Both the position numbers and the translations under genes were made by a program. Source: Candidatus Magasanikbacteria bacterium RIFOXYD2_FULL_41_14 (GTDB lineage Bacteria; Patescibacteriota; Patescibacteriia; Magasanikbacterales; GWA2-37-8). From it: a stretch of DNA of 44,233 nucleotides. The notes below the pieces were generated by a model, which saw nothing but the letters and a program-made list of their open reading frames with translations, had not been told where the DNA came from and searched no databases. Shown here in pieces: positions 1 through 44,233 of the stretch. How positions within the stretch are numbered: position 1 is the first letter of the stretch; every line of letters begins with the position of its first letter. Location of the stretch: the NCBI GenBank assembly GCA_001784475.1, contig MFRE01000022.1:1-44233 (forward strand), written 5' to 3'.

Positions 1-55
1 AGTTATTTGTTAGAGTTTCCGAGACCGAGAAATTACTCTCGGGTGGAGGTTTGTC

Positions 56-502
56 ATGATTCTCGTTGACTTTGGGGGAGTGCAGTTCAATGTGGATGGG
101 ATGTCCAAGAAGGAGCGGTGCGACCTGGAGCGCGCCAATCTGCTGATGACTGAGATTGCGGTTCTGAAAAATGACTGGTGGACCACCGGAGTCCTCGTCT
201 TCTTGGTCGGGCTGTTTGTTAGCGCCGTCATTGGCGTGCCCACGCAGTCCTTCTTCTGGGTTGGGACTTTGGCCGTCGTCGCGCTCCTCGCTGGTATGGT
301 TATCGCGGTTGAGTTGCATCACCACAACGGCCTTACCATTACTCGCAATGTCTCCGTTCTGGAGGCGTTCCTCTTGCAGAAGAAGGGCGAGCCGTGCGCC
401 ACGCTCATCCGCGAACGGATCATTCGTTCCACGGTCCTCGCCAAGGCGCTGGAAAGGGCGGTGGCACACGCCGATGTCGCCACCGTCACCAACCTGGGCT
501 GA
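56..502 (+). CDS. hypothetical membrane protein (148 aa)
   Basis: ORF with GGAGG upstream (gggtggaggtttgtcatg) and two hydrophobic segments; no family recognised. Confidence 0.6.
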   Translation: MILVDFGGVQFNVDGMSKKERCDLERANLLMTEIAVLKNDWWTTGVLVFLVGLFVSAVIGVPTQSFFWVGTLAVVALLAGMVIAVELHHHNGLTITRNVSVLEAFLLQKKGEPCATLIRERIIRSTVLAKALERAVAHADVATVTNLG

Positions 503-631
503 ACTTCCCACCTGCCCAAAACCCCGAAAAGGTACGGGCGGACTTACAGAACATCGCAAGACCACCCCTACCTCGTTAGAATTAAAATAATTTAATTTTG
601 ACGAGGGTGGTTTTGCTTCTATAATAAAAAT

Positions 632-660
632 ATTCGCTGTGAGGCGAATATTTTTTGTTG
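632..660 (+). terminator. rho-independent terminator-like hairpin
   Basis: aaatattcgc-tgtga-ggcgaatatttttt: inverted repeat plus T-run. Confidence 0.6.
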
Positions 661-724
661 GGTGAGCGAGACCCCACCCTACCCTCCCCTTTTTATAAAG
701 GGAGGGGGTGCGAGAGAAATTATC

Positions 725-3046
725 TTATTGCGTCGATGGTTCTTCTCCAGTATCTGATTTTTTTTCAGTGTCATCATTTAACACCACTCCACCCGCATCC
801 ATTGTCATTTCATCTGGTTCCATTTCTTCTTCTGGCGGTGGCATGTGTTCACCTCCCATATGTTCGGTAAATATTTCACGTGGTTTGGCACCATCGGCCG
901 GGCCAACGATACCGGCATTTTCTAATTCATCTAGCATTCTGGCGGCGCGGGCATAGCCCACTTTTAAGCGACGTTGCAATAATGAGGCCGAGGCCTTACC
1001 ACTTTCAATTACTAATTTTTTTGCTTCATCAAACAAGGCGTCTTGATCATCTGTGCCACCGGTAAACATGTTTAATGTTCCACTTTCGGCTTTGGCAGTG
1101 ATTGCATCGTCATAACTTGGTGGTTCGTCGCCTTTTAAGTGTTCTACTACGTGGTTAATTTCTTCTTCGGAAATAAAGGCGCCCTGTACGCGTTTTGGTT
1201 TGGACATATCGGCGGTTAACAGTAACATATCACCTCGGCCTAATAATTTTTCTGCTCCGGGGCAATCTAAAATCGTGCGTGAGTCAATAATGGAAGCCAC
1301 GGAAAACGCGATGCGCCCTGGGATATTGGCTTTCATCAAACCAGTAATAACTTCCACACTCGGGCGTTGAGTCGCGACAATCAAATGAATACCGACCGCG
1401 CGCGCCATTTGGGCAATGCGGATAATTCCGGCTTCTACCTCCGCGCCAGCTTGCGACATTAAGTCTGCTAATTCGTCGATTACAAACACTATATATGGAA
1501 GAGGTTCAGAAGATGATTTATTATATGTAGCAATATCGCGTTTGCCAGCTTTGGCCAACACATCGAAGCGGCGTTCCATTTCGCCAATCGTCCATTTTAA
1601 AGCGTTCACGCATTTGGCCGGAGTCGTAATTGGGGGAGTTAATAAATGCGGAATGCCATCGTACAAAGTTAATTCTACGCGTTTCGGGTCAACCATGATA
1701 AAGCGCAAGGTTTCGGCGGTATTTTGATAAAGTAAACTGGTAATAATGGCATTGATACAAACAGTTTTGCCAGATCCGGTGGCACCCGCGACGAGCAAGT
1801 GTGGCATTTTTAATAAATCGGTCCACCAAACTTTACCGGCGACATCTTTGCCCAAAGCCACCATCATATTGTGCGGACGTTTGGTAAATTCTTCTGATTC
1901 TAAAAGTTCACGCAAAGTGACCATTGCCACTTTTTGGTTGGGCACTTCCACGCCCACCAGTGATTTGCCGGGAATGGGGGCCTCAATACGAATGGGGTGG
2001 GCCGCCAGAGCCAGAGCTAAGTCGTTGGACAAAGTAGTAATGCGCGTTAATTTTACACCGGCCGCCGGCTTGAAAGAAAATTGAGTAACGGTCGGACCAA
2101 CGCGCACTTCGCCCATTTCTACTTCAATGCCAAAATTTTTCAAAGTACTTTTAATGGTTTCGGCATTGCCTTTGATGTCTCCAGCCGATGGTTTGGATTT
2201 GGAAGTGAACAATAAATCTAAACTGGGTAAATTACGAATAATCGGTCGAGGCACGCCGACAGACTCCTCTTCCGGTTCTGGCGTTTCCGATTCTGTCCGT
2301 GCGTCTTCTTTGTTTTTTTCATCATCAGCGGAAGGGGCGATTGATTTTTGTTTAAAAACGCGCACTTCGTCGGACTCTTCATCTTCTAAATTTTCGGTTT
2401 CAGTCAGATGCGATTGGTAATCACCTTTAATCGCGAATTTTACGGGCTCATTTTTTTTGAAAGTATGAAAAAAGACGATAGTCTCACGCCCCAGCCAGCC
2501 CAATGTTAAAAATAATTTTTTGTGCATTTCTACGAGTTGGGCTAAAGTAGTATTAAATAAAAATATTAGCGATACCAGCAATAGGCCAGATAAAATTAAT
2601 ATTCCACCCCAATAACCAACATAGGATGCCATCACCCAAGCGAGCGTCAAACCTACCATACCACCGCCATAACCTTGCTCGGCGACAGTCGCCATATCAG
2701 CGAGTGGTTTTTGTAAATGAACCAAGCCGTTAAAACTCAAGAAAAATAAAACTGTGCCAATGGTGTGGGTGTGGCGATAATTGTATTCAATGTCTTTTAC
2801 CAACAGGATAGCGGCAGTAATTAATACTAACGGCACCACATAGCGAACTTGGCCAAACAAAAGTGCTAAAAATGAGTCAATAAACTGACCGGCAACGCCG
2901 GCCATTTGGAAAAAGCTTAAAACCGAAACACCGGCCAAAATAAACAACAAAACCGCCATAATCCCGTTGTTTAGCTCGGGATTAAAGTTAAAGCGGGGCG
3001 GAGCCGGTCGGCGCTGGTAATGGATCATGCGACGTTTACGAGGCAC
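725..3046 (-). CDS. ftsK: FtsK/SpoIIIE-family DNA translocase
   Basis: 773 aa; N-terminal TM segments, Walker A GATGSGKT, RIAQMARAVGIHLIVATQRPSVEVITGLMKANIPGRIAF, C-terminal winged-helix gamma domain. Confidence 0.95.
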   Translation of the reverse strand: MPRKRRMIHYQRRPAPPRFNFNPELNNGIMAVLLFILAGVSVLSFFQMAGVAGQFIDSFLALLFGQVRYVVPLVLITAAILLVKDIEYNYRHTHTIGTVLFFLSFNGLVHLQKPLADMATVAEQGYGGGMVGLTLAWVMASYVGYWGGILILSGLLLVSLIFLFNTTLAQLVEMHKKLFLTLGWLGRETIVFFHTFKKNEPVKFAIKGDYQSHLTETENLEDEESDEVRVFKQKSIAPSADDEKNKEDARTESETPEPEEESVGVPRPIIRNLPSLDLLFTSKSKPSAGDIKGNAETIKSTLKNFGIEVEMGEVRVGPTVTQFSFKPAAGVKLTRITTLSNDLALALAAHPIRIEAPIPGKSLVGVEVPNQKVAMVTLRELLESEEFTKRPHNMMVALGKDVAGKVWWTDLLKMPHLLVAGATGSGKTVCINAIITSLLYQNTAETLRFIMVDPKRVELTLYDGIPHLLTPPITTPAKCVNALKWTIGEMERRFDVLAKAGKRDIATYNKSSSEPLPYIVFVIDELADLMSQAGAEVEAGIIRIAQMARAVGIHLIVATQRPSVEVITGLMKANIPGRIAFSVASIIDSRTILDCPGAEKLLGRGDMLLLTADMSKPKRVQGAFISEEEINHVVEHLKGDEPPSYDDAITAKAESGTLNMFTGGTDDQDALFDEAKKLVIESGKASASLLQRRLKVGYARAARMLDELENAGIVGPADGAKPREIFTEHMGGEHMPPPEEEMEPDEMTMDAGGVVLNDDTEKKSDTGEEPSTQ

Positions 3047-3286
3047 AAGAAAAATTTATGTCAAAATTCATGACTCAAATAGCACGACTCATCTTTGTCG
3101 TTTCGCGTTGTGTCATGGTATTTGTATTGTGAATTATGATTATCATTATTATACCACATTTTTAATTTTGGGGCATTGTGCATAACTATTGCGCTCGTAT
3201 TAAAATCATTTTTTTGGTATAATATAAATGTATCTCTTAAAAGAGATATTAAAAGAGCTATTTTAATATTTTTTTGACTTAAAAAT

Positions 3287-3463
3287 ATGACTAGGAGAAA
3301 GCTGGAAGAAAAAAATATTCGGAAACTGGGTCGGCGCGGTAATAGTTATATAATGAGTGTGCCGATAGAAATCGTGCGTGAATTAGGGTGGAGAGAAAAG
3401 CAAAAAATTCAAGTCAAACGTATTCATGGCGGTTTTACAGTGCGGGATTGGAAAAATAATTAA
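3287..3463 (+). CDS. small AbrB/MazE-like (SpoVT-AbrB fold) protein, 58 aa
   Basis: Read by eye (below ORF-track cutoff): MTRRKLEEKNIRKLGRRGNSYIMSVPIEIVRELGWREKQKIQVKRIHGGFTVRDWKNN*; GNSYIMSVPIEIVRELGW resembles the AbrB core. Confidence 0.6.
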   Translation: MTRRKLEEKNIRKLGRRGNSYIMSVPIEIVRELGWREKQKIQVKRIHGGFTVRDWKNN

Positions 3464-3467
3464 GTTT

Positions 3468-5273
3468 ATGTTTGGTAAGAAGCTGACATCAGGTTTTACA
3501 TTGGTGGAAGCGGTCGTGGCCGCCGCCATATTTTTGTTATTTGCGGTTGGAGTTTATGGCGGGTTGACTATGGTATTTAAAATTGTTTATCAGTCGCGTA
3601 TTAAAATTTTGGAAACAGCGATTTTGTCGCAAGAATTAGAAATTGCCCGCAATCTTCCCTATGACCAGGTGGGGATTATTAATGGTTCGCCGATTGGTTT
3701 GCTTCCGCACACAAAAGTTGTAACTCTTAATAACGTAAATTTTAGTTTAGTAACAACAGTGCGTAATATTGACGATCCATTTGATGGCACTATTGGCGGC
3801 TCGCCCAACGATACTTCGCCGGCCGATTATAAATTAGTGGAGATGTCGGCAATTTGTATTGGGTGTAATCAGCAGAAATTAATTAAGTTGAGTACGATTG
3901 TTTCGCCCAGACAATTAGAAGGCGCGAGCACAAATGGCGCGCTGTTTATTCAAGTTTTTGATCAAGAGGGTTTGCCTGTTTCGGGCGCTGATGTTCACGT
4001 TGTTAATACTGATTTAAATCCTAATTTAATTATTGATGATACTACCGACAGTAGCGGTTATTTGCGTATAGTTGATACGCCGACCGGTACACTTGCTTAC
4101 AATATCACGGTTTCTAAATCTGGTTATTCTTCTGATTACACTATCGTGGCCTCGGAATCAAACCCCAGTCCGGTCAAACCACCTTCTAATGTAGTTGCTC
4201 AAAATGTGACTGATATTGCTTTTTCAATTGATGAATTGGGTAGTATAAATTTTCATTCAGTTAGTACAATGTGCGCGGCAATCCCGAATGTCGGATTTAA
4301 TATTAAAGGTGCTAAGATGCTGGGGGTTGATCCGGATGTTTATAAATATGATCAAAATTTTACCACGGATGAATCGGGTGATAAAACTTTGAGTAATATA
4401 GAATTTGATAATTATCATCTGACGCCAACTGCCCTGACTTATGACATCGCGGGAACAATTCCGGCTTTTCCATTAAATTTTATCGCGGGCGCCAGTCAAG
4501 AGGTGACCGCTGTTCTCAAACCGCACACGGCCAATTCGTTATTGGTTAAAGTTTTTGATGCCGGCACGGGTTTACCATTATCGGACGCGACTGTGCATGT
4601 GACGGGGTCTAGTTATGACACCACAATTTTAACCGGTGTTGGTTATTTGAGACAGACCGATTGGACGGGCACAACTGGGCAAGTTATGTATATTGATGAA
4701 AGCCGATATTTTGCTAATAGTGGTACGATTAATGGGTCGGGTGCGACGGCTGGTAATGTTAAATTAAAAAAGGCCTCCATCAGTCCGCTCACTTATATTT
4801 CCAGCGGCAATTTGGAGTCATCCACTTTTGATTTTGGTTCTGCGGTTACTTTTCGCAATCTAGTTATTGATCCGCTGACGCAAGTGGCACAGACCGGGGC
4901 AGATTCTTTAAAATTTCAATTGGCAACTTCTAATTCTTCCACGCCGGTGAGTTGGAATTTTGTTGGGCCAGATGGCACTGCCTCAACATATTTTACCGCC
5001 TCAAATAATGTTGTCCCAGCCAGTTTAAGTGATAATCGTTATTTGCGGTACAAGGCCTATTTAAGCACGAATAATAATCGCTATACTCCGATATTGTCGG
5101 AAATTGCCGTCACTTATACGGTGACTTGCGCTCCGCCTGGTCAAGCATTTTTTAGTGGTTTAGCTGCCGCGAGTTATACTGTGGATGTCTCACGCAGTGG
5201 TTACGCGGCCAGTTCCGGTTCAATTTCTGTTTCTGGTAATTTGGATACATTTGTGAATTTGTCGCCTTTATGA
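3468..5273 (+). CDS. type IV prepilin-like protein with repeated carboxypeptidase-regulatory-like (Ig-like) domains
   Basis: N-terminus MFGKKLTSGFTLVEAVVAAAIF = class III prepilin motif; internal start preferred over 3426; repeats of SGADVHVVN...LPLSDATVHV type. Confidence 0.8.
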   Translation: MFGKKLTSGFTLVEAVVAAAIFLLFAVGVYGGLTMVFKIVYQSRIKILETAILSQELEIARNLPYDQVGIINGSPIGLLPHTKVVTLNNVNFSLVTTVRNIDDPFDGTIGGSPNDTSPADYKLVEMSAICIGCNQQKLIKLSTIVSPRQLEGASTNGALFIQVFDQEGLPVSGADVHVVNTDLNPNLIIDDTTDSSGYLRIVDTPTGTLAYNITVSKSGYSSDYTIVASESNPSPVKPPSNVVAQNVTDIAFSIDELGSINFHSVSTMCAAIPNVGFNIKGAKMLGVDPDVYKYDQNFTTDESGDKTLSNIEFDNYHLTPTALTYDIAGTIPAFPLNFIAGASQEVTAVLKPHTANSLLVKVFDAGTGLPLSDATVHVTGSSYDTTILTGVGYLRQTDWTGTTGQVMYIDESRYFANSGTINGSGATAGNVKLKKASISPLTYISSGNLESSTFDFGSAVTFRNLVIDPLTQVAQTGADSLKFQLATSNSSTPVSWNFVGPDGTASTYFTASNNVVPASLSDNRYLRYKAYLSTNNNRYTPILSEIAVTYTVTCAPPGQAFFSGLAAASYTVDVSRSGYAASSGSISVSGNLDTFVNLSPL

Positions 5274-5881
5274 AAATGACTAGTGATGTTCGCGGGATTT
5301 CTATTTTAGAAGTGTTAGTCGCCATTGCGATATTTTTAATGGTGTCGGCGGGAACGATGGAAATTTTTATGTGGGGGTTTCGGGGGCGCGATATCGTATG
5401 GGAACAATTGTCTACACAAAACGAAGGAAGGAAAATTGTTCAAGATTTTGTTAATCAATTAAGGCGCGCGGGACAGTCAGCGGTTGGTGGCTATGCGATT
5501 GAATCAGCTGACAATCAACAAATTGTTTTTTATTCAAATATAGATATGGAAGCGTGGCGCGAACGGCTAAGGTATTTTTTGGTGGGGACGACTTTGAAAG
5601 TTGGTATAACGCGCGCGACGGGTACGCCAGTTTCTTACAATTTAGAGGATGAAGTTGTTACTGAAATTGTGCATGATGTGGCTAATACTACCACGCCGTT
5701 GTTTTATTACTATGATGAGAATTATACGGGCGTAACTAATACAACGATGTCCGCGCCGATAGATACTACCGAAGTGCGATTGGTCGGTATAAAATTATTA
5801 TTAGAAGAAAAGCCGAATGTGGCGCCGGCGCCGTTTGCGATTGAGACCAAAGTTTCCATACGAAACCTTAAAACTAATTAA
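5270..5881 (+). CDS. PilW-like type IV minor pseudopilin
   Basis: RGISILEVLVAIAIFLMVSAGTMEIF prepilin N-terminus; ATGA overlap with previous gene. Confidence 0.75.
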   Translation: MKMTSDVRGISILEVLVAIAIFLMVSAGTMEIFMWGFRGRDIVWEQLSTQNEGRKIVQDFVNQLRRAGQSAVGGYAIESADNQQIVFYSNIDMEAWRERLRYFLVGTTLKVGITRATGTPVSYNLEDEVVTEIVHDVANTTTPLFYYYDENYTGVTNTTMSAPIDTTEVRLVGIKLLLEEKPNVAPAPFAIETKVSIRNLKTN

Positions 5882-5989
5882 AAATGTAAAAATCAAAATG
5901 GAAAATTATTGTGTTCGCTTCGCTCACGGATTTTAAAAATTTTAAATTTTACATTGTCATTTTTCATTTTGATATTTGATTTTTACATT
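5881..5989. mobile_element. short derivative (copy A) of the S23/IVS-type palindromic-ended element
   Basis: aaaatgtaaaaatcaaaatggaaaat ... acattgtcatttttcattttgatatttgatttttacatt; ends inverted; central gtgttcgcttcgctcac shared with the 23S copy. Confidence 0.75.
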
Positions 5990-6004
5990 AGGCGCAAGCA
6001 AAGT

Positions 6005-7384
6005 ATGAAATGTTTGTACAAACAATTGAAATCAGATAACAGAGGCACAGCATTACTCTTTGCCCTTATCTTCGGTTCTATTGCTTTTACTTTAATTGTA
6101 GTCGGCGTGACTGGTTATGCTATTTTAGAAAATCGTGCTTCTGTGCACAAACATAATCGCGAAATGGCTTTTCAAATTTCTGAAGCTGGTGTTAATTATT
6201 ATCGTTGGCATTTAGCTCATAATAAAACTGATTATCAAGATGGTACTGGTGTGGCCGGACCATATGTCCATGATTACAAAGATAAAGATGGTTTGACAAT
6301 TGGCCATTATTCATTAAATATTATTCCGCCAGTAAGCGGTTCTACGGTCGTGACAATTGAGTCAACTGGTTGGTTGGATATTCAGCCTGATAGTAAACGC
6401 ACGTTAAAAGTGCGGATTGGTTTTCCGGCTTTGACTGATTACGCGTATTTAACAAATGTTGATATTTGGATGGGGGATATGGAGCAGGTGCATGGGAAAA
6501 TGCACGCCAATGGCGGGGTAAGATTTGACGGGACAACAGACGCGGCGATAACCTCGGCGGTCCCTACATATATATGTAAGGAATATCATGGTTGTGGCAA
6601 TCAAGAGAAACCAGGAATTTGGGGTGATGGCACTCCCGAAGATTTATGGCAATTTCCAGAGCCAGCACAAGATTTTTCGCGCGTAACCGCCAGTTTAGCG
6701 GAAATTAAACGCGAGGCAGAAAGTGGGGGGGTATATTTACATTCGTCTGGCAAACAAGGGTATCGGATAGAATTTCGCAGTGACGGTAAAATAAATGTTT
6801 ATAAAGTTAATTCTACCGAACCGAATTTTGGTCAAGATTTTTGGGGCAATGGACACGTCCAAATGGGTTGGTTTTCGGTTGATATCGCCGGTACTGACGA
6901 GGCAGTCGTTTATGATATGCCGGCGAATGGCTATATATATGTAGAAGATACTGTGTGGGTTGATGGTGTCGTCAATGGTCGGGCAAGTTTAGGGACGTCT
7001 GATGGCAAGTCAATTATTATCAATGGCAATCTAGTGTATTTAGCCAAAGATGGTTACAATACGTTGGGATTGATTTCGCAAAAAGATATTTTATTACCGT
7101 ATCACTGTACAAATTATTTAGAAATAGACGCGGCAATGTTGGCTCAAACCGGTGCGATTAAAAGATATTTTTATATGGGCAACAAATGTGAAAGTATTAC
7201 TGTGTATGGTTCAATTATCAGTGCCGATGTTTGGACTTTTGCGTGGGTGTCTGGTGGCGGGTCAATAGTGTCTGGCTATAAAAATACCAATACTACTTAT
7301 GACTCAAATTTATCGTATAATCCACCGCCGGGTTTTCCAGTTGGTTCGGAATATAATTTGGTGAGTTGGGAAGAGGTGAAATAA
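6005..7384 (+). CDS. PilX-like pilus-assembly/pseudopilin-associated protein
   Basis: MKCLYKQLKSDNRGTALLFALIFGSIAFTLIVVGVTGYAILENRASVHKHNREMAFQISEAGVNYYRWHL; ORF upstream of 6005 is inside copy A. Confidence 0.65.
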   Translation: MKCLYKQLKSDNRGTALLFALIFGSIAFTLIVVGVTGYAILENRASVHKHNREMAFQISEAGVNYYRWHLAHNKTDYQDGTGVAGPYVHDYKDKDGLTIGHYSLNIIPPVSGSTVVTIESTGWLDIQPDSKRTLKVRIGFPALTDYAYLTNVDIWMGDMEQVHGKMHANGGVRFDGTTDAAITSAVPTYICKEYHGCGNQEKPGIWGDGTPEDLWQFPEPAQDFSRVTASLAEIKREAESGGVYLHSSGKQGYRIEFRSDGKINVYKVNSTEPNFGQDFWGNGHVQMGWFSVDIAGTDEAVVYDMPANGYIYVEDTVWVDGVVNGRASLGTSDGKSIIINGNLVYLAKDGYNTLGLISQKDILLPYHCTNYLEIDAAMLAQTGAIKRYFYMGNKCESITVYGSIISADVWTFAWVSGGGSIVSGYKNTNTTYDSNLSYNPPPGFPVGSEYNLVSWEEVK

Positions 7385-7822
7385 ATGTAAAATGTAAATA
7401 TCAAAATGGAAAATGACAGAGCAAAATTTAAAATTGAGTTTAAACAAAGATTATATAATTGGGTATTAAAGCTAATTAAATATATTAATTCACTACCTAG
7501 AACGCCAGTAAATGATGTGATGGGGAAACAGCTTTTACGAAGTGGCACGAGTATATTAGCTAATTATGTTGAAGCAAATTCTGCTAGTTCAAAAAAAGAT
7601 TTTATCAATTTTTTTACTCATGCTCTTAAATCGGCGAATGAATCAAAAGTGTGGATTGCTTTATTGCGTGATACTTGTAAAACTACCACAAAAGAGATAC
7701 AATGGTTATTAAGTGAGCTAATAGAAATTGCCAATGTTTTGGCATCTAGTATTCTAACGTTAAAAGGCAAAAAATAATTTTGTATTTTACATTGTCATTT
7801 TCCATTTTGATTTTTACATTTT
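7383..7822 (+). mobile_element. S23/IVS-type element with ORF (copy B)
   Basis: Terminal inverted repeats aaatgtaaatatcaaaatggaaaatgaca / tgtcattttccattttgatttttacatt surround ORF 7406-7777. Confidence 0.75.
7406..7777 (+). CDS. four-helix-bundle protein (23S rRNA intervening-sequence protein / S23 family)
   Basis: LRSGTSILANYVEANSASSKKDFINFFTHALKSANESKVWIALLRD resembles the IVS four-helix-bundle family. Confidence 0.85.
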   Translation: MENDRAKFKIEFKQRLYNWVLKLIKYINSLPRTPVNDVMGKQLLRSGTSILANYVEANSASSKKDFINFFTHALKSANESKVWIALLRDTCKTTTKEIQWLLSELIEIANVLASSILTLKGKK

Positions 7823-7830
7823 AATTTTGT

Positions 7831-8700
7831 ATGTCTCAAACAATAAGAAAACTCGTCATTCCAGTAGCTGGTTTAGGAACAAGATTCCTACCTGCCACCA
7901 AAGCCCAGCCCAAAGAAATGTTGCCAATTGTGGATAAGCCGATTATTCAATATGTGGTTGAAGATGCGGTGCGTTCGGGTATCACTGATATTATTTTGGT
8001 TACTGGTCCGAGTAAGCGCGCGGTAGAGGATCATTTTAGTCCAAATTACGAATTAATAAATTGGTTAAAAAAACAAGGTAAGCACGAAGCCGCGGAGGAG
8101 CTAAAAAAAATAACCGACTTAGCGAACTTTGTTTTTATTCGTCAAAAAGGTCCGTATGGCAATGGTACGCCAGTACTATGCGCGAAAAATTTAGTTGGCG
8201 ATGAACCGTTCGCGGTAATGTGGGGCGATGAATTTTTTTATTGCCCGAAAAAACCGCATTTGAAACAATTGATGGATGTTTATGAAAAATATGGCGACCC
8301 GGTGATTACCGCGCAAAAAACCGATGATGAAGGTACAAAAAAATACGGTATTATTGATGGTATTCAGGTAGAAAAAGGTGTTTATCAAGTTAAAAAAATA
8401 ATTGAAAAACCTGGGCCGGAAAAAGCGCCATCGCGTTTGGGGATGTTTGGCGCGTTTATTTTAACACCGGATGTTTTTACCGCTTTAGAAAATACAAAGT
8501 TAGGTAAAGGTGGAGAATTATGGTTGGCCGATGCGAATGCGAAAGTGTTAAAAAAACGCCCATATTATGCCTACGAAGTAGAGGGTAAATATTATGATAC
8601 CGGTTCCAAGCTTGGCTATGTTATGGCCAATGTTGATTTTGCTTTGCGTAATCCGGCTTTGTCTAAAGATTTTAGGAAATATTTGAAAAGTGTGGTATAA
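7831..8700 (+). CDS. galU: UTP--glucose-1-phosphate uridylyltransferase
   Basis: RKLVIPVAGLGTRFLPATKAQPKEMLPIVDKPIIQYVVEDAVRSGI. Confidence 0.95.
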   Translation: MSQTIRKLVIPVAGLGTRFLPATKAQPKEMLPIVDKPIIQYVVEDAVRSGITDIILVTGPSKRAVEDHFSPNYELINWLKKQGKHEAAEELKKITDLANFVFIRQKGPYGNGTPVLCAKNLVGDEPFAVMWGDEFFYCPKKPHLKQLMDVYEKYGDPVITAQKTDDEGTKKYGIIDGIQVEKGVYQVKKIIEKPGPEKAPSRLGMFGAFILTPDVFTALENTKLGKGGELWLADANAKVLKKRPYYAYEVEGKYYDTGSKLGYVMANVDFALRNPALSKDFRKYLKSVV

Positions 8701-8710
8701 TATATTAAAT

Positions 8711-8813
8711 TTAAAAAATCAAAAATCAAAATGGAAAATGACAGATTAAAATTTAAAAATGGCCAATAATTTTTATTTTACATTGTCATTTTCCATTTTG
8801 ATATTTACATTTT
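8711..8813 (+). mobile_element. short derivative (copy C) of the S23/IVS-type element
   Basis: Same ends; retains truncated ORF start ATGGAAAATGACAGATTAAAATTTAAAAATGGCCAATAA (MENDRLKFKNGQ*) matching MENDRAKFKIEF of copy B. Confidence 0.8.
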
Positions 8814-8823
8814 GATATAATCT

Positions 8824-10218
8824 ATGTCAAAATTACATAAAACAATTTCACCACTGTTGCTTATAAGCGGTATTTTTGCGCTTTTAATCACTGCCGGTTT
8901 TGGCTGTAAAGGCATGACTACAGCTGAAAAACAGCTGACCCAGCCGATTAAATTAGAGTATTGGACGATTTTTGATGATGTGGATGCTTTGCGTGCTAAT
9001 ATCAATAATTATAAAATTTCACGACCATATTTAACAGTAAATGTTCGTCAGTTAAGTGCTGATGAATTTTATCCGCGTTTGATTGAGGCCTTGGCCGAGG
9101 ACAAAGGGCCAGATATAATTTCCATTCGTAATCGCTGGCTCAAAGAATACGAGAGCAAATTAGCGCCGATGCCGGCTACTGCCGGTGATACTTTGGTGAC
9201 GGTTACCAAAACCCAATTAGGCACTAACACCACAGTTACACCCGTTAGTCGTTCTTTGCCGACTATTGGCCAATTGGACAGCGAATATGTCAAGGCAGTT
9301 AAGCAAGATGTGGTGTTGAATAATAAAATTTATGGCCTGCCTTTATCTTTAGATACTTTGGCGGTCTATTATAATAAAGATTTGTTAGATCGCGCGGGTA
9401 TTGCCCAACCACCGAAAAATTGGGTGGAGTTTCAAGCTGATGTTAAGAAAATTACCAAATACGATAGTCGTACCGGACAAGTGACGCAAGCGGGCGCGGC
9501 CTTGGGAAGTGGTAAAAATGTGGCTGGTGTGGATGATATTTTACAAGTAATTTTTGCTCAAAGCAAAGTGCCTTTTGTTAATGCTAATGGGCAGGCGGTA
9601 TTTGCCGGAGGTAATGGAAAAGATCAAAGCGCGGCGACCAATCTGGTAAATTTTTATACTGACTTTGCCAATCCCAGTCGTGATACTTATACTTGGAATA
9701 ACCAAATGGGGGCTTCGTTGGATGAGTTTGTGAGTGGCAAGGTAGGTTTTTTAATCGGGTATAGTTATCATCATTCTTTAATTAAAGCGCGCGCTCCGCA
9801 ATTAAATTTTGGTGTACTGCCTTTGTTTCAATTGGATCCAGACAATCCAGTCAATGCCGCTAACTATTGGGTAAGCGCTGTTACTGCTAAATCTAAAAAT
9901 CAAAACGCGGCCTGGAGTTTAATTGATTATTTAACTCACTCCAAAGCGACCAAAGATTATTTAGATGCCACCGGTCGGCCGTCGGCTTTGCGCGTTTATT
10001 TATCCGCTCAAAAAGAAAATTCAGCACTTTTGCCATTTGTCAGTCAGGTTTTGGTAGCGCAAAGTTGGTATCATGGTCGTAATTATGACGTTGCCTTAAA
10101 AGCGGTAAGTGATATGGTGGATAGTTGGATTATTTTGCCGCAGAAGGCGGTTGGCGTTAATGATTATCGGCAGAATTTATTAAATCAAACGGCCGCCAAA
10201 ATTAATCAAACGTTGTAG
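8824..10218 (+). CDS. ABC-type extracellular (sugar) solute-binding lipoprotein
   Basis: Lipobox ITAGFGC; SBP family 1 features (YWTIFDD..., YGLPLSLDTLAVYYNKDLLDRAGIAQPPKNW). Confidence 0.85.
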   Translation: MSKLHKTISPLLLISGIFALLITAGFGCKGMTTAEKQLTQPIKLEYWTIFDDVDALRANINNYKISRPYLTVNVRQLSADEFYPRLIEALAEDKGPDIISIRNRWLKEYESKLAPMPATAGDTLVTVTKTQLGTNTTVTPVSRSLPTIGQLDSEYVKAVKQDVVLNNKIYGLPLSLDTLAVYYNKDLLDRAGIAQPPKNWVEFQADVKKITKYDSRTGQVTQAGAALGSGKNVAGVDDILQVIFAQSKVPFVNANGQAVFAGGNGKDQSAATNLVNFYTDFANPSRDTYTWNNQMGASLDEFVSGKVGFLIGYSYHHSLIKARAPQLNFGVLPLFQLDPDNPVNAANYWVSAVTAKSKNQNAAWSLIDYLTHSKATKDYLDATGRPSALRVYLSAQKENSALLPFVSQVLVAQSWYHGRNYDVALKAVSDMVDSWIILPQKAVGVNDYRQNLLNQTAAKINQTL

Positions 10219-10220
10219 TT

Positions 10221-10325
10221 GTCATTCCCGCGCAAGCGGGAATCCAGTGGTCGTCAATTGTCATCCCCGCGACAACGTGGATCCAGTAGCCGGCAATTAT
10301 CATCCCCGCGACAACGTGGATCCAG
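10221..10325. repeat. three REP-like palindromes in tandem
   Basis: gtcattcccgcgcaagcgggaatccag (10221-10247), gtcatccccgcgacaacgtggatccag (10260-10286 and 10299-10325). Confidence 0.85.
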
Positions 10326-10335
10326 AAAAGTATGT

Positions 10336-10638
10336 ATGTTAGAACGAAGATATTATGTATACATTTTAGCCAGTCAGAAAAATGGTACTCTATATATTGG
10401 TTTAACAAATAATTTAGTCAAAAGAATTTATCAGCATAAAAATAATTTAATTGCTGGGTTTACAAAAAAATATAATGTTCACCAGTTGGTATACTATGAA
10501 GAATATGATAATATAAATATAGCCATAAGTCGTGAAAAACAAATGAAAAAATGGGAAAGAAAATGGAAGTTAGAGTTAATAGAAAAAGATAATCTATTGT
10601 GGCGAGATTTGTATAAAGAATTGAATCCGATATATTAA
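10336..10638 (+). CDS. GIY-YIG nuclease family protein (UPF0213/YhbQ-like)
   Basis: RRYYVYILASQKNGTLYIGLTNNLVKRIYQHKN; start placed at 10336 because upstream ORF lies in the repeats. Confidence 0.85.
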   Translation: MLERRYYVYILASQKNGTLYIGLTNNLVKRIYQHKNNLIAGFTKKYNVHQLVYYEEYDNINIAISREKQMKKWERKWKLELIEKDNLLWRDLYKELNPIY

Positions 10639-10645
10639 TTTAAAA

Positions 10646-10672
10646 CTGGATTCCCGCTTGCGCGGGAATGAC
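10646..10672. repeat. REP-like palindrome, inverted relative to 10221-10247
   Basis: ctggattcccgcttgcgcgggaatgac. Confidence 0.85.
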
Positions 10673-10683
10673 AAGACAAAATT

Positions 10684-11604
10684 ATGCAAAATAAATTAAA
10701 AATATTAAGTGTTGTCGCCTTTGCCTTTGCCTTGGTTGGGTTTATTTTAGTGCCGGCATCGGCGGCACGGGCGACTGGGAACTGTTTGTGCGTGGACGAT
10801 TTGTCAACCGCAACAGATTTAGCAACTTATAACATGTTAAGCGCGCCAGTGTGTGAAGAGGCGGCGAATGAACCTAGTTGTGTTTCTACTGTATGTAGTA
10901 GCGTAGCAGGAACATTTTATGCCACTGACGAAGAGTGCGCCACCGCTTTGAGTGCTTGGGTGGTAAGCCGAGATAATTTAGCCACATCTTTTGCCGGGGC
11001 AACGTCTGTTGGGGAAAATGGCACTTGTTTTTGTTCGGCTGCTTTTCCGCAAGAAAAACAATTGACCGGGCTTGATAGTATTAGTGATTCTCAAAGTGCT
11101 TGTATCCCCGATGTTGCCGGTGAAGCTGCCTGTCAGGGTGTTTGCAATGATTCTAAATATCCCGGCCATAACTATAAATTTTTTACTGATACCGCTGACG
11201 GCGGTTTAAACAAATGTGAAATCGCCCAAAATGAATGGGAAAAGCAGTTGGAGTCGCTTAAAACTTCGGCCGGAAGCGTGCGTGCGAGCCAAAGCCGATT
11301 TATTCCCGATTGTTTACTCGCTGATATTTTAATGCCGGAATGCCGTGATATTAGTATTTTTGTAATGCTGGGCATTAATATCGCCCGTTATTTGTTTGCG
11401 ATTGTGGGCGCGCTGGCTTTGTTGTTTTTTATCTATGGCGGTTTTATCTTAATTTTGTCGCAAGGCAATCCGGAAAAAGTTAAAAAAGGAACCGGCTCTA
11501 TCCTTTCCGCTTTGATTGGCTTGGCCGTGGTGTTCGCCGCGTATGTGTTGGTGAACTTCTTGGGCGAGGCCGTGGGGATTAGTAGCGGGTTGAAATTATT
11601 ATAG
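10684..11604 (+). CDS. T4SS-pilin-like membrane protein, Cys-rich ectodomain (paralog 1)
   Basis: signal peptide; two C-terminal TMs with YGGFILILSQGNPEKVKKGTGSILSALIGLAVVFAAYVLVNF. Confidence 0.75.
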   Translation: MQNKLKILSVVAFAFALVGFILVPASAARATGNCLCVDDLSTATDLATYNMLSAPVCEEAANEPSCVSTVCSSVAGTFYATDEECATALSAWVVSRDNLATSFAGATSVGENGTCFCSAAFPQEKQLTGLDSISDSQSACIPDVAGEAACQGVCNDSKYPGHNYKFFTDTADGGLNKCEIAQNEWEKQLESLKTSAGSVRASQSRFIPDCLLADILMPECRDISIFVMLGINIARYLFAIVGALALLFFIYGGFILILSQGNPEKVKKGTGSILSALIGLAVVFAAYVLVNFLGEAVGISSGLKLL

Positions 11605-11657
11605 GTTTAACAGCATTTAAGAAAATTGTGATTAAAAAACAAAATATTAGATAGTTT

Positions 11658-12671
11658 ATGTTTTTGAATAAGGATAATTTTGTTAGAAAAAAAAGTCGCA
11701 ATAAATTGTTGGTAGTAGCAATTAGTTTGTTGGTATGTTTTGTTAATGTAAACTTTGTTTCGGCGTCAACTGAAAATTACATTTTGGAGCATATTGATGC
11801 CAGGTTTCATCAGTATGATAACCCTGCGTCCGCTAGCGTTAATAAACCAAAATGTTCCACGGAAAATTTTTGTTATTGCAAGCTAAATTTTCCGGAAGTT
11901 TCCCTAGGTTATGATCTTGGCACTTGGATATCACGCTCTCGTTTTTTTGTTGGGGTTTTTAAAACCGACGCGTGGCCATTGTATGAAATCAGAATGATAT
12001 CGGCAGATTATGGTGGAAAAAATGTTGAAAAGTTATATGGTTCTAAATTGACAGTAAAAGAAGGTGAGTGTTTTATGCAGGACCAGTTAACATTTGTTGA
12101 TGGAGACAGAGATTATGAGATGAATCCGATTTTGCCAGAGGACATTACTTGTGAATATATGCTCGCCGACGGCTTTGGCTGTTGTTGTGCTAATAATACC
12201 GACGGGTCGGTGGAGTGCACCCAAACCGCGAAAGACCAAACCGACTGCACTTTGCATTGTGCTAATCCAACCGATACCGCTTATCCGGATGAGCCAAATT
12301 GTTCCGCGCGCAATCGCAAAGCCTATGTTTCCACATCCACCGTTGATATTGATTTCACTAGTATTAAAGCCGAGATGTTAAAACAACTAAACCCTTTGTC
12401 TTGGTTGGCTAAAAAAGCGGGTGGCGAGACGGCCACCGGCCAAATAAATAATTTTATTGGTGTGGCCTTAAAGTTCTTTATGTACGCCATTGGTTCGCTC
12501 TTGTTATTGTTCTATGTTTATGCCGGATTTTTGTGGATGACCGCTATGGGCAATGCGGAAAAAATCACCAAAGCCAAAACGATAATGTTCTGGGCCACAT
12601 TATCAATTGTGGTGCAACTGTTTGCCTATGCTTTGGTGCAGAGCGTGCTTAATTTATTACAAAATGGATAG
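11658..12671 (+). CDS. T4SS-pilin-like membrane protein (paralog 2)
   Basis: YAGFLWMTAMGNAEKITKAKTIMFWATLSIVVQLFAYAL; CCCANNTDGSVECTQT. Confidence 0.75.
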   Translation: MFLNKDNFVRKKSRNKLLVVAISLLVCFVNVNFVSASTENYILEHIDARFHQYDNPASASVNKPKCSTENFCYCKLNFPEVSLGYDLGTWISRSRFFVGVFKTDAWPLYEIRMISADYGGKNVEKLYGSKLTVKEGECFMQDQLTFVDGDRDYEMNPILPEDITCEYMLADGFGCCCANNTDGSVECTQTAKDQTDCTLHCANPTDTAYPDEPNCSARNRKAYVSTSTVDIDFTSIKAEMLKQLNPLSWLAKKAGGETATGQINNFIGVALKFFMYAIGSLLLLFYVYAGFLWMTAMGNAEKITKAKTIMFWATLSIVVQLFAYALVQSVLNLLQNG

Positions 12672-12737
12672 TTTGGTCTGGTTGCTTAATTTTTAGTTAG
12701 TAAGTCATTGCAGGTTAAATGTGGTACATTGCTATAT

Positions 12738-13694
12738 ATGAAAAAAATTGTTTTAATTTTAGTGGGATTGGCAACATTTTTAGCTGTGCCCGGGATGGTC
12801 GCCGCCAGTAGTTATACTTCGGAAGATATGTATCTAAATTCTTTGTGGGAAGCAGATGGCACCGCTGCAAATATTGGGAACAATAAGACACTATGCGTTG
12901 AGACTAGTTTTTGTATTTGTCATGTGGCTTTTGATTTTAGCGCGTTTAGATCTACTCAAAAATATACCGGAAAATTTTTTGACGGGGCAAAACTCTATTC
13001 TCTCCACAATGAGTTTAATTTTTTGGATACTAATGGTGACGAAAGCATTGGCAACCCTTATGTTAGTGCTAGTTTAAAAATAAATGATAGCGGAAAAGAA
13101 TGTTTAATAAATTTTGAGGATATTCCTTGGCCTGCTAAATATGATAATTTTGTAAATTGGCCGACTATAGATTGTCATTATAATACCGCCAACGGCTATG
13201 GCTGTTGTTGTGCTAATAATACCGACGGGTCGGTGGAGTGCACCCAAACCGTGAAAGACAAAACCGACTGCACTTTGCATTGTGCTAATCCAACCGATAC
13301 CGCTTATCCGGATGAGCCAAATTGTTCCGCGCGCAATCGCAAAGCCTATGTTTCCACATCCACCGTTGATATTGACCTTGAAAGCGTAAGAGCCGAAGCC
13401 GCCAAGCAATTAAACCCTTTGTCTTGGTTGGCTAAAAAAGCGGGTGGCGAGACGGCCACCGGCCAAATTAATAATTTTATTGGTGTGGCCTTAAAGTTCT
13501 TTATGTACGCCATTGGCTCGCTCTTGTTATTGTTCTATGTTTATGCCGGATTTTTGTGGATGACCGCTATGGGCAATGCGGAAAAAATCACCAAAGCCAA
13601 AACGATAATGTTTTGGTGCACCTTGTCTATCGTCGTCCAGCTGTTTGCCTATGCTTTGGTGCAGAGCGTGCTTAATTTATTACAAAATGGATAG
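12738..13694 (+). CDS. T4SS-pilin-like membrane protein (paralog 3)
   Basis: C-terminal ~160 aa nearly identical to paralog 2; start MKKIVLILVGLATFL. Confidence 0.75.
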   Translation: MKKIVLILVGLATFLAVPGMVAASSYTSEDMYLNSLWEADGTAANIGNNKTLCVETSFCICHVAFDFSAFRSTQKYTGKFFDGAKLYSLHNEFNFLDTNGDESIGNPYVSASLKINDSGKECLINFEDIPWPAKYDNFVNWPTIDCHYNTANGYGCCCANNTDGSVECTQTVKDKTDCTLHCANPTDTAYPDEPNCSARNRKAYVSTSTVDIDLESVRAEAAKQLNPLSWLAKKAGGETATGQINNFIGVALKFFMYAIGSLLLLFYVYAGFLWMTAMGNAEKITKAKTIMFWCTLSIVVQLFAYALVQSVLNLLQNG

Positions 13695-13722
13695 TTTGAT
13701 TAGATGACTAAATTTTAGTAGT

Positions 13723-14517
13723 TTGTGTATGATTAAAAAAATGAAAATAAAAATGTTATTTACTGCCACGATAGTTTTTATGGTCGGCCTATTTTTATTA
13801 CCAACGGCGGTTTTGGCTGGTGGTGCTTGTTTGTGTCGTGGACAAATTGGGTTAAATTGGTTGGGTGAGGTGGTTGTTCCCACAGAACAATTGAATGCTA
13901 TTTGTACTGATTATACCGATAGTGTTTGTACCATAATTGATTTTCCAATTCCAAGTGAATACGCGAAAGATAGCGCTGAATGCGACCTATTACCATTGGG
14001 TACCACGGATGAGCTTTTTGCGAAATATGAAGTTCCCAGCAGTGTGACCATGCTTCTTGACGTGGACGTTTCATTTGAGGCTACTTGCCGGTGGGTAGAA
14101 TCAGCAAATGATGGTACTTTATCTCCTGGAATGATTGGCGGGCCCGACTTAAATGGAGTAATTTCGGAAAATATGGAAGCGGCTGGATTAGAAAAAATCA
14201 CCCCGACTGTTCCGGTTAGTAAAAATGGCTGTCCGGGCGGTTATACCTGTCTCACTAACCCATTGGAAAATAAGAAAGCAGACATTCCTTTTATTATTGG
14301 CACGGTTATTAAAAGCGCTATGGGTTTGGCGGGCGCGCTCGCGCTTTTTATGGTAATTTGGGGGGCGCAGGGATGGCTCTTGGCAGCTGGGAACCCGGAA
14401 AAAATTAAAGAGGGTAGTAAAACCATTATCTGGGCAATAGTGGGTCTGTTGGTTTTGTTTATGGCATACCTAGTGCTGGCAATTGTTCTAAATACACTTA
14501 CCACCGGCGTTGTTTAA
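13723..14517 (+). CDS. T4SS-pilin-like membrane protein (paralog 4)
   Basis: signal peptide; WGAQGWLLAAGNPEKIKEGSKTIIWAIVGLLVLFMAYL. Confidence 0.7.
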   Translation: MCMIKKMKIKMLFTATIVFMVGLFLLPTAVLAGGACLCRGQIGLNWLGEVVVPTEQLNAICTDYTDSVCTIIDFPIPSEYAKDSAECDLLPLGTTDELFAKYEVPSSVTMLLDVDVSFEATCRWVESANDGTLSPGMIGGPDLNGVISENMEAAGLEKITPTVPVSKNGCPGGYTCLTNPLENKKADIPFIIGTVIKSAMGLAGALALFMVIWGAQGWLLAAGNPEKIKEGSKTIIWAIVGLLVLFMAYLVLAIVLNTLTTGVV

Positions 14518-14614
14518 CACTAAAAATTAGTTAAAATCGGCATAATCTTAAAATTCCCAAAAGCCCTTTATTTTTTCCGCGATTTGTGCTATACTATTTT
14601 ATAGGTTTATCACT

Positions 14615-14687
14615 GTCATCCCCGCATAAGCGGGGATCCAGGCAAACAACTGTAAACCTCGGCATTCCCGCTTTCGCGGGAATGACA
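14615..14687. repeat. REPIN-like inverted pair of palindromes
   Basis: gtcatccccgcataagcggggatccag ... cggcattcccgctttcgcgggaatgac. Confidence 0.8.
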
Positions 14688-14734
14688 ATAATAAATAAAT
14701 CAAATATGTTGATTCTGCGAAAGGGGGTGAAACT

Positions 14735-15142
14735 ATGAATAAATTGTTTTCCGGATTAATTTTGAGCGTGATGATGTTGGGTTTGGTGGCGGTCTTAGCT
14801 CCGACCACGCCGGCTCACGCCATTATTGCTGATGAAACACCAATAACTACCGATGATTTGGGGGTTGTATACGGTTCTTATACTGGTTTAGGTTCGCGCG
14901 ATGTGCGCGATACTGTCGCCTCAATAATTAGGGTTGCGCTCGGACTACTCGGCATTGTCGCCGTGGTAATTATCATAATTGGTGGTTTTACCTGGATGAC
15001 TGCTGGTGGCAACGACGAAAAAGTTGGAGAAGCCAAGAAATGGATTTTCTCCGGCGTGATTGGTCTTGCCATTATTTTGTCCGCCTACGCCTTGGCCAAC
15101 TACGTTATTGCTCAGTTGGTAACTGCTACCTCAAATACTTAG
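14735..15142 (+). CDS. T4SS-pilin-like membrane protein (paralog 5)
   Basis: GGFTWMTAGGNDEKVGEAKKWIFSGVIGLAIILSAYALANYV; strong SD aagggggtg. Confidence 0.8.
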   Translation: MNKLFSGLILSVMMLGLVAVLAPTTPAHAIIADETPITTDDLGVVYGSYTGLGSRDVRDTVASIIRVALGLLGIVAVVIIIIGGFTWMTAGGNDEKVGEAKKWIFSGVIGLAIILSAYALANYVIAQLVTATSNT

Positions 15143-15275
15143 TAATATTTATCTGTCAGATGGGTTCTATTTTGAAAAAAATGGATGGGCGCGCTTGTTC
15201 AGCTGAAAAGCCATGGAAACAGGCGCGCCCCCTTCTGGCGGTAAAACCAAATGTCATTCTGGTCAAAACGAAGGT

Positions 15276-15352
15276 GTCATCCCCATGACAATGGGGATCC
15301 AGTCGTAAACATACAGTATCAAACCATGGATTCCCGCTGTTGCGGGAATGAC
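15276..15352. repeat. REPIN-like inverted pair of palindromes
   Basis: gtcatccccatgacaatggggatccag ... tggattcccgctgttgcgggaatgac. Confidence 0.8.
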
Positions 15353-15372
15353 ACATCCCGAGTTTAAAAGAA

Positions 15373-15819
15373 ATGATACTTTCTAACATTTATATGTTTT
15401 GGAAAAAATTCTTCTCAAATATCGCAATATTTTTGGCAATTTTTTCAGTTGGAGTACTGCCGGCTTTTACTGTGGCAGTAGCCGCTCCGCCTGATCCTAA
15501 AGCCACTAATTATGGTATTAATACTGTTCAAAAGGCCGCCGGTTTACCAACTGATGTGGCCGGGCAAACGAGTATCCCCGGTTTAATTGGTGTAATTGTC
15601 GGTTTGGCGCTATCGCTCGTGGCGGTAGTGTTTTTTGTTTTGATTTTGTATTCCGGCGCGGTGTGGATGACAGCGATGGGCAATAGCGAGCGCGTAACTA
15701 AGGCCAAAACAACCTTGGAAACAGCGGCGATTGGGCTTGTGATTGTTTTAGCCGCTTATGCGATTGCCACTTTTGTGTTTAGTACTTTAGCGGGTGGTGC
15801 GTCCGCGGAGGGGGGGTAG
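15373..15819 (+). CDS. T4SS-pilin-like membrane protein (paralog 6), possibly frameshifted at its C-terminus
   Basis: YSGAVWMTAMGNSERVTKAKTTLETAAIGLVIVLAAYAIATFVF; ends in a G7 run. Confidence 0.75.
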   Translation: MILSNIYMFWKKFFSNIAIFLAIFSVGVLPAFTVAVAAPPDPKATNYGINTVQKAAGLPTDVAGQTSIPGLIGVIVGLALSLVAVVFFVLILYSGAVWMTAMGNSERVTKAKTTLETAAIGLVIVLAAYAIATFVFSTLAGGASAEGG

Positions 15820-16028
15820 TTTTGACTTGAAGTGTAGCGATGTATATGGGGACAGAGGTGAGAGAGGTTTTTGTGTTAGTAATATGAGTGAGTGTACATC
15901 ATCTGCCCTAGACGCAGGTACTCTACTTAAAGTTCGGCCTGGAGAATGTTTAAAAAAGGACAAACCAATTTGTTGCACCATTGATAATAATTATTAACAA
16001 ATCAAATTTTAAGATAATTGGTATGGAA

Positions 16029-16111
16029 TCGTCATTCCCGTGAAAACGGGAATCCAGTCGCAATAAGTATTTTACTAAAAAACTCTGGATCCCCGATCAA
16101 GTCGGGGATGA
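16029..16111. repeat. REPIN-like inverted pair of palindromes
   Basis: gtcattcccgtgaaaacgggaatccag ... ctggatccccgatcaagtcggggatgac. Confidence 0.8.
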
Positions 16112-16132
16112 CAGGTAAATGTAAAATTAAAT

Positions 16133-16504
16133 ATGAAAAAAACTTTTTTAATTTCTATAATGATGGTGGCATTGTTAATGCCAGTGTTGGGAGTAGTGGC
16201 GGCACAGGCTTTGGTTCTTTCAAATTCCGCTACTAAATTGGAGGATGTGGGCAAATTAACTAAAATGGAGAAGAGCTTAAGTTTTGGTATTGGCAACGTT
16301 GGCAATATGGTGCTCGCGCTTGTTGGTACAATATTTTTTGGCCTGACTGTTTATGCCGGTATCCGTTGGATGACCGCGCAAGGCAATGATGAACATATTA
16401 AAAAAGCCCAAAATACTTTAATCGCGGCCGTGGTAGGGCTAATAATTACAATGATGGCCTACGCGATTACGGCGTTTGTTACCAGTCGGGTGGGGGCATT
16501 ATAA
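16133..16504 (+). CDS. T4SS-pilin-like membrane protein (paralog 7)
   Basis: YAGIRWMTAQGNDEHIKKAQNTLIAAVVGLIITMMAYAITAFV. Confidence 0.8.
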   Translation: MKKTFLISIMMVALLMPVLGVVAAQALVLSNSATKLEDVGKLTKMEKSLSFGIGNVGNMVLALVGTIFFGLTVYAGIRWMTAQGNDEHIKKAQNTLIAAVVGLIITMMAYAITAFVTSRVGAL

Positions 16505-16519
16505 AAAAAAGCGGGCAAC

Positions 16520-16665
16520 TGTCATCCCTATGACAACGGGGATCCAGTCGCAAACATACAGTGTCAAACTCTGGATTCCCGCTTACACGGGAATGACACT
16601 ACGAAAATCCGGCGTCGTGGCGGGAATGACACTACAAATTGTCATCCCCGTGACAACGGGGATCC
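16520..16665. repeat. cluster of REP-like palindromes
   Basis: gtcatccctatgacaacggggatccag, ctggattcccgcttacacgggaatgac, gtcatccccgtgacaacggggatccag. Confidence 0.8.
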
Positions 16666-16691
16666 AGTAATATAGGTTTTACTAAAAAGTT

Positions 16692-17228
16692 ATGAACAAA
16701 TTTTTAAAAAATATTTTTGCTGGTAGTATTATAATAGTCGGTTTATTTTCATTATTTTTTAGCGCGCCGGCTTGGGCCGCGCCCGGCTTAAATGAGGCGG
16801 GTGGATATTTGGATACCTTGGGGGGCGGCGCCGGTTTGGAAGGCGAAATAACGATTTCTACCGGCAATGTTATTAATACTTTTTTGGCGGCCGTGGGCAC
16901 GATATTTTTTATTTTAACAATTTACGCCGGTATCCGTTGGATGACGGCCCAAGGCGCCGATGAGAAAATAACCAAGGCCAAAGATACTTTGCAAGCCGCT
17001 TTAATCGGACTCGCGATAATTTTAATGGCTTACGCGATTACGGCGTTTGTGACCGGAAGGTTGAGCCGTTCAAATATGCCGAATAATCAAGGCAGTAACC
17101 CGATTGATTCATCGTTGGAATGTACCAGCGCCGCTGTAGGTGGCCAGTGTCAAAATGGTTGTTTGGAGATTGGGAAAAAAATGATAGGGTCTTGTGATGA
17201 TTTAGGTGGAATAAATTGTTGCAAATAA
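16692..17228 (+). CDS. T4SS-pilin-like membrane protein with Cys-rich C-terminus (paralog 8)
   Basis: YAGIRWMTAQGADEKITKAKDTLQAALIGLAIILMAYAITAFV; tail CTSAAVGGQCQNGCLEIGKKMIGSCDDLGGINCCK. Confidence 0.8.
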   Translation: MNKFLKNIFAGSIIIVGLFSLFFSAPAWAAPGLNEAGGYLDTLGGGAGLEGEITISTGNVINTFLAAVGTIFFILTIYAGIRWMTAQGADEKITKAKDTLQAALIGLAIILMAYAITAFVTGRLSRSNMPNNQGSNPIDSSLECTSAAVGGQCQNGCLEIGKKMIGSCDDLGGINCCK

Positions 17229-17239
17229 TTTTATTATTT

Positions 17240-17749
17240 ATGAAAAAATTTCTTGTAAGCATATCTGTAGGTATTTTATTGTTAGTACCAACTATAGCGA
17301 CTTTAGCAGCGCCGGATATATTAGGTGAGGATGGTGCCGGGGGTAATCTGTTGGGGGGGATAGCGGAAAATGCCGGTTATAGCCCAAATGATACGTCTAG
17401 CACTGCTTTGTCAGCTAAAGTTGGGCAAATTGTTACTATTGCTTTATCGCTCGTGGGCACAATATTTTTTGCCTTAACAGTATATGCCGGATTTTTATGG
17501 ATGACTGCCAGTGGCAATGACGAGAAAGTTAAAAAAGCCACGGATATTTTAAAAGCCGCTTTAATCGGTCTCATATTATCTTTGGCCGCCTTTAGCATTA
17601 GTATATTTGTAACTTCAAGAATAGTGGGATATACAGTCGCGCCCGCGCCGGCCGTCGGCGCGCCTGCTTCTGCCGGTACGCCCACAACCGGGTTTTGGAA
17701 TGGATTTGCCCAAGCGGCGAGCGGCTATTGGGATATTTTGACAAGATAA
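17240..17749 (+). CDS. T4SS-pilin-like membrane protein (paralog 9)
   Basis: YAGFLWMTASGNDEKVKKATDILKAALIGLILSLAAFSISIFV; start MKKFLVS. Confidence 0.8.
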   Translation: MKKFLVSISVGILLLVPTIATLAAPDILGEDGAGGNLLGGIAENAGYSPNDTSSTALSAKVGQIVTIALSLVGTIFFALTVYAGFLWMTASGNDEKVKKATDILKAALIGLILSLAAFSISIFVTSRIVGYTVAPAPAVGAPASAGTPTTGFWNGFAQAASGYWDILTR

Positions 17750-17760
17750 TAATTATTTTT

Positions 17761-18231
17761 ATGAAAAATCAAAAGTTATTAGTATTTGGCATGGTGATAA
17801 TAGTCGCCTTAGTTGGCTTAAATATTTTTTCCGCGCGCGCCGCAAATGTGAGTGAAGAAATTGGCGGGCAATTAAGCGCAGCTGGCGCTGGGAATGGCGT
17901 GGACCTTGGCACTTACACTGACCCGCGGATGATCGCCGCCAATATAATTAAGATTGCCTTGGGATTTATTGGTATAATTTTTGTGGTTTTAATGACTTAT
18001 GCCGGTTTTTTGTGGATGACAGCGGGTGGTAAAGATGAACAAATTGAAAAATCAAAGAGTTTGTTATTTCAGTCCGTAATTGGCCTTATCATTATTTTGA
18101 GTGCCTATTCTATAACCATCTTAGCGGTTAAATTGGCCAAAGCAGAAAGGACCACTAGCCCCAGTGCCATCATTTATATTGAACAAATCCAAAATGGCCG
18201 GTCTTGCGGAACTTCAGATAGCTGTGAATAA
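17761..18231 (+). CDS. T4SS-pilin-like membrane protein (paralog 10)
   Basis: YAGFLWMTAGGKDEQIEKSKSLLFQSVIGLIIILSAYSITILAVK; start MKNQKLLVFG. Confidence 0.8.
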   Translation: MKNQKLLVFGMVIIVALVGLNIFSARAANVSEEIGGQLSAAGAGNGVDLGTYTDPRMIAANIIKIALGFIGIIFVVLMTYAGFLWMTAGGKDEQIEKSKSLLFQSVIGLIIILSAYSITILAVKLAKAERTTSPSAIIYIEQIQNGRSCGTSDSCE

Positions 18232-18234
18232 TAG

Positions 18235-19569
18235 ATGAAAACAGGAATTTTTTATCTTCTTTGTGGCGGTGGACACCTGGCGGCGTCTAAAGCCATTGTC
18301 GCTGAATGCGGTCAAAATTTTCCGGGCGAAAGCGTGGAAATTTTTGAAATAAAAAGTTCCAATCGGTTGGTTGGTTGGTTAATTGACGGCGGTTACACTG
18401 TCGCGACAAATTATCTACCTTTGGTTTGGAAATTTTTATATTGGATTTACACTCGTCGGCCCATAATCGCCACGACCGCTTGGATTTTCGGTCGTTTTTT
18501 TTATCGCGATATTAAAAAATTAATTATTGACGGTAAATTTGATAAAATCGTGTCTGCTCACTTTTTTTTAACGCCGGTAATGGTTGAAATTGTGGCAAAA
18601 TTAAATTTGAAGATTCCGATTTTTTGTTTAGTAACCGATCCTTTCACCGTTCCACCTTATTGGTTTTTAAAAAAAGAGGTTAATTATGTTGTATTTTCGG
18701 CGCGGGCGCGTGATTTTGGAGCGCGAGCCGGAATTGCAGACGACAAAATAAAAATTTTTAACCCCTTGCTTAATCCGGCATTTGTTGCTTCGGCGGTAAG
18801 TGTTTCGGCTAGCCGTGTTTCTTTGGGTTTAGAGAAATTCGATAAGATAGTGCTAGTCGCGGGCGGAGGCAATGGTTTGCCGCAGGGCATTAAAATTGTG
18901 CGGGCGTTGTGTGAAGAGTTCGCCACCTGTCATTCCAGTGCGCCCGAACGAAGTGACAAGTACTCTTGGGGTAAAAACGGGAATCCGGTCGTTAATCACC
19001 AAACGCTGGATCCCCGCTGTCGCGGGGATGACAAAACGCGCGCGAAGGACAAAGTGCGCGGAGACGACAAACCAAGTATAAAAATTATCGTTGTCTGCGG
19101 GCGTGATAAAAATTTTTATAATCAAGTTAAAAAAATACAAAAAAAATACCCGGCCATTGCACAGGTATTTGGTTTTGTTAATTTAGCGGAAATTATGCCG
19201 GCGACAGATGTTGTCGTTGGTAAAGCCGGACCGGCGGTAGTTTTTGAGAGTTTACTCCTTAAAAAACCATTAGTTTTAAATTCATATATTTGGCAACAGG
19301 AACAGGGGAATATGGAATTTGTGGTAAAAAATAAAGTGGGATATTACGAACCGAAGCCAAGTAAATTGGCGAGTCGTGTTTTAGAAATTTTGTTTGATGA
19401 TAAAAAAATTCTGGAATTAAAAGACAATATTGATAAACTTAAATTAAAAAACGGCGTGGCCGAGGTAACGCGTTATATATTAACAGAGAAATATAATTTG
19501 GGGTGCCCAACGGGAATTGAACCCGTATTGTCGGTTCCACAAACCGACGTAATAACCATTATACCATAG
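18235..19569 (+). CDS. MurG/MGDG-synthase-like glycosyltransferase
   Basis: LLCGGGHLAASKAIVAE...; GKAGPAVVFESLLLKKPLVLN donor-site motif; contains in-frame palindromic insertion. Confidence 0.75.
   Translation: MKTGIFYLLCGGGHLAASKAIVAECGQNFPGESVEIFEIKSSNRLVGWLIDGGYTVATNYLPLVWKFLYWIYTRRPIIATTAWIFGRFFYRDIKKLIIDGKFDKIVSAHFFLTPVMVEIVAKLNLKIPIFCLVTDPFTVPPYWFLKKEVNYVVFSARARDFGARAGIADDKIKIFNPLLNPAFVASAVSVSASRVSLGLEKFDKIVLVAGGGNGLPQGIKIVRALCEEFATCHSSAPERSDKYSWGKNGNPVVNHQTLDPRCRGDDKTRAKDKVRGDDKPSIKIIVVCGRDKNFYNQVKKIQKKYPAIAQVFGFVNLAEIMPATDVVVGKAGPAVVFESLLLKKPLVLNSYIWQQEQGNMEFVVKNKVGYYEPKPSKLASRVLEILFDDKKILELKDNIDKLKLKNGVAEVTRYILTEKYNLGCPTGIEPVLSVPQTDVITIIP
18926..19075. repeat. palindromic repeats inserted in frame within the glycosyltransferase CDS
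   Basis: ctggatccccgctgtcgcggggatgac plus degenerate cattccagtgcgcccgaacgaagtgac...aaaacgggaatccggtc; encodes TLDPRCRGDDKTRAKDKVRGDDK. Confidence 0.7.
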
Positions 19570-19574
19570 GCACC
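19502..19574 (-). tRNA. tRNA-His(GTG)
   Basis: GTGCCTATGGTATAATGGTTATTACGTCGGTTTGTGGAACCGACAATACGGGTTCAATTCCCGTTGGGCAC; extra G-1:C73. Confidence 0.9.
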
Positions 19575-19671
19575 ATATGCCCGCGTGAGGCGGGAATTTC
19601 TAAAACACCGATTAAATACCGAGTGATTATATCAAAATAAATCAAAATAATCAAGATGCGGTTTTAATTTG

Positions 19672-19743
19672 TCTCCTCAGCAGGAATCGAACCTGCATCT
19701 CAGCCTTAGAAGGGCCGCGTTTTATCCATTAAACTATGAAGAG
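19672..19743 (-). tRNA. tRNA-Arg(TCT)
   Basis: CTCTTCATAGTTTAATGGATAAAACGCGGCCCTTCTAAGGCTGAGATGCAGGTTCGATTCCTGCTGAGGAG; loop CTTCTAA. Confidence 0.85.
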
Positions 19744-19785
19744 CCATTGTCCGCCCAAGGCGGGTCCGCCTGGGGCGGAAACTAT
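19744..19785 (-). other. D-loop-like fragment of tRNA 5' half split by palindromic hairpin, upstream of tRNA-Arg(TCT)
   Basis: minus strand: ATAGTTT-[CCGCCCCAGGCGGACCCGCCTTGGGCGGAC]-AATGG next to tRNA ATAGTTTAATGG. Confidence 0.5.
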
Positions 19786-19911
19786 CCCGATTTTATTTCG
19801 CAATAAAATCGAGGATCCGCGATTCCGCGAGGCGGAATCGGGACAGGGTCGCTAGTATTGCGATTTTATACTATTTTGAAGAAAAAATCAAGTTGTGGTA
19901 TAATAATCATA

Positions 19912-19984
19912 TGTCATTCCCGGTGTATGCGGGAATCCAGAAATTTAACTACACGACTGGATCCCCGATCAAGTTGGGGATGAC
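19912..19984. repeat. REPIN-like inverted pair of palindromes
   Basis: gtcattcccggtgtatgcgggaatccag ... ctggatccccgatcaagttggggatgac. Confidence 0.8.
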
Positions 19985-20002
19985 AATAAAAATATATTTT
20001 TT

Positions 20003-21037
20003 ATGAAACTAAAAATTTTTATCGCAACTTTTGTAGTTGTTTTGGTGTTGGCGCCGACGGGCGCGTATTTGGGCAATATTGCCTTCGCGCAAGAGCCAAA
20101 GCGCGACGCCACTCTTTATAATTTGGACGTGACCGGTCCGGGCGCGGGATATACCAAGACAGTTACTGTGATGAGTATTGCCCAGGCCGGATTGGGCGGG
20201 GCACTGGCCATGATTAGTATTGCCATTTTGCTGCTGCTTATTTATGGTGGTACGCGTTGGATGATCGCCCGTGGCAATGCCGAAGATGTTACCAAAGCCA
20301 AAGATATTATTGAACAAGCCCTAATTGGCCTGGTGATTATTTTGGGCGCTTGGGGTTTGGCGAGTTTTGTGTTTGGGAGGTTGCAAGGAAAAGTTAGTAA
20401 TACTGCGACTGATATTATAGGTGGCGCACAAGACGCCATTATCGGTCTGTGTGTTTGCCCAGATAATTCTTGCGAAAATCTGTATCAATTTAATTTGACA
20501 CCAACAGCGCCAGGTGAATTGGATGCGCCTGGGTTTTGTCAGGCATATTGTAATGGCGATTCAGATTATAAAATTATTAGTCCGGCGACTGGACAGGCGG
20601 ACTGTAGCGAATTTATCAGCAAACTTCCTCCAACTCCAACGCCCGATTTTCAGCTTGGGGCCTGTGTTTGTCAAAATGGTAGTTGTTTAGCTACGGCTGA
20701 AGACGATTGCTCCAGTAGTTGTACTGATTCAAGCAGTGCCGTGAATGATTGGCAGGCCGGTTTATGCCAAAATGTTTGCATTTCTGGAGTTTATGAGGCG
20801 GGTTGTGATCGTTGTCCGAACGGAGTGTGCCCACCACCATCAGATATTCCACCACTACCACTTCCGGATTTATATGATGTATGTTACTGCGGTTTGGGCG
20901 ATGGTGATTTAAAAAATGATACTTGCCACAGCGAAGTTGTTGTTAATGAGATAAATTATACCGCGATTTGGTGCGACAATTTGTGTGGAGATTTTTCAGA
21001 CAACTTTGCTCCCAATCAAGCACATGGGTGTCCGTGA
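20003..21037 (+). CDS. T4SS-pilin-like membrane protein, Cys-rich C-terminal domain (paralog 11)
   Basis: YGGTRWMIARGNAEDVTKAKDIIEQALIGLVIILGAWGLASFVF then repeated CVC/CxxxC-rich tail. Confidence 0.75.
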   Translation: MKLKIFIATFVVVLVLAPTGAYLGNIAFAQEPKRDATLYNLDVTGPGAGYTKTVTVMSIAQAGLGGALAMISIAILLLLIYGGTRWMIARGNAEDVTKAKDIIEQALIGLVIILGAWGLASFVFGRLQGKVSNTATDIIGGAQDAIIGLCVCPDNSCENLYQFNLTPTAPGELDAPGFCQAYCNGDSDYKIISPATGQADCSEFISKLPPTPTPDFQLGACVCQNGSCLATAEDDCSSSCTDSSSAVNDWQAGLCQNVCISGVYEAGCDRCPNGVCPPPSDIPPLPLPDLYDVCYCGLGDGDLKNDTCHSEVVVNEINYTAIWCDNLCGDFSDNFAPNQAHGCP

Positions 21038-21095
21038 TAATCCTAAGGTAGTTAGTAAAGTTTTTGGTATTTATTTTTTTTGAAAAACCTTCTTT

Positions 21096-21971
21096 GTGAT
21101 AATAATGGTTTTGGTATTAGTAGTGGCTTACTTAGGTAATTATGGTTTTGCGCATGCCGCCGACTCAATTCTACACGGTTTAGACACGACTGGGCTGGGA
21201 GCCGGGTATAAGGAAGTAAGTGTAACGAACATTGTGAGTAATGGTTTGGGTGGGGCGCTGGCTTTAATTAGCATTGCCATCTTGCTGCTCCTTATTTACG
21301 GTGGTACGCGTTGGATGATCGCCCGTGGCAATGCCGAAGATGTTACCAAAGCCAAAGATATTATTGAACAAGCCCTAATTGGTCTCGTGATTATTTTGGG
21401 TGCTTGGGGTTTGGCGAGTTTTGTGTTTAATAGATTAAAAAAACAACCGATAAGCGAAGCGTTGCCAGAAATACCACACAGTATAGTTGTTGGAAATACT
21501 GACCCATCAATTGTTGGTATTTGTGTTTGTAGAACTACTAATGAATGTTCCGAAATTTTGAGCAGTGTTTATCCGGCTGATTTTGATCCTGCCACAGCCG
21601 ATGAAGCATCAGGCGATCCCAGACAGACATTTTGTGATTCAATCTGCGGGAGCGCGATAGGTATTGTGTATAATAACAATGTGAGCATGCCAAACTGTAT
21701 TGGATATTCAGTAAGTAACCTTAACCCTCAGCAGGAAACAGCGCCCGCAGTGCCACCGCCGCCGCCTCTTGAAACCATTGGCTCATGTCATTGCGATGCC
21801 GGTTTTGGGCCGTGTATTAATGTTGACCCAGTTGCTATATCTTTTGAGGACTCGGGTATAAAATGCTGGCTAGACTGTAGCTATAATGGAGGGGTAAGGT
21901 GGTATAATGGTAGAGAGATAAGCACAGGCGAGCACGCCCCCATTTACCATCCAGGTGAGAGCTGCCCTTAA
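21096..21971 (+). CDS. T4SS-pilin-like membrane protein, Cys-rich C-terminal domain (paralog 12)
   Basis: Same TM block as paralog 11, near-identical DNA; GTG start at 21096 or ATG 21105. Confidence 0.7.
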   Translation: MIIMVLVLVVAYLGNYGFAHAADSILHGLDTTGLGAGYKEVSVTNIVSNGLGGALALISIAILLLLIYGGTRWMIARGNAEDVTKAKDIIEQALIGLVIILGAWGLASFVFNRLKKQPISEALPEIPHSIVVGNTDPSIVGICVCRTTNECSEILSSVYPADFDPATADEASGDPRQTFCDSICGSAIGIVYNNNVSMPNCIGYSVSNLNPQQETAPAVPPPPPLETIGSCHCDAGFGPCINVDPVAISFEDSGIKCWLDCSYNGGVRWYNGREISTGEHAPIYHPGESCP

Positions 21972-22151
21972 TGTAGTTGGATATTAGACATTGACAAATT
22001 TTCAATTATTTGCTATCATTACCCCATTAATAATTGGTTGTTTTGGGTGGAGAGATTGCCACGGGCTAAAAATCCCTCGCAATGACAGACCAAAACCAAC
22101 CCCGAACGGTTAGGAACATGCTCCGAAGCCGGCGGTAACTATTATGCATGT

Positions 22152-22508
22152 ATGTTAAATCCTAAGAAAAAGCAGTCGGTAATCAAGAAATACCAGACCC
22201 ACGAAGGCGATACCGGCAGCAGCGAAGTACAAATCGCGATTTTGACAGCGGAAATTGAAGAGCTCATTGAGCACTTAAAAGGCCATCCGAAAGACCATTC
22301 TTCTCGTCGTGGACTCTTGCGCAAAGTGAGCGCCCGTCGTCGTTTGATGCGCTATCTTAAAAAAGAAAATGCGGAGAGTTTTGAGGAAATTTCCAAGAAA
22401 TTAAAGATCAAACAGGCCCGCAAGGTGACTAAGCCCGGCGCGACTCTAGTTGATGAAAAATTAGATGAAGAGTCGGAATTAATTGACGAAGATGAACCTA
22501 GCGAATAA
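22152..22508 (+). CDS. rpsO: ribosomal protein uS15 with C-terminal extension
   Basis: MLNPKKKQSVIKKYQTHEGDTGSSEVQIAILTAEIEELIEHLKGHPKDHSSRRGLLRKVSARRRLMRYLKKE. Confidence 0.95.
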   Translation: MLNPKKKQSVIKKYQTHEGDTGSSEVQIAILTAEIEELIEHLKGHPKDHSSRRGLLRKVSARRRLMRYLKKENAESFEEISKKLKIKQARKVTKPGATLVDEKLDEESELIDEDEPSE

Positions 22509-23025
22509 GCAGAACCACCCTTTAAAACATCCCGACCAGCGCGTTGGGGTGTTTATTGATGTCCAAAATATGTACTACAGCGCTAAAAATTTATTTGGCG
22601 CCAAAGTTAATTTTGGCAATATTGTCAAAGAAGCCACGGCCGGGCGCAAATTAATTCGCGCTATCGCTTATGTGGTTTCTACCGAAGGCAAAGAAGAGCA
22701 ACCGTTTTTTGATGCTTTGTATAACTTGGGAATTGAAACTAAAGAACGACCCTTGCAGATTTTTTATGGTGGTGAAAAAAAAGCTGATTGGGACGTGGGC
22801 ATTACCGTGGATGCGATTCGTTTGTCGCCGAGTATTGATACGGTAGTTTTGGTGTCGGGCGATGGTGATTATCTGCCATTGGTAGAATATTTACGCAATC
22901 AAGGTAAACAAGTAGAAGTGGTGGCTTTTGGCGAAACCGCCTCTGGTCGTCTGAAAGAAACAGTAGATGATTTTATTGATTTAAGCGCGGATCAGAGCAA
23001 ATTTTTGATTAGAAACAGAAAGTAA
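22483..23025 (+). CDS. NYN domain (LabA/DUF88-like) protein
   Basis: RVGVFIDVQNMYYSAKNLFGAKVNF...; KADWDVGITVDAI, VLVSGDGDYLPLVEYLRNQGKQVEVVAF. Confidence 0.85.
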   Translation: MTKMNLANKQNHPLKHPDQRVGVFIDVQNMYYSAKNLFGAKVNFGNIVKEATAGRKLIRAIAYVVSTEGKEEQPFFDALYNLGIETKERPLQIFYGGEKKADWDVGITVDAIRLSPSIDTVVLVSGDGDYLPLVEYLRNQGKQVEVVAFGETASGRLKETVDDFIDLSADQSKFLIRNRK

Positions 23026-23027
23026 GT

Positions 23028-23083
23028 GTCATTCCCGTAATAACGGGAATCCAGTCGCCGGATCCCCGCTTGAGCGGGGATGA
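23028..23083. repeat. REPIN-like inverted pair of palindromes
   Basis: gtcattcccgtaataacgggaatccag ... ccggatccccgcttgagcggggatgac. Confidence 0.8.
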
Positions 23084-23111
23084 CAAATTAGTAAATTTAA
23101 TTATTTAGTTG

Positions 23112-23164
23112 CTGGTTTGAGGACACATAGACACTCTCTCAGAGGGTCTGTAGCTCTCAAATCA
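23112..23164 (+). promoter_or_regulatory. pnp 5' leader stem-loop
   Basis: ggtttgaggacacatagacactctctcagagggtctgtagctctcaaatc: TTTGAG/CTCAAA and AGAC/GTCT pairings. Confidence 0.5.
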
Positions 23165-23184
23165 GCTTTGGAAAGGTATCCAAT

Positions 23185-25407
23185 ATGGATATTAAAGATT
23201 GGTCCACTACCTGGGCAGGAAGAAAGCTCACCGTGGAGGTAGGGCGTTTGGCACTTCAAACCAACGCTTCGTGTACAGTACGCTATGGCGATACGGTAAT
23301 TTTAGCAACCGCGGTGATGAGTCAGAACATTCGTCCGGGGTTGGATTTTTTCCCGCTGATGGTGAATTTTGAAGAAAAATTTTACGCCGCTGGGAAAATT
23401 AAGGGTTCGCGTTTCATTAAACGCGAAGGCCGTCCGACTGAAGACGCGATTTTGTCCGGTCGTTTGGTTGACCGTGCGATTCGGCCGCTTTTTGATGAGC
23501 GCTTGCGCAATGATGTGCAAGTGATTTTGACTGCGCTTTCGTACGATAGTGAAAATGATCCGCAAGTGCCAGCAATGATCGCGGCCTCGGTGGCTTTATC
23601 AATTTCCAATTTACCTTGGGACGGTCCGATTTCAGTCGCGCGCGTGGGTAGGATTGATGGTAAATTGATTTTAAATCCAACTGTGACCGAACGTACCAAA
23701 AGTGATTTTGATGTCGTGGTGGCTGGCTCGGATGGTAAGGTGGTAATGGCGGAAGCAGGCGCAAATGATGTGGCTGATAATGATGTGCTCGCGGCCATTA
23801 AATTTGGTGCTGACAGTTTTGGCGCAATGGTTGATTTTATCAAAAAAATTCAAGCTGAAGTTGGTGAAAAGAAATTGGATTTGTCAAAAGATGTTTCGGA
23901 AGCGGAACAAAAATTACGGGCCTGGGAAGAAGAAGTGATTGCATTTGTCGGCAGTCATGCTGATGATTGGATTTTTGACGCCCCGAAGCCAGACCGTCGC
24001 GCTCGTGTGACAATGGTTGATCGTTTTACGCAAGCAGTTACCGAGATGTTAAAAATTAAAGAAGCAGATGCGGATGCCACTAAAGTTATTATTGGCCGTG
24101 TCAAAATTTATGTTGAACAAGTTATTACCGAACGAATTTTAGACAAGGGTCAGCGTTTGGACAGTCGCGCGTTAGATCAAATCCGACCATTGAATATTGG
24201 TGTGAGTTTACTGCCACGTACCCATGGTTCAGGAATGTTTATGCGTGGTGATACTCAAGTATTGTCGGTGGTTACTTTGGGCGCGCCGGGTGATGTGCAA
24301 ACAATTGATACTATGTCTGAAGACAGCACCAAACGCTATATGCACCACTACAACGACACCCCCGCCACTTATGGCGAGGCCGGGCCACTTCGGGGCGCTG
24401 GCAACCGCTCAATCGGCCACGGGGCTTTGGCGGAGCGTGCTTTGGAGCCGGTTTTACCTGATCAAAAAACTTTTCCTTACGCCATGCGCGTAGTGTCGGA
24501 AGTTTTGGGTTCCAATGGTTCTTCTTCAATGGCTTCCACTTGTGGTTCTACACTGTCTCTTATGGATGCTGGCGTGCCAATCAAAAAAATGGTAGCCGGA
24601 ATTGCTTTGGGCTTGGCGAGTGATGATAAGGGTCGCTATAAAATTTTAACTGATTTACAAGATGTGGAAGATGGTCCGGGGGGAATGGATTTTAAAATTA
24701 CCGGCACGAAAGATGGAATTACCGCTATTCAAATGGATACCAAGACCACCGGTTTGAGTTGGGAAATTGTGCAAGAGACATTTGCCAAATCAAAAATTGC
24801 GCGTTTGGAAATTTTAGCCGCCATGGAAAAAGTTATTGCCACGCCACGCGCTGAATTGTCTCAATACGCGCCTCGCATTGAAATTATTCAAATTGATCCG
24901 GAAAAGATTCGCGATGTGATTGGTCCGGGTGGCAAGATGATTAATAAAATTATTGCCGAGACCGGAGTGGATATTGATATTGAACAAGATGGTTCAGTAT
25001 TTATTACCGCTCATGAATCCGAAGGTATGGTTAAAGCCAAAAAATGGATTCACGATTTAACTCACGATCCAGCTCCGGGTGAACAGTTTGAAGGTACTGT
25101 TATGCGCATTGAGGATTTTGGCGCGTTTGTTGAAATCATTCCGGGTAAAGATGGCATGGTGCATGTATCAGACATTGCTTGGGAACGCACTAACAGCCCG
25201 CGTGATGTGCTGAAAATTGGCGATAAGGTAAAAGTAGTAGTAAAAGAAGTTGATAATTTGGGTCGTATTAATTTAAGCATGAAAGCGCTTCTACCGAAAC
25301 CGGAAGGTTTTGTAGAACCGCCACCGTTTGAACGTCGTCCGCCTCGTCAAGGTGGTTTTAGCGGAGGCGGACATGGTGGGGGCCATGGCGGTGGACGAAG
25401 ATTCTAA
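23185..25407 (+). CDS. pnp: polyribonucleotide nucleotidyltransferase
   Basis: RNase PH domains, KH (DVIGPGGKMINKIIAETG) and S1 (FEGTVMRIEDFGAFVEIIPGKDGMVHVSDIAWERT) domains. Confidence 0.97.
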   Translation: MDIKDWSTTWAGRKLTVEVGRLALQTNASCTVRYGDTVILATAVMSQNIRPGLDFFPLMVNFEEKFYAAGKIKGSRFIKREGRPTEDAILSGRLVDRAIRPLFDERLRNDVQVILTALSYDSENDPQVPAMIAASVALSISNLPWDGPISVARVGRIDGKLILNPTVTERTKSDFDVVVAGSDGKVVMAEAGANDVADNDVLAAIKFGADSFGAMVDFIKKIQAEVGEKKLDLSKDVSEAEQKLRAWEEEVIAFVGSHADDWIFDAPKPDRRARVTMVDRFTQAVTEMLKIKEADADATKVIIGRVKIYVEQVITERILDKGQRLDSRALDQIRPLNIGVSLLPRTHGSGMFMRGDTQVLSVVTLGAPGDVQTIDTMSEDSTKRYMHHYNDTPATYGEAGPLRGAGNRSIGHGALAERALEPVLPDQKTFPYAMRVVSEVLGSNGSSSMASTCGSTLSLMDAGVPIKKMVAGIALGLASDDKGRYKILTDLQDVEDGPGGMDFKITGTKDGITAIQMDTKTTGLSWEIVQETFAKSKIARLEILAAMEKVIATPRAELSQYAPRIEIIQIDPEKIRDVIGPGGKMINKIIAETGVDIDIEQDGSVFITAHESEGMVKAKKWIHDLTHDPAPGEQFEGTVMRIEDFGAFVEIIPGKDGMVHVSDIAWERTNSPRDVLKIGDKVKVVVKEVDNLGRINLSMKALLPKPEGFVEPPPFERRPPRQGGFSGGGHGGGHGGGRRF

Positions 25408-25417
25408 TTAGTAAAAT

Positions 25418-25453
25418 AAACACCTTTGAGCAAATTGTTCAGAGGTGTTTTTT
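25418..25453 (+). terminator. rho-independent terminator
   Basis: aaacacctttgagcaaattgttcagaggtgttttttt. Confidence 0.85.
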
Positions 25454-25630
25454 TAGACTAGTTGATAGCGTATGCTAAAGCATGGTCTAGTTATATTTAT
25501 CCGGTAGGATGTTTATATTTTAAGCCAAAATTCAAGATGCTCGGAAAATCATGAGTTTGGCGTGATATTCGTGTTACTTTGGTATAAGTTTGATTTTTGT
25601 TTGATTTTGTGGTTAAATATGGTGAATTAA

Positions 25631-25714
25631 GCCGGGGTGACGAAATTGGCAGACGTAACAGCCTTAGAAGCTGTCGGCCGCAAGGCCATGGAGGTTCAAG
25701 TCCTCTCCCCGGCA
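25631..25714 (+). tRNA. tRNA-Leu(TAG)
   Basis: GCCGGGG...CCTTAGAAG...CCCCGGC, long variable arm; loop CTTAGAA. Confidence 0.92.
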
Positions 25715-25715
25715 C

Positions 25716-25851
25716 AAGAAGCGACCCAATAGTTTGGGTCGCGACTGAGGACTTGAACGCCGGAACAATATCCGCTCGCGCGGACGTGAGGCGGTGGTTA
25801 GACAAAATTTTCTCAAAAATTTTAGTCGAAACCAAGTCCTCTCCCCGGCAC
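25716..25851 (+). other. tRNA-3'-end-associated structured element (Leu copy)
   Basis: Downstream of tRNA: hairpin, antisense T-arm gaggacttgaac (25747-25758), GC hairpin, AAAATTTT hairpin, then direct copy caagtcctctccccggcac (25833-25851). Confidence 0.65.
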
Positions 25852-25882
25852 TAAATTATTTTTTTAATTTTATTTTATTCGT

Positions 25883-26533
25883 ATGAAAATATTTTTGGAT
25901 ACAGCCAATGTCGGGGACATAAAAACCGCGACTGATTGGGGCGCGATTGATGGTGTTACCACTAATCCGTCCTTGGTTGCTAAAGAAGGGCGGGATTTTA
26001 AGCAAATGGTTTTAGAAATTTGTGAAATTGTTAACGGCCCAGTGTCGGCCGAAGTAATCAGTTTGGAAGCAGACAAAATGGTAGAAGAGGGCAAGGGTCT
26101 GGCCGCTTGGCACAAAAATGTTATTGTGAAAATTCCTTGTACTCCGGATGGTTTGAAAGCCACTAAAATATTAGAAGGCCAAGGTATTAAAGTTAATGTT
26201 ACTTTGGTATTTTCGGTTAATCAAGTTTTGCTTTGTGCTAAAGCCGGTGCCAGTTTTATTTCACCATTTGTGGGTCGGCTTGACGACATTGGCGAAGACG
26301 GTATGCAGATGGTTGCCGAATCAGTGGCAGTTATCAAGAATTATAATTTCAAGTCAGAAATAATTGTGGCTTCGGTGCGCAGTGTGGAACACGCTAAAAA
26401 AGCGGCTTTGGTTGGCGCTCATATTGCCACCATTCCATTTAAAATATTGTCGGAAATGTTTAAACACCCATTGACCGACAAGGGCATTGAGAAATTTTTG
26501 GCTGACTGGAAGGGCGCAGAAGGGAAAGTTTAG
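25883..26533 (+). CDS. tal: transaldolase / fructose-6-phosphate aldolase family
   Basis: [50 protein letters not shown]. Confidence 0.92.
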
Positions 26534-26673
26534 TAAGTTTCCTATGGAAATTTGACATTTTATTAGTTAATTAGGCCTTAGCGAATTAGTTAATTTTTAC
26601 CCCCACACATTTGCCGGGTTATTGAGTAAAAATTGTATTCAAGTTATCCACATTTTGTACCCATTTCACCCCC

Positions 26674-26702
26674 TTGACAAAGTTTTTGTTATAATGTATA
26701 AT
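26674..26702 (+). promoter_or_regulatory. sigma70-type promoter
   Basis: TTGACA (26674-26679), 17-nt spacer, TATAAT (26697-26702). Confidence 0.75.
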
Positions 26703-26708
26703 CGGCAA

Positions 26709-26933
26709 TACGTTTACATTATCCCGACTTAGTCGGGACCACGTCCATAAGACCTGGGAGAGACGCATCGCTTGGACCTCTGGGTAAGACCATCTCTGCG
26801 TAGCAGAGAAAAAAGAAGAATCTAAATAGCACATGTTTAAGATTTCTAATTCTTACTCAAAATATCCAAGCGGTTAAAAGCAGAATTATCTTCTGTATTT
26901 TATAGGGCCGCTTACGAGCGGTTCTTTTTTTTC
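26709..26933 (+). ncRNA. candidate structured transcript/leader ending in a rho-independent terminator
   Basis: Follows consensus promoter; hairpins CCCGACTTAGTCGGG, CTCTGCGTAGCAGAG, CAGAAttatcTTCTG; terminator CCGCTTACGAGCGGTTCTTTTTTTT; tiny ORF MFKISNSYSKYPSG*. Confidence 0.45.
26906..26933 (+). terminator. rho-independent terminator
   Basis: ggccgcttacgagcggttcttttttttc. Confidence 0.8.
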
Positions 26934-28389
26934 AAAACGACAAAAATTTACGAGCCGGAGGTGAAGGAAATTTTGTGTCAGTTAACAATCCGCCTCGGGT
27001 GGATATACAATTAAATAAAATTTGACAGAGATCCTGAAACAAGTTCAGGATGACAACTAGACAATAAATATTTTCGCAGTTCGCGACGCCAGTAAAAAAA
27101 TTTTACTAGCATCGCGGATTATGAATGACCGTACTTTGACAATTTAGTAAAGCAAATCAACAAATAGGGTAAGAGTAAGCAAAATTAAATTTGCGAAAGC
27201 ACAATTTGGTGTTTTCGTTGTACGCAATTTCAACAAGGGCACACGGTGGATGCCTTGACACTAAAAGACGATGAAGGACGTTGCAGGGTGCGATAAGTCT
27301 CGGGGAGGTCCCAAGCTACCTTTGATCCGGGAATTTCCGAATGGGGAAACCCTCTGTCGTAAGACAGAATCGTATACTGAATACATAGGTATACGAAGAA
27401 GACCTGGTGAAGTGAAACATCTCAGTAACCAGAGGAAAATAAATTGAAAAGATTCCCTTAGTAGTGGCGAGCGAAAAGGGAGCAGCCTAAACCGTATAAA
27501 TGTTTCTGTAATTGATGATTGATCTTCGGATTAGTTTGAAGTTTCAGATTAAAGGACAGACCGTTGTTTATACGGGGTAATAAGATGTAAACGCCGTTTT
27601 CTGTTAAGATGGGTGAAAAATTAACATTCCTAGTAGAAGGTCTCTGGAAAGAGCCGCCAAAGCGGGTGATAGCCCCTTACGCGAAAGGAGTTAATAATTC
27701 ATAGTTTATATTCTTGAGTAGGGCGGAACTCGTGAAATTCCGTTTGAATTTGGGCCGACTATGGTCTAAGGCTAAATACTTTTAGTGATCGATAGTGAAC
27801 AAGTACCATGAGGGAAAGGTGAAAAGCAGCCCGGTGAGGGCGATGAAATAGTATCTGAAACCGTGTGCTTACAAAGAGCCGGAGCCCGCAAGGGTGACGG
27901 TATTCCTATTGAAGAATGAGCCTGCGAGTGTGTGTATGTCGTTGCTTAAGGGCCTATGGTCCGAAGGCACAGCGAAAGCGAGTCTGAATAGGGCGACCAA
28001 ATAATGGCATATATATAACCCGAAACCGGGTGAGCTACCCATGACCAGGATGAACGACGCCGAAAGGCGTCGGGAGGTCCGAACCCACGAGCCGTGCAAA
28101 ACTCGGGGATGAGTTGTGGATAGGAGAGAAATTCTAATCGAACTCGGTGATAGCTGGTTTTCCTCGAAATAGTTTTAGGACTAGCCTCGAGCGTTTCTAC
28201 TGGTGGTAGAGCACTGGATGAAAATCGGGTCCTTCGGGATACCATTTTCAACCAAACTCCGAATACCAGAATGTATAGCTCGGGAGTCAGACAGTGGGGG
28301 CTAAGCTTCATTGTCAAAAGGGAAACAGCCCAGATCGCCAGCTAAGGTCCCTAAATCCATATTAAGTGTAAAAGGTGGTGTTAATTCTC

Positions 28390-28456
<67 letters not shown>

Positions 28457-28528
28457 AGTTTTCGCGCCGAAAATGTACCGGGGCTAAAATATGGTACCGA
28501 AGCTGCGAACTTCAGTGCGTGGCACTGA

Positions 28529-28646
28529 GAAATGTAAAAATAAAATATCAAAAATCAAAATTAAAGTGTTCGCTTCGCTCACCGATTAAATTCGGTCGCG
28601 TAGCGACTCCGCAATTTTCCATTTTGATATTTACATTTTGATTTTT
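28529..28646 (+). mobile_element. intervening sequence in 23S helix-45 region (copy D of the S23-type element, no ORF)
   Basis: aaatgtaaaaataaaatatcaaaaatcaaaattaaagtgttcgcttcgctcac...ccattttgatatttacattttgattttt; interrupts aagctgcgaacttcag...gctggattggtagaggaacattcc. Confidence 0.8.
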
Positions 28647-29083
28647 CAGCGTCGCGCGCTGGATTGGTAGAGGAACATTCCTTGTGCGCTGAAGTCCTAG
28701 GCGTGAGCCGGGGTGGAGCGCAAGGAAGGGAGAATGCAGGCATAAGTAACAAAAATCCGGATGAGAATTCCGGACGCCGAAAATCCAAGGTTTCCTGGGC
28801 AACGAGAATCGTCCCAGGGTTAGTCGATCCTAAGGCCAGGCCGAAAGGCGTAACCGATGGAAGAGCGGGTTAATATTCCCGCACTACTTAAGATTTGGTC
28901 AGGGTGCGCATTTTTGAGCTTAAAGCGTGTTTTGAATATATACGTTGCGCAAGCATGAGATGAAGCCTTCGGGTGGAGTCAAATTTAGGGGATAGAATGC
29001 CCAGAAAAGCCCAAAGCCGTTAAATTTTAAGTATCCGTACCGTAAACCGACACAGGTGGGTGAGGCGAGAAGCCTAAGGCGTA

Positions 29084-29114
<31 letters not shown>

Positions 29115-29347
29115 ACAGCGGCCGTAACTTCGGGATAAGGCCTGCCCTCTTCGGAGGGTTACAACAAAAGACGCACTGCGACTGTTTAACAAAAACACAG
29201 CTCTCTGCAAAAGCGTAAGCTGAAGTATAGAGAGTGATGCCTGGCCAGTGTCAGAACGTTAAGGGGAGAGGTTATTCACCTTCGGGTGGAGAAGCTTTGA
29301 GCTGAAGCGCTGATGAACGCCGGCAGTAACTATAACTGTCCTAAGGT

Positions 29348-29608
29348 AGTGAACTCAAAATTTGAGTTTACTAGGATTGGGACGGTTGTAGCAAATATTA
29401 AACACGCATCTTGATCAGCAAAGTGATCAAACATAGCCATTCAAAAAAGCTACCTTGCTTCGCAGTAATGCGAAGAGTAATCCGCTTACAGCTAAATGCC
29501 ATTTAATTGGCAGGGAAGCCATTTGGCCCCAAGAGACTATACGCTGTGCCCCGTTCGCCAACTCGCGAACGGATGAAGATTTAGTCCTACGCAAAAAAGG
29601 AAGCGTCG
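29348..29608 (+). other. group I intron at 23S L1931 site, no ORF
   Basis: 5' exon ctaaggT | intron ... gtcG | AGCGAAATTCC 3' exon; P7-like GACTA (agagactatacgc) / TAGTC (gaagatttagtcc). Confidence 0.8.
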
Positions 29609-30144
29609 AGCGAAATTCCTTGTCGGGCGAGTTCCGACCTGCACGAATGGTATAACGATGGTGCGACTGTCTCAACGAGGGACTCGGTGAAATTGCAAGA
29701 GAGGTGAAGATGCCTCTTACCCGCAACTAGACGAAAAGACCCCGTGAAGCTTTACTACAACTTGATATTGACACAAGCTTATTTATGTTCAGTGTAGGTG
29801 GGAGCCGCAAGGCGACAATGAGACACCACCCTTAACTAATTTTGTGCCTAATTTTCTCCCATGAATCTGGGAAAGAAGACAGTGTCTGGTGGGTAGTTTA
29901 ACTGGGGCGGTTGCCTCCCAAAAAGTAACGGAGGCGTTTACAAAGGTCAGCTTAGGTCGGATGGAAATCGACCTGGACGTGCATACGCAAAAGCTGGCTT
30001 TACTGCGAGGACAACAATTCGAGCAGTCGCGAAAGCGGAAGTAAGTGAACCGACCATCTCTCATAGGAGAGTGGAAGATCAACGAATAAAAGCTACTCCG
30101 GGGATAACAGGCTGATCGCGCCCGATAGTCCATATAGACGGCGC

Positions 30145-30180
<36 letters not shown>

Positions 30181-30216
30181 AGCTGGAGAAGGTTCCAAGG
30201 GTTTGGCTGTTCGCCA

Positions 30217-30252
<36 letters not shown>

Positions 30253-30995
30253 AGACACTTGCGACCTAATATGGTAACATATTAGTAAAATTAAGCTTAT
30301 ATCGGTGAAACCCTCCTTTCTAAAAATTTGACCGAACGGAAAGAGGGCAATACCGAGGGAAGAGAATTCGTCAGTGTGATTTTGACCAATGAAGAAAAAG
30401 CATATATTGCCGGCTTCCTCGATGGAGACGGAAGTATAATGTTTCAATTCATCCGACGCAAAGATTATGTTAATGGCTATCAAGTTCGTGCCAGTATTGT
30501 CTTTTATCAAAAAGACATTCACGTGGCGCATCTTCGGTGGCTAAAAACAAAATTAAATAGCGTTGGGTATGTACGGATCAGAAATGATAATATGGCTGAA
30601 TATACCATAGTTGGTATTCAGTTAGTACTCCAAATTTTGGAGCAATTAAGTCCATATTTAAGGTTAAAGAAATCACATGTGGACGTGGCCAGAAAAATTG
30701 CTAATCTGCTGCCGCGCTATCAACGTTTAGATAAAAAATTACTGTTAAAAGTCGGTAAATATATTGACCAATTTCAGCAATTAAATTATTCGAAACGTCG
30801 GCGCAATACAACTATGGCAGTAAGAAAATTTTTTGATACTCCCCGTAACGACTGATTCCGAAAGGATGAGATTTATGCGTCTAACGCATTTATCATACGC
30901 TTGGCCCCTACTCCTTGAAAAAGGACAAGAGGGGCGTGATATAGTCTATACCATTAGAAATAGTGGATTAAATTAATATAATATATTAATACATG
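30253..30995 (+). other. group I intron at 23S L2593 (I-CreI) site
   Basis: 5' exon gaacgtcgT | agacacttGCGACc (IGS GCGAC pairs GTCGT, U.G at splice); 3' acatG | GAGACAGTTCGG; P7-like GACTG / gatatAGTC. Confidence 0.88.
30328..30855 (+). CDS. LAGLIDADG homing endonuclease, I-CreI-like (true start probably GTG/TTG downstream of 30328)
   Basis: YIAGFLDGDGSIMFQF...VGYVRIRNDNMAEYTIV...LEQLSPYLRLKKSHVDVARKI...LLKVGKYIDQFQQLNYSKRRRNTTMAVRKF parallels remembered I-CreI motifs. Confidence 0.9.
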   Translation: MTERKEGNTEGREFVSVILTNEEKAYIAGFLDGDGSIMFQFIRRKDYVNGYQVRASIVFYQKDIHVAHLRWLKTKLNSVGYVRIRNDNMAEYTIVGIQLVLQILEQLSPYLRLKKSHVDVARKIANLLPRYQRLDKKLLLKVGKYIDQFQQLNYSKRRRNTTMAVRKFFDTPRND

Positions 30996-31347
30996 GAGAC
31001 AGTTCGGTCTCCTATCTGTTGCGGGCGTAGAATGTTGAGAAGGCTCACTCCTAGTACGAGAGGACCGGAGTGGACGAACCTCTAGTGTGCCAGTTGCACC
31101 ATCAGGTGCATCGCTGGGTAGCTATGTTCGGCACGGATAAACGCTGAAAGCATCTAAGCGTGAAGCCGTCTTCAAGATTAACATTCGTTATAGACCCCTG
31201 GTAGACTACCAGGTTGATAGGCGTTAGGTGTAAGTTCCGTAAGGAATTGAGCCGAGACGTACTAATCGGTCGAGCGTACGACGAGAGCACTAAGCTGTGC
31301 TTAAAAAGTAACGCATTTGCTTTATTAAATTACAATTTAAAAAAAAG

Positions 31348-31470
31348 ACCATCGTCTTGGTGGTACAAGCGGAGAGGCCACACCCGTTCCCATCCCGAAC
31401 ACGGCAGTTAAGCTCTCCTGCGCCGATGATAGCTTTCAAGCAAAAGTAGGCCACCGCCAGGACAATGGTC
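31348..31470 (+). rRNA. rrf: 5S rRNA
   Basis: ggtggtacaagcggagaggccacacccgttcccatcccgaacacggcagttaagctctcctgcgccgatgat... Confidence 0.93.
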
Positions 31471-31552
31471 TTTTTTTAATTGCAAAAATCTTGTAATTAT
31501 TGGATAATAATGGTAAAATACGTTGAAGGATAGTTGTAAAATAATAAATTTT

Positions 31553-32206
31553 ATGTCATTTGAATCAGTAAAGAAAGTGAGTGCCTACGTTCAGCGCCAG
31601 CTAATTAACGAACCAACTGGTCATGATTGGTATCATGTTAAGCGGGTTTGGGTGACAGCCAAGAGGATTCAAGCGATTGAAGGCGGTGATTTAGAATTAA
31701 TAGAATTGGCCGCTCTTTTACATGATTTAGGTGATTATAAACAATTGGATTTTGACGAAGAAAAAGGGATTTTGGTATTGCGTGGCATGATGGACGTTTT
31801 AGAAATTCCGGATGATATTCAGAAAAAAATAGTCAAAATTGTTGAGCAAAGTATGTTCGTGGGCGATGACACAATCTCGCCATCTACCTTGGAAGGTAAA
31901 ATTATTCAAGACGCCGATTGGATGGAAAATTTAGGGGCTATTGGCGTGGCTCGAACTTTTGCAACGGGTGGACGCATTAAAAGAGTTATCCACGATCCGG
32001 AACGTAAAGTACGCAAGCGATTGCCGCGTTCGGTTTATCTGCATAAAAAAGTTGATGGTACCAGTTTTAATTTTTTTTACGAGAAAATTTTAAAGTTACC
32101 AAAGCTAATGAATACCGAGACCGGACGTAAAATTGCCGAAGAGCGCGTTAAATTTACTAAAATTTTTATGGATAAATTTTTAAGCGAGTGGGAAGGGGAA
32201 GATTAA
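31553..32206 (+). CDS. HD domain phosphohydrolase
   Basis: HDWYHVKRVWVTAKRI...AALLHDLGDYK...IIQDADWMENLGAIGVARTF. Confidence 0.9.
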   Translation: MSFESVKKVSAYVQRQLINEPTGHDWYHVKRVWVTAKRIQAIEGGDLELIELAALLHDLGDYKQLDFDEEKGILVLRGMMDVLEIPDDIQKKIVKIVEQSMFVGDDTISPSTLEGKIIQDADWMENLGAIGVARTFATGGRIKRVIHDPERKVRKRLPRSVYLHKKVDGTSFNFFYEKILKLPKLMNTETGRKIAEERVKFTKIFMDKFLSEWEGED

Positions 32207-32222
32207 CAAATAATTTTTACTT

Positions 32223-33200
32223 ATGCTTAGTTATAAAAAATTAGGATTTGTTAATACTCGTGCTTTGTTTAAAAAGGCACTTAGTGGTGGCTATGCTGTG
32301 CCCGCTTATAATTTTAATAATTTAGAAGGACTTCAGGCAATAGTTTTGGCTTGTTTGGAATCTCAGTCGCCAGTAATTTTACAAGCCAGTAAAAGTGCTT
32401 GTAATTATGTGGACCAATCAATTTTGCCACATTTGGTATATGGAGCGGTTTTAATGATGAAACGGGTCGCTAAAGAAAAAAAATTAAAACCGATTCCGGT
32501 TGTTTTACATTTAGATCACGGGCCTGATTTTAAAATGGTCAAACAATGTATTGACAGCGGTTTTTCGTCTGTTATGATTGATGGTTCGTCTTTAAAGTAT
32601 AAAGATAATGTGGCTTTAACTAAAAAAGTGGTTGATTATGCCCATAAATATGGGGTAACAGTTGAGGGTGAATTAGGGGAGTTGGCCGGAGTGGAGGATG
32701 ATGTTGTCGCCGAACTTTCTGATTATACCAATCCTAAAACAGTAGCGGATTTTGTCTTACGCACGGGGGTAGATTCTTTGGCTGTTTCCATTGGCACTTC
32801 CCATGGGGTGCATAAATTTAAACCCGGAGTTAACCCACATATACGTTTGGATATTCTAAAAGAGATTGAAAAACAAATTCCCAATTTTCCAATTGTTTTA
32901 CACGGAGCCTCGTCAGTACCTCATCGTTATGTGGGAGAAGCCAATAAGTACGGCGCTAATTTGATAAAAGCGATTGGTGTTCCGGAAGATCAATTGCGGG
33001 TCGCCGCCGGTCAGGCGGTGTGTAAAATTAATATTGATAGTGACAGTCGGTTGATTACCACGGCGACGTTGCGTAAAATTTTTGCCGAGAATAAAACCGT
33101 AGTTGACCCCCGTGAGTATTTGGGTGAAGTGCGTGATGTATTAAAAGAATTTTATATTAATAAAAATAAAATTGTCATGGGTAGTAATGACCGGGTGTAG
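32223..33200 (+). CDS. fba: class II fructose-bisphosphate aldolase family
   Basis: YAVPAYNFNNLEGLQAIVLACLESQSPVILQ; VVLHLDHGPDF; SVMIDGSSL; LHGASSVP. Confidence 0.92.
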   Translation: MLSYKKLGFVNTRALFKKALSGGYAVPAYNFNNLEGLQAIVLACLESQSPVILQASKSACNYVDQSILPHLVYGAVLMMKRVAKEKKLKPIPVVLHLDHGPDFKMVKQCIDSGFSSVMIDGSSLKYKDNVALTKKVVDYAHKYGVTVEGELGELAGVEDDVVAELSDYTNPKTVADFVLRTGVDSLAVSIGTSHGVHKFKPGVNPHIRLDILKEIEKQIPNFPIVLHGASSVPHRYVGEANKYGANLIKAIGVPEDQLRVAAGQAVCKINIDSDSRLITTATLRKIFAENKTVVDPREYLGEVRDVLKEFYINKNKIVMGSNDRV

Positions 33201-33268
33201 GTTATAGTAAATTAGGGGGATAAATCCTCCTTTTGTTATTCATAAAATAATATTAAAAAATAAAAAAT

Positions 33269-33805
33269 ATGACAACTGACCCAAAGAAATTTTACGAAAA
33301 GAGCAAGGGGGTAGTAAATTTATCATGGCAAGATGTTGAGCATGACACACTGGTTATTATAGATAAAATGAAAAATGATGGCTTTGAGCCCGATATGATA
33401 GTTTCTATAGCGCGCTCTGGTTTAATTCCGGCCGCTTTAATTGCCTATACGCTTGGTAATAAACAATTGTATGTGGTCAAGATTGATTTTAGCAAAACCC
33501 AACGCGCTGGCAAAGATCAAGATTTAATGGAACGACCGGTTATTACCCAAGAGTTAACTAAAGATGTGCGCGGGTTAAAGGTTTTAGTTGTTGACGAAAT
33601 GGCAGTATCTGGCTCAACTTTAAAAATGATGAAGTCCTATATGGACATGAAACAACCCCGAGAAGTGCGCTACGCGGTGTTATATAAGCAACCCTGGTCG
33701 GAGTTTTCTCCTGACTATGCTGGTAGAGAAATTGAAGCTTGGCCAATATATCCTTGGAAGGAATTGCGAAACAATGTCTTAGATCCGCGAGCAAAAATGG
33801 CTTAA
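33269..33805 (+). CDS. phosphoribosyltransferase
   Basis: MIVSIARSGLIPAALIAYTLGNKQLYVVKIDF; VLVVDEMAVSGSTLK. Confidence 0.88.
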   Translation: MTTDPKKFYEKSKGVVNLSWQDVEHDTLVIIDKMKNDGFEPDMIVSIARSGLIPAALIAYTLGNKQLYVVKIDFSKTQRAGKDQDLMERPVITQELTKDVRGLKVLVVDEMAVSGSTLKMMKSYMDMKQPREVRYAVLYKQPWSEFSPDYAGREIEAWPIYPWKELRNNVLDPRAKMA

Positions 33806-33894
33806 ATTACCTTAAAATTAGCTTTATCCACAGAAACTGTCGAAAAAAAGTTGACAGTTTTTTGTTTTAGTATTATACTAATGTTAGCCAAAAT

Positions 33895-34641
33895 ATGGAC
33901 ATAGATATACTAAAAAAATTAGGATTTAGTGACAAATGCGTTAAAGCATACTTAACCCTTCTCCGTCTGGGTCCTGCTTCAGTGCGCGATTTGGCCCAAG
34001 CGAGCGGTTTAAATCGCGGTTCAGCTTATGATGCCCTACAATGGTTAGAAGAGCGTGGGTTAGTTGGTTTTTATAAACAAGAAACACGCCAGACCTTTGT
34101 AGCGGAAGATCCGGCCAAGCTGAAGCGCTTAGCCAAAGAAAAGCGAGTGGAATTGGAATTGGCGGAAAAAAGATTGGAGCCGATGACGCTTGAATTACAG
34201 GCAATTTATAACAGCGGTGGTCAGCGCCCAGTCGCGCGTTATTATGAAAAAAAAGAATTAAATAATATTTTAGAAGATGTATTGGCAGTGTGTGAAGGAG
34301 ACGCAGAATCAACTTATCGGATTTATTCGGCAGAAGGAGTGCGTGAATATTTATACGCTGACTTTCCGTCTTTTTCGGACGCGCGCATTGCCAAAGGCGT
34401 AAAGGTAAAAGTAATTGCTTTAGGCGCGGGAGGAGAATTGCGTGGATTTGATGAGCGCAAGTGGCTGCCAAAGGTGAAAGATACTGGAACTTATATTATT
34501 ATCTATCCGGGCAAAACCGCGTATATTTCTTTGGATGCGCGCGGAGAACCCTTGGGGGTAGTAATTGAAAATCAGGGAGTATTTGAAACTCAAAAAAGTA
34601 TTTTTGATGAACTATGGAACAAGTTACCAATAAAAAAATGA
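33895..34641 (+). CDS. TrmB-family transcriptional regulator
   Basis: LKKLGFSDKCVKAYLTLLRLGPASVRDLAQASGLNRGSAYDALQWLEERGLV. Confidence 0.85.
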   Translation: MDIDILKKLGFSDKCVKAYLTLLRLGPASVRDLAQASGLNRGSAYDALQWLEERGLVGFYKQETRQTFVAEDPAKLKRLAKEKRVELELAEKRLEPMTLELQAIYNSGGQRPVARYYEKKELNNILEDVLAVCEGDAESTYRIYSAEGVREYLYADFPSFSDARIAKGVKVKVIALGAGGELRGFDERKWLPKVKDTGTYIIIYPGKTAYISLDARGEPLGVVIENQGVFETQKSIFDELWNKLPIKK

Positions 34642-35339
34642 AAATAATTTTTGATTTTGACAACACTTTATTTGACTCCATGCAGTTGAAGTCAATGTTT
34701 CGCGATATTGCGCGGGTTAATGGTTTTTCTGATGCTGAATCTCGGGCTTTTTATTCGGCCGCCCGTAACGATGAGGATGGAATCATTGCCATTACATTAG
34801 ATCGATATTTGGAAGAGGTGCGGACGCGCTGTATTAGTGAAAATAAACAGATTGACGAAAAGGCCACGCGGGCGGCAGTTGATAAAATTAAGAAAAATGG
34901 CGTTGATCTTCTTTTGCCGGGAGCGAAAGAGTTACTGAAATTTTGTTGTAATCAAAATTTTGATTACCATCTTTTGAGTTTAGGTGTGCGTTCTTGGCAG
35001 ATGGAAAAAATGCGCTGGGTTGGTATTGATAAAATTTTTACCGACAGCAATACAGTTTTTACTGTGAAAGAAGCGGGCGGAAAAGTGGAAGCACTGCGTG
35101 AATTATTTGGTTTTGATTTTACAGGCAAGAACACGGTTTTGTTTAACGACCGCGCGGACGAATCGGACGAGCTTTTGGAAGAGTTTAGCGATTTGGTTGT
35201 TTTTTTAAGACGCGATGAACGTGATGAGCGTAGCAGTGGAAAAGTTGTCAATGATTTGTTAAAAAATTATGGTGATAGAGTTTTTATCGCCGGTAATTTG
35301 AGCGAGCTGTTAAATTCGTTTATAAATTATGCCCATTGA
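34614..35339 (+). CDS. HAD superfamily hydrolase
   Basis: IIFDFDNTLFDS; overlaps upstream gene. Confidence 0.85.
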   Translation: MEQVTNKKMKIIFDFDNTLFDSMQLKSMFRDIARVNGFSDAESRAFYSAARNDEDGIIAITLDRYLEEVRTRCISENKQIDEKATRAAVDKIKKNGVDLLLPGAKELLKFCCNQNFDYHLLSLGVRSWQMEKMRWVGIDKIFTDSNTVFTVKEAGGKVEALRELFGFDFTGKNTVLFNDRADESDELLEEFSDLVVFLRRDERDERSSGKVVNDLLKNYGDRVFIAGNLSELLNSFINYAH

Positions 35340-36090
35340 TTTTTCTAATATAGGAGTAGTAATTTTGGCTGCGGGCCAAGGCAAGCGCATGAAAAGCCAT
35401 AAATTAAAAGTAATGCATGAATTGCATGGTCGTCCGCTTATAGATTATGTTGTCAGCGCGGTTGAGAAATCTGGGTTAGCCGTAAAACCAGTTGTGGTTG
35501 TAAATGAGCGTGATGATTCAGTGCAACAATATTTAGGTGAGCGCGCCATTTATGTGACGCAGACCGAACAGTTAGGAACCGGCCACGCACTTGCTCAGGC
35601 CCAATCATTATTGAAAGGTAAAGTTAAGCAAGTGGTAGTGCTCTATGGCGATATGCCTTTTGTGGAAAGTGAATCAATTAGTAAAATTGCTAAAAACAAT
35701 ATAGATAATAAAAGCAAAATTACTCTGATGACTGTGGCAGTTGATGAGTTTTCTGGTTGGAAAGGCGTTTTTGCAGATTACGGACGGATAATACGCTCTG
35801 ATGTAGATAATCATATTGTTGGCATTGTGGAAAAAAAGGATGCTAACACCCAACAATTAGAAATAAAAGAAATTAATACTGGATTTTTTTGCTTTGACGA
35901 ATTTTGGCTTTGGCCACATTTGCAAGCTTTGCAAAATAACAATAACCAAGCTGAATATTATTTAACTGATTTAGTAGCGATGGCGATGAACGAGGGCGTG
36001 CCGGTATCTTCTATTGCTATTGATCCACGCGAAGCCGTAGGGGTAAATAGTGTTGAGCAGTTAGAGAAAGCGGAAAAATTAATCAGTTAA
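35329..36090 (+). CDS. NTP transferase (GlmU N-terminal-like uridylyltransferase)
   Basis: VVILAAGQGKRMKSHKLKVMHELHGRPLIDYVV; VVLYGDMPFVES; no left-handed beta-helix. Confidence 0.9.
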   Translation: MPIDFSNIGVVILAAGQGKRMKSHKLKVMHELHGRPLIDYVVSAVEKSGLAVKPVVVVNERDDSVQQYLGERAIYVTQTEQLGTGHALAQAQSLLKGKVKQVVVLYGDMPFVESESISKIAKNNIDNKSKITLMTVAVDEFSGWKGVFADYGRIIRSDVDNHIVGIVEKKDANTQQLEIKEINTGFFCFDEFWLWPHLQALQNNNNQAEYYLTDLVAMAMNEGVPVSSIAIDPREAVGVNSVEQLEKAEKLIS

Positions 36091-36170
36091 TTTATTAATT
36101 TGATAGTCAGATAAGTTTTGCTTTTAATTTACTGTTCAACTAATTAACAAATAAACTAATCAACCAACAT

Positions 36171-37994
36171 ATGTGTGGCATAATTGGATATATCGGCAAA
36201 AAACAAGCGCTTCCTATTTTAGTAAATGGTTTGCGTCGTTTGGAATATCGCGGTTATGATTCGGCGGGTGTAGCCATATCAGATGGTAAAAAAGTGGCGC
36301 GAGTTCGGGCGATGGGGAAAATTGACGAATTAGCGAACAAATTAAAACCGATGACTATTAGTGGTACCGTAGGAATTGCTCATACGCGCTGGGCTACGCA
36401 CGGCGGAGTGAGTGAGGACAATGCGCATCCGCACGCGGCTTGTACTGATGACTTGGTGATAGTTCATAATGGTATCATTGAGAACTATCGTGAATTAAAA
36501 GATAAATTTTTAAAAGGCCACGAATTAAAATCACAGACCGATACGGAAATTCTGGCACACTTAATTGAAATATTTTATAAAGGCAACTTAACCGAAGCGG
36601 TGCGGGCGGCGTTAAAGGAAGTTCGTGGTACTTATGGGTTGGTGGCTATGCATAGTGCCGAGCCCGATAAATTGGTAGCCGCTCGGTTAGGTAGTCCTTT
36701 GGTGATTGGGGTAGGGGATGATGAATATTTTTTGGCGTCAGATACTTCACCAATGCTGGCTCACACCAAAGAAGTTGTATTTTTGGATGATGGTGAAATT
36801 GCGGAAATTACTCCCGCGGGATTTAAAATTAGTAATTTAAATTCTAAGAGTGTTGATAAAGTAAGCTCAAAAATTGATTGGGATGAAGCCAGCGCGCAGA
36901 AACAAGGTTTTCCGCATTTTATGTTAAAAGAAATTTTTGACCAACCGGCTGTATTTATGGATGCGATTCGAGGGCGTTATAATTTGGCAGAAGGCACCGC
37001 GCATTTGGGCGGTCTTAATATGACGATTGAGCAGATGCATAAAATAAGGCGAGTGATTTTGTTGGCTTGTGGCACAGCTTCGTATGCCTCTTTGGTAGGT
37101 AAATATGCCATGGAACGTCTAGCTGGCATTCCTACCGAAGTTGATGTTGCTTCTGAATTTCGTTATCGCGACCCGATTATTGATCATCACACTTTGGTGT
37201 TTGGCATATCCCAATCGGGCGAGACGGCTGATACTTTGGCGGCTTTACGTGAAGCTAAACGTAAAGGGGCGTACGTACGCGGAATTGTGAATGTTATTGG
37301 TTCTACTATGGCGCGAGAGACCGATGGTGGCACCTATATGCATGCTGGCCCAGAGCTCGCGGTTGCATCTACTAAGGCCTATACCAATATGTTGGCGGTT
37401 TTAATTTTGTATGCGATTCAATTTGGACGTTTAAACCGTTTGACAGAAGCGACCGGAGAGCGTTTGATTGCAGCTCTTTTAGAAATTCCAGAAAAAATGA
37501 AAGAAGTATTAGCTTTAAACGATGGTATAAAGAAAATTGCCATGAAGTATAAAGACAGCGCTGGTATGTTATTTTTAGGTCGGGGTGTTAATTATCCAGT
37601 AGCACTTGAGGGGTCACACAAATTAAAAGAGATTTCTTATATTCACAGCGAGGCGTATCCGGCTGGGGAAATGAAGCATGGTGCCAATGCGCTCTTGGGT
37701 CCAAATTTTCCAGTTTTGGCTATCATTACAAAAAATCAATTGTATGAAAAAATGCGCAGTAATGTGGAAGAAGTGAAAGCGCGATATTCGCCGTTAATTT
37801 TAGTGGCGACTGTTGGCGACGAAAGCGTGTCTGAATTGGCAGATGATATTATTTACGTTCCGCCTACAATGGAATTGTTGGAACCGTTGTTAAATACCAT
37901 TGCGTTACAGTTATTTGCTTATCATAGCGCAGTGGCTTTGGGGCGAGATGTAGATCGGCCACGCAATTTAGCTAAAAGTGTTACTGTTGAATAA
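36171..37994 (+). CDS. glmS: glutamine--fructose-6-phosphate aminotransferase (isomerizing)
   Basis: MCGIIGYIGKKQALPILVNGLRRLEYRGYDSAGVA; SIS domains; C-terminal PRNLAKSVTVE. Confidence 0.97.
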   Translation: MCGIIGYIGKKQALPILVNGLRRLEYRGYDSAGVAISDGKKVARVRAMGKIDELANKLKPMTISGTVGIAHTRWATHGGVSEDNAHPHAACTDDLVIVHNGIIENYRELKDKFLKGHELKSQTDTEILAHLIEIFYKGNLTEAVRAALKEVRGTYGLVAMHSAEPDKLVAARLGSPLVIGVGDDEYFLASDTSPMLAHTKEVVFLDDGEIAEITPAGFKISNLNSKSVDKVSSKIDWDEASAQKQGFPHFMLKEIFDQPAVFMDAIRGRYNLAEGTAHLGGLNMTIEQMHKIRRVILLACGTASYASLVGKYAMERLAGIPTEVDVASEFRYRDPIIDHHTLVFGISQSGETADTLAALREAKRKGAYVRGIVNVIGSTMARETDGGTYMHAGPELAVASTKAYTNMLAVLILYAIQFGRLNRLTEATGERLIAALLEIPEKMKEVLALNDGIKKIAMKYKDSAGMLFLGRGVNYPVALEGSHKLKEISYIHSEAYPAGEMKHGANALLGPNFPVLAIITKNQLYEKMRSNVEEVKARYSPLILVATVGDESVSELADDIIYVPPTMELLEPLLNTIALQLFAYHSAVALGRDVDRPRNLAKSVTVE

Positions 37995-38000
37995 AATAAT

Positions 38001-38999
38001 ATGACTAAAGGCAAAACTCGTTCGAAGCAGATTCGCTCGGGGCGAAAAATCAAAGTGGTGGTTGTAGGCGGAGGTAATGGCAGTGCCATTGTTCTGCAGG
38101 CGCTAAAAAAATTTGCCGATTCTTTAGAAATTACCGCAGTGATTGGGACCGCTGATTCCGGTGGTTCATCGGGAGAGTTGCGGCGTGAGTTTGGTCTCAT
38201 TCCGTCAGGTGATATTTTGCGGGCGATTCTGGCCCTGAGCCCGACTGATTATAAAATATTGCGAAAGATTTTTTATGAAGTCCGATTTAGTGTTGGTGGC
38301 AAGTTAAATAAACATAATTTAGGTAATTTATTTTTAACTCTCGGCGGTCAATATTCAAAAAATATTGTAAAAACAATTAACGCATTATCTGAAAGCGTCG
38401 GCGCATTAGGTAAAGTTATACCCGCTACTTTAAAACCAGCCGATTTAGCGGTAGAATTAGAAAACGGCCTGATAATTAGAGGTGAGGCCAATATTGATGT
38501 TCCTAAATACAATCGTAATTGGAAGATTAATAAAGCCCTACCCACCCGCGTCCGAGTAAATCCAACGGCTGTGTCCGCGCTGTCTAATGCCGATTACATT
38601 ATTTTTGGTCCGGGTAGTTTATACACTAGCGTCATTGCCCCTTTGACCATTTCGGGAATTTATCAAAGTGTAAAAAAATCGCGTGCCCGCTTAATTGGTT
38701 TAATCACCAATTATAATCATATTTTTGGCGAGACCGGGCCAACTAATTTGAGCGGGACGATCGCGGCTTTGGAAAATAATTTACCACGGCCGTTAGATGT
38801 TATCGTTTTTAATAGCCACCAGCCAGATGTACGAGAGAAAAAATTTGCTCGACAAAAAACCTGGTATTTGTTGGAGCGAGATGATAAAAATCTGACACCT
38901 TACCGCAGCCGCTTGAAATTTTATGATTGTGGTTATAAAAAATTTCCCGGTCTTGATTTCGCCAAGTTAGGAAAATATTTGAAAAAAATAATTAATTGA
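38001..38999 (+). CDS. YvcK/CofD-like gluconeogenesis factor family protein
   Basis: KVVVVGGGNGSAIVLQALKKF..TAVIGTADSGGSSGELRREFGLIPSGDILRAILAL; FGPGSLYTSVIAPL. Confidence 0.92.
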   Translation: MTKGKTRSKQIRSGRKIKVVVVGGGNGSAIVLQALKKFADSLEITAVIGTADSGGSSGELRREFGLIPSGDILRAILALSPTDYKILRKIFYEVRFSVGGKLNKHNLGNLFLTLGGQYSKNIVKTINALSESVGALGKVIPATLKPADLAVELENGLIIRGEANIDVPKYNRNWKINKALPTRVRVNPTAVSALSNADYIIFGPGSLYTSVIAPLTISGIYQSVKKSRARLIGLITNYNHIFGETGPTNLSGTIAALENNLPRPLDVIVFNSHQPDVREKKFARQKTWYLLERDDKNLTPYRSRLKFYDCGYKKFPGLDFAKLGKYLKKIIN

Positions 39000-39015
39000 T
39001 ATCACATAATATTAT

Positions 39016-39375
39016 ATGGAATTTTTAAAAAATAAAAGAAATGATACTTATTCTGTTCAAATTATTGCCAAAGATGGCGACAGTGTCGCGGGTTGGGCGT
39101 TTTTAGTGGTAATAAAAAATGATCGTCACGATGAGCCTTATGGGTTGTTGGAAAATTTGTATGTAGAAAAAGAGCATCGTAATTTAGGGCTGGGCAGCAA
39201 ATTGGTAAACGCTGTGATAACCGAAGCTAAAAACTCGGGATGTTATAAATTATTAGCGACCACCAGATTTTCTAAGACAAAAGTGCAGAGTTGGTATAAA
39301 AAAATTGGTTTTAGTGATCATGGTACGGAATTTCGGATGGATTTAATAAAGTCCGAACCAAAACAAAGTGATTAA
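39016..39375 (+). CDS. GNAT family acetyltransferase
   Basis: LENLYVEKEHRNLGLGSKLVNAVITEAKNSGCYKL. Confidence 0.85.
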   Translation: MEFLKNKRNDTYSVQIIAKDGDSVAGWAFLVVIKNDRHDEPYGLLENLYVEKEHRNLGLGSKLVNAVITEAKNSGCYKLLATTRFSKTKVQSWYKKIGFSDHGTEFRMDLIKSEPKQSD

Positions 39376-39395
39376 TTGATGGGGCGGAAATAAAA

Positions 39396-39431
39396 AATAT
39401 CCCTGCCAGTTGGTAGGGATATTTTTTTTAA
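39396..39431 (+). terminator. terminator hairpin
   Basis: aaaatatccctgccagttggtagggatatttttttt. Confidence 0.75.
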
Positions 39432-39437
39432 AGAAAA

Positions 39438-39536
39438 CTATTTCTTTTTTTTCTTAGCGACTTTCTTCTTAGCGACTTTCTTTTTGGTCGCCTTTTTCTT
39501 AGTGGTCTTCTTGGCGGCTTTTTTCTTTTTTGCCAT
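39438..39536 (-). CDS. very small Lys/Ala-rich basic protein (histone H1-tail-like), 32 aa
   Basis: SD ggaggtgttaact then MAKKKKAAKKTTKKKATKKKVAKKKVAKKKKK*. Confidence 0.65.
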   Translation of the reverse strand: MAKKKKAAKKTTKKKATKKKVAKKKVAKKKKK

Positions 39537-39888
39537 AGTTAACACCTCCCATCTTTTAGTCCCGACAAAGGCGGGACATTTTTTTCTCGCGATCGCGAGA
39601 GAAAATCTTTTAGATTTTTTACAAGACAAGCATTGTTGTAAAAAATTCTTTCGACCTATATATATTATAGAGTGAAATGAAATAAAATGAAATAGTGTAA
39701 AGGAAAGTTATGCACAGGTCTTCGTTTTGACGCGGTTGGAATTACGGCCTGTAAGCAGGTGGTGAGCAAAAAAATTAATTTTTTAAAATAAAAAATTTTA
39801 TAAAAAAATATTTTGATTTGTATCAAAATATTTTTTAGCGTGATAGTTTAGTGAAACGCTTAGCGTCCCCCTAACGACGCTAAGCGTC

Positions 39889-40058
39889 GTGCCCCCGGAG
39901 AGGATCGGCTTTGACTCAAATTTTCTTCCAAAAATTTGGTCTAGCCACCGCCTCCCGATCGCGCGGCGTCAGTTCGGCCGCGCGATATCGGTCCGGCGTT
40001 CGATCCTCTCGGTCGCAACCAAATTAAAACAATCCACATAAGTGGATTGTTTTAATTT
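39889..40058 (-). other. tRNA-3'-end-associated structured element (Arg-TCG copy)
   Basis: minus strand: hairpin, gagaggatcgaacgccgg (antisense T-arm), GC hairpin, AAATTTT hairpin, direct copy gatcctctccgggggcac. Confidence 0.65.
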
Positions 40059-40059
40059 G

Positions 40060-40131
40060 TGCCCCCAGAGAGGATCGAACTCCCATCTTCAGGTTCGAAG
40101 CCTGATGTCCTATCCATTGAACGACGAGGGC
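40060..40131 (-). tRNA. tRNA-Arg(TCG)
   Basis: GCCCTCGTCGTTCAATGGATAGGACATCAGGCTTCGAACCTGAAGATGGGAGTTCGATCCTCTCTGGGGGCA; loop CTTCGAA. Confidence 0.9.
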
Positions 40132-40163
40132 ATTGTTAAATAAATTGTTTTTTGTTATTTGCA

Positions 40164-40236
40164 CCTATCCACTCCGACGCTTCTCTCGCGAGAAGGTTGG
40201 AGCCCCGACCTTGCGTCGGGGTTGAACGACAGGGGT
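40164..40236 (-). other. 5'-half copy of tRNA-Arg(TCG) split in the D-loop by two hairpins
   Basis: minus: GTCGTTCAA-[CCCCGACGCAAGGTCGGGG CTCCAACCTTCTCGCGAGAGAAGCGTCGGAG]-TGGATAGG vs tRNA GTCGTTCAATGGATAGG. Confidence 0.6.
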
Positions 40237-40239
40237 TTA

Positions 40240-40272
40240 AAATACCCACCCGATAATTGGGCGGGTATTTTG
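40240..40272 (-). terminator. hairpin following tRNA-Lys
   Basis: aaaatacccgcccaattatcgggtgggtatttt. Confidence 0.6.
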
Positions 40273-40345
40273 TGGGCCGCCAGAGGATCGAACTCTGGAC
40301 CTTATCCTTAAGAGGGATCTGCTCTACCAGCTGAGCTAGCGGCCC
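40273..40345 (-). tRNA. tRNA-Lys(CTT)
   Basis: GGGCCGCTAGCTCAGCTGGTAGAGCAGATCCCTCTTAAGGATAAGGTCCAGAGTTCGATCCTCTGGCGGCCC; loop CTCTTAA. Confidence 0.88.
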
Positions 40346-40399
40346 GTAAGTATTTGTATGTGTGTTAATCTCATCTAACTGAGAGACTTGTGTTTACCA

Positions 40400-40486
40400 T
40401 TTCTCGCCCCGTAGAGAACCAGCGGTTCTTCTACCGGGGAGCTAGCGGCCCGTAAGTATTTGTATTTATGATAATCTCATTTAACC
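40400..40486 (-). other. 5'-half copy of tRNA-Lys plus its upstream sequence, D-loop hairpin insertion
   Basis: gagctagcggcccgtaagtatttgtat at 40333-40359 repeated at 40439-40465; aatctcat[c/t]taac also repeated; hairpin ccccgtagagaaccagcggttcttctaccgggg. Confidence 0.65.
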
Positions 40487-41251
40487 CAGGTCGTTTTTAC
40501 CTCTTTTGATTATAGTGGTCTTTGGCCCTTTCCATCCTTTTACTTTTAATGCAGCTTCGGCCGATTCAGTTTGAGCTTCTTGTTTGCTCGTACCCATTCC
40601 TTCGGCCACTAATTCTTTTTCTAAAAACGCTCCCACAACGAAATTTTTGGCATGATCTGGCCCTTCTTCTTTTAATACCTTATAGGTTGGGGTAATCCCT
40701 AAAATTTCTTGGGCGGATTCTTGAAAGCGACTCTTGGCATCCATGTGTAAATTATTTTCAAAAATGTTTTCAAGTTTTGTTAAAACAAATCGGGCGATAA
40801 ACTGCCGCGAAGCTTCATAACCATGGTCAAGATAAATGGCGCCGTTAAGGGCTTCAAATAAATTCGCCATGATGTAGTCGCGCGCTTTGGTGCCTGCGTC
40901 TTTGGCTTCGCCGTGACTCAAAAATAAATATGGTTCTAAACCAATTTCATAAGCAACCGCCGCTAGAGTATTGGCATTAACAAGCGCGGCGCGCCAATTG
41001 GTGAGTTCGCCCTCGGGATTGCCATATTCATTAAATAGAAATTCAGTCACTACCAATTCTAGCACAGCATCACCCAAGAATTCCAGACGTTCATTGTGCC
41101 CGCAAGGAAAATCCCGGTGTTCATTTAAATATGAACGATGCACAAAGGCCTGGACCAAAAGTTCCGGACGTTTAAATTTTATACCTAAATGCTTCTGTAA
41201 AAGAGCGAATTTGCGTTCTTTGATTTCCGGCAGATTCATTATTTTATTCAT
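40481..41251 (-). CDS. rnc: ribonuclease III
   Basis: HNERLEFLGDAVLELVVTEFLF; C-terminal dsRBD. Confidence 0.95.
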   Translation of the reverse strand: MNKIMNLPEIKERKFALLQKHLGIKFKRPELLVQAFVHRSYLNEHRDFPCGHNERLEFLGDAVLELVVTEFLFNEYGNPEGELTNWRAALVNANTLAAVAYEIGLEPYLFLSHGEAKDAGTKARDYIMANLFEALNGAIYLDHGYEASRQFIARFVLTKLENIFENNLHMDAKSRFQESAQEILGITPTYKVLKEEGPDHAKNFVVGAFLEKELVAEGMGTSKQEAQTESAEAALKVKGWKGPKTTIIKRGKNDLG

Positions 41252-41329
41252 AAGAGATTATTTATCTCTTATCTTATATCTCTTATGGTTAAGAAATAGA
41301 AGATAAAAGACATAATTAATTTAGATTTT

Positions 41330-41788
41330 TTATTTAACCGATTTTTTATCGGACGGATTGGTTGGTTCTCCGACCATATCTTTATAAAGCGCACCGAGTA
41401 CACCATTAACAAATTTTCCAGACGCTGGTCCGCCAAAGCTTTTTCCCAATTCAATTGCTTCGTTAATGGCAACTTTGGGTGGCACAGCATCACCGCCAAA
41501 TTTTAACTCAAAAATTCCTAGGCGTAAAATGTTCCTGTCAACAATCGTGATTTGATCAACTGGCCAGTTGGGTGCGTATTGGACAATTAGTTTGTCAATC
41601 TCAATTAAATTATTAATTATTGAGTCAATAAGTTCAGCCGCAAATTTTTTCTCAACACTAAGACCAATGCCAAATTCAGTTAAATTGTGGTCTAAAATCG
41701 CCGGTAGCCCTGCAGTGGGTCGGCCGCGGAAATCCCATTCAAACAAAGTTTGAAGGGCAATGCTTCTGGCCAAGTGGCGATTTGACAT
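41330..41788 (-). CDS. nusB: transcription antitermination factor NusB
   Basis: RHLARSIALQTLFEWDF...DRNILRLGIFEL...PPKVAINEAIELGKSFGGPASGKFVNGVLG. Confidence 0.95.
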   Translation of the reverse strand: MSNRHLARSIALQTLFEWDFRGRPTAGLPAILDHNLTEFGIGLSVEKKFAAELIDSIINNLIEIDKLIVQYAPNWPVDQITIVDRNILRLGIFELKFGGDAVPPKVAINEAIELGKSFGGPASGKFVNGVLGALYKDMVGEPTNPSDKKSVK

Positions 41789-41862
41789 AAAACCACGAAT
41801 CTTTATTCACGAATCAACGTGAATAATAGTAAATAAATAATATTCAAATTAGTACCTCACTT

Positions 41863-42081
41863 TTATTTTTTGGCTTTAGCGGATTTGACCTGGCGGTGGG
41901 CGCGTTTAGCGACATTCAATACCTGACGGCCTTTATAAGTGCCACAGCCAACGCAGGCGCGGTGCGATAAAATAACTTTGCCACATTTTGCGCAGGTAGC
42001 TCCAGTTTTAGGCGTTAAGGCAAAATGAGCGGCACGGCGACGTTTGTCGCCACTAGTTCGACGATGTCCGGGAAGTCCCAT
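41863..42081 (-). CDS. rpmF: ribosomal protein bL32
   Basis: MGLPGHRRTSGDKRRRAAHFALTPKTGATCAKCGKVILSHRACVGCGTYKGRQV. Confidence 0.92.
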   Translation of the reverse strand: MGLPGHRRTSGDKRRRAAHFALTPKTGATCAKCGKVILSHRACVGCGTYKGRQVLNVAKRAHRQVKSAKAKK

Positions 42082-42238
42082 ACAATTATAGATTATCCGC
42101 CAAAGGCGGACCCGCTTATGGCGGGAAATATCAAAAATAATGAGTAAATAATACCATATATTTTGCTTTTTGGCAAGAGACATTGATTTATTGTGTTATT
42201 ATTGCTAGAATAGCACAATATTGGCAAAAAGTTGGTTT

Positions 42239-43213
42239 ATGGAGATAAAGTTAATAAACAACATAGATGAATGGCTGTCAAAGGTGGTAAATGCCTCTTT
42301 CGCCCAATCTTTCGAGTGGGGCGAAATTTTGTCTGCCGAAGGCCAAAAGATTGAGCGATTAAAGATTGTTGATAAGGGGCAAATACTGGCGTTGGCATTG
42401 GTAGTATATATTGATTTACCATTGGTTGGTTGTTATGCTTATTGCCCCAAAGGGCCAGTGGTGGTCAGTGGTGGCACTGTCGGCAATTTTGAGGAAGCAT
42501 TAAATAAATATTTCAGCGCTCGCGGCTGCACCTTTTTTAGATTTGAGCCAATAATTGCTTGGCCGACTAGCGCCAATATAAAAAAAACAATTGATTTAAA
42601 TCCGCGCGCTACCTTGGTGCTTGATTTAAATGATAATGAGGAAGCAATTTTAGCGGGGATGCATCCTAAGACCAGGTACAACATTCGTTTGGCCGAAAAA
42701 AAGGGCGTTGTGATAAAAGAAGAAAAAAATTTGGATATTTTTTTAAAACTGATGAATGTCACCGGTAAACGTGATAACTTTGGCTTGCATGCGCGTGGAC
42801 ATTATGAAGCGGTTTTGAAAAATTCAGCAGTTAAACAGCTTGTTGCTTTTTTTGATAGTAAGCCAATAGCCACAACGGTTTTAATTGAGAGCGGATCAAT
42901 TTTAACGTATCTTTATGGTGCTTCTGACTATGAATATCGCCATTTAATGTCTCCATATCTTTTGCAATGGGAAGCAATTAAGCGTGCCAAGGGTTTAGGA
43001 AGCAAATTTTATGATTTTTTTGGTGTTGCCCCAAATATTGGTTCTGTTTCTGATTATCAATTTGATAGCTACCACCAATATGCTGGTGTAACCCGTTTTA
43101 AGCTTGGGTTTGGCGGTCGTTATACGGAGTCGCCCGGCACATACGATTTTGTCATTGATAAAAAAAGATATTGGGCGTATAAAACGTTGAGGTGGATTAG
43201 ACGTCTAGTGTAA
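42239..43213 (+). CDS. FemAB-like peptidoglycan-bridge aminoacyltransferase / GNAT
   Basis: FAQSFEWGEILSAEGQKIERL...MHPKTRYNIRLAEKKGV...YLYGASDYEYRHLMSPYLLQWEAIKRAK..FYDFFGVAP. Confidence 0.9.
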   Translation: MEIKLINNIDEWLSKVVNASFAQSFEWGEILSAEGQKIERLKIVDKGQILALALVVYIDLPLVGCYAYCPKGPVVVSGGTVGNFEEALNKYFSARGCTFFRFEPIIAWPTSANIKKTIDLNPRATLVLDLNDNEEAILAGMHPKTRYNIRLAEKKGVVIKEEKNLDIFLKLMNVTGKRDNFGLHARGHYEAVLKNSAVKQLVAFFDSKPIATTVLIESGSILTYLYGASDYEYRHLMSPYLLQWEAIKRAKGLGSKFYDFFGVAPNIGSVSDYQFDSYHQYAGVTRFKLGFGGRYTESPGTYDFVIDKKRYWAYKTLRWIRRLV

Positions 43214-43222
43214 ATTAGGTTA

Positions 43223-43268
43223 GTCCTCGTAGTTTCCGCCAAATGCGGACCCGCCTCGGGCGGGTAAT
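43223..43268 (+). other. 5'-half copy of tRNA-Arg(CCG) split in the D-loop by palindromic hairpin
   Basis: GTCCTCGTAGTTT (identical to tRNA 43356-43368) -[ccgccaaatgcggacccgcctcgggcgggt]- aatg. Confidence 0.65.
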
Positions 43269-43355
43269 GAACCCTGTGCAAGAGCACAGCTCTGTACCGG
43301 GCGAGACCCAGACATAATGAATCCGTAGAATTTAAAAAATTAGTTATTTGACAGT

Positions 43356-43427
43356 GTCCTCGTAGTTTAATGGATAGAATATCTCCCTCCGAAGGAGGTG
43401 ATGCGCGTTCGATTCGCGCCGAGGGCA
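43356..43427 (+). tRNA. tRNA-Arg(CCG)
   Basis: GTCCTCGTAGTTTAATGGATAGAATATCTCCCTCCGAAGGAGGTGATGCGCGTTCGATTCGCGCCGAGGGCA; loop CTCCGAA. Confidence 0.9.
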
Positions 43428-43428
43428 C

Positions 43429-43582
43429 AAAAATATCAGAATTTTCTGATATTTTTATCGGCACGAATCGAACGGGAAAGGGTGAAAACGGGAGTTTTCA
43501 CTCACGGAGGAAAGTCCACGAAAACCCGAAGGTTTTCGTGTGAGGAAAGAATAGACGACGTGAGATTTCGCGCCGAGGGCAC
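43429..43582 (+). other. tRNA-3'-end-associated structured element (Arg-CCG copy, different core)
   Basis: hairpin aaaaatatcagaattttctgatattttt, antisense T-arm cacgaatcgaacg, two strong hairpins, direct copy gatttcgcgccgagggcac (43563-43582). Confidence 0.65.
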
Positions 43583-43687
43583 AAATTGGCATTATTTGTT
43601 TGAGCGGATGATTAGGTTATTAAAATTTGTTATTGACATCCATTTTTTTTACTTCTATAATAGAATATACACTGTATAAATAATAAT

Positions 43688-44116
43688 ATGCCAGCCCAAA
43701 TTGGTAAAACTGAAAATGGTAACGCCCTACATTATTCTGTCGGGGCGATTATTAAATTGCAAGGCAAGTATTTGTTAATAGACAGAGCTATTAAGCCAAG
43801 TGGTTTTGCGGTTTTGGCAGGTCATATTAATGACGGCGAAACCACAGAGCATGCTTTGGCGAGAGAAGTGGAAGAAGAGGGTGGTTTGGGGATAGCGAGC
43901 GCGAAATTGGTGTGGCAAGGCGAAGTAGAAAATAACTGGTGTAGTCGCGGAATCGGAATTCACTACTGGAATGTTTTTGAGTGCGAAACAACTGGAGACC
44001 CTATGCTTTTTACAGCAGAAGCAAAAAGTATAGGTCTATATACAATTGAAGAAATGAAAAAAATGCCATTTGATCCGGCGGTGTTATATTGGATGAAGAA
44101 ATTACATATTTTATAA
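43688..44116 (+). CDS. NUDIX hydrolase
   Basis: GHINDGETTEHALAREVEEEGGL: near-canonical Nudix box. Confidence 0.9.
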   Translation: MPAQIGKTENGNALHYSVGAIIKLQGKYLLIDRAIKPSGFAVLAGHINDGETTEHALAREVEEEGGLGIASAKLVWQGEVENNWCSRGIGIHYWNVFECETTGDPMLFTAEAKSIGLYTIEEMKKMPFDPAVLYWMKKLHIL

Positions 44117-44156
44117 TTTTAATTATTTTAAAATTGTTTTGACTATTTTTTTATAA

Positions 44157-44192
44157 AAAAACCACCTTTTCAGGTGGCCTTTGTTTTTTTAT
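44157..44192 (+). terminator. terminator-like hairpin
   Basis: aaaaaaccaccttttcaggtggcctttgttttttt. Confidence 0.65.
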
Positions 44193-44233
44193 TATTGATT
44201 AGAGCATTGTTACACTTACCACTTTGTCGCCTT

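What the first reader, a model, noticed from the sequence alone, without database searches (positions are those of the whole stretch)
25716..25851. tRNA-Leu is followed by a ~136-nt structured element bounded by a second copy of its own 3' end
The tRNA 3' end (caagtcctctccccggcac, ending 25715) is repeated exactly at 25833-25851. Between the copies lie a spacer hairpin (gcgacccaatagtttgggtcgc), gaggacttgaac (exact antisense of the tRNA T-arm/T-loop), a CGCC/GGCG-enclosed hairpin (TCCGC-TCGC-GCGGA), a GGTT-aGAC-AAAATTTT hairpin closing with GTC/AACC, then the tRNA 3' copy. GAGGACTT pairs with AAGTCCTC to close the whole. It resembles an att-flanked integration, but is far too small for an island and has no ORF, so it may be a mini integrative element or a tRNA-linked ncRNA.
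Basis: seen in the sequence. Interest (0 to 1): 0.85.

Follow-up and report, generated by a model that had tools for sequence, protein, structure and literature searches.

The report
tRNA-tailored structured RNA elements in Patescibacteria
Just downstream of many tRNA genes in Patescibacteria (tiny, mostly uncultured bacteria) sit small gene-less elements with a conserved RNA fold, each fitted with a forward and a reversed copy of the end of its own tRNA; they look like a new kind of mobile or tRNA-riding RNA element that no database I could search describes.

Summary
The window, from a 1.1-Mb Patescibacteria genome, holds two elements of one family (T1), after tRNA-Leu(tag) and tRNA-Arg(tcg), and a third with an unrelated core (T2), after tRNA-Arg(ccg). 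A covariance model finds T1 in 11/27 family genomes and 38/389 sampled Patescibacteria, 1-10 copies each. Of 93 distinct copies, 80 lie downstream of a same-strand tRNA, across 30 isoacceptors. The fold (a three-way junction closed by the tRNA copy) is strongly supported by covariation, with G-U over A-C bias, and has no Rfam match. Each copy has a sense tail (tRNA position 57 to the 3' end) and an antisense arm to the T-stem, both cognate to the upstream tRNA. Near-identical cores sit at different tRNAs with different, matching arms. Where a tail has drifted, the arm still pairs with the tRNA (17 cases against 2), so both were probably set at insertion. Empty sites, orphans, exact tandem arrays and patchy presence indicate mobility. 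No tyrosine integrase, Y1 transposase or reverse transcriptase tracks presence. Best reading: non-autonomous mobile structured elements that acquire tRNA-specific docking arms on insertion; mechanism and possible RNA function unproven.

The parts
25631..25715 (+). tRNA-Leu(tag), intact host gene of element 1
   Evidence: ARAGORN; Rfam tRNA
25721..25742 (+). H0 hairpin (GCGACCCAA-TAGT-TTGGGTCGC), conserved hairpin just 5' of the P1 arm; a perfect 7-bp-or-longer stem in 63 of 93 copies and a looser hairpin in 88 of 93, centre usually CTGC or TAGT
25747..25754 (+). P1 arm GAGGACTT, antisense to the T-stem/T-loop of the upstream tRNA-Leu; with GAAC, 25747-25758 is the exact antisense of GTTCAAGTCCTC
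   Evidence: sequence; covariation of P1
25755..25833 (+). T1 core: P2 (25758-25761/25790-25793) with P3 hairpin, P4 arm (25796-25799/25830-25833), conserved motif GAGGCGGTGGTTAGAC 25788-25803
   Evidence: CM R1 hit 25747-25851, 82.5 bits
25834..25851 (+). tail: second copy of the tRNA-Leu 3' end (position 57 to the tRNA 3' end), pairs with the P1 arm
40059..40131 (-). tRNA-Arg(tcg), host gene of element 2
40020..40059 (-). H0 of element 2: 18-bp perfect palindrome (centre TTAT) starting at the tRNA 3' end
39889..40009 (-). element 2 (T1): P1 arm AGAGGATC, core, tail GATCCTCTCCGGGGGCAC (39889-39906)
   Evidence: CM R1, 111.5 bits
43356..43428 (+). tRNA-Arg(ccg), host gene of element 3
43429..43461 (+). 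terminator-like hairpin between tRNA-Arg(ccg) and element 3
   Evidence: sequence
43462..43582 (+). element 3 (T2 core): antisense arm CACGAATCGAAC, core GGGAAAGGG...GAGGAAAG...CGAAAACCCGAAGGTTTTCG, tail TTCGCGCCGAGGGCAC copying the tRNA-Arg(ccg) 3' end

Best explanation
The feature is a member (T1) of an apparently undescribed class of small, gene-less, non-autonomous mobile elements of Patescibacteria that live behind tRNA genes. Anatomy, 5' to 3': intact tRNA; spacer, sometimes with the tRNA terminator and often (P0) an inverted copy of the tRNA acceptor 3' strand; H0 hairpin; arm antisense to the tRNA T-stem; structured core (T1: three-way junction with conserved internal loops; T2 and others elsewhere); tail that copies the tRNA from position 57 to its 3' end. 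Shown: the fold, cognate arms and tail, copies of one core at different tRNAs, tandem arrays, empty sites in related species, several core types in the same frame. Inferred: the core is the part that moves; on insertion at the T-loop/3' end of a tRNA gene it becomes flanked by a sense and an antisense copy of that tRNA's 3' end, so the tRNA stays functional. Arms and tail then drift. Movement needs trans factors, or replication/RNA template switching, since no mobility gene is encoded. The conserved loops and the sense-strand G-U bias suggest that the folded RNA is what is selected, possibly as a mimic of the tRNA acceptor/T-arm half.
For: Fold: 86% of cells paired vs 71% shuffled and 268 two-sided changes vs 84; 89% and 774 vs 213 on 93 copies; G-T 61 vs A-C 25. 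Linkage: 80/93 copies have a same-strand tRNA within 420 nt upstream, 30 isoacceptors; tail identity 15.8/18 to own tRNA vs 9.6 to others; arm-tail pairing 5.17/6 own vs 3.87. Mobility: nearest core is in the same genome for 20/50 vs 5.6 expected (max 16 in 2000 permutations), same isoacceptor for only 5; cores 99% identical at tRNA-Asn and tRNA-Pro of one genome. Arms differ 38% per site where cores differ 7%, yet fit their own tails. Where tail and tRNA differ, the arm fits the tRNA only in 17, the tail only in 2. Tail sharply bounded: starts at C56 or position 57, 21/57 end exactly at the tRNA end. Exact tandem units and mixed arrays; orphans; empty sites in related species. T2 shares flanks, including H0, with a different core. 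P0: own acceptor in the top 5% for 21/88, about 4 expected.
Against: No excision, circle, transcript or insertion event has been observed. Empty and filled sites come from different species, so insertion borders are inferred. No enzyme tracks presence. A terminator-like hairpin lies between tRNA and element in 23/75 copies, which limits co-transcription. P1 covariation could partly reflect selection rather than templated capture. Many loci were first found by an exact motif, which biases conservation around that motif, and the 0.9 core cut-off for paired comparison was chosen here. Arm mismatches with an intact tail (28 plus 13 G-U) mean the arm also drifts.
Confidence: 0.52

Rival explanations
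1. A host-beneficial, tRNA-linked non-coding RNA or cis-antisense regulator: the arm (antisense to tRNA positions 53-65) or the acceptor/T-arm mimic acts on maturation, stability or repair of its own tRNA.
For: Arms keep pairing with the tRNA rather than the tail (17 vs 2); strong fold conservation with fixed internal loops; tRNA-like P0/H0/P1 arrangement.
Against: Present in only 38/389 genomes and absent from sister species; a different tRNA set in each genome; orphans and tandem arrays; arms also drift; terminators between tRNA and element in some copies.
Confidence: 0.22
2. A miniature integrative element moved by a tyrosine recombinase (possibly the single Xer protein), with the tRNA 3' end as att site and circles as intermediates; orphans are secondary-site integrations using the last 6-8 nt of the tRNA.
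For: Direct repeats of the tRNA 3' end, sharp borders, exact tandem units, orphans that carry CTCCGC, CCCGC or CTCGGAAC at both ends.
Against: No dedicated integrase: G014, G015, G016, G022 and G024 have one Xer-like recombinase each, like most element-free genomes. Integrases do not explain the cognate antisense arm or 30 isoacceptor specificities.
Confidence: 0.12
3. An RNA-level element: a ribozyme-like RNA joins its 3' end to position 57 of pre-tRNAs by reverse splicing or ligation, guided by the arm, and the chimera is copied back into DNA.
For: Fixed junction at C56/R57, arm complementary to the joined tRNA segment, conserved internal loops, sense-strand G-U bias.
Against: No catalysis shown; no reverse transcriptase found in element-rich G014, G015, G024; arms are fitted to the target rather than guiding to mismatched targets.
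Confidence: 0.1
4. Degenerate tandem tRNA duplication.
For: Part of the tRNA is repeated downstream; the left flank can resemble an acceptor 5' strand.
Against: One conserved core fold recurs behind tRNAs of 30 isoacceptors and the repeat starts at the T-loop.
Confidence: 0.02

Closest known systems
tRNA-integrated genomic islands / integrative elements with tyrosine integrase
   Same: Flanked by a direct repeat of the tRNA 3' end from the T-loop; tRNA kept intact
   Different: About 105-150 nt, no gene, no integrase, an antisense tRNA copy on the left, 30 isoacceptors with cognate arms
MITEs and REP/BIME palindromic repeats
   Same: Short, non-autonomous, palindromic, multicopy
   Different: Confined almost wholly to tRNA 3' ends, target-derived arms, complex conserved three-way junction core; no Y1 transposase in most carriers
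Integron cassettes (attC)
   Same: Folded sites, stacked units of different content, exact tandem arrays
   Different: Each tRNA is its own site; no recombinase beyond one Xer-like protein in most element-rich genomes; no gene in the unit; attC features not searched formally
Viral tRNA-like structures and tmRNA tRNA-like domain
   Same: Acceptor/T-stem mimicry (P0/P1) ending in a tRNA 3' strand
   Different: The T-loop is replaced by a large core, and the 3' strand is copied from the neighbouring tRNA

Membership tests
Any Rfam family | score above the family's gathering threshold | tested here: not met
   Only rRNA and tRNA hits in the window; permissive scans of two elements give only weak chance matches
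Integrase-type genomic island or IME | direct repeat of the tRNA 3' end at both borders | tested here: met
Integrase-type genomic island or IME | integrase gene inside, or tracking presence in the genome | tested here: not met
   No gene in the unit; PF00589 count does not separate carriers from non-carriers in 27 family genomes
IS200/IS605 or REP/RAYT element | Y1 transposase in carrier genomes | tested here: not met
   Absent from G008, G013, G015, G016, G022, G024, G026
Retroelement with own or resident reverse transcriptase | RVT_1 protein in carrier genomes | tested here: not met
   None found in G013, G014, G015, G021, G024; a past or horizontally supplied enzyme is not excluded
Integron cassette | attC site with R/L boxes and IntI integrase | tested here: inconclusive
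   Only one Xer-like recombinase in most element-rich genomes; R/L boxes not searched formally
Self-cleaving or self-splicing ribozyme | in vitro cleavage or ligation | not testable with these tools
   Conserved internal loops only
Degenerate tRNA duplication | remains of D and anticodon arms in the copy | tested here: not met
   The copy starts at C56 or position 57, preceded by the conserved core

The most novel reading that the evidence does not exclude
A new class of RNA-centred mobile elements that, at each insertion behind a tRNA gene, copy a sense tail and an antisense arm from that tRNA, thereby building a tRNA acceptor/T-arm mimic around interchangeable structured cores.
Probability: 0.3. 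Interest if true: 0.92.

Novelty: categorically new. Interest (0 to 1): 0.8.

Why it matters
These elements make up a phylum-wide layer of structured, tRNA-specific sequence in Patescibacteria that I found in neither Rfam nor the papers searched. If they capture tRNA-specific arms on insertion, that is an unfamiliar way for a mobile element to adapt to its target without encoding a protein. If instead they act on their tRNA, they are a new kind of tRNA-linked RNA. Both readings can be tested, and the covariance model gives an immediate handle on metagenomes and metatranscriptomes.

Tried and rejected
Rfam, gathering and permissive: nothing. Viral contigs: 10 motif hits; none had a credible model match (best 13.3 bits) and none lay near a tRNA. 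Motif hits in non-Patescibacteria contigs: none near a tRNA; the one model hit below E = 0.01 (L076) looks like chance in coding-like sequence. Tyrosine integrase, Y1 transposase and reverse transcriptase as drivers: no correlation. A formal group I, T-box or RNase P relation was not pursued: T2 shares the string GGAGGAAAGTCC with RNase P CR-I (from memory), but no RNase P match appears in the window. Selection for arm-tail pairing alone was considered and judged weak, because drifted tails are rarely compensated. Papers: searches found no prior description; the search is limited to open PMC papers, and one search failed on a syntax error.

Full report
OBSERVATION. The 19-nt 3' end of tRNA-Leu(tag) (25697-25715) recurs exactly at 25833-25851. 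The copy noted at 39889-40058 is a true homologue on the minus strand behind tRNA-Arg(tcg). The genome is a 1.1-Mb Patescibacteria-type genome (named relatives are Magasanikbacteria, Uhrbacteria, Falkowbacteria and others).

A FAMILY. The 16-nt motif GAGGCGGTGGYTAGAC occurs in 9 of 27 family genomes with at most one mismatch and in 63 stretches among 85,488 species genomes. The hits that lie about 66-137 nt behind a same-strand tRNA are in Patescibacteria contigs, apart from contigs labelled only 'bacterium'; motif hits in other phyla are not near a tRNA and give no credible model match. Forty copies were aligned and a covariance model, R1, was built with a hand-drawn 38-bp structure. R1 finds the element in 11 of 27 family genomes and in 38 of 389 phylum genomes, 1-10 copies each. 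In genus g17 two species have seven copies each and two have none.

STRUCTURE. P1 is formed by the 5' arm and the T-stem strand of the tRNA copy. P2/P3 and P4 complete a three-way junction with conserved unpaired GAA, GGA/GA, AT, GT, A and GA. On 40 sequences 86% of cells pair (shuffles 71%), with 268 two-sided changes (84) and a covariation score of 0.435, against at most 0.17 for slid registers. On 93 distinct copies the figures are 89%, 774 vs 213 and 0.544. The second alignment was fitted to the model, so the first is the fairer test, although its structure was drawn by me on these sequences. G-T exceeds A-C 61 to 25 in well-paired positions, which points to folding of the tRNA-sense strand. 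The element is not in Rfam.

TAILORING TO THE tRNA. Of 93 distinct copies, 80 have a same-strand tRNA within 420 nt upstream, covering 30 isoacceptors. The tail matches its own tRNA in 15.8 of 18 positions, against 9.6 for other isoacceptors in the genome, and arm-tail pairing is 5.17 of 6 against 3.87. The tail begins at C56 or position 57 and in 21 of 57 cases ends exactly at the tRNA end. A hairpin H0, centre usually CTGC or TAGT, lies just before the arm: a perfect stem of at least 7 bp in 63 of 93 copies, a looser hairpin in 88 of 93. The segment before H0 is in many copies an inverted copy of the acceptor 3' strand (own acceptor in the top 5% for 21 of 88, about 4 expected). The predicted fold then resembles the acceptor/T-arm half of a tRNA with H0 as a side arm and the core in place of the T-loop.

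MOBILITY. The nearest core lies in the same genome for 20 of 50 family copies (5.6 expected by permutation, maximum 16 in 2000) and at the same isoacceptor for only 5. The tRNA-Asn and tRNA-Pro elements of G016 have cores 99% identical. For 51 pairs with cores at least 90% identical at different tRNAs (a cut-off I chose; the pairs are not independent), arms differ at 38% of sites and cores at 7%; arms fit their own tail 5.4 of 6 and the partner's 4.5. Of 22 arm-facing positions where the tail has drifted from the tRNA, the arm pairs with the tRNA only in 17 and with the tail only in 2. Arm changes opposite an intact tail are of similar or somewhat higher frequency (28 mismatches plus 13 G-U of 386 positions, many at the helix end). 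I read this as arm and tail both set from the resident tRNA at insertion and then drifting. Selection to stay antisense to the tRNA is the main alternative.

OTHER SIGNS. Exact tandem units occur at tRNA-Val (157 nt, two identical copies plus a partial one) and near-identical ones at tRNA-Trp. tRNA loci filled in some species are empty in relatives: pnp/tRNA-Leu and tRNA-Pro(tgg). Three orphans without a tRNA carry the last 5-8 nt of a tRNA at both ends. Different cores occupy the same frame: T2 behind tRNA-Arg(ccg) in this window, and five T2 pattern hits in this genome, one of them with the same H0 type as T1; a third type is stacked with T1 behind tRNA-Val and another tRNA.

MECHANISM. No cognate mobility gene was found. 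The most element-rich genomes have one Xer-like recombinase, like most non-carriers; most carriers lack Y1 transposase and several lack any reverse transcriptase match. My best explanation is a non-autonomous mobile structured element, with insertion aided in trans or by template switching between the universally similar T-arms. The step that creates the antisense arm is inferred, not shown. A host function of the RNA, a recombinase-driven mini-island and an RNA-level reverse-splicing element remain open.

LIMITS. Loci were partly ascertained by motif, genomes are mostly MAGs, filled and empty sites are from different species, no expression data exist here, and the literature search covers open PMC papers only. 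The label 'categorically new' rests on that limited search and on the absence of an Rfam match.

Noticed in passing
window 43429-43582: Third tRNA-linked element, behind tRNA-Arg(ccg), with an unrelated core (T2: GGGAAAGGG...GAGGAAAG...CGAAAACCCGAAGGTTTTCG); five T2 pattern hits in this genome, others in G014, G015 and G296.
   Followed up: partly
L066, L103 and L215: Further core types (e.g. GGAGGAGAAAT-hairpin-ATTTCGGGGGAAGAG) ending in the cognate tRNA 3' copy; in L066 and L103 stacked with T1 elements.
   Followed up: no
L055, upstream of 2801 (reverse strand): A tRNA gene that appears to be split by an intron resembling group I lies directly before a T1 element.
   Followed up: no
L149-L154 (G022 and G024): A 149-nt T1 subtype has an extra hairpin (CCCGCCCGGATGAATCCGTTCGGACGG) inserted between P2 and P4.
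   Followed up: no
L035 tail; L179 and L188 behind tRNA-Leu(tag): GC-rich palindromes of the type CCCGCCC...GGCGGGC interrupt tRNA 3'-end copies, probably a separate dispersed repeat.
   Followed up: no
L163 (reverse strand): A T2-like element behind tRNA-Lys seems fused to a T1 3' half at the tail sequence GAATCCCTG, as if cores recombined.
   Followed up: partly
L267 (G008, tRNA-Pro tgg): A solo spacer plus left half of H0 without core, possibly a remnant of a lost element.
   Followed up: no

Follow-up and report, generated by a model that had tools for sequence, protein, structure and literature searches.

A structured element inserted in the T-loop of tRNA genes of Patescibacteria and re-fitted to new tRNAs

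Comparison of genomes shows that a short structured element, widespread in Patescibacteria, is inserted specifically at tRNA genes and has been repeatedly re-fitted to new tRNAs, while the mechanism behind this is not shown. We describe it from a window of 44,233 nucleotides, i.e. the whole analysed stretch of contig MFRE01000022.1 of Candidatus Magasanikbacteria bacterium RIFOXYD2_FULL_41_14, in which it lies at a tRNA-Arg and a tRNA-Leu gene. The comparative evidence comprises a filled/empty locus pair, a tRNA kept whole, a conserved fold, within-genome kinship of cores and tandem arrays.

Anatomy of the Arg and Leu insertions

The features of the Arg insertion, with their basis in brackets, are as follows:

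40059..40131, minus strand: tRNA-Arg(TCG), the target gene (ARAGORN, Rfam)
39907..40076, minus strand: the entire insertion of 170 bp, starting at R57 of the T-loop and ending with the final C of GCC (delimited by the empty site in G001, L404)
40059..40076, minus strand: replacement tRNA 3' end (nt 57-74), GATCCTCTCTGGGGGCAC (sequence)
40021..40058, minus strand: spacer hairpin with a T-rich arm, at the terminator / P0 position (sequence)
40002..40010, minus strand: left arm GAGAGGATC, complement of tRNA nt 57-65 and 5' strand of the closing helix P1 (sequence and family test)
39907..40001, minus strand: conserved core GAACGCCGGA...AAAGCC, a three-way junction with P2 and P3 (folding, covariation)
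39956..39991, minus strand: P2, a variable hairpin (covariation, folding)
39939..39952, minus strand: conserved motif GGCGGTGGCTAGAC (sequence)
39907..39946, minus strand: P3 hairpin GGCTAGAC...AGTCAAAGCC (covariation, folding)
39889..39906, minus strand: original tRNA 3' end, now displaced, GATCCTCTCCGGGGGCAC; forms the 3' strand of P1 (equals the G001 tRNA-Arg 3' end, with the same flank after it)

The insertion point is the C56/R57 boundary of the T-loop. In G001, the only other sampled genome of the same genus, tRNA-Arg(TCG) is empty: its 3' end, CTCTCCGGGGGCAC, is followed by the flank gacgcttagcgtcgtta... just as the displaced copy is in the window, and about 170 nt 3' of the gene equal or closely match the DNA after the window's second tail copy. 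The window's intact tRNA-Arg reads CTCTCT, versus CTCTCCGGGGGCAC in G001 and in the context of the displaced copy, and the replacement tail differs by one base from both. Since the G001 end and flank match the window's second copy, the latter must be the original end, moved downstream; this sets the insertion at 170 bp and places its right junction at C56/R57. The tRNA-Arg remains whole because the inserted unit brings a tRNA 3' end with it, the original end being pushed downstream. An empty site, a restored gene end and a displaced original end together meet the criterion for an integrative element at a tRNA site, and demonstrate insertion at the level of DNA without showing in what form the unit moves. 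This is the only filled/empty pair with matching flanks that was found: G018 and G023 likewise have an element at tRNA-Ser(CGA) where G021 has none, though with flanks that were not aligned. Precise loss via the 18-bp direct repeat remains possible and would give the same picture.

The second element of the window is organized likewise:

25631..25715, plus strand: tRNA-Leu(TAG), its target (ARAGORN)
25698..25833, plus strand: Leu element, a 136-bp insertion from R57 to ACC (sequence; covariance-model match 25746-25842, E 3.1e-23)
25721..25742, plus strand: P0 hairpin, GCGACCC-AATAGTTT-GGGTCGC (sequence)
25747..25754, plus strand: left arm GAGGACTT, complement of tRNA-Leu nt 57-64 (sequence)
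25755..25833, plus strand: core (sequence, comparison with the Arg element)
25834..25851, plus strand: copy of the tRNA-Leu 3' end AAGTCCTCTCCCCGGCAC (sequence)

The sequence GGCGGTGGYTAGAC occurs exactly twice in the window, while a covariance-model search finds five element copies in the source genome. A preliminary description, made from the sequence alone, had called the Arg element the second copy of the Leu one, a count that is thus corrected to five. Every motif it quoted was recovered (40058-39889, minus strand; Leu element, 25716-25851, plus strand), but two of those it offered as shared core motifs, ATATC and the AAATTTT hairpin, fail family-wide, being variable. The coordinates it gave are exact, but the terminal stretch that it read as a copy of the tRNA 3' end is the displaced original end, and the unit runs 40076-39907.

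Two further features of the window were recorded: a degenerate tRNA-like remnant upstream of tRNA-Lys (40405-40465, minus strand), which shares 92% identity with the 5' portion of the tRNA-Lys region, and a LAGLIDADG_1 homing-endonuclease ORF (30328-30855, plus strand; E 3e-10) directly 3' of a complete 23S rRNA (27223-30297) and before the 5S rRNA (31356).

A conserved three-way junction beside many tRNAs

The core folds as a conserved three-way junction with strong covariation. The strand carrying the Arg element reaches z = -6.8 against shuffles when folded as RNA and z = -6.5 when folded as DNA (0/200 shuffles as good), and among 35 homologues two-sided changes affect 21/31 pairs, with 212 two-sided cells observed, compared with 72 after shuffling and no more than 34 when the structure was slid. 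The compensated helix changes claimed in the preliminary description thus held. Neither of the outcomes it had named as refuting, a lack of covarying homologues or a known Rfam family, came about: the element has no match above the gathering threshold in Rfam 15, where only tRNA and rRNA matched, and at E up to 1 only weak miRNA matches appear, on the spacer hairpin. A known Rfam family was accordingly rejected.

Along the tRNA the unit runs nt 57-74, spacer, left arm, core, and nt 57-74 again, for a length of 99-230 bp across the family, and no cargo was seen in units of this size. The core has the layout GAACGCCGGA-P2-GAGGCGGTGGYTAG-P3-GCC, and the left arm and the second tRNA-tail copy form P1, which shows either an exact match to the tRNA (TT versus AA, TC versus GA) or a tandem G-A motif (YGA-GAAC versus GCC-GA). 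GAACGCCGGA, GGCGGTGG and the hairpin positions are conserved across the family, and a second class of elements has GGCGGGGTCG...GTGACC replacing GGCGGTGGYTAG...GAAGCC. A P0-like hairpin is found in 72/86 members versus 6/86 when shuffled, a terminator-like hairpin lies between tRNA and core in 28/86, and the spacer often holds a partial complement of the acceptor strand (p=1.4e-4). Additionally, a mini-hairpin, CGAACGAAGTGAGCG, with tandem G-A pairs and a GAA triloop, recurs between tRNA and P0 (in the spacers of L009, L013, L014, L030, L033, L035 and others).

A sequence-pattern search was positive in 13/114 relatives, with zero matches for reversed-pattern controls, and two covariance models, R1 and R2, recovered the element from 37 and 48 of 379 Patescibacteria genomes, respectively (E to 1e-38 for R1; these values are rough owing to short calibration). 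Most of the genomes are fragmented assemblies, many of them probably MAGs; the highest copy number is 29 matches in one genome (G523). Beyond Patescibacteria, one of 45 genomes was positive (E 1.8e-4): Elusimicrobium MAG RUG12883 (L475, 530-785, minus strand) has the same architecture at tRNA-Ser(TGA), with the terminator, P0, a left arm that matches, the copied tail and part of a second unit. It could come from mis-binning, which is not excluded. Initial scans of viral and genome collections with sequence patterns yielded chiefly chance matches, lying in protein-coding genes of GC-rich bacteria; the real ones left by filtering were from Patescibacteria or unnamed-bacterium bins.

A same-strand tRNA ends -1 to 107 nt upstream of 86 of the 117 distinct elements, versus about 0.3% by chance, and the targets span 36 isoacceptors. 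The copy of tRNA nt 57-72 is a perfect 16/16 in 44 of these 86, and the mean match is 13.9/16 versus 8.8 for the tails of other tRNAs; the copied nt 66-73, largely outside the covariance model, are 92% identical. That the closing helix always matches the adjacent tRNA, as first claimed, therefore largely holds family-wide. The other 31 elements are second tandem units, contig ends, relics, or the form seen in genus g145; tandem units occur at L269, L322, L327, L346 and L475. In the g145 form an additional tRNA copy, adjoining an intact tRNA, has its T-loop interrupted by the core, in the order T-stem GCAGG, hairpin, core and GAATCCTGC. Where the two tails differ and the left arm pairs with only one of them, its partner is the tail of the intact tRNA, and not the displaced copy, at 47/59 positions, as expected if arm and tail arrived jointly. 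Genomes of genus g145 (L325, L332, L333, L480) also show another repeat of ~190 nt directly after tRNA genes, CTCGAGATTTGTTTCGC...AATGTACACAAAA...TTTTGCACAAGAATCGAAGAACTC...GAGTCTCGGAGCTACC, possibly a second family of tRNA-tail elements.

The conserved fold and the matched acceptor and T-stem strands might suggest a structured RNA serving the host, e.g. one that regulates tRNA supply or acts as a tRNA-like decoy, duplicated with tRNA tails by chance. We consider this very unlikely: the distribution is patchy, different tRNAs are used in each genome, close relatives have empty sites, and there are tandem arrays and degenerate copies without a tRNA.

Spread between tRNAs and the search for a mover

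When cores were compared without their arms, 33/86 elements had their nearest neighbor in the same genome, versus 2.1 in shuffles, and only 1/86 at the same isoacceptor. Likeness by genome and not by tRNA means that cores spread within genomes and are fitted to different tRNAs. Thus, G017 has cores 98% similar at tRNA-Asn and tRNA-Pro, and in G018 one and the same 30-nt insertion marks the cores at an Arg, two Ser and a Pro tRNA, so that the retargeting inferred in the preliminary description holds. The G017 Pro copy (L275) keeps an Asn-type inner arm, hence fitting can be incomplete. The presence of the same element at different sites among close relatives meets a general criterion for mobile elements. 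Gene conversion between resident copies possibly contributes to the within-genome likeness; as the sole explanation, a tandem-gene-conversion model was rejected, failing to explain the filled/empty pair (G000/G001).

These observations lead to the proposal, which we regard as having equal chances of being right or wrong, that this is a gene-less minimal mobile element integrating between C56 and R57 in the T-loop of tRNA genes and moved in trans. The enzyme, the direction of mobility and the choice between DNA and RNA are inferred and not shown. Under this proposal the fold would be the recognition signal; a folded, probably single-stranded unit would be recombined with the tRNA T-arm, as the integron integrase acts on attC, by an enzyme supplied in trans, for which a resident XerA/XerD-like tyrosine recombinase is the only candidate that all tested genomes possess; and the left arm would be re-made or corrected after the jump by hairpin-templated copying, such that the element fits the new tRNA.

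A PF00589 protein is present in all 58 genomes tested (38 carriers and 20 non-carriers), with exactly one in 25/38 carriers; three such single proteins that were examined are XerA/XerD-like. As Xer is universal, its presence is no test of its involvement, and a resident Xer acting on the folded unit is merely the most economical guess, no enzyme having been tied to the element. Carriers and non-carriers were not phylogenetically matched, and the counts show only that no tested family is necessary. None of a dedicated tyrosine integrase, a Y1 transposase, a reverse transcriptase or Cas1 tracks the element. Y1 transposases occur in 19/38 carriers versus 5/20 non-carriers and are absent from G018, G017, G138, G199, G086 and other carriers, several of them copy-rich. 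An integrase of its own, encoded by or accompanying the element, is not in evidence (no cargo; a single PF00589 protein in most carriers), nor is an integron integrase with an attI platform beside it, most carriers having single XerA/D-like proteins. The source genome separately encodes an integron-integrase-like tyrosine recombinase (L376, 1441-2307, minus strand; integrase_gron 249.5 bits, cut-off 265); proteins of similar size occur in carriers and non-carriers alike.

Alternatively, the units could be relics or satellites of a larger integrating element (virus, plasmid or ICE), moved by a trans-acting tyrosine integrase that is rarely resident, the core being its attachment region. A T-loop crossover with a restored tRNA 3' end is typical of tyrosine-integrase elements at tRNA genes, and some positive genomes do have extra integrases. 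However, two specific patterns found no match in 2.9 million viral contigs, phage and plasmid collections gave none either, no cargo-bearing version was seen, and integrases fix on one tRNA, as opposed to 36 isoacceptors with fitted arms. We therefore find this unlikely; a viral or plasmid origin was rejected on the same searches.

Insertion of the Cas1 type (casposon or CRISPR-like), duplicating an 18-bp target site where the tRNA ends, is suggested by the 18-bp direct repeat of the tRNA 3' end and by the arrays, both of which resemble casposon insertion at tRNA genes. It is all but ruled out: Cas1 occurs in 1/38 carriers versus 2/20 non-carriers, there are no terminal inverted repeats and no defined left end, and the crossover is at C56, not near the tRNA end.

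RNA-mediated mobility is a possible but less likely rival, with the core as a structured RNA, possibly a ribozyme, that inserts as RNA into the T-loop, or is reverse-transcribed beside a tRNA-like end, and returns to DNA via reverse transcription and recombination. Favoring it are the strong RNA-like structure with GNRA-like loops and tandem G-A pairs, the g145 insertion exactly within the T-loop, and the acceptor-strand complement in the spacer, which might let the unit take on the fold of a tRNA acceptor/T arm. Against it, RVT_1 is missing from the copy-rich G009, G138, G162 and G199 and is not clearly enriched (19/38 carriers versus 6/20 non-carriers), all interrupted tRNAs seen adjoin an intact copy, making splicing unneeded, and the terminator-like hairpin, where present, parts tRNA from core. 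The RNA reading implied by the transcript-cleavage assay first suggested is thus not established. A self-splicing intron was rejected: tRNAs at the canonical site are intact, the interrupted g145 tRNAs have an intact neighbor, and no tRNA depends on removal.

GNRA-like loops and tandem G-A motifs suit RNA and DNA alike. In the distal pairs of P2, G-U/G-T makes up 1.2% versus 6.4% in host tRNA stems (p=2.5e-5; the count is not independent across relatives), while over all pairs the frequency is 6.5%, equal to tRNA stems. With only P2 strongly depleted, this was rejected as proof of DNA folding; together with the intervening terminators it is kept as a hint that folding may occur at the DNA level.

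Relation to known elements and significance

The closest parallels are integron attC sites and cassettes, which share an imperfect hairpin-forming site, variable terminal structure, conserved boundary boxes and arrays. A Xer-related tyrosine recombinase acting on a folded single strand would be a further parallel, for our element by inference only, although it folds well as DNA (z = -6.5). It differs in targeting the tRNA T-loop and not attI/attC, in lacking a cargo gene, in being a 110-nt three-way junction with its own conserved sequence and a tRNA-specific closing arm, and in that most carriers have no dedicated integron integrase. With tRNA-targeted prophages, ICEs, genomic islands and satellites it shares the T-arm crossover, the restored 3' end, the displaced original end as a direct repeat, and tandem accretion; unlike them it is 99-230 bp, gene-free and not bound to one tRNA, with a conserved fold and arms complementary to the tRNA. 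Casposons likewise insert at tRNA genes with a short direct target repeat and possible arrays, but they encode Cas1 and PolB and are marked by TIRs and by TSDs of 14-15 bp right at the 3' end of the tRNA (PMC6977970), whereas the element lacks Cas1 and TIRs and crosses over at C56. REP/RAYT palindromes and MITEs are also short, structured, noncoding, multi-copy and trans-moved; here, in contrast, the Y1 transposase is missing in several copy-rich genomes, there are no terminal inverted repeats, and only tRNA T-loops are used. Elements of the CTX-phi type use a folded single-strand attachment site recombined by host Xer; they are, however, phage genomes targeting dif, to which the element has no likeness. 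Its anatomy matches no described element that we found, and no prior description was found in the open-access literature searched (subscription papers and preprints were not covered).

A bolder reading, which we think more apt to fail than to stand, is a new class of mobile DNA: gene-less, ~170 bp long, with the universal T-arm sequence as attachment site, a closing helix rebuilt for each target, a housekeeping recombinase as mover and any tRNA gene open to it. That the element represents a new kind of mobile element is a possibility it does suggest. In the annotation of Patescibacteria genomes it accounts for pseudo-tRNA tails and for tRNA ends that lie displaced, and a new family entry can be made from the covariance models. 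Gene-less parasites are not expected in streamlined genomes such as those of this phylum, yet the element is widespread there, and it raises the testable question of Xer acting on folded DNA in bacteria without integrons. If the proposal is true, it would be among the smallest known integrating elements, and one whose recognition site is rewritten by its target, such that a single core could use dozens of tRNA genes.

What the first reader, a model, noticed from the sequence alone, without database searches (positions are those of the whole stretch)
39889..40236. Nested tRNA hypothesis: outer split tRNA halves could pair around the intact tRNA
Outer 5' half (ACCCCTG-TC-GTTCAA..) and outer 3' half (..CTCTC-CGGGGGC-AC) around tRNA-Arg(TCG) can form 6 of 7 acceptor pairs, with C5-G68 and G7-C66 replacing the T.G and G.T of the real tRNA. 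Hairpins occupy the D-loop, the 3' core occupies the T-loop, and the intact tRNA sits where the anticodon arm would be. The 43223-43582 locus has the same layout. It would be a tRNA-in-tRNA matryoshka precursor or the relic of an insertion that carried a replacement tRNA.
Basis: inference. Interest (0 to 1): 0.8.

Follow-up and report, generated by a model that had tools for sequence, protein, structure and literature searches.

The report
Self-guided mobile RNA invading tRNA genes
The 'nested tRNA' is an insertion scar of a tiny non-coding mobile element, found across Patescibacteria next to tRNA genes of all 20 amino-acid types, that carries a built-in guide complementary to the spot where it inserted and leaves the invaded gene intact.

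Summary
The repeats are real but are not a matryoshka tRNA. Each locus is an intact tRNA-Arg plus a ~100-130-nt insert: terminator-like hairpin, 'guide' (antisense of that tRNA's T-loop and T-stem 3' strand), covarying multi-hairpin core, then a duplicate of the tRNA 3' end. The same core sits beside tRNAs of 20 isotypes, a tmRNA, and twice each at lepA 5' ends and rpsI 3' ends, patchily across Patescibacteria (127 of 155 copies examined follow a tRNA/tmRNA). Insertions show direct repeats of 24-169 bp that begin at one fixed point (tRNA position 56|57 or 58|59) and end variably. Two related genomes differ by the element at one tRNA-Glu. The guide matches its own target across the insertion point: tRNA position 59 pairs in 57/63 versus 20.6 shuffled, replicated 42/52 versus 16.1, and as 13-16-bp helices at lepA and rpsI. 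It is a gene-less, mobile, structured element with an in-built target complement. How it moves is inferred; guide-directed target-primed reverse transcription fits best, but no enzyme was found. The outer 5' halves are a separate event. No Rfam family or paper found describes it.

The parts
43356..43428 (+). intact tRNA-Arg(CCG), the invaded gene; the T-loop insertion point lies between nt 56 and 57-59
   Evidence: ARAGORN/Infernal
43429..43456 (+). A/T-rich palindrome (terminator-like hairpin) between tRNA and element
   Evidence: sequence; fold
43460..43473 (+). guide ('anti-T') GGCACGAATCGAAC, antisense of the resident tRNA's T-loop and T-stem 3' strand
43474..43566 (+). type A core: GGGAAAGG, hairpin A 43482-43501, GAGGAAAG 43507-43514, hairpin B 43518-43541, 3' terminus GACGTGAGAT
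   Evidence: R1 hit 43462-43545, 98.7 bits; covariation
43567..43583 (+). outer copy of the tRNA 3' end (T-stem 3' strand + acceptor 3' strand), the displaced/duplicated target
43223..43235 (+). outer 5' fragment identical to tRNA nt 1-13; a separate event followed by GC hairpins (43236-43265), not part of the element
40059..40131 (-). intact tRNA-Arg(TCG), the invaded gene of the finding
40021..40058 (-). A/T-rich terminator-like hairpin
   Evidence: fold
39998..40010 (-). guide GAGAGGATCGAAC, perfect antisense of GTTCGATCCTCTC (T-loop + T-stem 3' strand)
   Evidence: sequence; same layout
39907..39997 (-). type B core: GCCGGACCGAT, hairpin, CGGGAGGCGGTGGCTAGACC, hairpin, GAGTCAAAGCC
   Evidence: pattern hit 39908-39949, 13 hits in 6 genomes, 0 in reversed control; contexts
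39889..39906 (-). outer copy of the tRNA 3' end GATCCTCTCCGGGGGCAC
40160..40236 (-). outer 5' fragment (tRNA nt ~1-26) with GC hairpins in its D-loop; separate duplication event

Best explanation
Both loci are insertions of a tiny non-coding mobile element (~100-130 nt) into a tRNA T-loop. Shown here: the element is a structured RNA or ssDNA module with two covarying hairpins and conserved joining segments. Its 5' end is a ~10-16-nt segment complementary to its own target across the insertion point. Its 3' terminus abuts a duplicated target segment that starts at that point and runs 24-169 bp downstream, so the invaded gene stays intact. It occurs in many genomes and many targets: tRNA T-loops of all 20 isotypes, tmRNA, lepA, rpsI. 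Inferred: the 5' segment is a guide in an RNA copy of the element. It pairs with the top strand of the target, the bottom strand is nicked at the insertion point, and the free 3' end primes reverse transcription from the element's 3' terminus, as in target-primed reverse transcription (TPRT). A second nick a variable distance downstream gives the long duplication. The universal T-loop GTTCRA would explain why tRNAs are the main target. Enzymes must come from elsewhere, since the element has no gene. The RNA route and the nicking step are not shown.
For: Mobile and patchy: R1 in 26/86 genomes of the order with up to 12 copies, 31/380 of the class, R2 in 33/379 of the phylum. A pattern from the core alone, without the guide, gave 32 loci, 25 of them with a tRNA call beside them. 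Filled and empty site: tRNA-Glu(TTC) filled in G018, empty in same-genus G023, whose native 3' flank follows the OUTER copy in G018. Direct repeats: L213 169, L097 67, L292 59, L259 58, L284 57, L091 53, L285 50, L289 45, L206 37, L205 37, L070 37, L150 35 bp and more. Guide to target: positions 57, 59, 62, 63, 64 exceed all or nearly all shuffles and the signal fades by 68-72, replicated in 52 further loci. Non-tRNA targets: lepA 5' end in two genomes at sites 8 nt apart, each with its own 14- or 16-bp guide match; rpsI 3' end with 13 bp; 0/2000 shuffles reach these. RNA-like structure: hairpins 95.6% paired, covariation score 0.330 versus 0.135, 0/500. Type B core with the same layout beside Leu, Arg, Ser, Pro, Lys, Asp, Ala tRNAs.
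Against: No partner enzyme: reverse transcriptase (RVT_1) is as frequent with the element (13/25) as without it (29/58), read; genomes with 6 or more copies (G042, G028) have neither RVT_1 nor Y1 transposase. No expression data. R1 and R2 include the guide positions, which biases the census toward T-loop targets (the core-only pattern does not). Some recent insertions have only 5-9 contiguous matched guide nt (L091, L070, L097), so guide direction is not strict, or the match is improved later. Orphan copies (L069, L114, L117) lack a target duplication. The rpsI copy in L293 has only an imperfect guide match.
Confidence: 0.62

Rival explanations
1. The target complement is a product of insertion, not a guide: during insertion or repair the new strand folds back and copies ~10-16 nt of the target in inverted orientation (or later quasi-palindrome correction perfects it). 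Targeting is set by something else.
For: lepA and rpsI copies carry complements unrelated to the T-loop; several clearly recent insertions have weaker matches than the typical 10-11 nt; terminator palindromes and inverted copies form one long hairpin.
Against: The acceptor strand is not complemented above background (positions 68-72), whereas simple fold-back copying should include it; other recent insertions have full matches (L205, L284, L283, L289).
Confidence: 0.3
2. A DNA element moved by a trans-acting transposase, such as an IS200/IS605-like or REP-like palindromic element whose hairpins (each preceded by GGAAAG) are bound as single-stranded DNA.
For: Two imperfect palindromes with a similar motif at the 5' foot, small size, many copies.
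Against: That family makes no target duplication (established knowledge), while duplications of 24-169 bp are seen; Y1 transposase absent in most genomes with the element.
Confidence: 0.12
3. A host-useful tRNA trailer RNA: guide and outer copy let the tRNA 3' end switch partners, regulating maturation.
For: Two-state strand exchange is possible wherever guide, inner and outer copies match; the minimum-energy fold of the 40-kb locus uses the resident 5' strand with the outer copy; matches are preserved in old copies.
Against: Patchy presence, absent from the same tRNA in a same-genus genome, also at lepA and rpsI, outer copies decay in places (L036).
Confidence: 0.12
4. A self-splicing intron-like ribozyme: repeat plus element excised as an intron, the guide acting as internal guide sequence pairing with both exons.
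For: Guide geometry (about 4 nt of 5' exon, 7 nt of 3' exon) mimics P1/P10 logic; precise excision would restore the gene.
Against: No group I/II match in any element scanned (the one group I hit is a separate intron upstream in L200); the upstream copy already preserves the gene; right junctions vary by 1-2 nt.
Confidence: 0.08
5. The first reader's nested (matryoshka) tRNA precursor, with outer halves pairing around the inner tRNA.
For: 6 of 7 acceptor pairs possible (sequence); outer halves pair in the predicted fold of the 43-kb locus.
Against: Outer 5' halves absent from more than 90% of loci; the resident tRNA pairs better with the outer 3' copy; at tRNA-Lys the 5' duplication is a separate 66-bp repeat around a GC hairpin.
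Confidence: 0.03

Closest known systems
Eukaryotic SINEs and target-primed reverse transcription (LINE-type)
   Same: short, gene-less, structured, multi-copy, variable-length target duplications, one end fixed at the insertion point
   Different: in bacteria; not tRNA-derived but tRNA-invading; carries a target complement; no A-tail; no driver reverse transcriptase found
IS110/IS621 bridge RNA (PMC11208160)
   Same: an element-encoded structured RNA contains short guides that base-pair with the target
   Different: no recombinase gene in the element; a single guide at the 5' terminus; long target duplications
Group I introns of bacterial tRNA genes (PMC3984707)
   Same: internal guide sequence spanning the insertion site; tRNA genes as hosts; the gene stays functional
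   Different: no group I core (Rfam), T-loop rather than anticodon-loop site, duplication instead of splicing to preserve the gene
Integrase-borne islands in tRNA genes
   Same: insert in the tRNA 3' part and leave an intact tRNA plus a displaced 3' fragment
   Different: no integrase, ~110 nt, repeats of variable length that are copies of the target, all isotypes and even lepA/rpsI
TIGR-Tas guide RNAs, reported from Patescibacteria (PMC12045711)
   Same: host group; short guides in a structured RNA
   Different: no array, no pair of 9-nt spacers; Tas protein not searched for
IS200/IS605-related palindromic repeats (PATE, REP)
   Same: short palindromes, many copies, no gene
   Different: long target duplications and RNA-like covariation; no Y1 transposase correlation

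Membership tests
Split/permuted/nested tRNA | outer halves form one tRNA present in a shared precursor | tested here: not met
   outer 5' half present in ~6 of 89 loci only; resident 5' strand is the better partner
Group I intron | conserved catalytic core (Rfam RF00028) | tested here: not met
   no match in element regions; the only hit lies upstream of the element in L200
IS200/IS605-like or derived palindromes | no target duplication on insertion | tested here: not met
   direct repeats 24-169 bp
IS200/IS605-like or derived palindromes | Y1 transposase in genome | tested here: not met
   PF01797 absent in many element-rich genomes, e.g. G042, G028, G014
tRNA-integrating island (integrase type) | integrase gene and cargo between the repeats | tested here: not met
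   repeats ~110 nt apart; no distant second copy of the tRNA end downstream of copies lacking a near outer copy
TPRT retroelement (SINE-like) | variable-length target duplication with one fixed end | tested here: met
TPRT retroelement (SINE-like) | RNA intermediate and a driver reverse transcriptase | tested here: inconclusive
   RVT_1 does not co-occur with the element; no transcript data
IS110 bridge RNA | IS110 recombinase adjacent, target- and donor-binding loops | not tested
   no dedicated search was run; the element itself (~110 nt) is too short to encode a recombinase
TIGR-Tas | tandem array with paired ~9-nt spacers and a Tas (Nop-domain) protein | tested here: inconclusive
   no array at any locus seen; Tas protein not searched
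Known Rfam RNA family | match at gathering threshold | tested here: not met
   only tRNA/rRNA in the window; no core match

The most novel reading that the evidence does not exclude
A previously undescribed class of protein-less mobile genetic element: a ~110-nt RNA that carries its own guide, spreads through Patescibacteria by guide-directed target-primed insertion into conserved sites (tRNA T-loops above all, also lepA and rpsI), and exists in at least two unrelated core types (A and B) that share one architecture.
Probability: 0.42. Interest if true: 0.96.

Novelty: categorically new. Interest (0 to 1): 0.9.

Why it matters
Bacterial mobile elements with long variable target duplications are not known to me, nor is a gene-less element with its own target guide. 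If the guide directs insertion, this would be a very small natural RNA-guided insertion system and a bacterial counterpart of SINEs. It would also show how selfish RNA can enter essential single-copy tRNA genes of minimal genomes without killing the host. Every new insertion records guide, target and duplication together, so the mechanism is directly testable by comparative genomics and by reporter assays.

Tried and rejected
Rfam scans of the element at lax thresholds gave only chance microRNA-like hits on long hairpins. RNase P resemblance (GAGGAAAGUCC) was considered and dropped: no Rfam match and no other conserved RNase P segment. An RNA intermediate shown by CCA ends was tested: CCA follows the outer copy in 11/58 and the inner tRNA in 10/58, so no signal. 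Whether the guide follows the inner or the outer copy where they differ: 9 informative sites, undecided. Co-occurrence with RVT_1 or Y1 transposase: none. Phages, plasmids, viral contigs: no match. A long autonomous version: not found. I first took L037 (G001) for an empty tRNA-Arg(CCG) site; it carries scattered remnants (ATCGGCAC, GACGTGAGAT), so I use the tRNA-Glu pair G018/G023 instead. An attC/integron reading and a box C/D reading were considered by eye only and not pursued.

Full report
What was claimed and what is there. Both are there. The outer 5' strand ACCCCTG and outer 3' strand CGGGGGC of the first locus make 5 Watson-Crick pairs and a G.U of 7. The resident tRNA's own 5' strand pairs 7/7 with the same outer 3' copy, and the unconstrained fold of that locus uses it; in the second locus the outer halves do pair in the fold.

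A widespread module. A DNA search of relatives and reading of the loci showed the same core directly 3' of many different tRNA genes. The window belongs to a 1.1-Mb, 28-contig patescibacterial genome; the nearest named relatives with the core are mostly labelled Candidatus Magasanikbacteria. Layout: tRNA - A/T-rich hairpin - guide - GGGAAAGG - hairpin A - GAGGAAAG - hairpin B - GGAG - variable hairpin - GUGA(GAU) - copy of that tRNA's T-stem 3' strand and acceptor 3' strand. A covariance model of the core (R1) hit 26 of 86 genomes in the order, with up to 12 copies, 31 of 380 in the class, and 16 of 379 in the phylum; a broader model (R2) hit 33 of 379 in the phylum. Of 109 distinct copies, 87 had a tRNA or tmRNA within 180 nt upstream on the same strand (median gap 50 nt). 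Eight more from the phylum all follow tRNAs, including tRNA-Ile, as do 32 of 38 others: 127 of 155 in all, and all 20 isotypes. R1 and R2 contain the guide positions, so the census leans toward T-loop targets; the pattern used only the core and still gave 25 of 32 loci with a tRNA call.

Structure. On 34 sequences the two hairpins are 95.6% paired, with 11 of 18 pairs changed on both sides somewhere and a covariation score of 0.330 against 0.135 for shuffles (0 of 500 reach it); slid controls collapse. Joining segments are near-invariant. Nothing in Rfam matches the core.

Guide and target. Aligning the antisense segment to the resident tRNA in 63 loci, positions 54-58 pair in 60-63 of 63. The variable position 59 pairs in 57 (20.6 when partners are shuffled), 57 in 60 (43.9), 63 in 46 (27.6), 64 in 28 (14.9); the signal is gone by 70-72, so the acceptor strand is not complemented. 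In 52 further loci from the class and phylum searches position 59 pairs in 42 (16.1 shuffled) and 63 in 35 (17.3). The outer copy matches its own tRNA at 11.05 of 12 nt against 7.18 shuffled.

Insertion. At many loci the outer copy continues into the native 3' flank as a direct repeat of the segment that begins at one fixed point in the T-loop (56|57, or 58|59): 169 bp in L213, 67 L097, 59 L292, 58 L259, 57 L284, 53 L091, 50 L285, 37 L205 and L070, 35 L150, and shorter ones down to 24. The right end varies. Same-genus genomes give a filled and an empty tRNA-Glu(TTC): in G018 the native terminator flank seen in empty G023 follows the outer copy. So the element enters the T-loop and the duplicated segment keeps the tRNA intact.

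Targets other than tRNA. L207 follows a tmRNA. L206 (G148) sits at the 5' end of an intact lepA, with a 37-bp repeat covering its first codons and a 14-bp guide match across the insertion point; L289 (G118) sits at another lepA, at a point 8 nt away, with a 45-bp repeat and a 16-bp perfect match. L261 sits at the 3' end of rpsI with a 13-bp perfect match. 0 of 2000 shuffles reach any of these. L293, also at rpsI, has a weak match that the script did not recover. The complement therefore belongs to the insertion event and not to T-loops as such.

Second core type. The locus of the finding carries a different core (type B: GCCGGA..., GGCGGTGGCYAGRCC, hairpin, GAGYCRARGCC). A pattern for it gave 13 hits in 6 genomes, none in the reversed control; most follow tRNAs (Leu, Arg, Ser, Pro, Lys, Asp, Ala) with matching antisense segment and outer copy. 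L031 and L149/L184 carry both types in tandem.

Outer 5' halves. They are not part of the module: copies of the tRNA 5' end of 10 nt or more upstream occur in about 6 of 89 loci, usually followed by a GC-rich hairpin such as TCCGCC...GGCGGA. In the window the neighbouring tRNA-Lys shows the same kind of event clearly: a ~66-bp repeat (leader plus tRNA nt 1-13; 40333-40398 and 40439-40501) around a ~40-nt GC hairpin.

Mechanism. Shown: mobile, structured, gene-less, one fixed and one variable repeat end, guide complementary to the actual target. Inferred: guide-directed target-primed reverse transcription of an RNA copy. Main rival: the complement is made from the target at insertion, or perfected later; some recent insertions with weak matches (L091, L070, L097) against others with full matches (L205, L283, L284, L289) leave this open. 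No driver was found: RVT_1 is present in 13 of 25 element-bearing and 29 of 58 element-free genomes (counted), Y1 transposase does not track either, and no longer version with genes was found downstream of copies that lack a near outer copy. No phage, plasmid or viral match.

Novelty. Paper searches found no description. The held library lacks most subscription journals, so 'not described' is provisional. The nearest logic is that of IS110 bridge RNAs (PMC11208160), group I intron guide sequences (PMC3984707) and SINEs; none fits on the features tested.

Noticed in passing
40333-40398 and 40439-40501: ~66-bp direct repeat (leader + first 13 nt of tRNA-Lys(CTT), minus strand) around a ~40-nt GC-rich hairpin: another small insert in a tRNA gene with a long target duplication, on the 5' (D-arm) side.
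   Followed up: partly
43236-43265: GC hairpin CCGCCAAATGCGGACCCGCCTCGGGCGGGT, repeated in this genome and its relatives, with similar hairpins inside tRNA 5' fragments (L102, L204, L144).
   Followed up: partly
L031, L149/L184: Type A and type B elements in tandem after one tRNA (Pro, Lys), each adding its own tRNA 3'-end copy.
   Followed up: no
L069, L114, L116, L117, L136: Near-identical orphan copies away from tRNAs that carry a piece of the parent tRNA 3' end; left ends differ, most right ends lie at the tRNA 3' end, and no target duplication was seen.
   Followed up: partly
L200 164-388: Group I intron (Rfam, 77.5 bits) just upstream of an element, apparently in a tRNA gene ARAGORN does not call.
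   Followed up: no
L094, L104, L115, L124, L146: Variant outer copies with a small hairpin or AGCGAAGCG inserted between T-loop and T-stem strand; the guide could pair around it.
   Followed up: no
L037 (G001:C8): Same tRNA-Arg(CCG) as at 43 kb, upstream of the same downstream gene, with scattered element remnants, apparently a decayed copy.
   Followed up: partly

Follow-up and report, generated by a model that had tools for sequence, protein, structure and literature searches.

The described systems closest to the elements reported here are the mobile-ORF (mORF) endonuclease elements of fungal mitochondria, which are known from atp6 in Allomyces and from atp6, atp9, cox2 and nad3 in Glomus (PMC3630166). 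The proposed resemblance lies in an endonuclease ORF within an essential gene, a substitute gene end that is supplied, and a displaced native end beyond the ORF. However, mORFs involve the C-terminal ends of protein genes in mitochondria, whereas here both the 5′ and 3′ ends of bacterial tRNA genes are involved. The present elements also differ from mORFs (PMC3630166) in that their GIY-YIG ORFs are very small, the displaced copy contains hairpins, and many forms lack an ORF.

Three other systems share part of this anatomy. In Caldiarchaeum, a 5′ fragment of tRNA-Thr occurs with a 1.8-kb mobile element, so that there too mobile DNA separates a tRNA 5′ fragment from an intact tRNA downstream (PMC3293823). 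That case is a single archaeal locus of recombinase type, whereas here many tRNAs, GIY-YIG ORFs and hairpin-split copies are involved. Fungal and sponge mitochondria have double-hairpin and repetitive hairpin elements, likewise short double hairpins inserted in RNA genes and intergenic regions, but these are not reported to split displaced tRNA copies next to homing ORFs (PMC2800124). Within the same bacterial radiation, CPR rRNA insertion sequences also place homing endonucleases, a few of them GIY-YIG, in RNA genes; these insertions are mainly LAGLIDADG and group I introns within rRNA genes, and tRNA is unmentioned (PMC11270868). In the open-access papers searched, we found no bacterial GIY-YIG elements with tRNA-end copies, and their novelty is provisional.

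The split copy at tRNA-Arg(TCG)

The window, meaning the whole 44,233-nt stretch analysed, carries on its minus strand tRNA-Lys(CTT), a terminator hairpin, CCCCTGTCGTTCAA, two hairpins, TGGATAGG, an AT-rich spacer and tRNA-Arg(TCG), in that order (see table). The 5′ part of tRNA-Arg(TCG) is duplicated 32 nt upstream of the gene, and two abutting hairpins interrupt the D-loop of the duplicate, just as the initial annotation had described and placed it. The split copy spans approximately tRNA positions 2-23 (14 + 8 nt), with mismatches in its acceptor part. Its exact blocks of 9 and 8 nt, together 17 nt, adjoin each other in the intact gene, where GTCGTTCAA is directly followed by TGGATAGG. The annotation's further claim, that such a split 17-nt match is unlikely by chance, was borne out: when the 300-nt flank upstream was shuffled 20,000 times with dinucleotides preserved, no 9+8 chain arose; a looser 6+6 chain appeared in 219 of 5,000 shuffles and is not rare. 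The split copy is real, and chance is ruled out.

Features at the tRNA genes of the window, with coordinates counted from its first base
Feature	Position	Strand	Remarks
First piece of putatively displaced tRNA-Arg(TCG) 5′ copy	40222..40235	-	CCCCTGTCGTTCAA
Hairpin 1	40203..40221	-	CCCCGAC-GCAAG-GTCGGGG; CCCCGACGCAAGGTCGGGG
Hairpin 2	40172..40202	-	CTCC..CTTCTC-GCGA-GAGAAG..GGAG; CTCCAACCTTCTCGCGAGAGAAGCGTCGGAG
Second piece of tRNA-Arg(TCG) copy	40164..40171	-	TGGATAGG; remainder of D-loop
AT-rich spacer	40132..40163	-	32 nt; GIY-YIG ORF occupies the equivalent place in relatives
Intact tRNA-Arg(TCG)	40059..40131	-	
Intact tRNA-Lys(CTT)	40272..40345	-	
5′-type copy of tRNA-Lys(CTT) positions 1-13	40439..40451	-	GGGCCGCTAGCTC; leader likewise duplicated, extending to 40485
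Hairpin at broken D-arm of tRNA-Lys copy	40407..40439	-	
5′-type copy at tRNA-Arg(CCG)	43223..43235	+	GTCCTCGTAGTTT, then hairpins
Terminator-like hairpin	40020..40059	-	between tRNA-Arg and 3′-side element
3′-side element at tRNA-Arg(TCG), family A core	39898..40010	-	opens with inverted T-arm copy, 40010-39998 (-)
Displaced native tRNA-Arg 3′ end	39889..39907	-	CGATCCTCTCCGGGGGCAC; overlaps last pairs of A core
3′-side element at tRNA-Arg(CCG), family B core	43462..43571	+	tRNA end repeated directly at 43567-43582 (+)
3′-side element at tRNA-Leu(TAG), family A core	25746..25842	+	tRNA end repeated directly at 25833-25851 (+)

In the predicted fold, the two tRNA pieces of the split copy pair together, CCUGUC with GAUAGG, and so close both hairpins (-36.2 kcal/mol, z -4.2); folding predictions make the insert far more stable than shuffled sequence. 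The stability of this fold, the closure of the hairpins by tRNA pieces, and the same topology in an ORF-less two-hairpin copy at Pro(tgg) of genome G006 would all suit a functional, structured leader RNA, maintained by selection, with a role in the regulation or processing of tRNA-Arg. We nevertheless consider such a leader very improbable, given how patchy and fast-changing the insert is. The orthologous insert in the sister genome G001 reads GCCCTTGTATTT, two hairpins, CAAT, AT-rich spacer and tRNA, and thus has the same anatomy, but with hairpins unrelated to the focal pair. Most relatives carry no insert between tRNA-Lys and tRNA-Arg.

The gap between these two genes is 4-40 nt in relatives and often consists of the terminator alone, which suggests that the left copy occupies the native start of tRNA-Arg. 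A partial copy adjoins the intact gene. Compared with the tRNAs of relatives, the left copy shows no closer match than the intact gene, so either may be the native one, and displacement on the 5′ side is a proposal. In G001, tRNA-Lys comes after its upstream gene with no left copy in between.

Searches with the focal insert gave little beyond the locus itself. It holds no ORF in the ORF list, and its own genome contains no second copy, hairpin 1 alone recurring, away from tRNAs. In phage records, matches were limited to the tRNA-Lys gene or its neighbourhood. When the insert and the cores of the 3′-side families A and B described below were compared with Rfam 15, only tRNA and rRNA reached the gathering score, and looser thresholds gave weak matches far under it. 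A self-splicing intron is not indicated, with an intact tRNA-Arg(TCG) downstream of the insert and no Rfam intron match. The palindrome of hairpin 1 is also present in a dispersed intergenic repeat, ATTCCGAGCGATAGTTTACCCCGACCTTGCGTCGGGGAGGAATCT, of the same genome (L002 and L004, near 1500, with no tRNA close).

Partial copies and small GIY-YIG ORFs at other tRNA genes

Forty-four tRNA genes of the genome were scanned as stretches around the tRNAs. Upstream 5′ copies accompany approximately 12 of them (Val(tac), Pro(cgg), Asn(gtt), Asp(gtc), Pro(ggg), Gly(tcc), Lys(ctt), Ser(tga), Arg(ccg), Arg(tcg), Glu(ctc) and Glu(ttc)), some of the weaker ones being identified by eye from their anatomy. 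Downstream 3′ copies accompany approximately eight (Pro(cgg), Arg(gcg), Arg(tcg), Ser(tga), Arg(ccg), Leu(cag), Ser(cga) and Leu(tag)). On a score of at least 12 alone, 7 of 44 pass on each side, compared with 0.7% (5′) and 0.4% (3′) in controls that set tRNAs against the flanks of other tRNAs. The systematic comparison of every tRNA that the initial annotation had proposed finds copies at many tRNAs, both in this genome and in relatives, so the focal copy is not the isolated decayed duplicate that the annotation had named as the contrary outcome. The annotation put forward no mechanism; the GIY-YIG association and the 3′-side families emerged from the present analysis.

Several of these copies share the two-hairpin form. 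An ORF-less example lies at Glu(ctc) of the same genome, and one similar two-hairpin insert occurs at Val(tac) in both G000 and G085. The tRNA-Val(tac) insert at L009 (near 1400-1450) includes an N run bordered by a repeat, so its apparent length is provisional. Displaced tRNA-Asp copies in four genomes (L020, L183, L100 and L144) have their anticodon arm swapped for the hairpin TCCCGACTNNGTCGGGA.

Other copies carry a gene. This ORF-bearing form consists of a hairpin-split copy, a small GIY-YIG ORF (~80-110 aa) and, 28-63 nt beyond the end of the ORF, the intact tRNA. It is present at Asp and Pro of the same genome, and the hairpin-split left copy with its ORF was seen at Ser(gga) (L214), Glu (L217), Leu (L200), Ser (L159) and Asn (L207), as well as at L197 and L180. 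At Ser(gga) the order is GGAGAGTTCGCATA, two hairpins, GTGGTCT, ORF and tRNA, and at L217 the tRNA-Glu copy is split by a hairpin nearly identical to focal hairpin 1. At L199, a displaced tRNA-Asp has double hairpins in the D-loop and T-loop alike. All four ORFs tested against PF01541 score well over the cut-off, and an alignment of the ORFs retains the GIY-YIG catalytic positions.

Among 39 small GIY-YIG ORFs in four genomes, 17 have a same-strand tRNA 28-63 nt downstream, where 0.11 would be expected, and a further five have one just upstream. None has an opposite-strand tRNA nearby, and the remaining 17 lie away from any tRNA. Three of the four genomes were chosen as GIY-YIG-rich, and the fraction may differ elsewhere; this complete count supersedes an earlier one (20 + 8 of 76 tRNA-adjacent) from a partly hand-picked sample. 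The window contains an extra small GIY-YIG ORF at 10351-10572 (+), approximately 8.9 kb from the nearest tRNA.

Replication slippage might instead have duplicated tRNA 5′ ends in tandem, with subsequent decay, the hairpins being dispersed palindromes that later entered a defunct copy and no nuclease taking part at this locus. Leader sequence inside some copies (Lys, Pro(ggg) and the Glu(ctc) tandem unit) and the likeness of hairpin 1 to palindromes of intergenic repeats elsewhere in the genome are in keeping with this. However, slippage does not predict what is seen at many tRNAs and in several genomes, namely copies that stop in the loops and are interrupted by hairpins, many of them accompanied by a GIY-YIG ORF at the corresponding position; we regard it as unlikely.

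Proposed origin of the displaced ends

We propose that the focal copy probably derives from a selfish, tRNA-gene-invading element, either as its ORF-less remnant or as a non-autonomous form. The simplest account, by analogy with fungal mitochondrial mORFs, would be homing with gene-end replacement, here acting on tRNA genes. A small GIY-YIG endonuclease would cut the tRNA gene in a conserved loop, the D-loop in the 5′ type and the T-loop in the 3′ type. Repair would then import the element together with a substitute for the severed tRNA end, and the tRNA would stay functional. The displaced native end would remain outside as a partial copy, its broken loop bearing a hairpin or double hairpin that perhaps spoils the cut site. 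In the focal case, the displaced 5′ end of tRNA-Arg(TCG) would be the segment 40235-40164, its replacement being what now forms the 5′ half of the functional gene. Many sister elements do encode a homing-type endonuclease (PF01541); because the focal insert has neither an ORF nor a second genomic copy, we infer, rather than observe, its own mobility.

tRNA genes are essential, and tRNA loops are nearly universal. Near-universal D-loops and T-loops would admit one nuclease type to many tRNA genes, and elements with access to nearly every tRNA gene, able also to restore the invaded end, would have a general means of parasitising minimal genomes. They would also be a source of altered tRNA sequence, and would explain why tiny GIY-YIG genes and partial copies of tRNAs are so abundant in these reduced genomes. 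Such putative elements number dozens on tRNA genes in this bacterial group, many of them encoding a tiny DNA-cutting enzyme.

Element families A and B on the 3′ side

Two families of ~110-nt elements, A and B, lie on the 3′ side of tRNAs. At tRNA-Arg(TCG), the displaced end CGATCCTCTCCGGGGGCAC is identical to the tRNA-Arg end of G001, and the end of the working tRNA-Arg differs by one base. G001 represents the empty 3′ site: a segment of ~170 nt is missing there, and tRNA-Arg(TCG) meets the same flank directly. Covariance models gave 57 matches to family A in 14 and ~80 matches to family B in 26 of the 86 genomes of the order; across the phylum, family A was found in 28 of 286 sampled genomes, weak matches being counted without inspection.

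The copies are tied to the tRNAs that they follow. A same-strand tRNA precedes 56 of 60 inspected A and B copies, with more than 20 isoacceptors represented, and the host tRNA's own 3′ end is clearly copied at the element end in 46 of 54 scored cases. The family A tail agrees with its own tRNA at a mean of 16.3 of 18 positions, against 9.5 for other tRNAs, and complementarity of the 5′ arm is 9.6 of 12 to its own tRNA against 7.6 of 12 to others. Direct repeats of tRNA ends from the T-loop look like att sites and, together with the published 5′ fragment and recombinase (PMC3293823), would accord with integration by a tRNA-targeting site-specific recombinase, as proposed for the archaeal tRNA-Thr fragment. 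Yet an att site fits one tRNA, whereas these related cores are found at more than 20 isoacceptors and in most cases carry a copy of the end of the tRNA that hosts them. Moreover, the short inserts examined hold no recombinase ORF, and the ORF that inserts do contain is GIY-YIG. We consider recombinase integration highly unlikely.

The fold of family A is strongly supported by covariation. Both sides have changed in 30 of 35 pairs and 96% of cells are paired, a level reached by 0 of 500 shuffles, with slid controls pairing at 34-42%; fitting of the alignment to the model favours the fold somewhat, and the test concerns family A alone. This covarying core at tRNA 3′ ends amounts to a structured element without an Rfam match. 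Mean core identity is 0.82 between different tRNAs of the same genome (n=16 pairs), 0.69 between the same isoacceptor of different genomes and 0.68 otherwise, kinship among close genomes being uncorrected. The closest resemblance is thus among cores of a single genome, which argues that family A copies have moved between tRNA genes; isoacceptor-specific homing lineages are rejected for this family by the same values (0.82 versus 0.69). The repeat mostly begins 19 nt ahead of the tRNA end and runs 0-58 nt beyond it, so that a fixed-length target duplication is likewise rejected for family A.

In one genome, G018, tRNA-Ser(gct) is followed by a GIY-YIG ORF and then by a copy of its own 3′ end, and the right border of this insert, AAAATTTTAGTCGAAGCCGA, is also the border of the family A copies of G018. 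This hints that family A may be a non-autonomous relative of a GIY-YIG element. Tentatively, at rather less than even confidence, we entertain a broader reading in which the elements form a new class of selfish DNA in bacteria. They would move among many different tRNA genes, land in the universally conserved D-loops and T-loops and rebuild the host tRNA's own end, with tiny GIY-YIG nucleases that would act in trans as well, on A and B as ORF-less structured satellites.

A hairpin, GCCAATAGTTTGGC (CGACCCAATAGTTTGGGTCG and variants), separates the tRNA end from the core in copies of A and B; it was seen in the window at 25728 (+) and at L016, L078, L069 and L070, and may be a component common to both families. 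Contig C18 of the same genome ends within a family A copy (L080, bases 5012-5095), which suggests that family A repeats break assemblies.

What the first reader, a model, noticed from the sequence alone, without database searches (positions are those of the whole stretch)
43429..43582. Third tRNA-3' element after tRNA-Arg(CCG) with the same architecture but a different core
tRNA, spacer hairpin, antisense T-arm (cggcacgaatcgaacg), two strong hairpins (GTGAAAAC-GGGA-GTTTTCAC; CACGAAAACC-CGAA-GGTTTTCGTG), then gatttcgcgccgagggcac, a near-copy of the tRNA 3' end (gattcgcgccgagggcac). Same layout with an unrelated core suggests a family of cores sharing one tRNA-end insertion or association mode.
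Basis: seen in the sequence. Interest (0 to 1): 0.8.

Follow-up and report, generated by a model that had tools for sequence, protein, structure and literature searches.

The report
Target-matched insertion units behind tRNA genes
Behind a tRNA gene in an uncultured parasitic bacterium lies a small non-coding mobile unit that carries a short copy complementary to the gene it sits in and restores that gene's end as it inserts; relatives recur across the phylum behind many different tRNA genes and, rarely, in other genes, and the enzyme that moves them is unknown.

Summary
Window 43356-43585 is tRNA-Arg(CCG), a terminator-like hairpin, a 10-nt antisense of its own T-loop (AS), a structured core, then an exact 19-bp copy of the tRNA 3' end. 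The core is unrelated to the cores at 25716 and 39888, which are one other family. Same-genus genomes show precise empty sites. At one of them the tail holds the ancestral 3' end and the tRNA holds the newly arrived one, so these are insertions that restore the tRNA. I found 78 copies in 26 of 86 genomes of the order and distant ones across Patescibacteria, nearly all directly 3' of tRNAs of about 18 isotypes. The AS matches the unit's own tRNA at positions 53-62 and fails beyond 64. Two copies sit elsewhere (lepA 5' end, rpsI 3' end) with an AS complementary to those genes, so the AS follows the target and not tRNAs as such. Best reading: a non-autonomous, target-complementary, gene-restoring insertion unit, sometimes with cargo, moved in trans. 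RVT_1 reverse transcriptases, Y1 and IS110 transposases are missing from element-rich genomes; a Xer-type recombinase is the only common candidate. Mobility is well supported; the guide role is inferred; the enzyme is unknown.

The parts
43356..43428 (+). tRNA-Arg(CCG), target gene; its 3' part from position 59 (43413 on) is the copy next to the inserted unit
   Evidence: ARAGORN; Rfam tRNA 59 bits
43413..43431 (+). left copy of 19-bp direct repeat TTCGCGCCGAGGGCACAAA (tRNA 59 to 3' end); insertion point 43412|43413 (A58|N59)
43429..43456 (+). terminator-like hairpin T'
43464..43473 (+). 10-nt antisense (AS) CGAATCGAAC, complementary to tRNA 53-62 across the insertion point (extended match 43459-43474 with one mismatch)
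43474..43482 (+). conserved purine motif 1 GGGAAAGGG
   Evidence: alignments A1 and A3
43482..43501 (+). hairpin 1, C(GGGA)G loop
43506..43514 (+). conserved purine motif 2 GGAGGAAAG
   Evidence: alignment A3
43517..43540 (+). hairpin 2, covarying stem
43541..43566 (+). core 3' end, ending in the conserved GTGAGAT directly before the insertion junction
43567..43585 (+). tail: right copy of the direct repeat (tRNA 3' end)
25716..25851 (+). unit of the second core family behind tRNA-Leu(TAG); 19-bp repeat CAAGTCCTCTCCCCGGCAC at 25697 and 25833
   Evidence: 92.8 bits
39888..40058 (-). unit of the second core family behind tRNA-Arg(TCG); exact empty site in a same-genus genome
   Evidence: 110.4 bits

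Best explanation
The feature is a small non-autonomous mobile unit that inserts at one exact point of a target gene, usually the T-loop of a tRNA gene. A short segment (AS, about 10 nt) at the 5' side of its structured core pairs with the target across the insertion point and thereby fixes where it inserts. On insertion the gene keeps a complete 3' end, borne by the unit or duplicated, and the original 3' end is pushed to the far side of the unit as the tail. Shown: precise insertion, displaced original end, AS complementarity to the unit's own target (tRNA 53-62, also lepA and rpsI), covarying hairpin structure, several unrelated cores, some copies with cargo genes. Inferred: AS acts as guide at the DNA level; the folded single strand is the active form; an enzyme acts in trans, most likely the host's Xer-type tyrosine recombinase.
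For: Empty sites: tRNA-Arg(TCG), Pro(CGG) and Glu(TTC) of close relatives continue directly with the sequence that follows the tail; at Arg(TCG) the tail has the ancestral ctctcC and the tRNA the new ctctcT. 60 of 78 copies start 7-94 nt 3' of a same-strand tRNA. AS matches its own tRNA at 53-62 in 51-59 of 59 copies per position and drops to 11-34 beyond 63; at variable positions 59-60 it matches 88%, against 51% with shuffled tRNAs, z 11. lepA copy: exact 37-bp direct repeat, AS pairs 14 of 14 nt including 2 G.U across the insertion point; elsewhere in the locus at most 13. rpsI copy: AS complementary over 9 nt. Six copies at six different tRNAs of one genome share nearly one core, so retargeting occurs. 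Hairpin 2 covaries. Cargo: MTase + MutH-like nuclease, BRO-N, GIY-YIG, a toxin-antitoxin-like pair.
Against: No enzyme co-occurs. The Xer-type recombinase is also in element-free genomes. AS always also matches the left copy on the same strand, so it may only build a cis hairpin. The few copies with an apparently fresh duplication (L097, L099, L122, L132) have weaker AS matches, so AS may be tuned after insertion. AS discriminates between tRNAs only through a few positions, because the T-loop is nearly universal. The 58|59 junction is read from sequence and a second class of tails begins nearer position 54. No movement was observed.
Confidence: 0.58

Rival explanations
1. Integron-like cassettes: the unit is a folded single-stranded recombination site (attC-like), the tRNA T-loop is the fixed site (attI-like), and a Xer- or IntI-type tyrosine recombinase inserts circular cassettes with or without genes.
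For: The right-hand site displaces the native gene end, as cassette insertion would. Array after tRNA-Asn with repeated core+tail units and ORFs between them (L116). Hairpin-1 loops are GNA or GNNA in 46 of 63 cases, 12 of the 33 GNNA not GNRA, as in stable DNA loops. A XerA/IntI-like recombinase is in the own genome.
Against: The paired arm has no conserved box: its sequence changes with the target, including lepA and rpsI. The IntI-like protein scores below TIGR02249's cut-off (249.5 against 265) and such proteins do not track the units. AS fits the tRNA better than the tail in the Glu units.
Confidence: 0.3
2. SINE-like retroelement inserted by target-primed reverse transcription: the core is the 3' end of an RNA, the fixed right end is the priming site, the left end is variable with long target duplications.
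For: Exact 34- to 62-bp duplications in L097, L099, L122, L132 and L237; copies that are 5'-truncated (L116, L119, L163); microhomology at L132's left junction.
Against: No RVT_1 in element-rich G066 (one contig), G070, G059, G014, G013; RVT_1 in about half of genomes whether or not they carry units. In most copies T' is unrelated to the terminator behind the tail. The displaced ancestral end at Arg(TCG) needs an incoming gene end.
Confidence: 0.12
3. RNA-guided insertion by a protein (bridge RNA-, TnpB- or CAST-like) whose non-coding RNA is AS+core.
For: Short guide next to a structured scaffold; pairing across the insertion point as with bridge RNA (PMC11208160, seen in abstract only; details from general knowledge); G.U pairs in the lepA case.
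Against: IS110 DEDD transposase in none of 16 element-carrying genomes; Y1 transposase missing from most. TnpB and CAST proteins were not searched. No promoter or RNA evidence.
Confidence: 0.2
4. Cis-acting regulator of tRNA maturation: AS pairs with the nascent tRNA T-arm, the tail copy competes for AS, the core senses something.
For: With the tRNA in the transcript AS pairs with the tRNA, without it with the tail; strong conserved fold.
Against: Patchy presence with exact empty sites; a terminator lies before AS; the same core sits at rpsI and, antisense to the gene, at lepA.
Confidence: 0.06

Closest known systems
Integron gene cassettes / attC sites (IntI)
   Same: Folded single strand as likely site, arrays of units with optional genes, the native end displaced to the right
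   Different: The fixed site is a tRNA gene or another gene; the paired arm follows the target instead of a conserved R box; no IntI above cut-off; the unit restores a gene end
Integrative elements in tRNA genes (tyrosine integrases, including IMEX that use host XerCD)
   Same: Insert in the tRNA T-arm, bring a copy of the tRNA 3' end, leave the original end as direct repeat
   Different: Only about 110-170 bp, no integrase gene, targets about 18 isotypes with the same core, carries an antisense of the target
IS110/IS1111 bridge RNA systems (PMC11208160, PMC11208158)
   Same: A non-coding part base-pairs with the target on both sides of the insertion point
   Different: No IS110 recombinase in carriers; one contiguous 10-nt AS; gene end duplicated
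IS200/IS605 and REP/RAYT elements
   Same: Hairpins with neighbouring target-pairing segment, single-strand logic (recalled, not tested)
   Different: Y1 transposase missing from element-rich genomes; long duplications; AS about 10 nt
Dada-type transposons in fish tRNA genes (PMC8869645) and tRNA-targeting retrotransposons
   Same: Choose tRNA genes as safe sites
   Different: Eukaryotic, with their own transposase or RT; no antisense of the target

Membership tests
Integron cassette system | IntI integrase above curated cut-off in the carrier | tested here: not met
   Best of three recombinases tested 249.5 bits against 265 for TIGR02249; such proteins do not track the units
Integron cassette system | Conserved R box RYYYAAC/GTTRRRY in each site | tested here: not met
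   The arm follows the target; lepA and rpsI units have unrelated arms
Integron cassette system | Arrays of gene + recombination site | tested here: inconclusive
   Arrays in L116 and L118, but most units carry no gene
tRNA-integrating element (tyrosine integrase) | Direct repeat of the tRNA 3' end with tRNA restored and exact empty site | tested here: met
tRNA-integrating element (tyrosine integrase) | Own integrase gene in the element | tested here: not met
   Inserted unit is 154 bp and cannot hold an integrase gene; only one 6-kb composite locus elsewhere carries a serine recombinase
IS110 bridge RNA element | DEDD IS110 recombinase in the genome | tested here: not met
   0 of 16 carriers
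IS200/IS605 or REP/RAYT | Y1 transposase in the genome | tested here: not met
   Missing from G066, G070, G059, G169, G010, G013, G021, G022, G024; present in a few carriers including G000
Target-primed retroelement (SINE-like) | Reverse transcriptase in the genome | tested here: not met
   No RVT_1 in G066, G070, G059, G014, G013; present in other carriers including G000
Target-primed retroelement (SINE-like) | Target-site duplications of variable length | tested here: inconclusive
   Clear in five copies, not in the others
Known RNA family (Rfam 15) | Covariance-model match | tested here: not met
   Only tRNA and rRNA at gathering score; nothing credible at E up to 10 around the finding and nothing up to 1 at 25716-25860
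Active transposition of this unit | Observed circle or movement | not testable with these tools
   No reads or cultures at hand

The most novel reading that the evidence does not exclude
A phylum-wide class of non-coding mobile DNA in which a roughly 10-nt segment, complementary to the target across the insertion point, steers insertion of a structured single strand by a host recombinase, with several unrelated scaffolds, gene-end restoration and occasional cargo: target choice by base pairing without any known guided transposase.
Probability: 0.35. Interest if true: 0.93.

Novelty: new variant of a known kind. Interest (0 to 1): 0.8.

Why it matters
Sites in tRNA genes are classic targets of mobile DNA, but a known integrase typically reads one tRNA. 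Here one core reaches tRNAs of some 18 isotypes and even ribosomal and translation-factor genes, and the part that changes with the target is a short complementary segment. If that segment directs insertion, it is a natural retargetable insertion system of about 100 bases in genomes of about 1 Mb. It would also explain how such streamlined bacteria gain genes beside tRNAs without breaking them.

Tried and rejected
Known RNA families: no Rfam match. A likeness of GAGGAAAG to the RNase P core was considered from memory and dropped because Rfam shows nothing. Reverse transcriptase, Y1 transposase and IS110 as movers: absent from element-rich genomes. A tyrosine recombinase other than the universal one does not track the units. 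Phage, plasmid and viral collections: no match. A wobble bias in AS mismatches over all tRNAs: none (18 wobble against 20 other transitions at 53-64). Pairing of the segment before motif 2 with the core's right end: not above shuffles (4.73 against 4.54). The core tree is poorly resolved (73 columns), so I use it only for the obvious clusters. The Fluviicola match L233 to the short pattern is chance: no tRNA and no core.

Full report
1. What is there. Window 43356-43585 reads tRNA-Arg(CCG), a terminator-like hairpin (T'), an antisense of the tRNA T-arm (AS), two hairpins each preceded by a purine motif, a short right end GTGAGAT, and an exact 19-bp copy of the tRNA 3' end. The inserted length is 154 bp, between tRNA positions 58 and 59. 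The fold is much more stable than shuffles. No Rfam family matches.

2. It is one of several core families. A covariance model from 25 copies (R1) finds in the window only this unit. A second model (R2) finds 25746-25842 and 39898-40010, tRNA units elsewhere in this genome (Pro(CGG), Leu(CAG)) and in a same-genus genome (Lys, Val), and never the first core. A third, shorter core follows tRNA-Ser(TGA) here and tRNA-Asn in the sister genome. At least nine tRNA genes of this genome carry such a 3' unit.

3. They are insertions. In close relatives the orthologous tRNA lacks the unit, and the sequence after the tRNA equals the sequence after the tail: Arg(TCG) and Pro(CGG) for the second core (same genus as the window's genome), Glu(TTC) for the present core (two genomes of another genus, G021 and G022). 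The ortholog of the finding's tRNA-Arg(CCG) is empty in the sister genome, with the same downstream gene behind it. At Arg(TCG) the tail carries the ancestral ctctcCg and the tRNA now ends in ctctcTg, so the incoming molecule brought a 3' end and pushed the old one aside. This is the signature of recombination within the T-arm.

4. Distribution. R1 finds units in 26 of 86 genomes of the order and in 20 of 380 sampled over the phylum. Named genomes with exact pattern matches are Candidatus Magasanikbacteria and other Patescibacteria. Of 78 copies examined, 60 start within 7-94 nt of a same-strand tRNA of about 18 isotypes. Distant copies again follow Met, Ile, Ser, Gln, Pro, Arg and Leu tRNAs. 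Six copies at six different tRNAs of G059 have nearly one core, while Lys units of several genomes cluster. Both retargeting and same-site transfer therefore occur, although the tree is weak.

5. The antisense follows the target. Over 59 units AS complements its own tRNA at each of positions 53-62 in 51 to 59 cases; beyond 63 the match falls to 11-34. At variable positions it fits its own tRNA far better than shuffled tRNAs: 57: 95 against 74%; 59-60: 88 against 51%; 61-63: 82 against 66%. That control does not remove relatedness. Two copies are decisive. In G169 the unit lies in the 5' end of lepA (gene named by me from its translation), antisense to it, with a 37-bp exact repeat of lepA's start, and AS pairs 14 of 14 nt (2 G.U) with lepA across the insertion point; elsewhere in the locus at most 13 pair, once in 6,688 windows. 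In G326 it lies at the 3' end of rpsI (named from its translated end) with a 9-nt AS to rpsI. AS is therefore not a relic of tRNA but a match to whatever gene is entered, and in both cases the gene stays whole.

6. Structure. Hairpin 2 keeps 90.6% of pairs with 134 double changes (shuffles 73.5%, 46). Hairpin-1 loops are GNA or GNNA in 46 of 63 cases, including 12 GNNA that are not GNRA, against 6 of 40 in the T' hairpins. From general knowledge such loops stabilise DNA hairpins, so this hints at a single DNA strand; it does not prove it.

7. Cargo and arrays. In G013 three core+tail units with a GIY-YIG ORF and another ORF between them follow tRNA-Asn, and behind them lies a TIR-like ORF (weak match). 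Elsewhere a methylase with a MutH-like nuclease, a BRO-N protein, and a small antitoxin/toxin-like gene pair that matched no Pfam family (called relBE-like by eye only) lie on the 5' side of a unit. Some of these genes may have come with other islands at the same tRNA: a 6-kb piece with a serine recombinase and a Rep protein sits between two nearly identical units.

8. Which enzyme. Reverse transcriptase, Y1 transposase and IS110 transposase are missing from element-rich genomes, several of them near-complete. Every genome tested has a tyrosine recombinase, with a Xer-like 320-340 aa form nearly universal, and some element-rich genomes have only that; it is also in element-free genomes, so this is elimination, not proof. 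The own genome has in addition a XerA/IntI-like protein below the integron cut-off.

9. Mechanism I commit to. A single strand of the unit folds; AS pairs with the target around the insertion point; a recombinase supplied in trans joins the unit's right end to target position 59 and the target's 5' part to the unit's own copy of the gene end. Shown: exact insertion, displaced end, AS-target match, covarying fold. Inferred: guiding, strand form, enzyme. Rivals and their tests are listed separately. A few copies show exact 34- to 62-bp duplications including the terminator, which a simple circle model does not explain; these remain a weak point.

10. Literature. Five full-text searches of the held library found no description of such units; most subscription papers are not in it, so this is weak evidence of novelty.

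11. Verdict. The larger point is that the antisense is target-matched, not tRNA-specific.

Noticed in passing
window 40320-40495, also L021 and L031: Mirror case at tRNA 5' ends: the 5' end and promoter region of tRNA-Lys(CTT) (GCTAGCGGCCCGTAAGTATTTGTAT...) are duplicated with a hairpin core between the copies; tRNA-Pro(GGG) has two such units in tandem and tRNA-Gly(TCC) one.
   Followed up: partly
L034 1300-1500 (-), L141, L135: Third core type, GTTTATGCCCCGAAGCGNAGNGNAGGGGTAAATC, behind tRNA-Ser(TGA) and tRNA-Asn; in L135 it stands in tandem with the present core on one tRNA.
   Followed up: partly
L119 4200-10600: About 6 kb with a serine recombinase, a REP_ORF2-G2P protein, an APH-like kinase and a peptidase lies between two nearly identical units behind tRNA-Ser; the end motif CGTTCCAACATCGTCCCA recurs in L133 and (AACATCGTC) in contig C6 of the own genome.
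   Followed up: partly
L118 3700-5700 (-): Two small membrane-protein-like ORFs behind tRNA-Lys are each closed by AAAGTTTGCCASCTGTCCCGA...GTTCACAA, which looks like another cassette family in the same array.
   Followed up: no
L121 3700-3800 (-): A longer tRNA-Val 3' fragment precedes the unit, as if a phage-like island had entered the same tRNA upstream of it.
   Followed up: no
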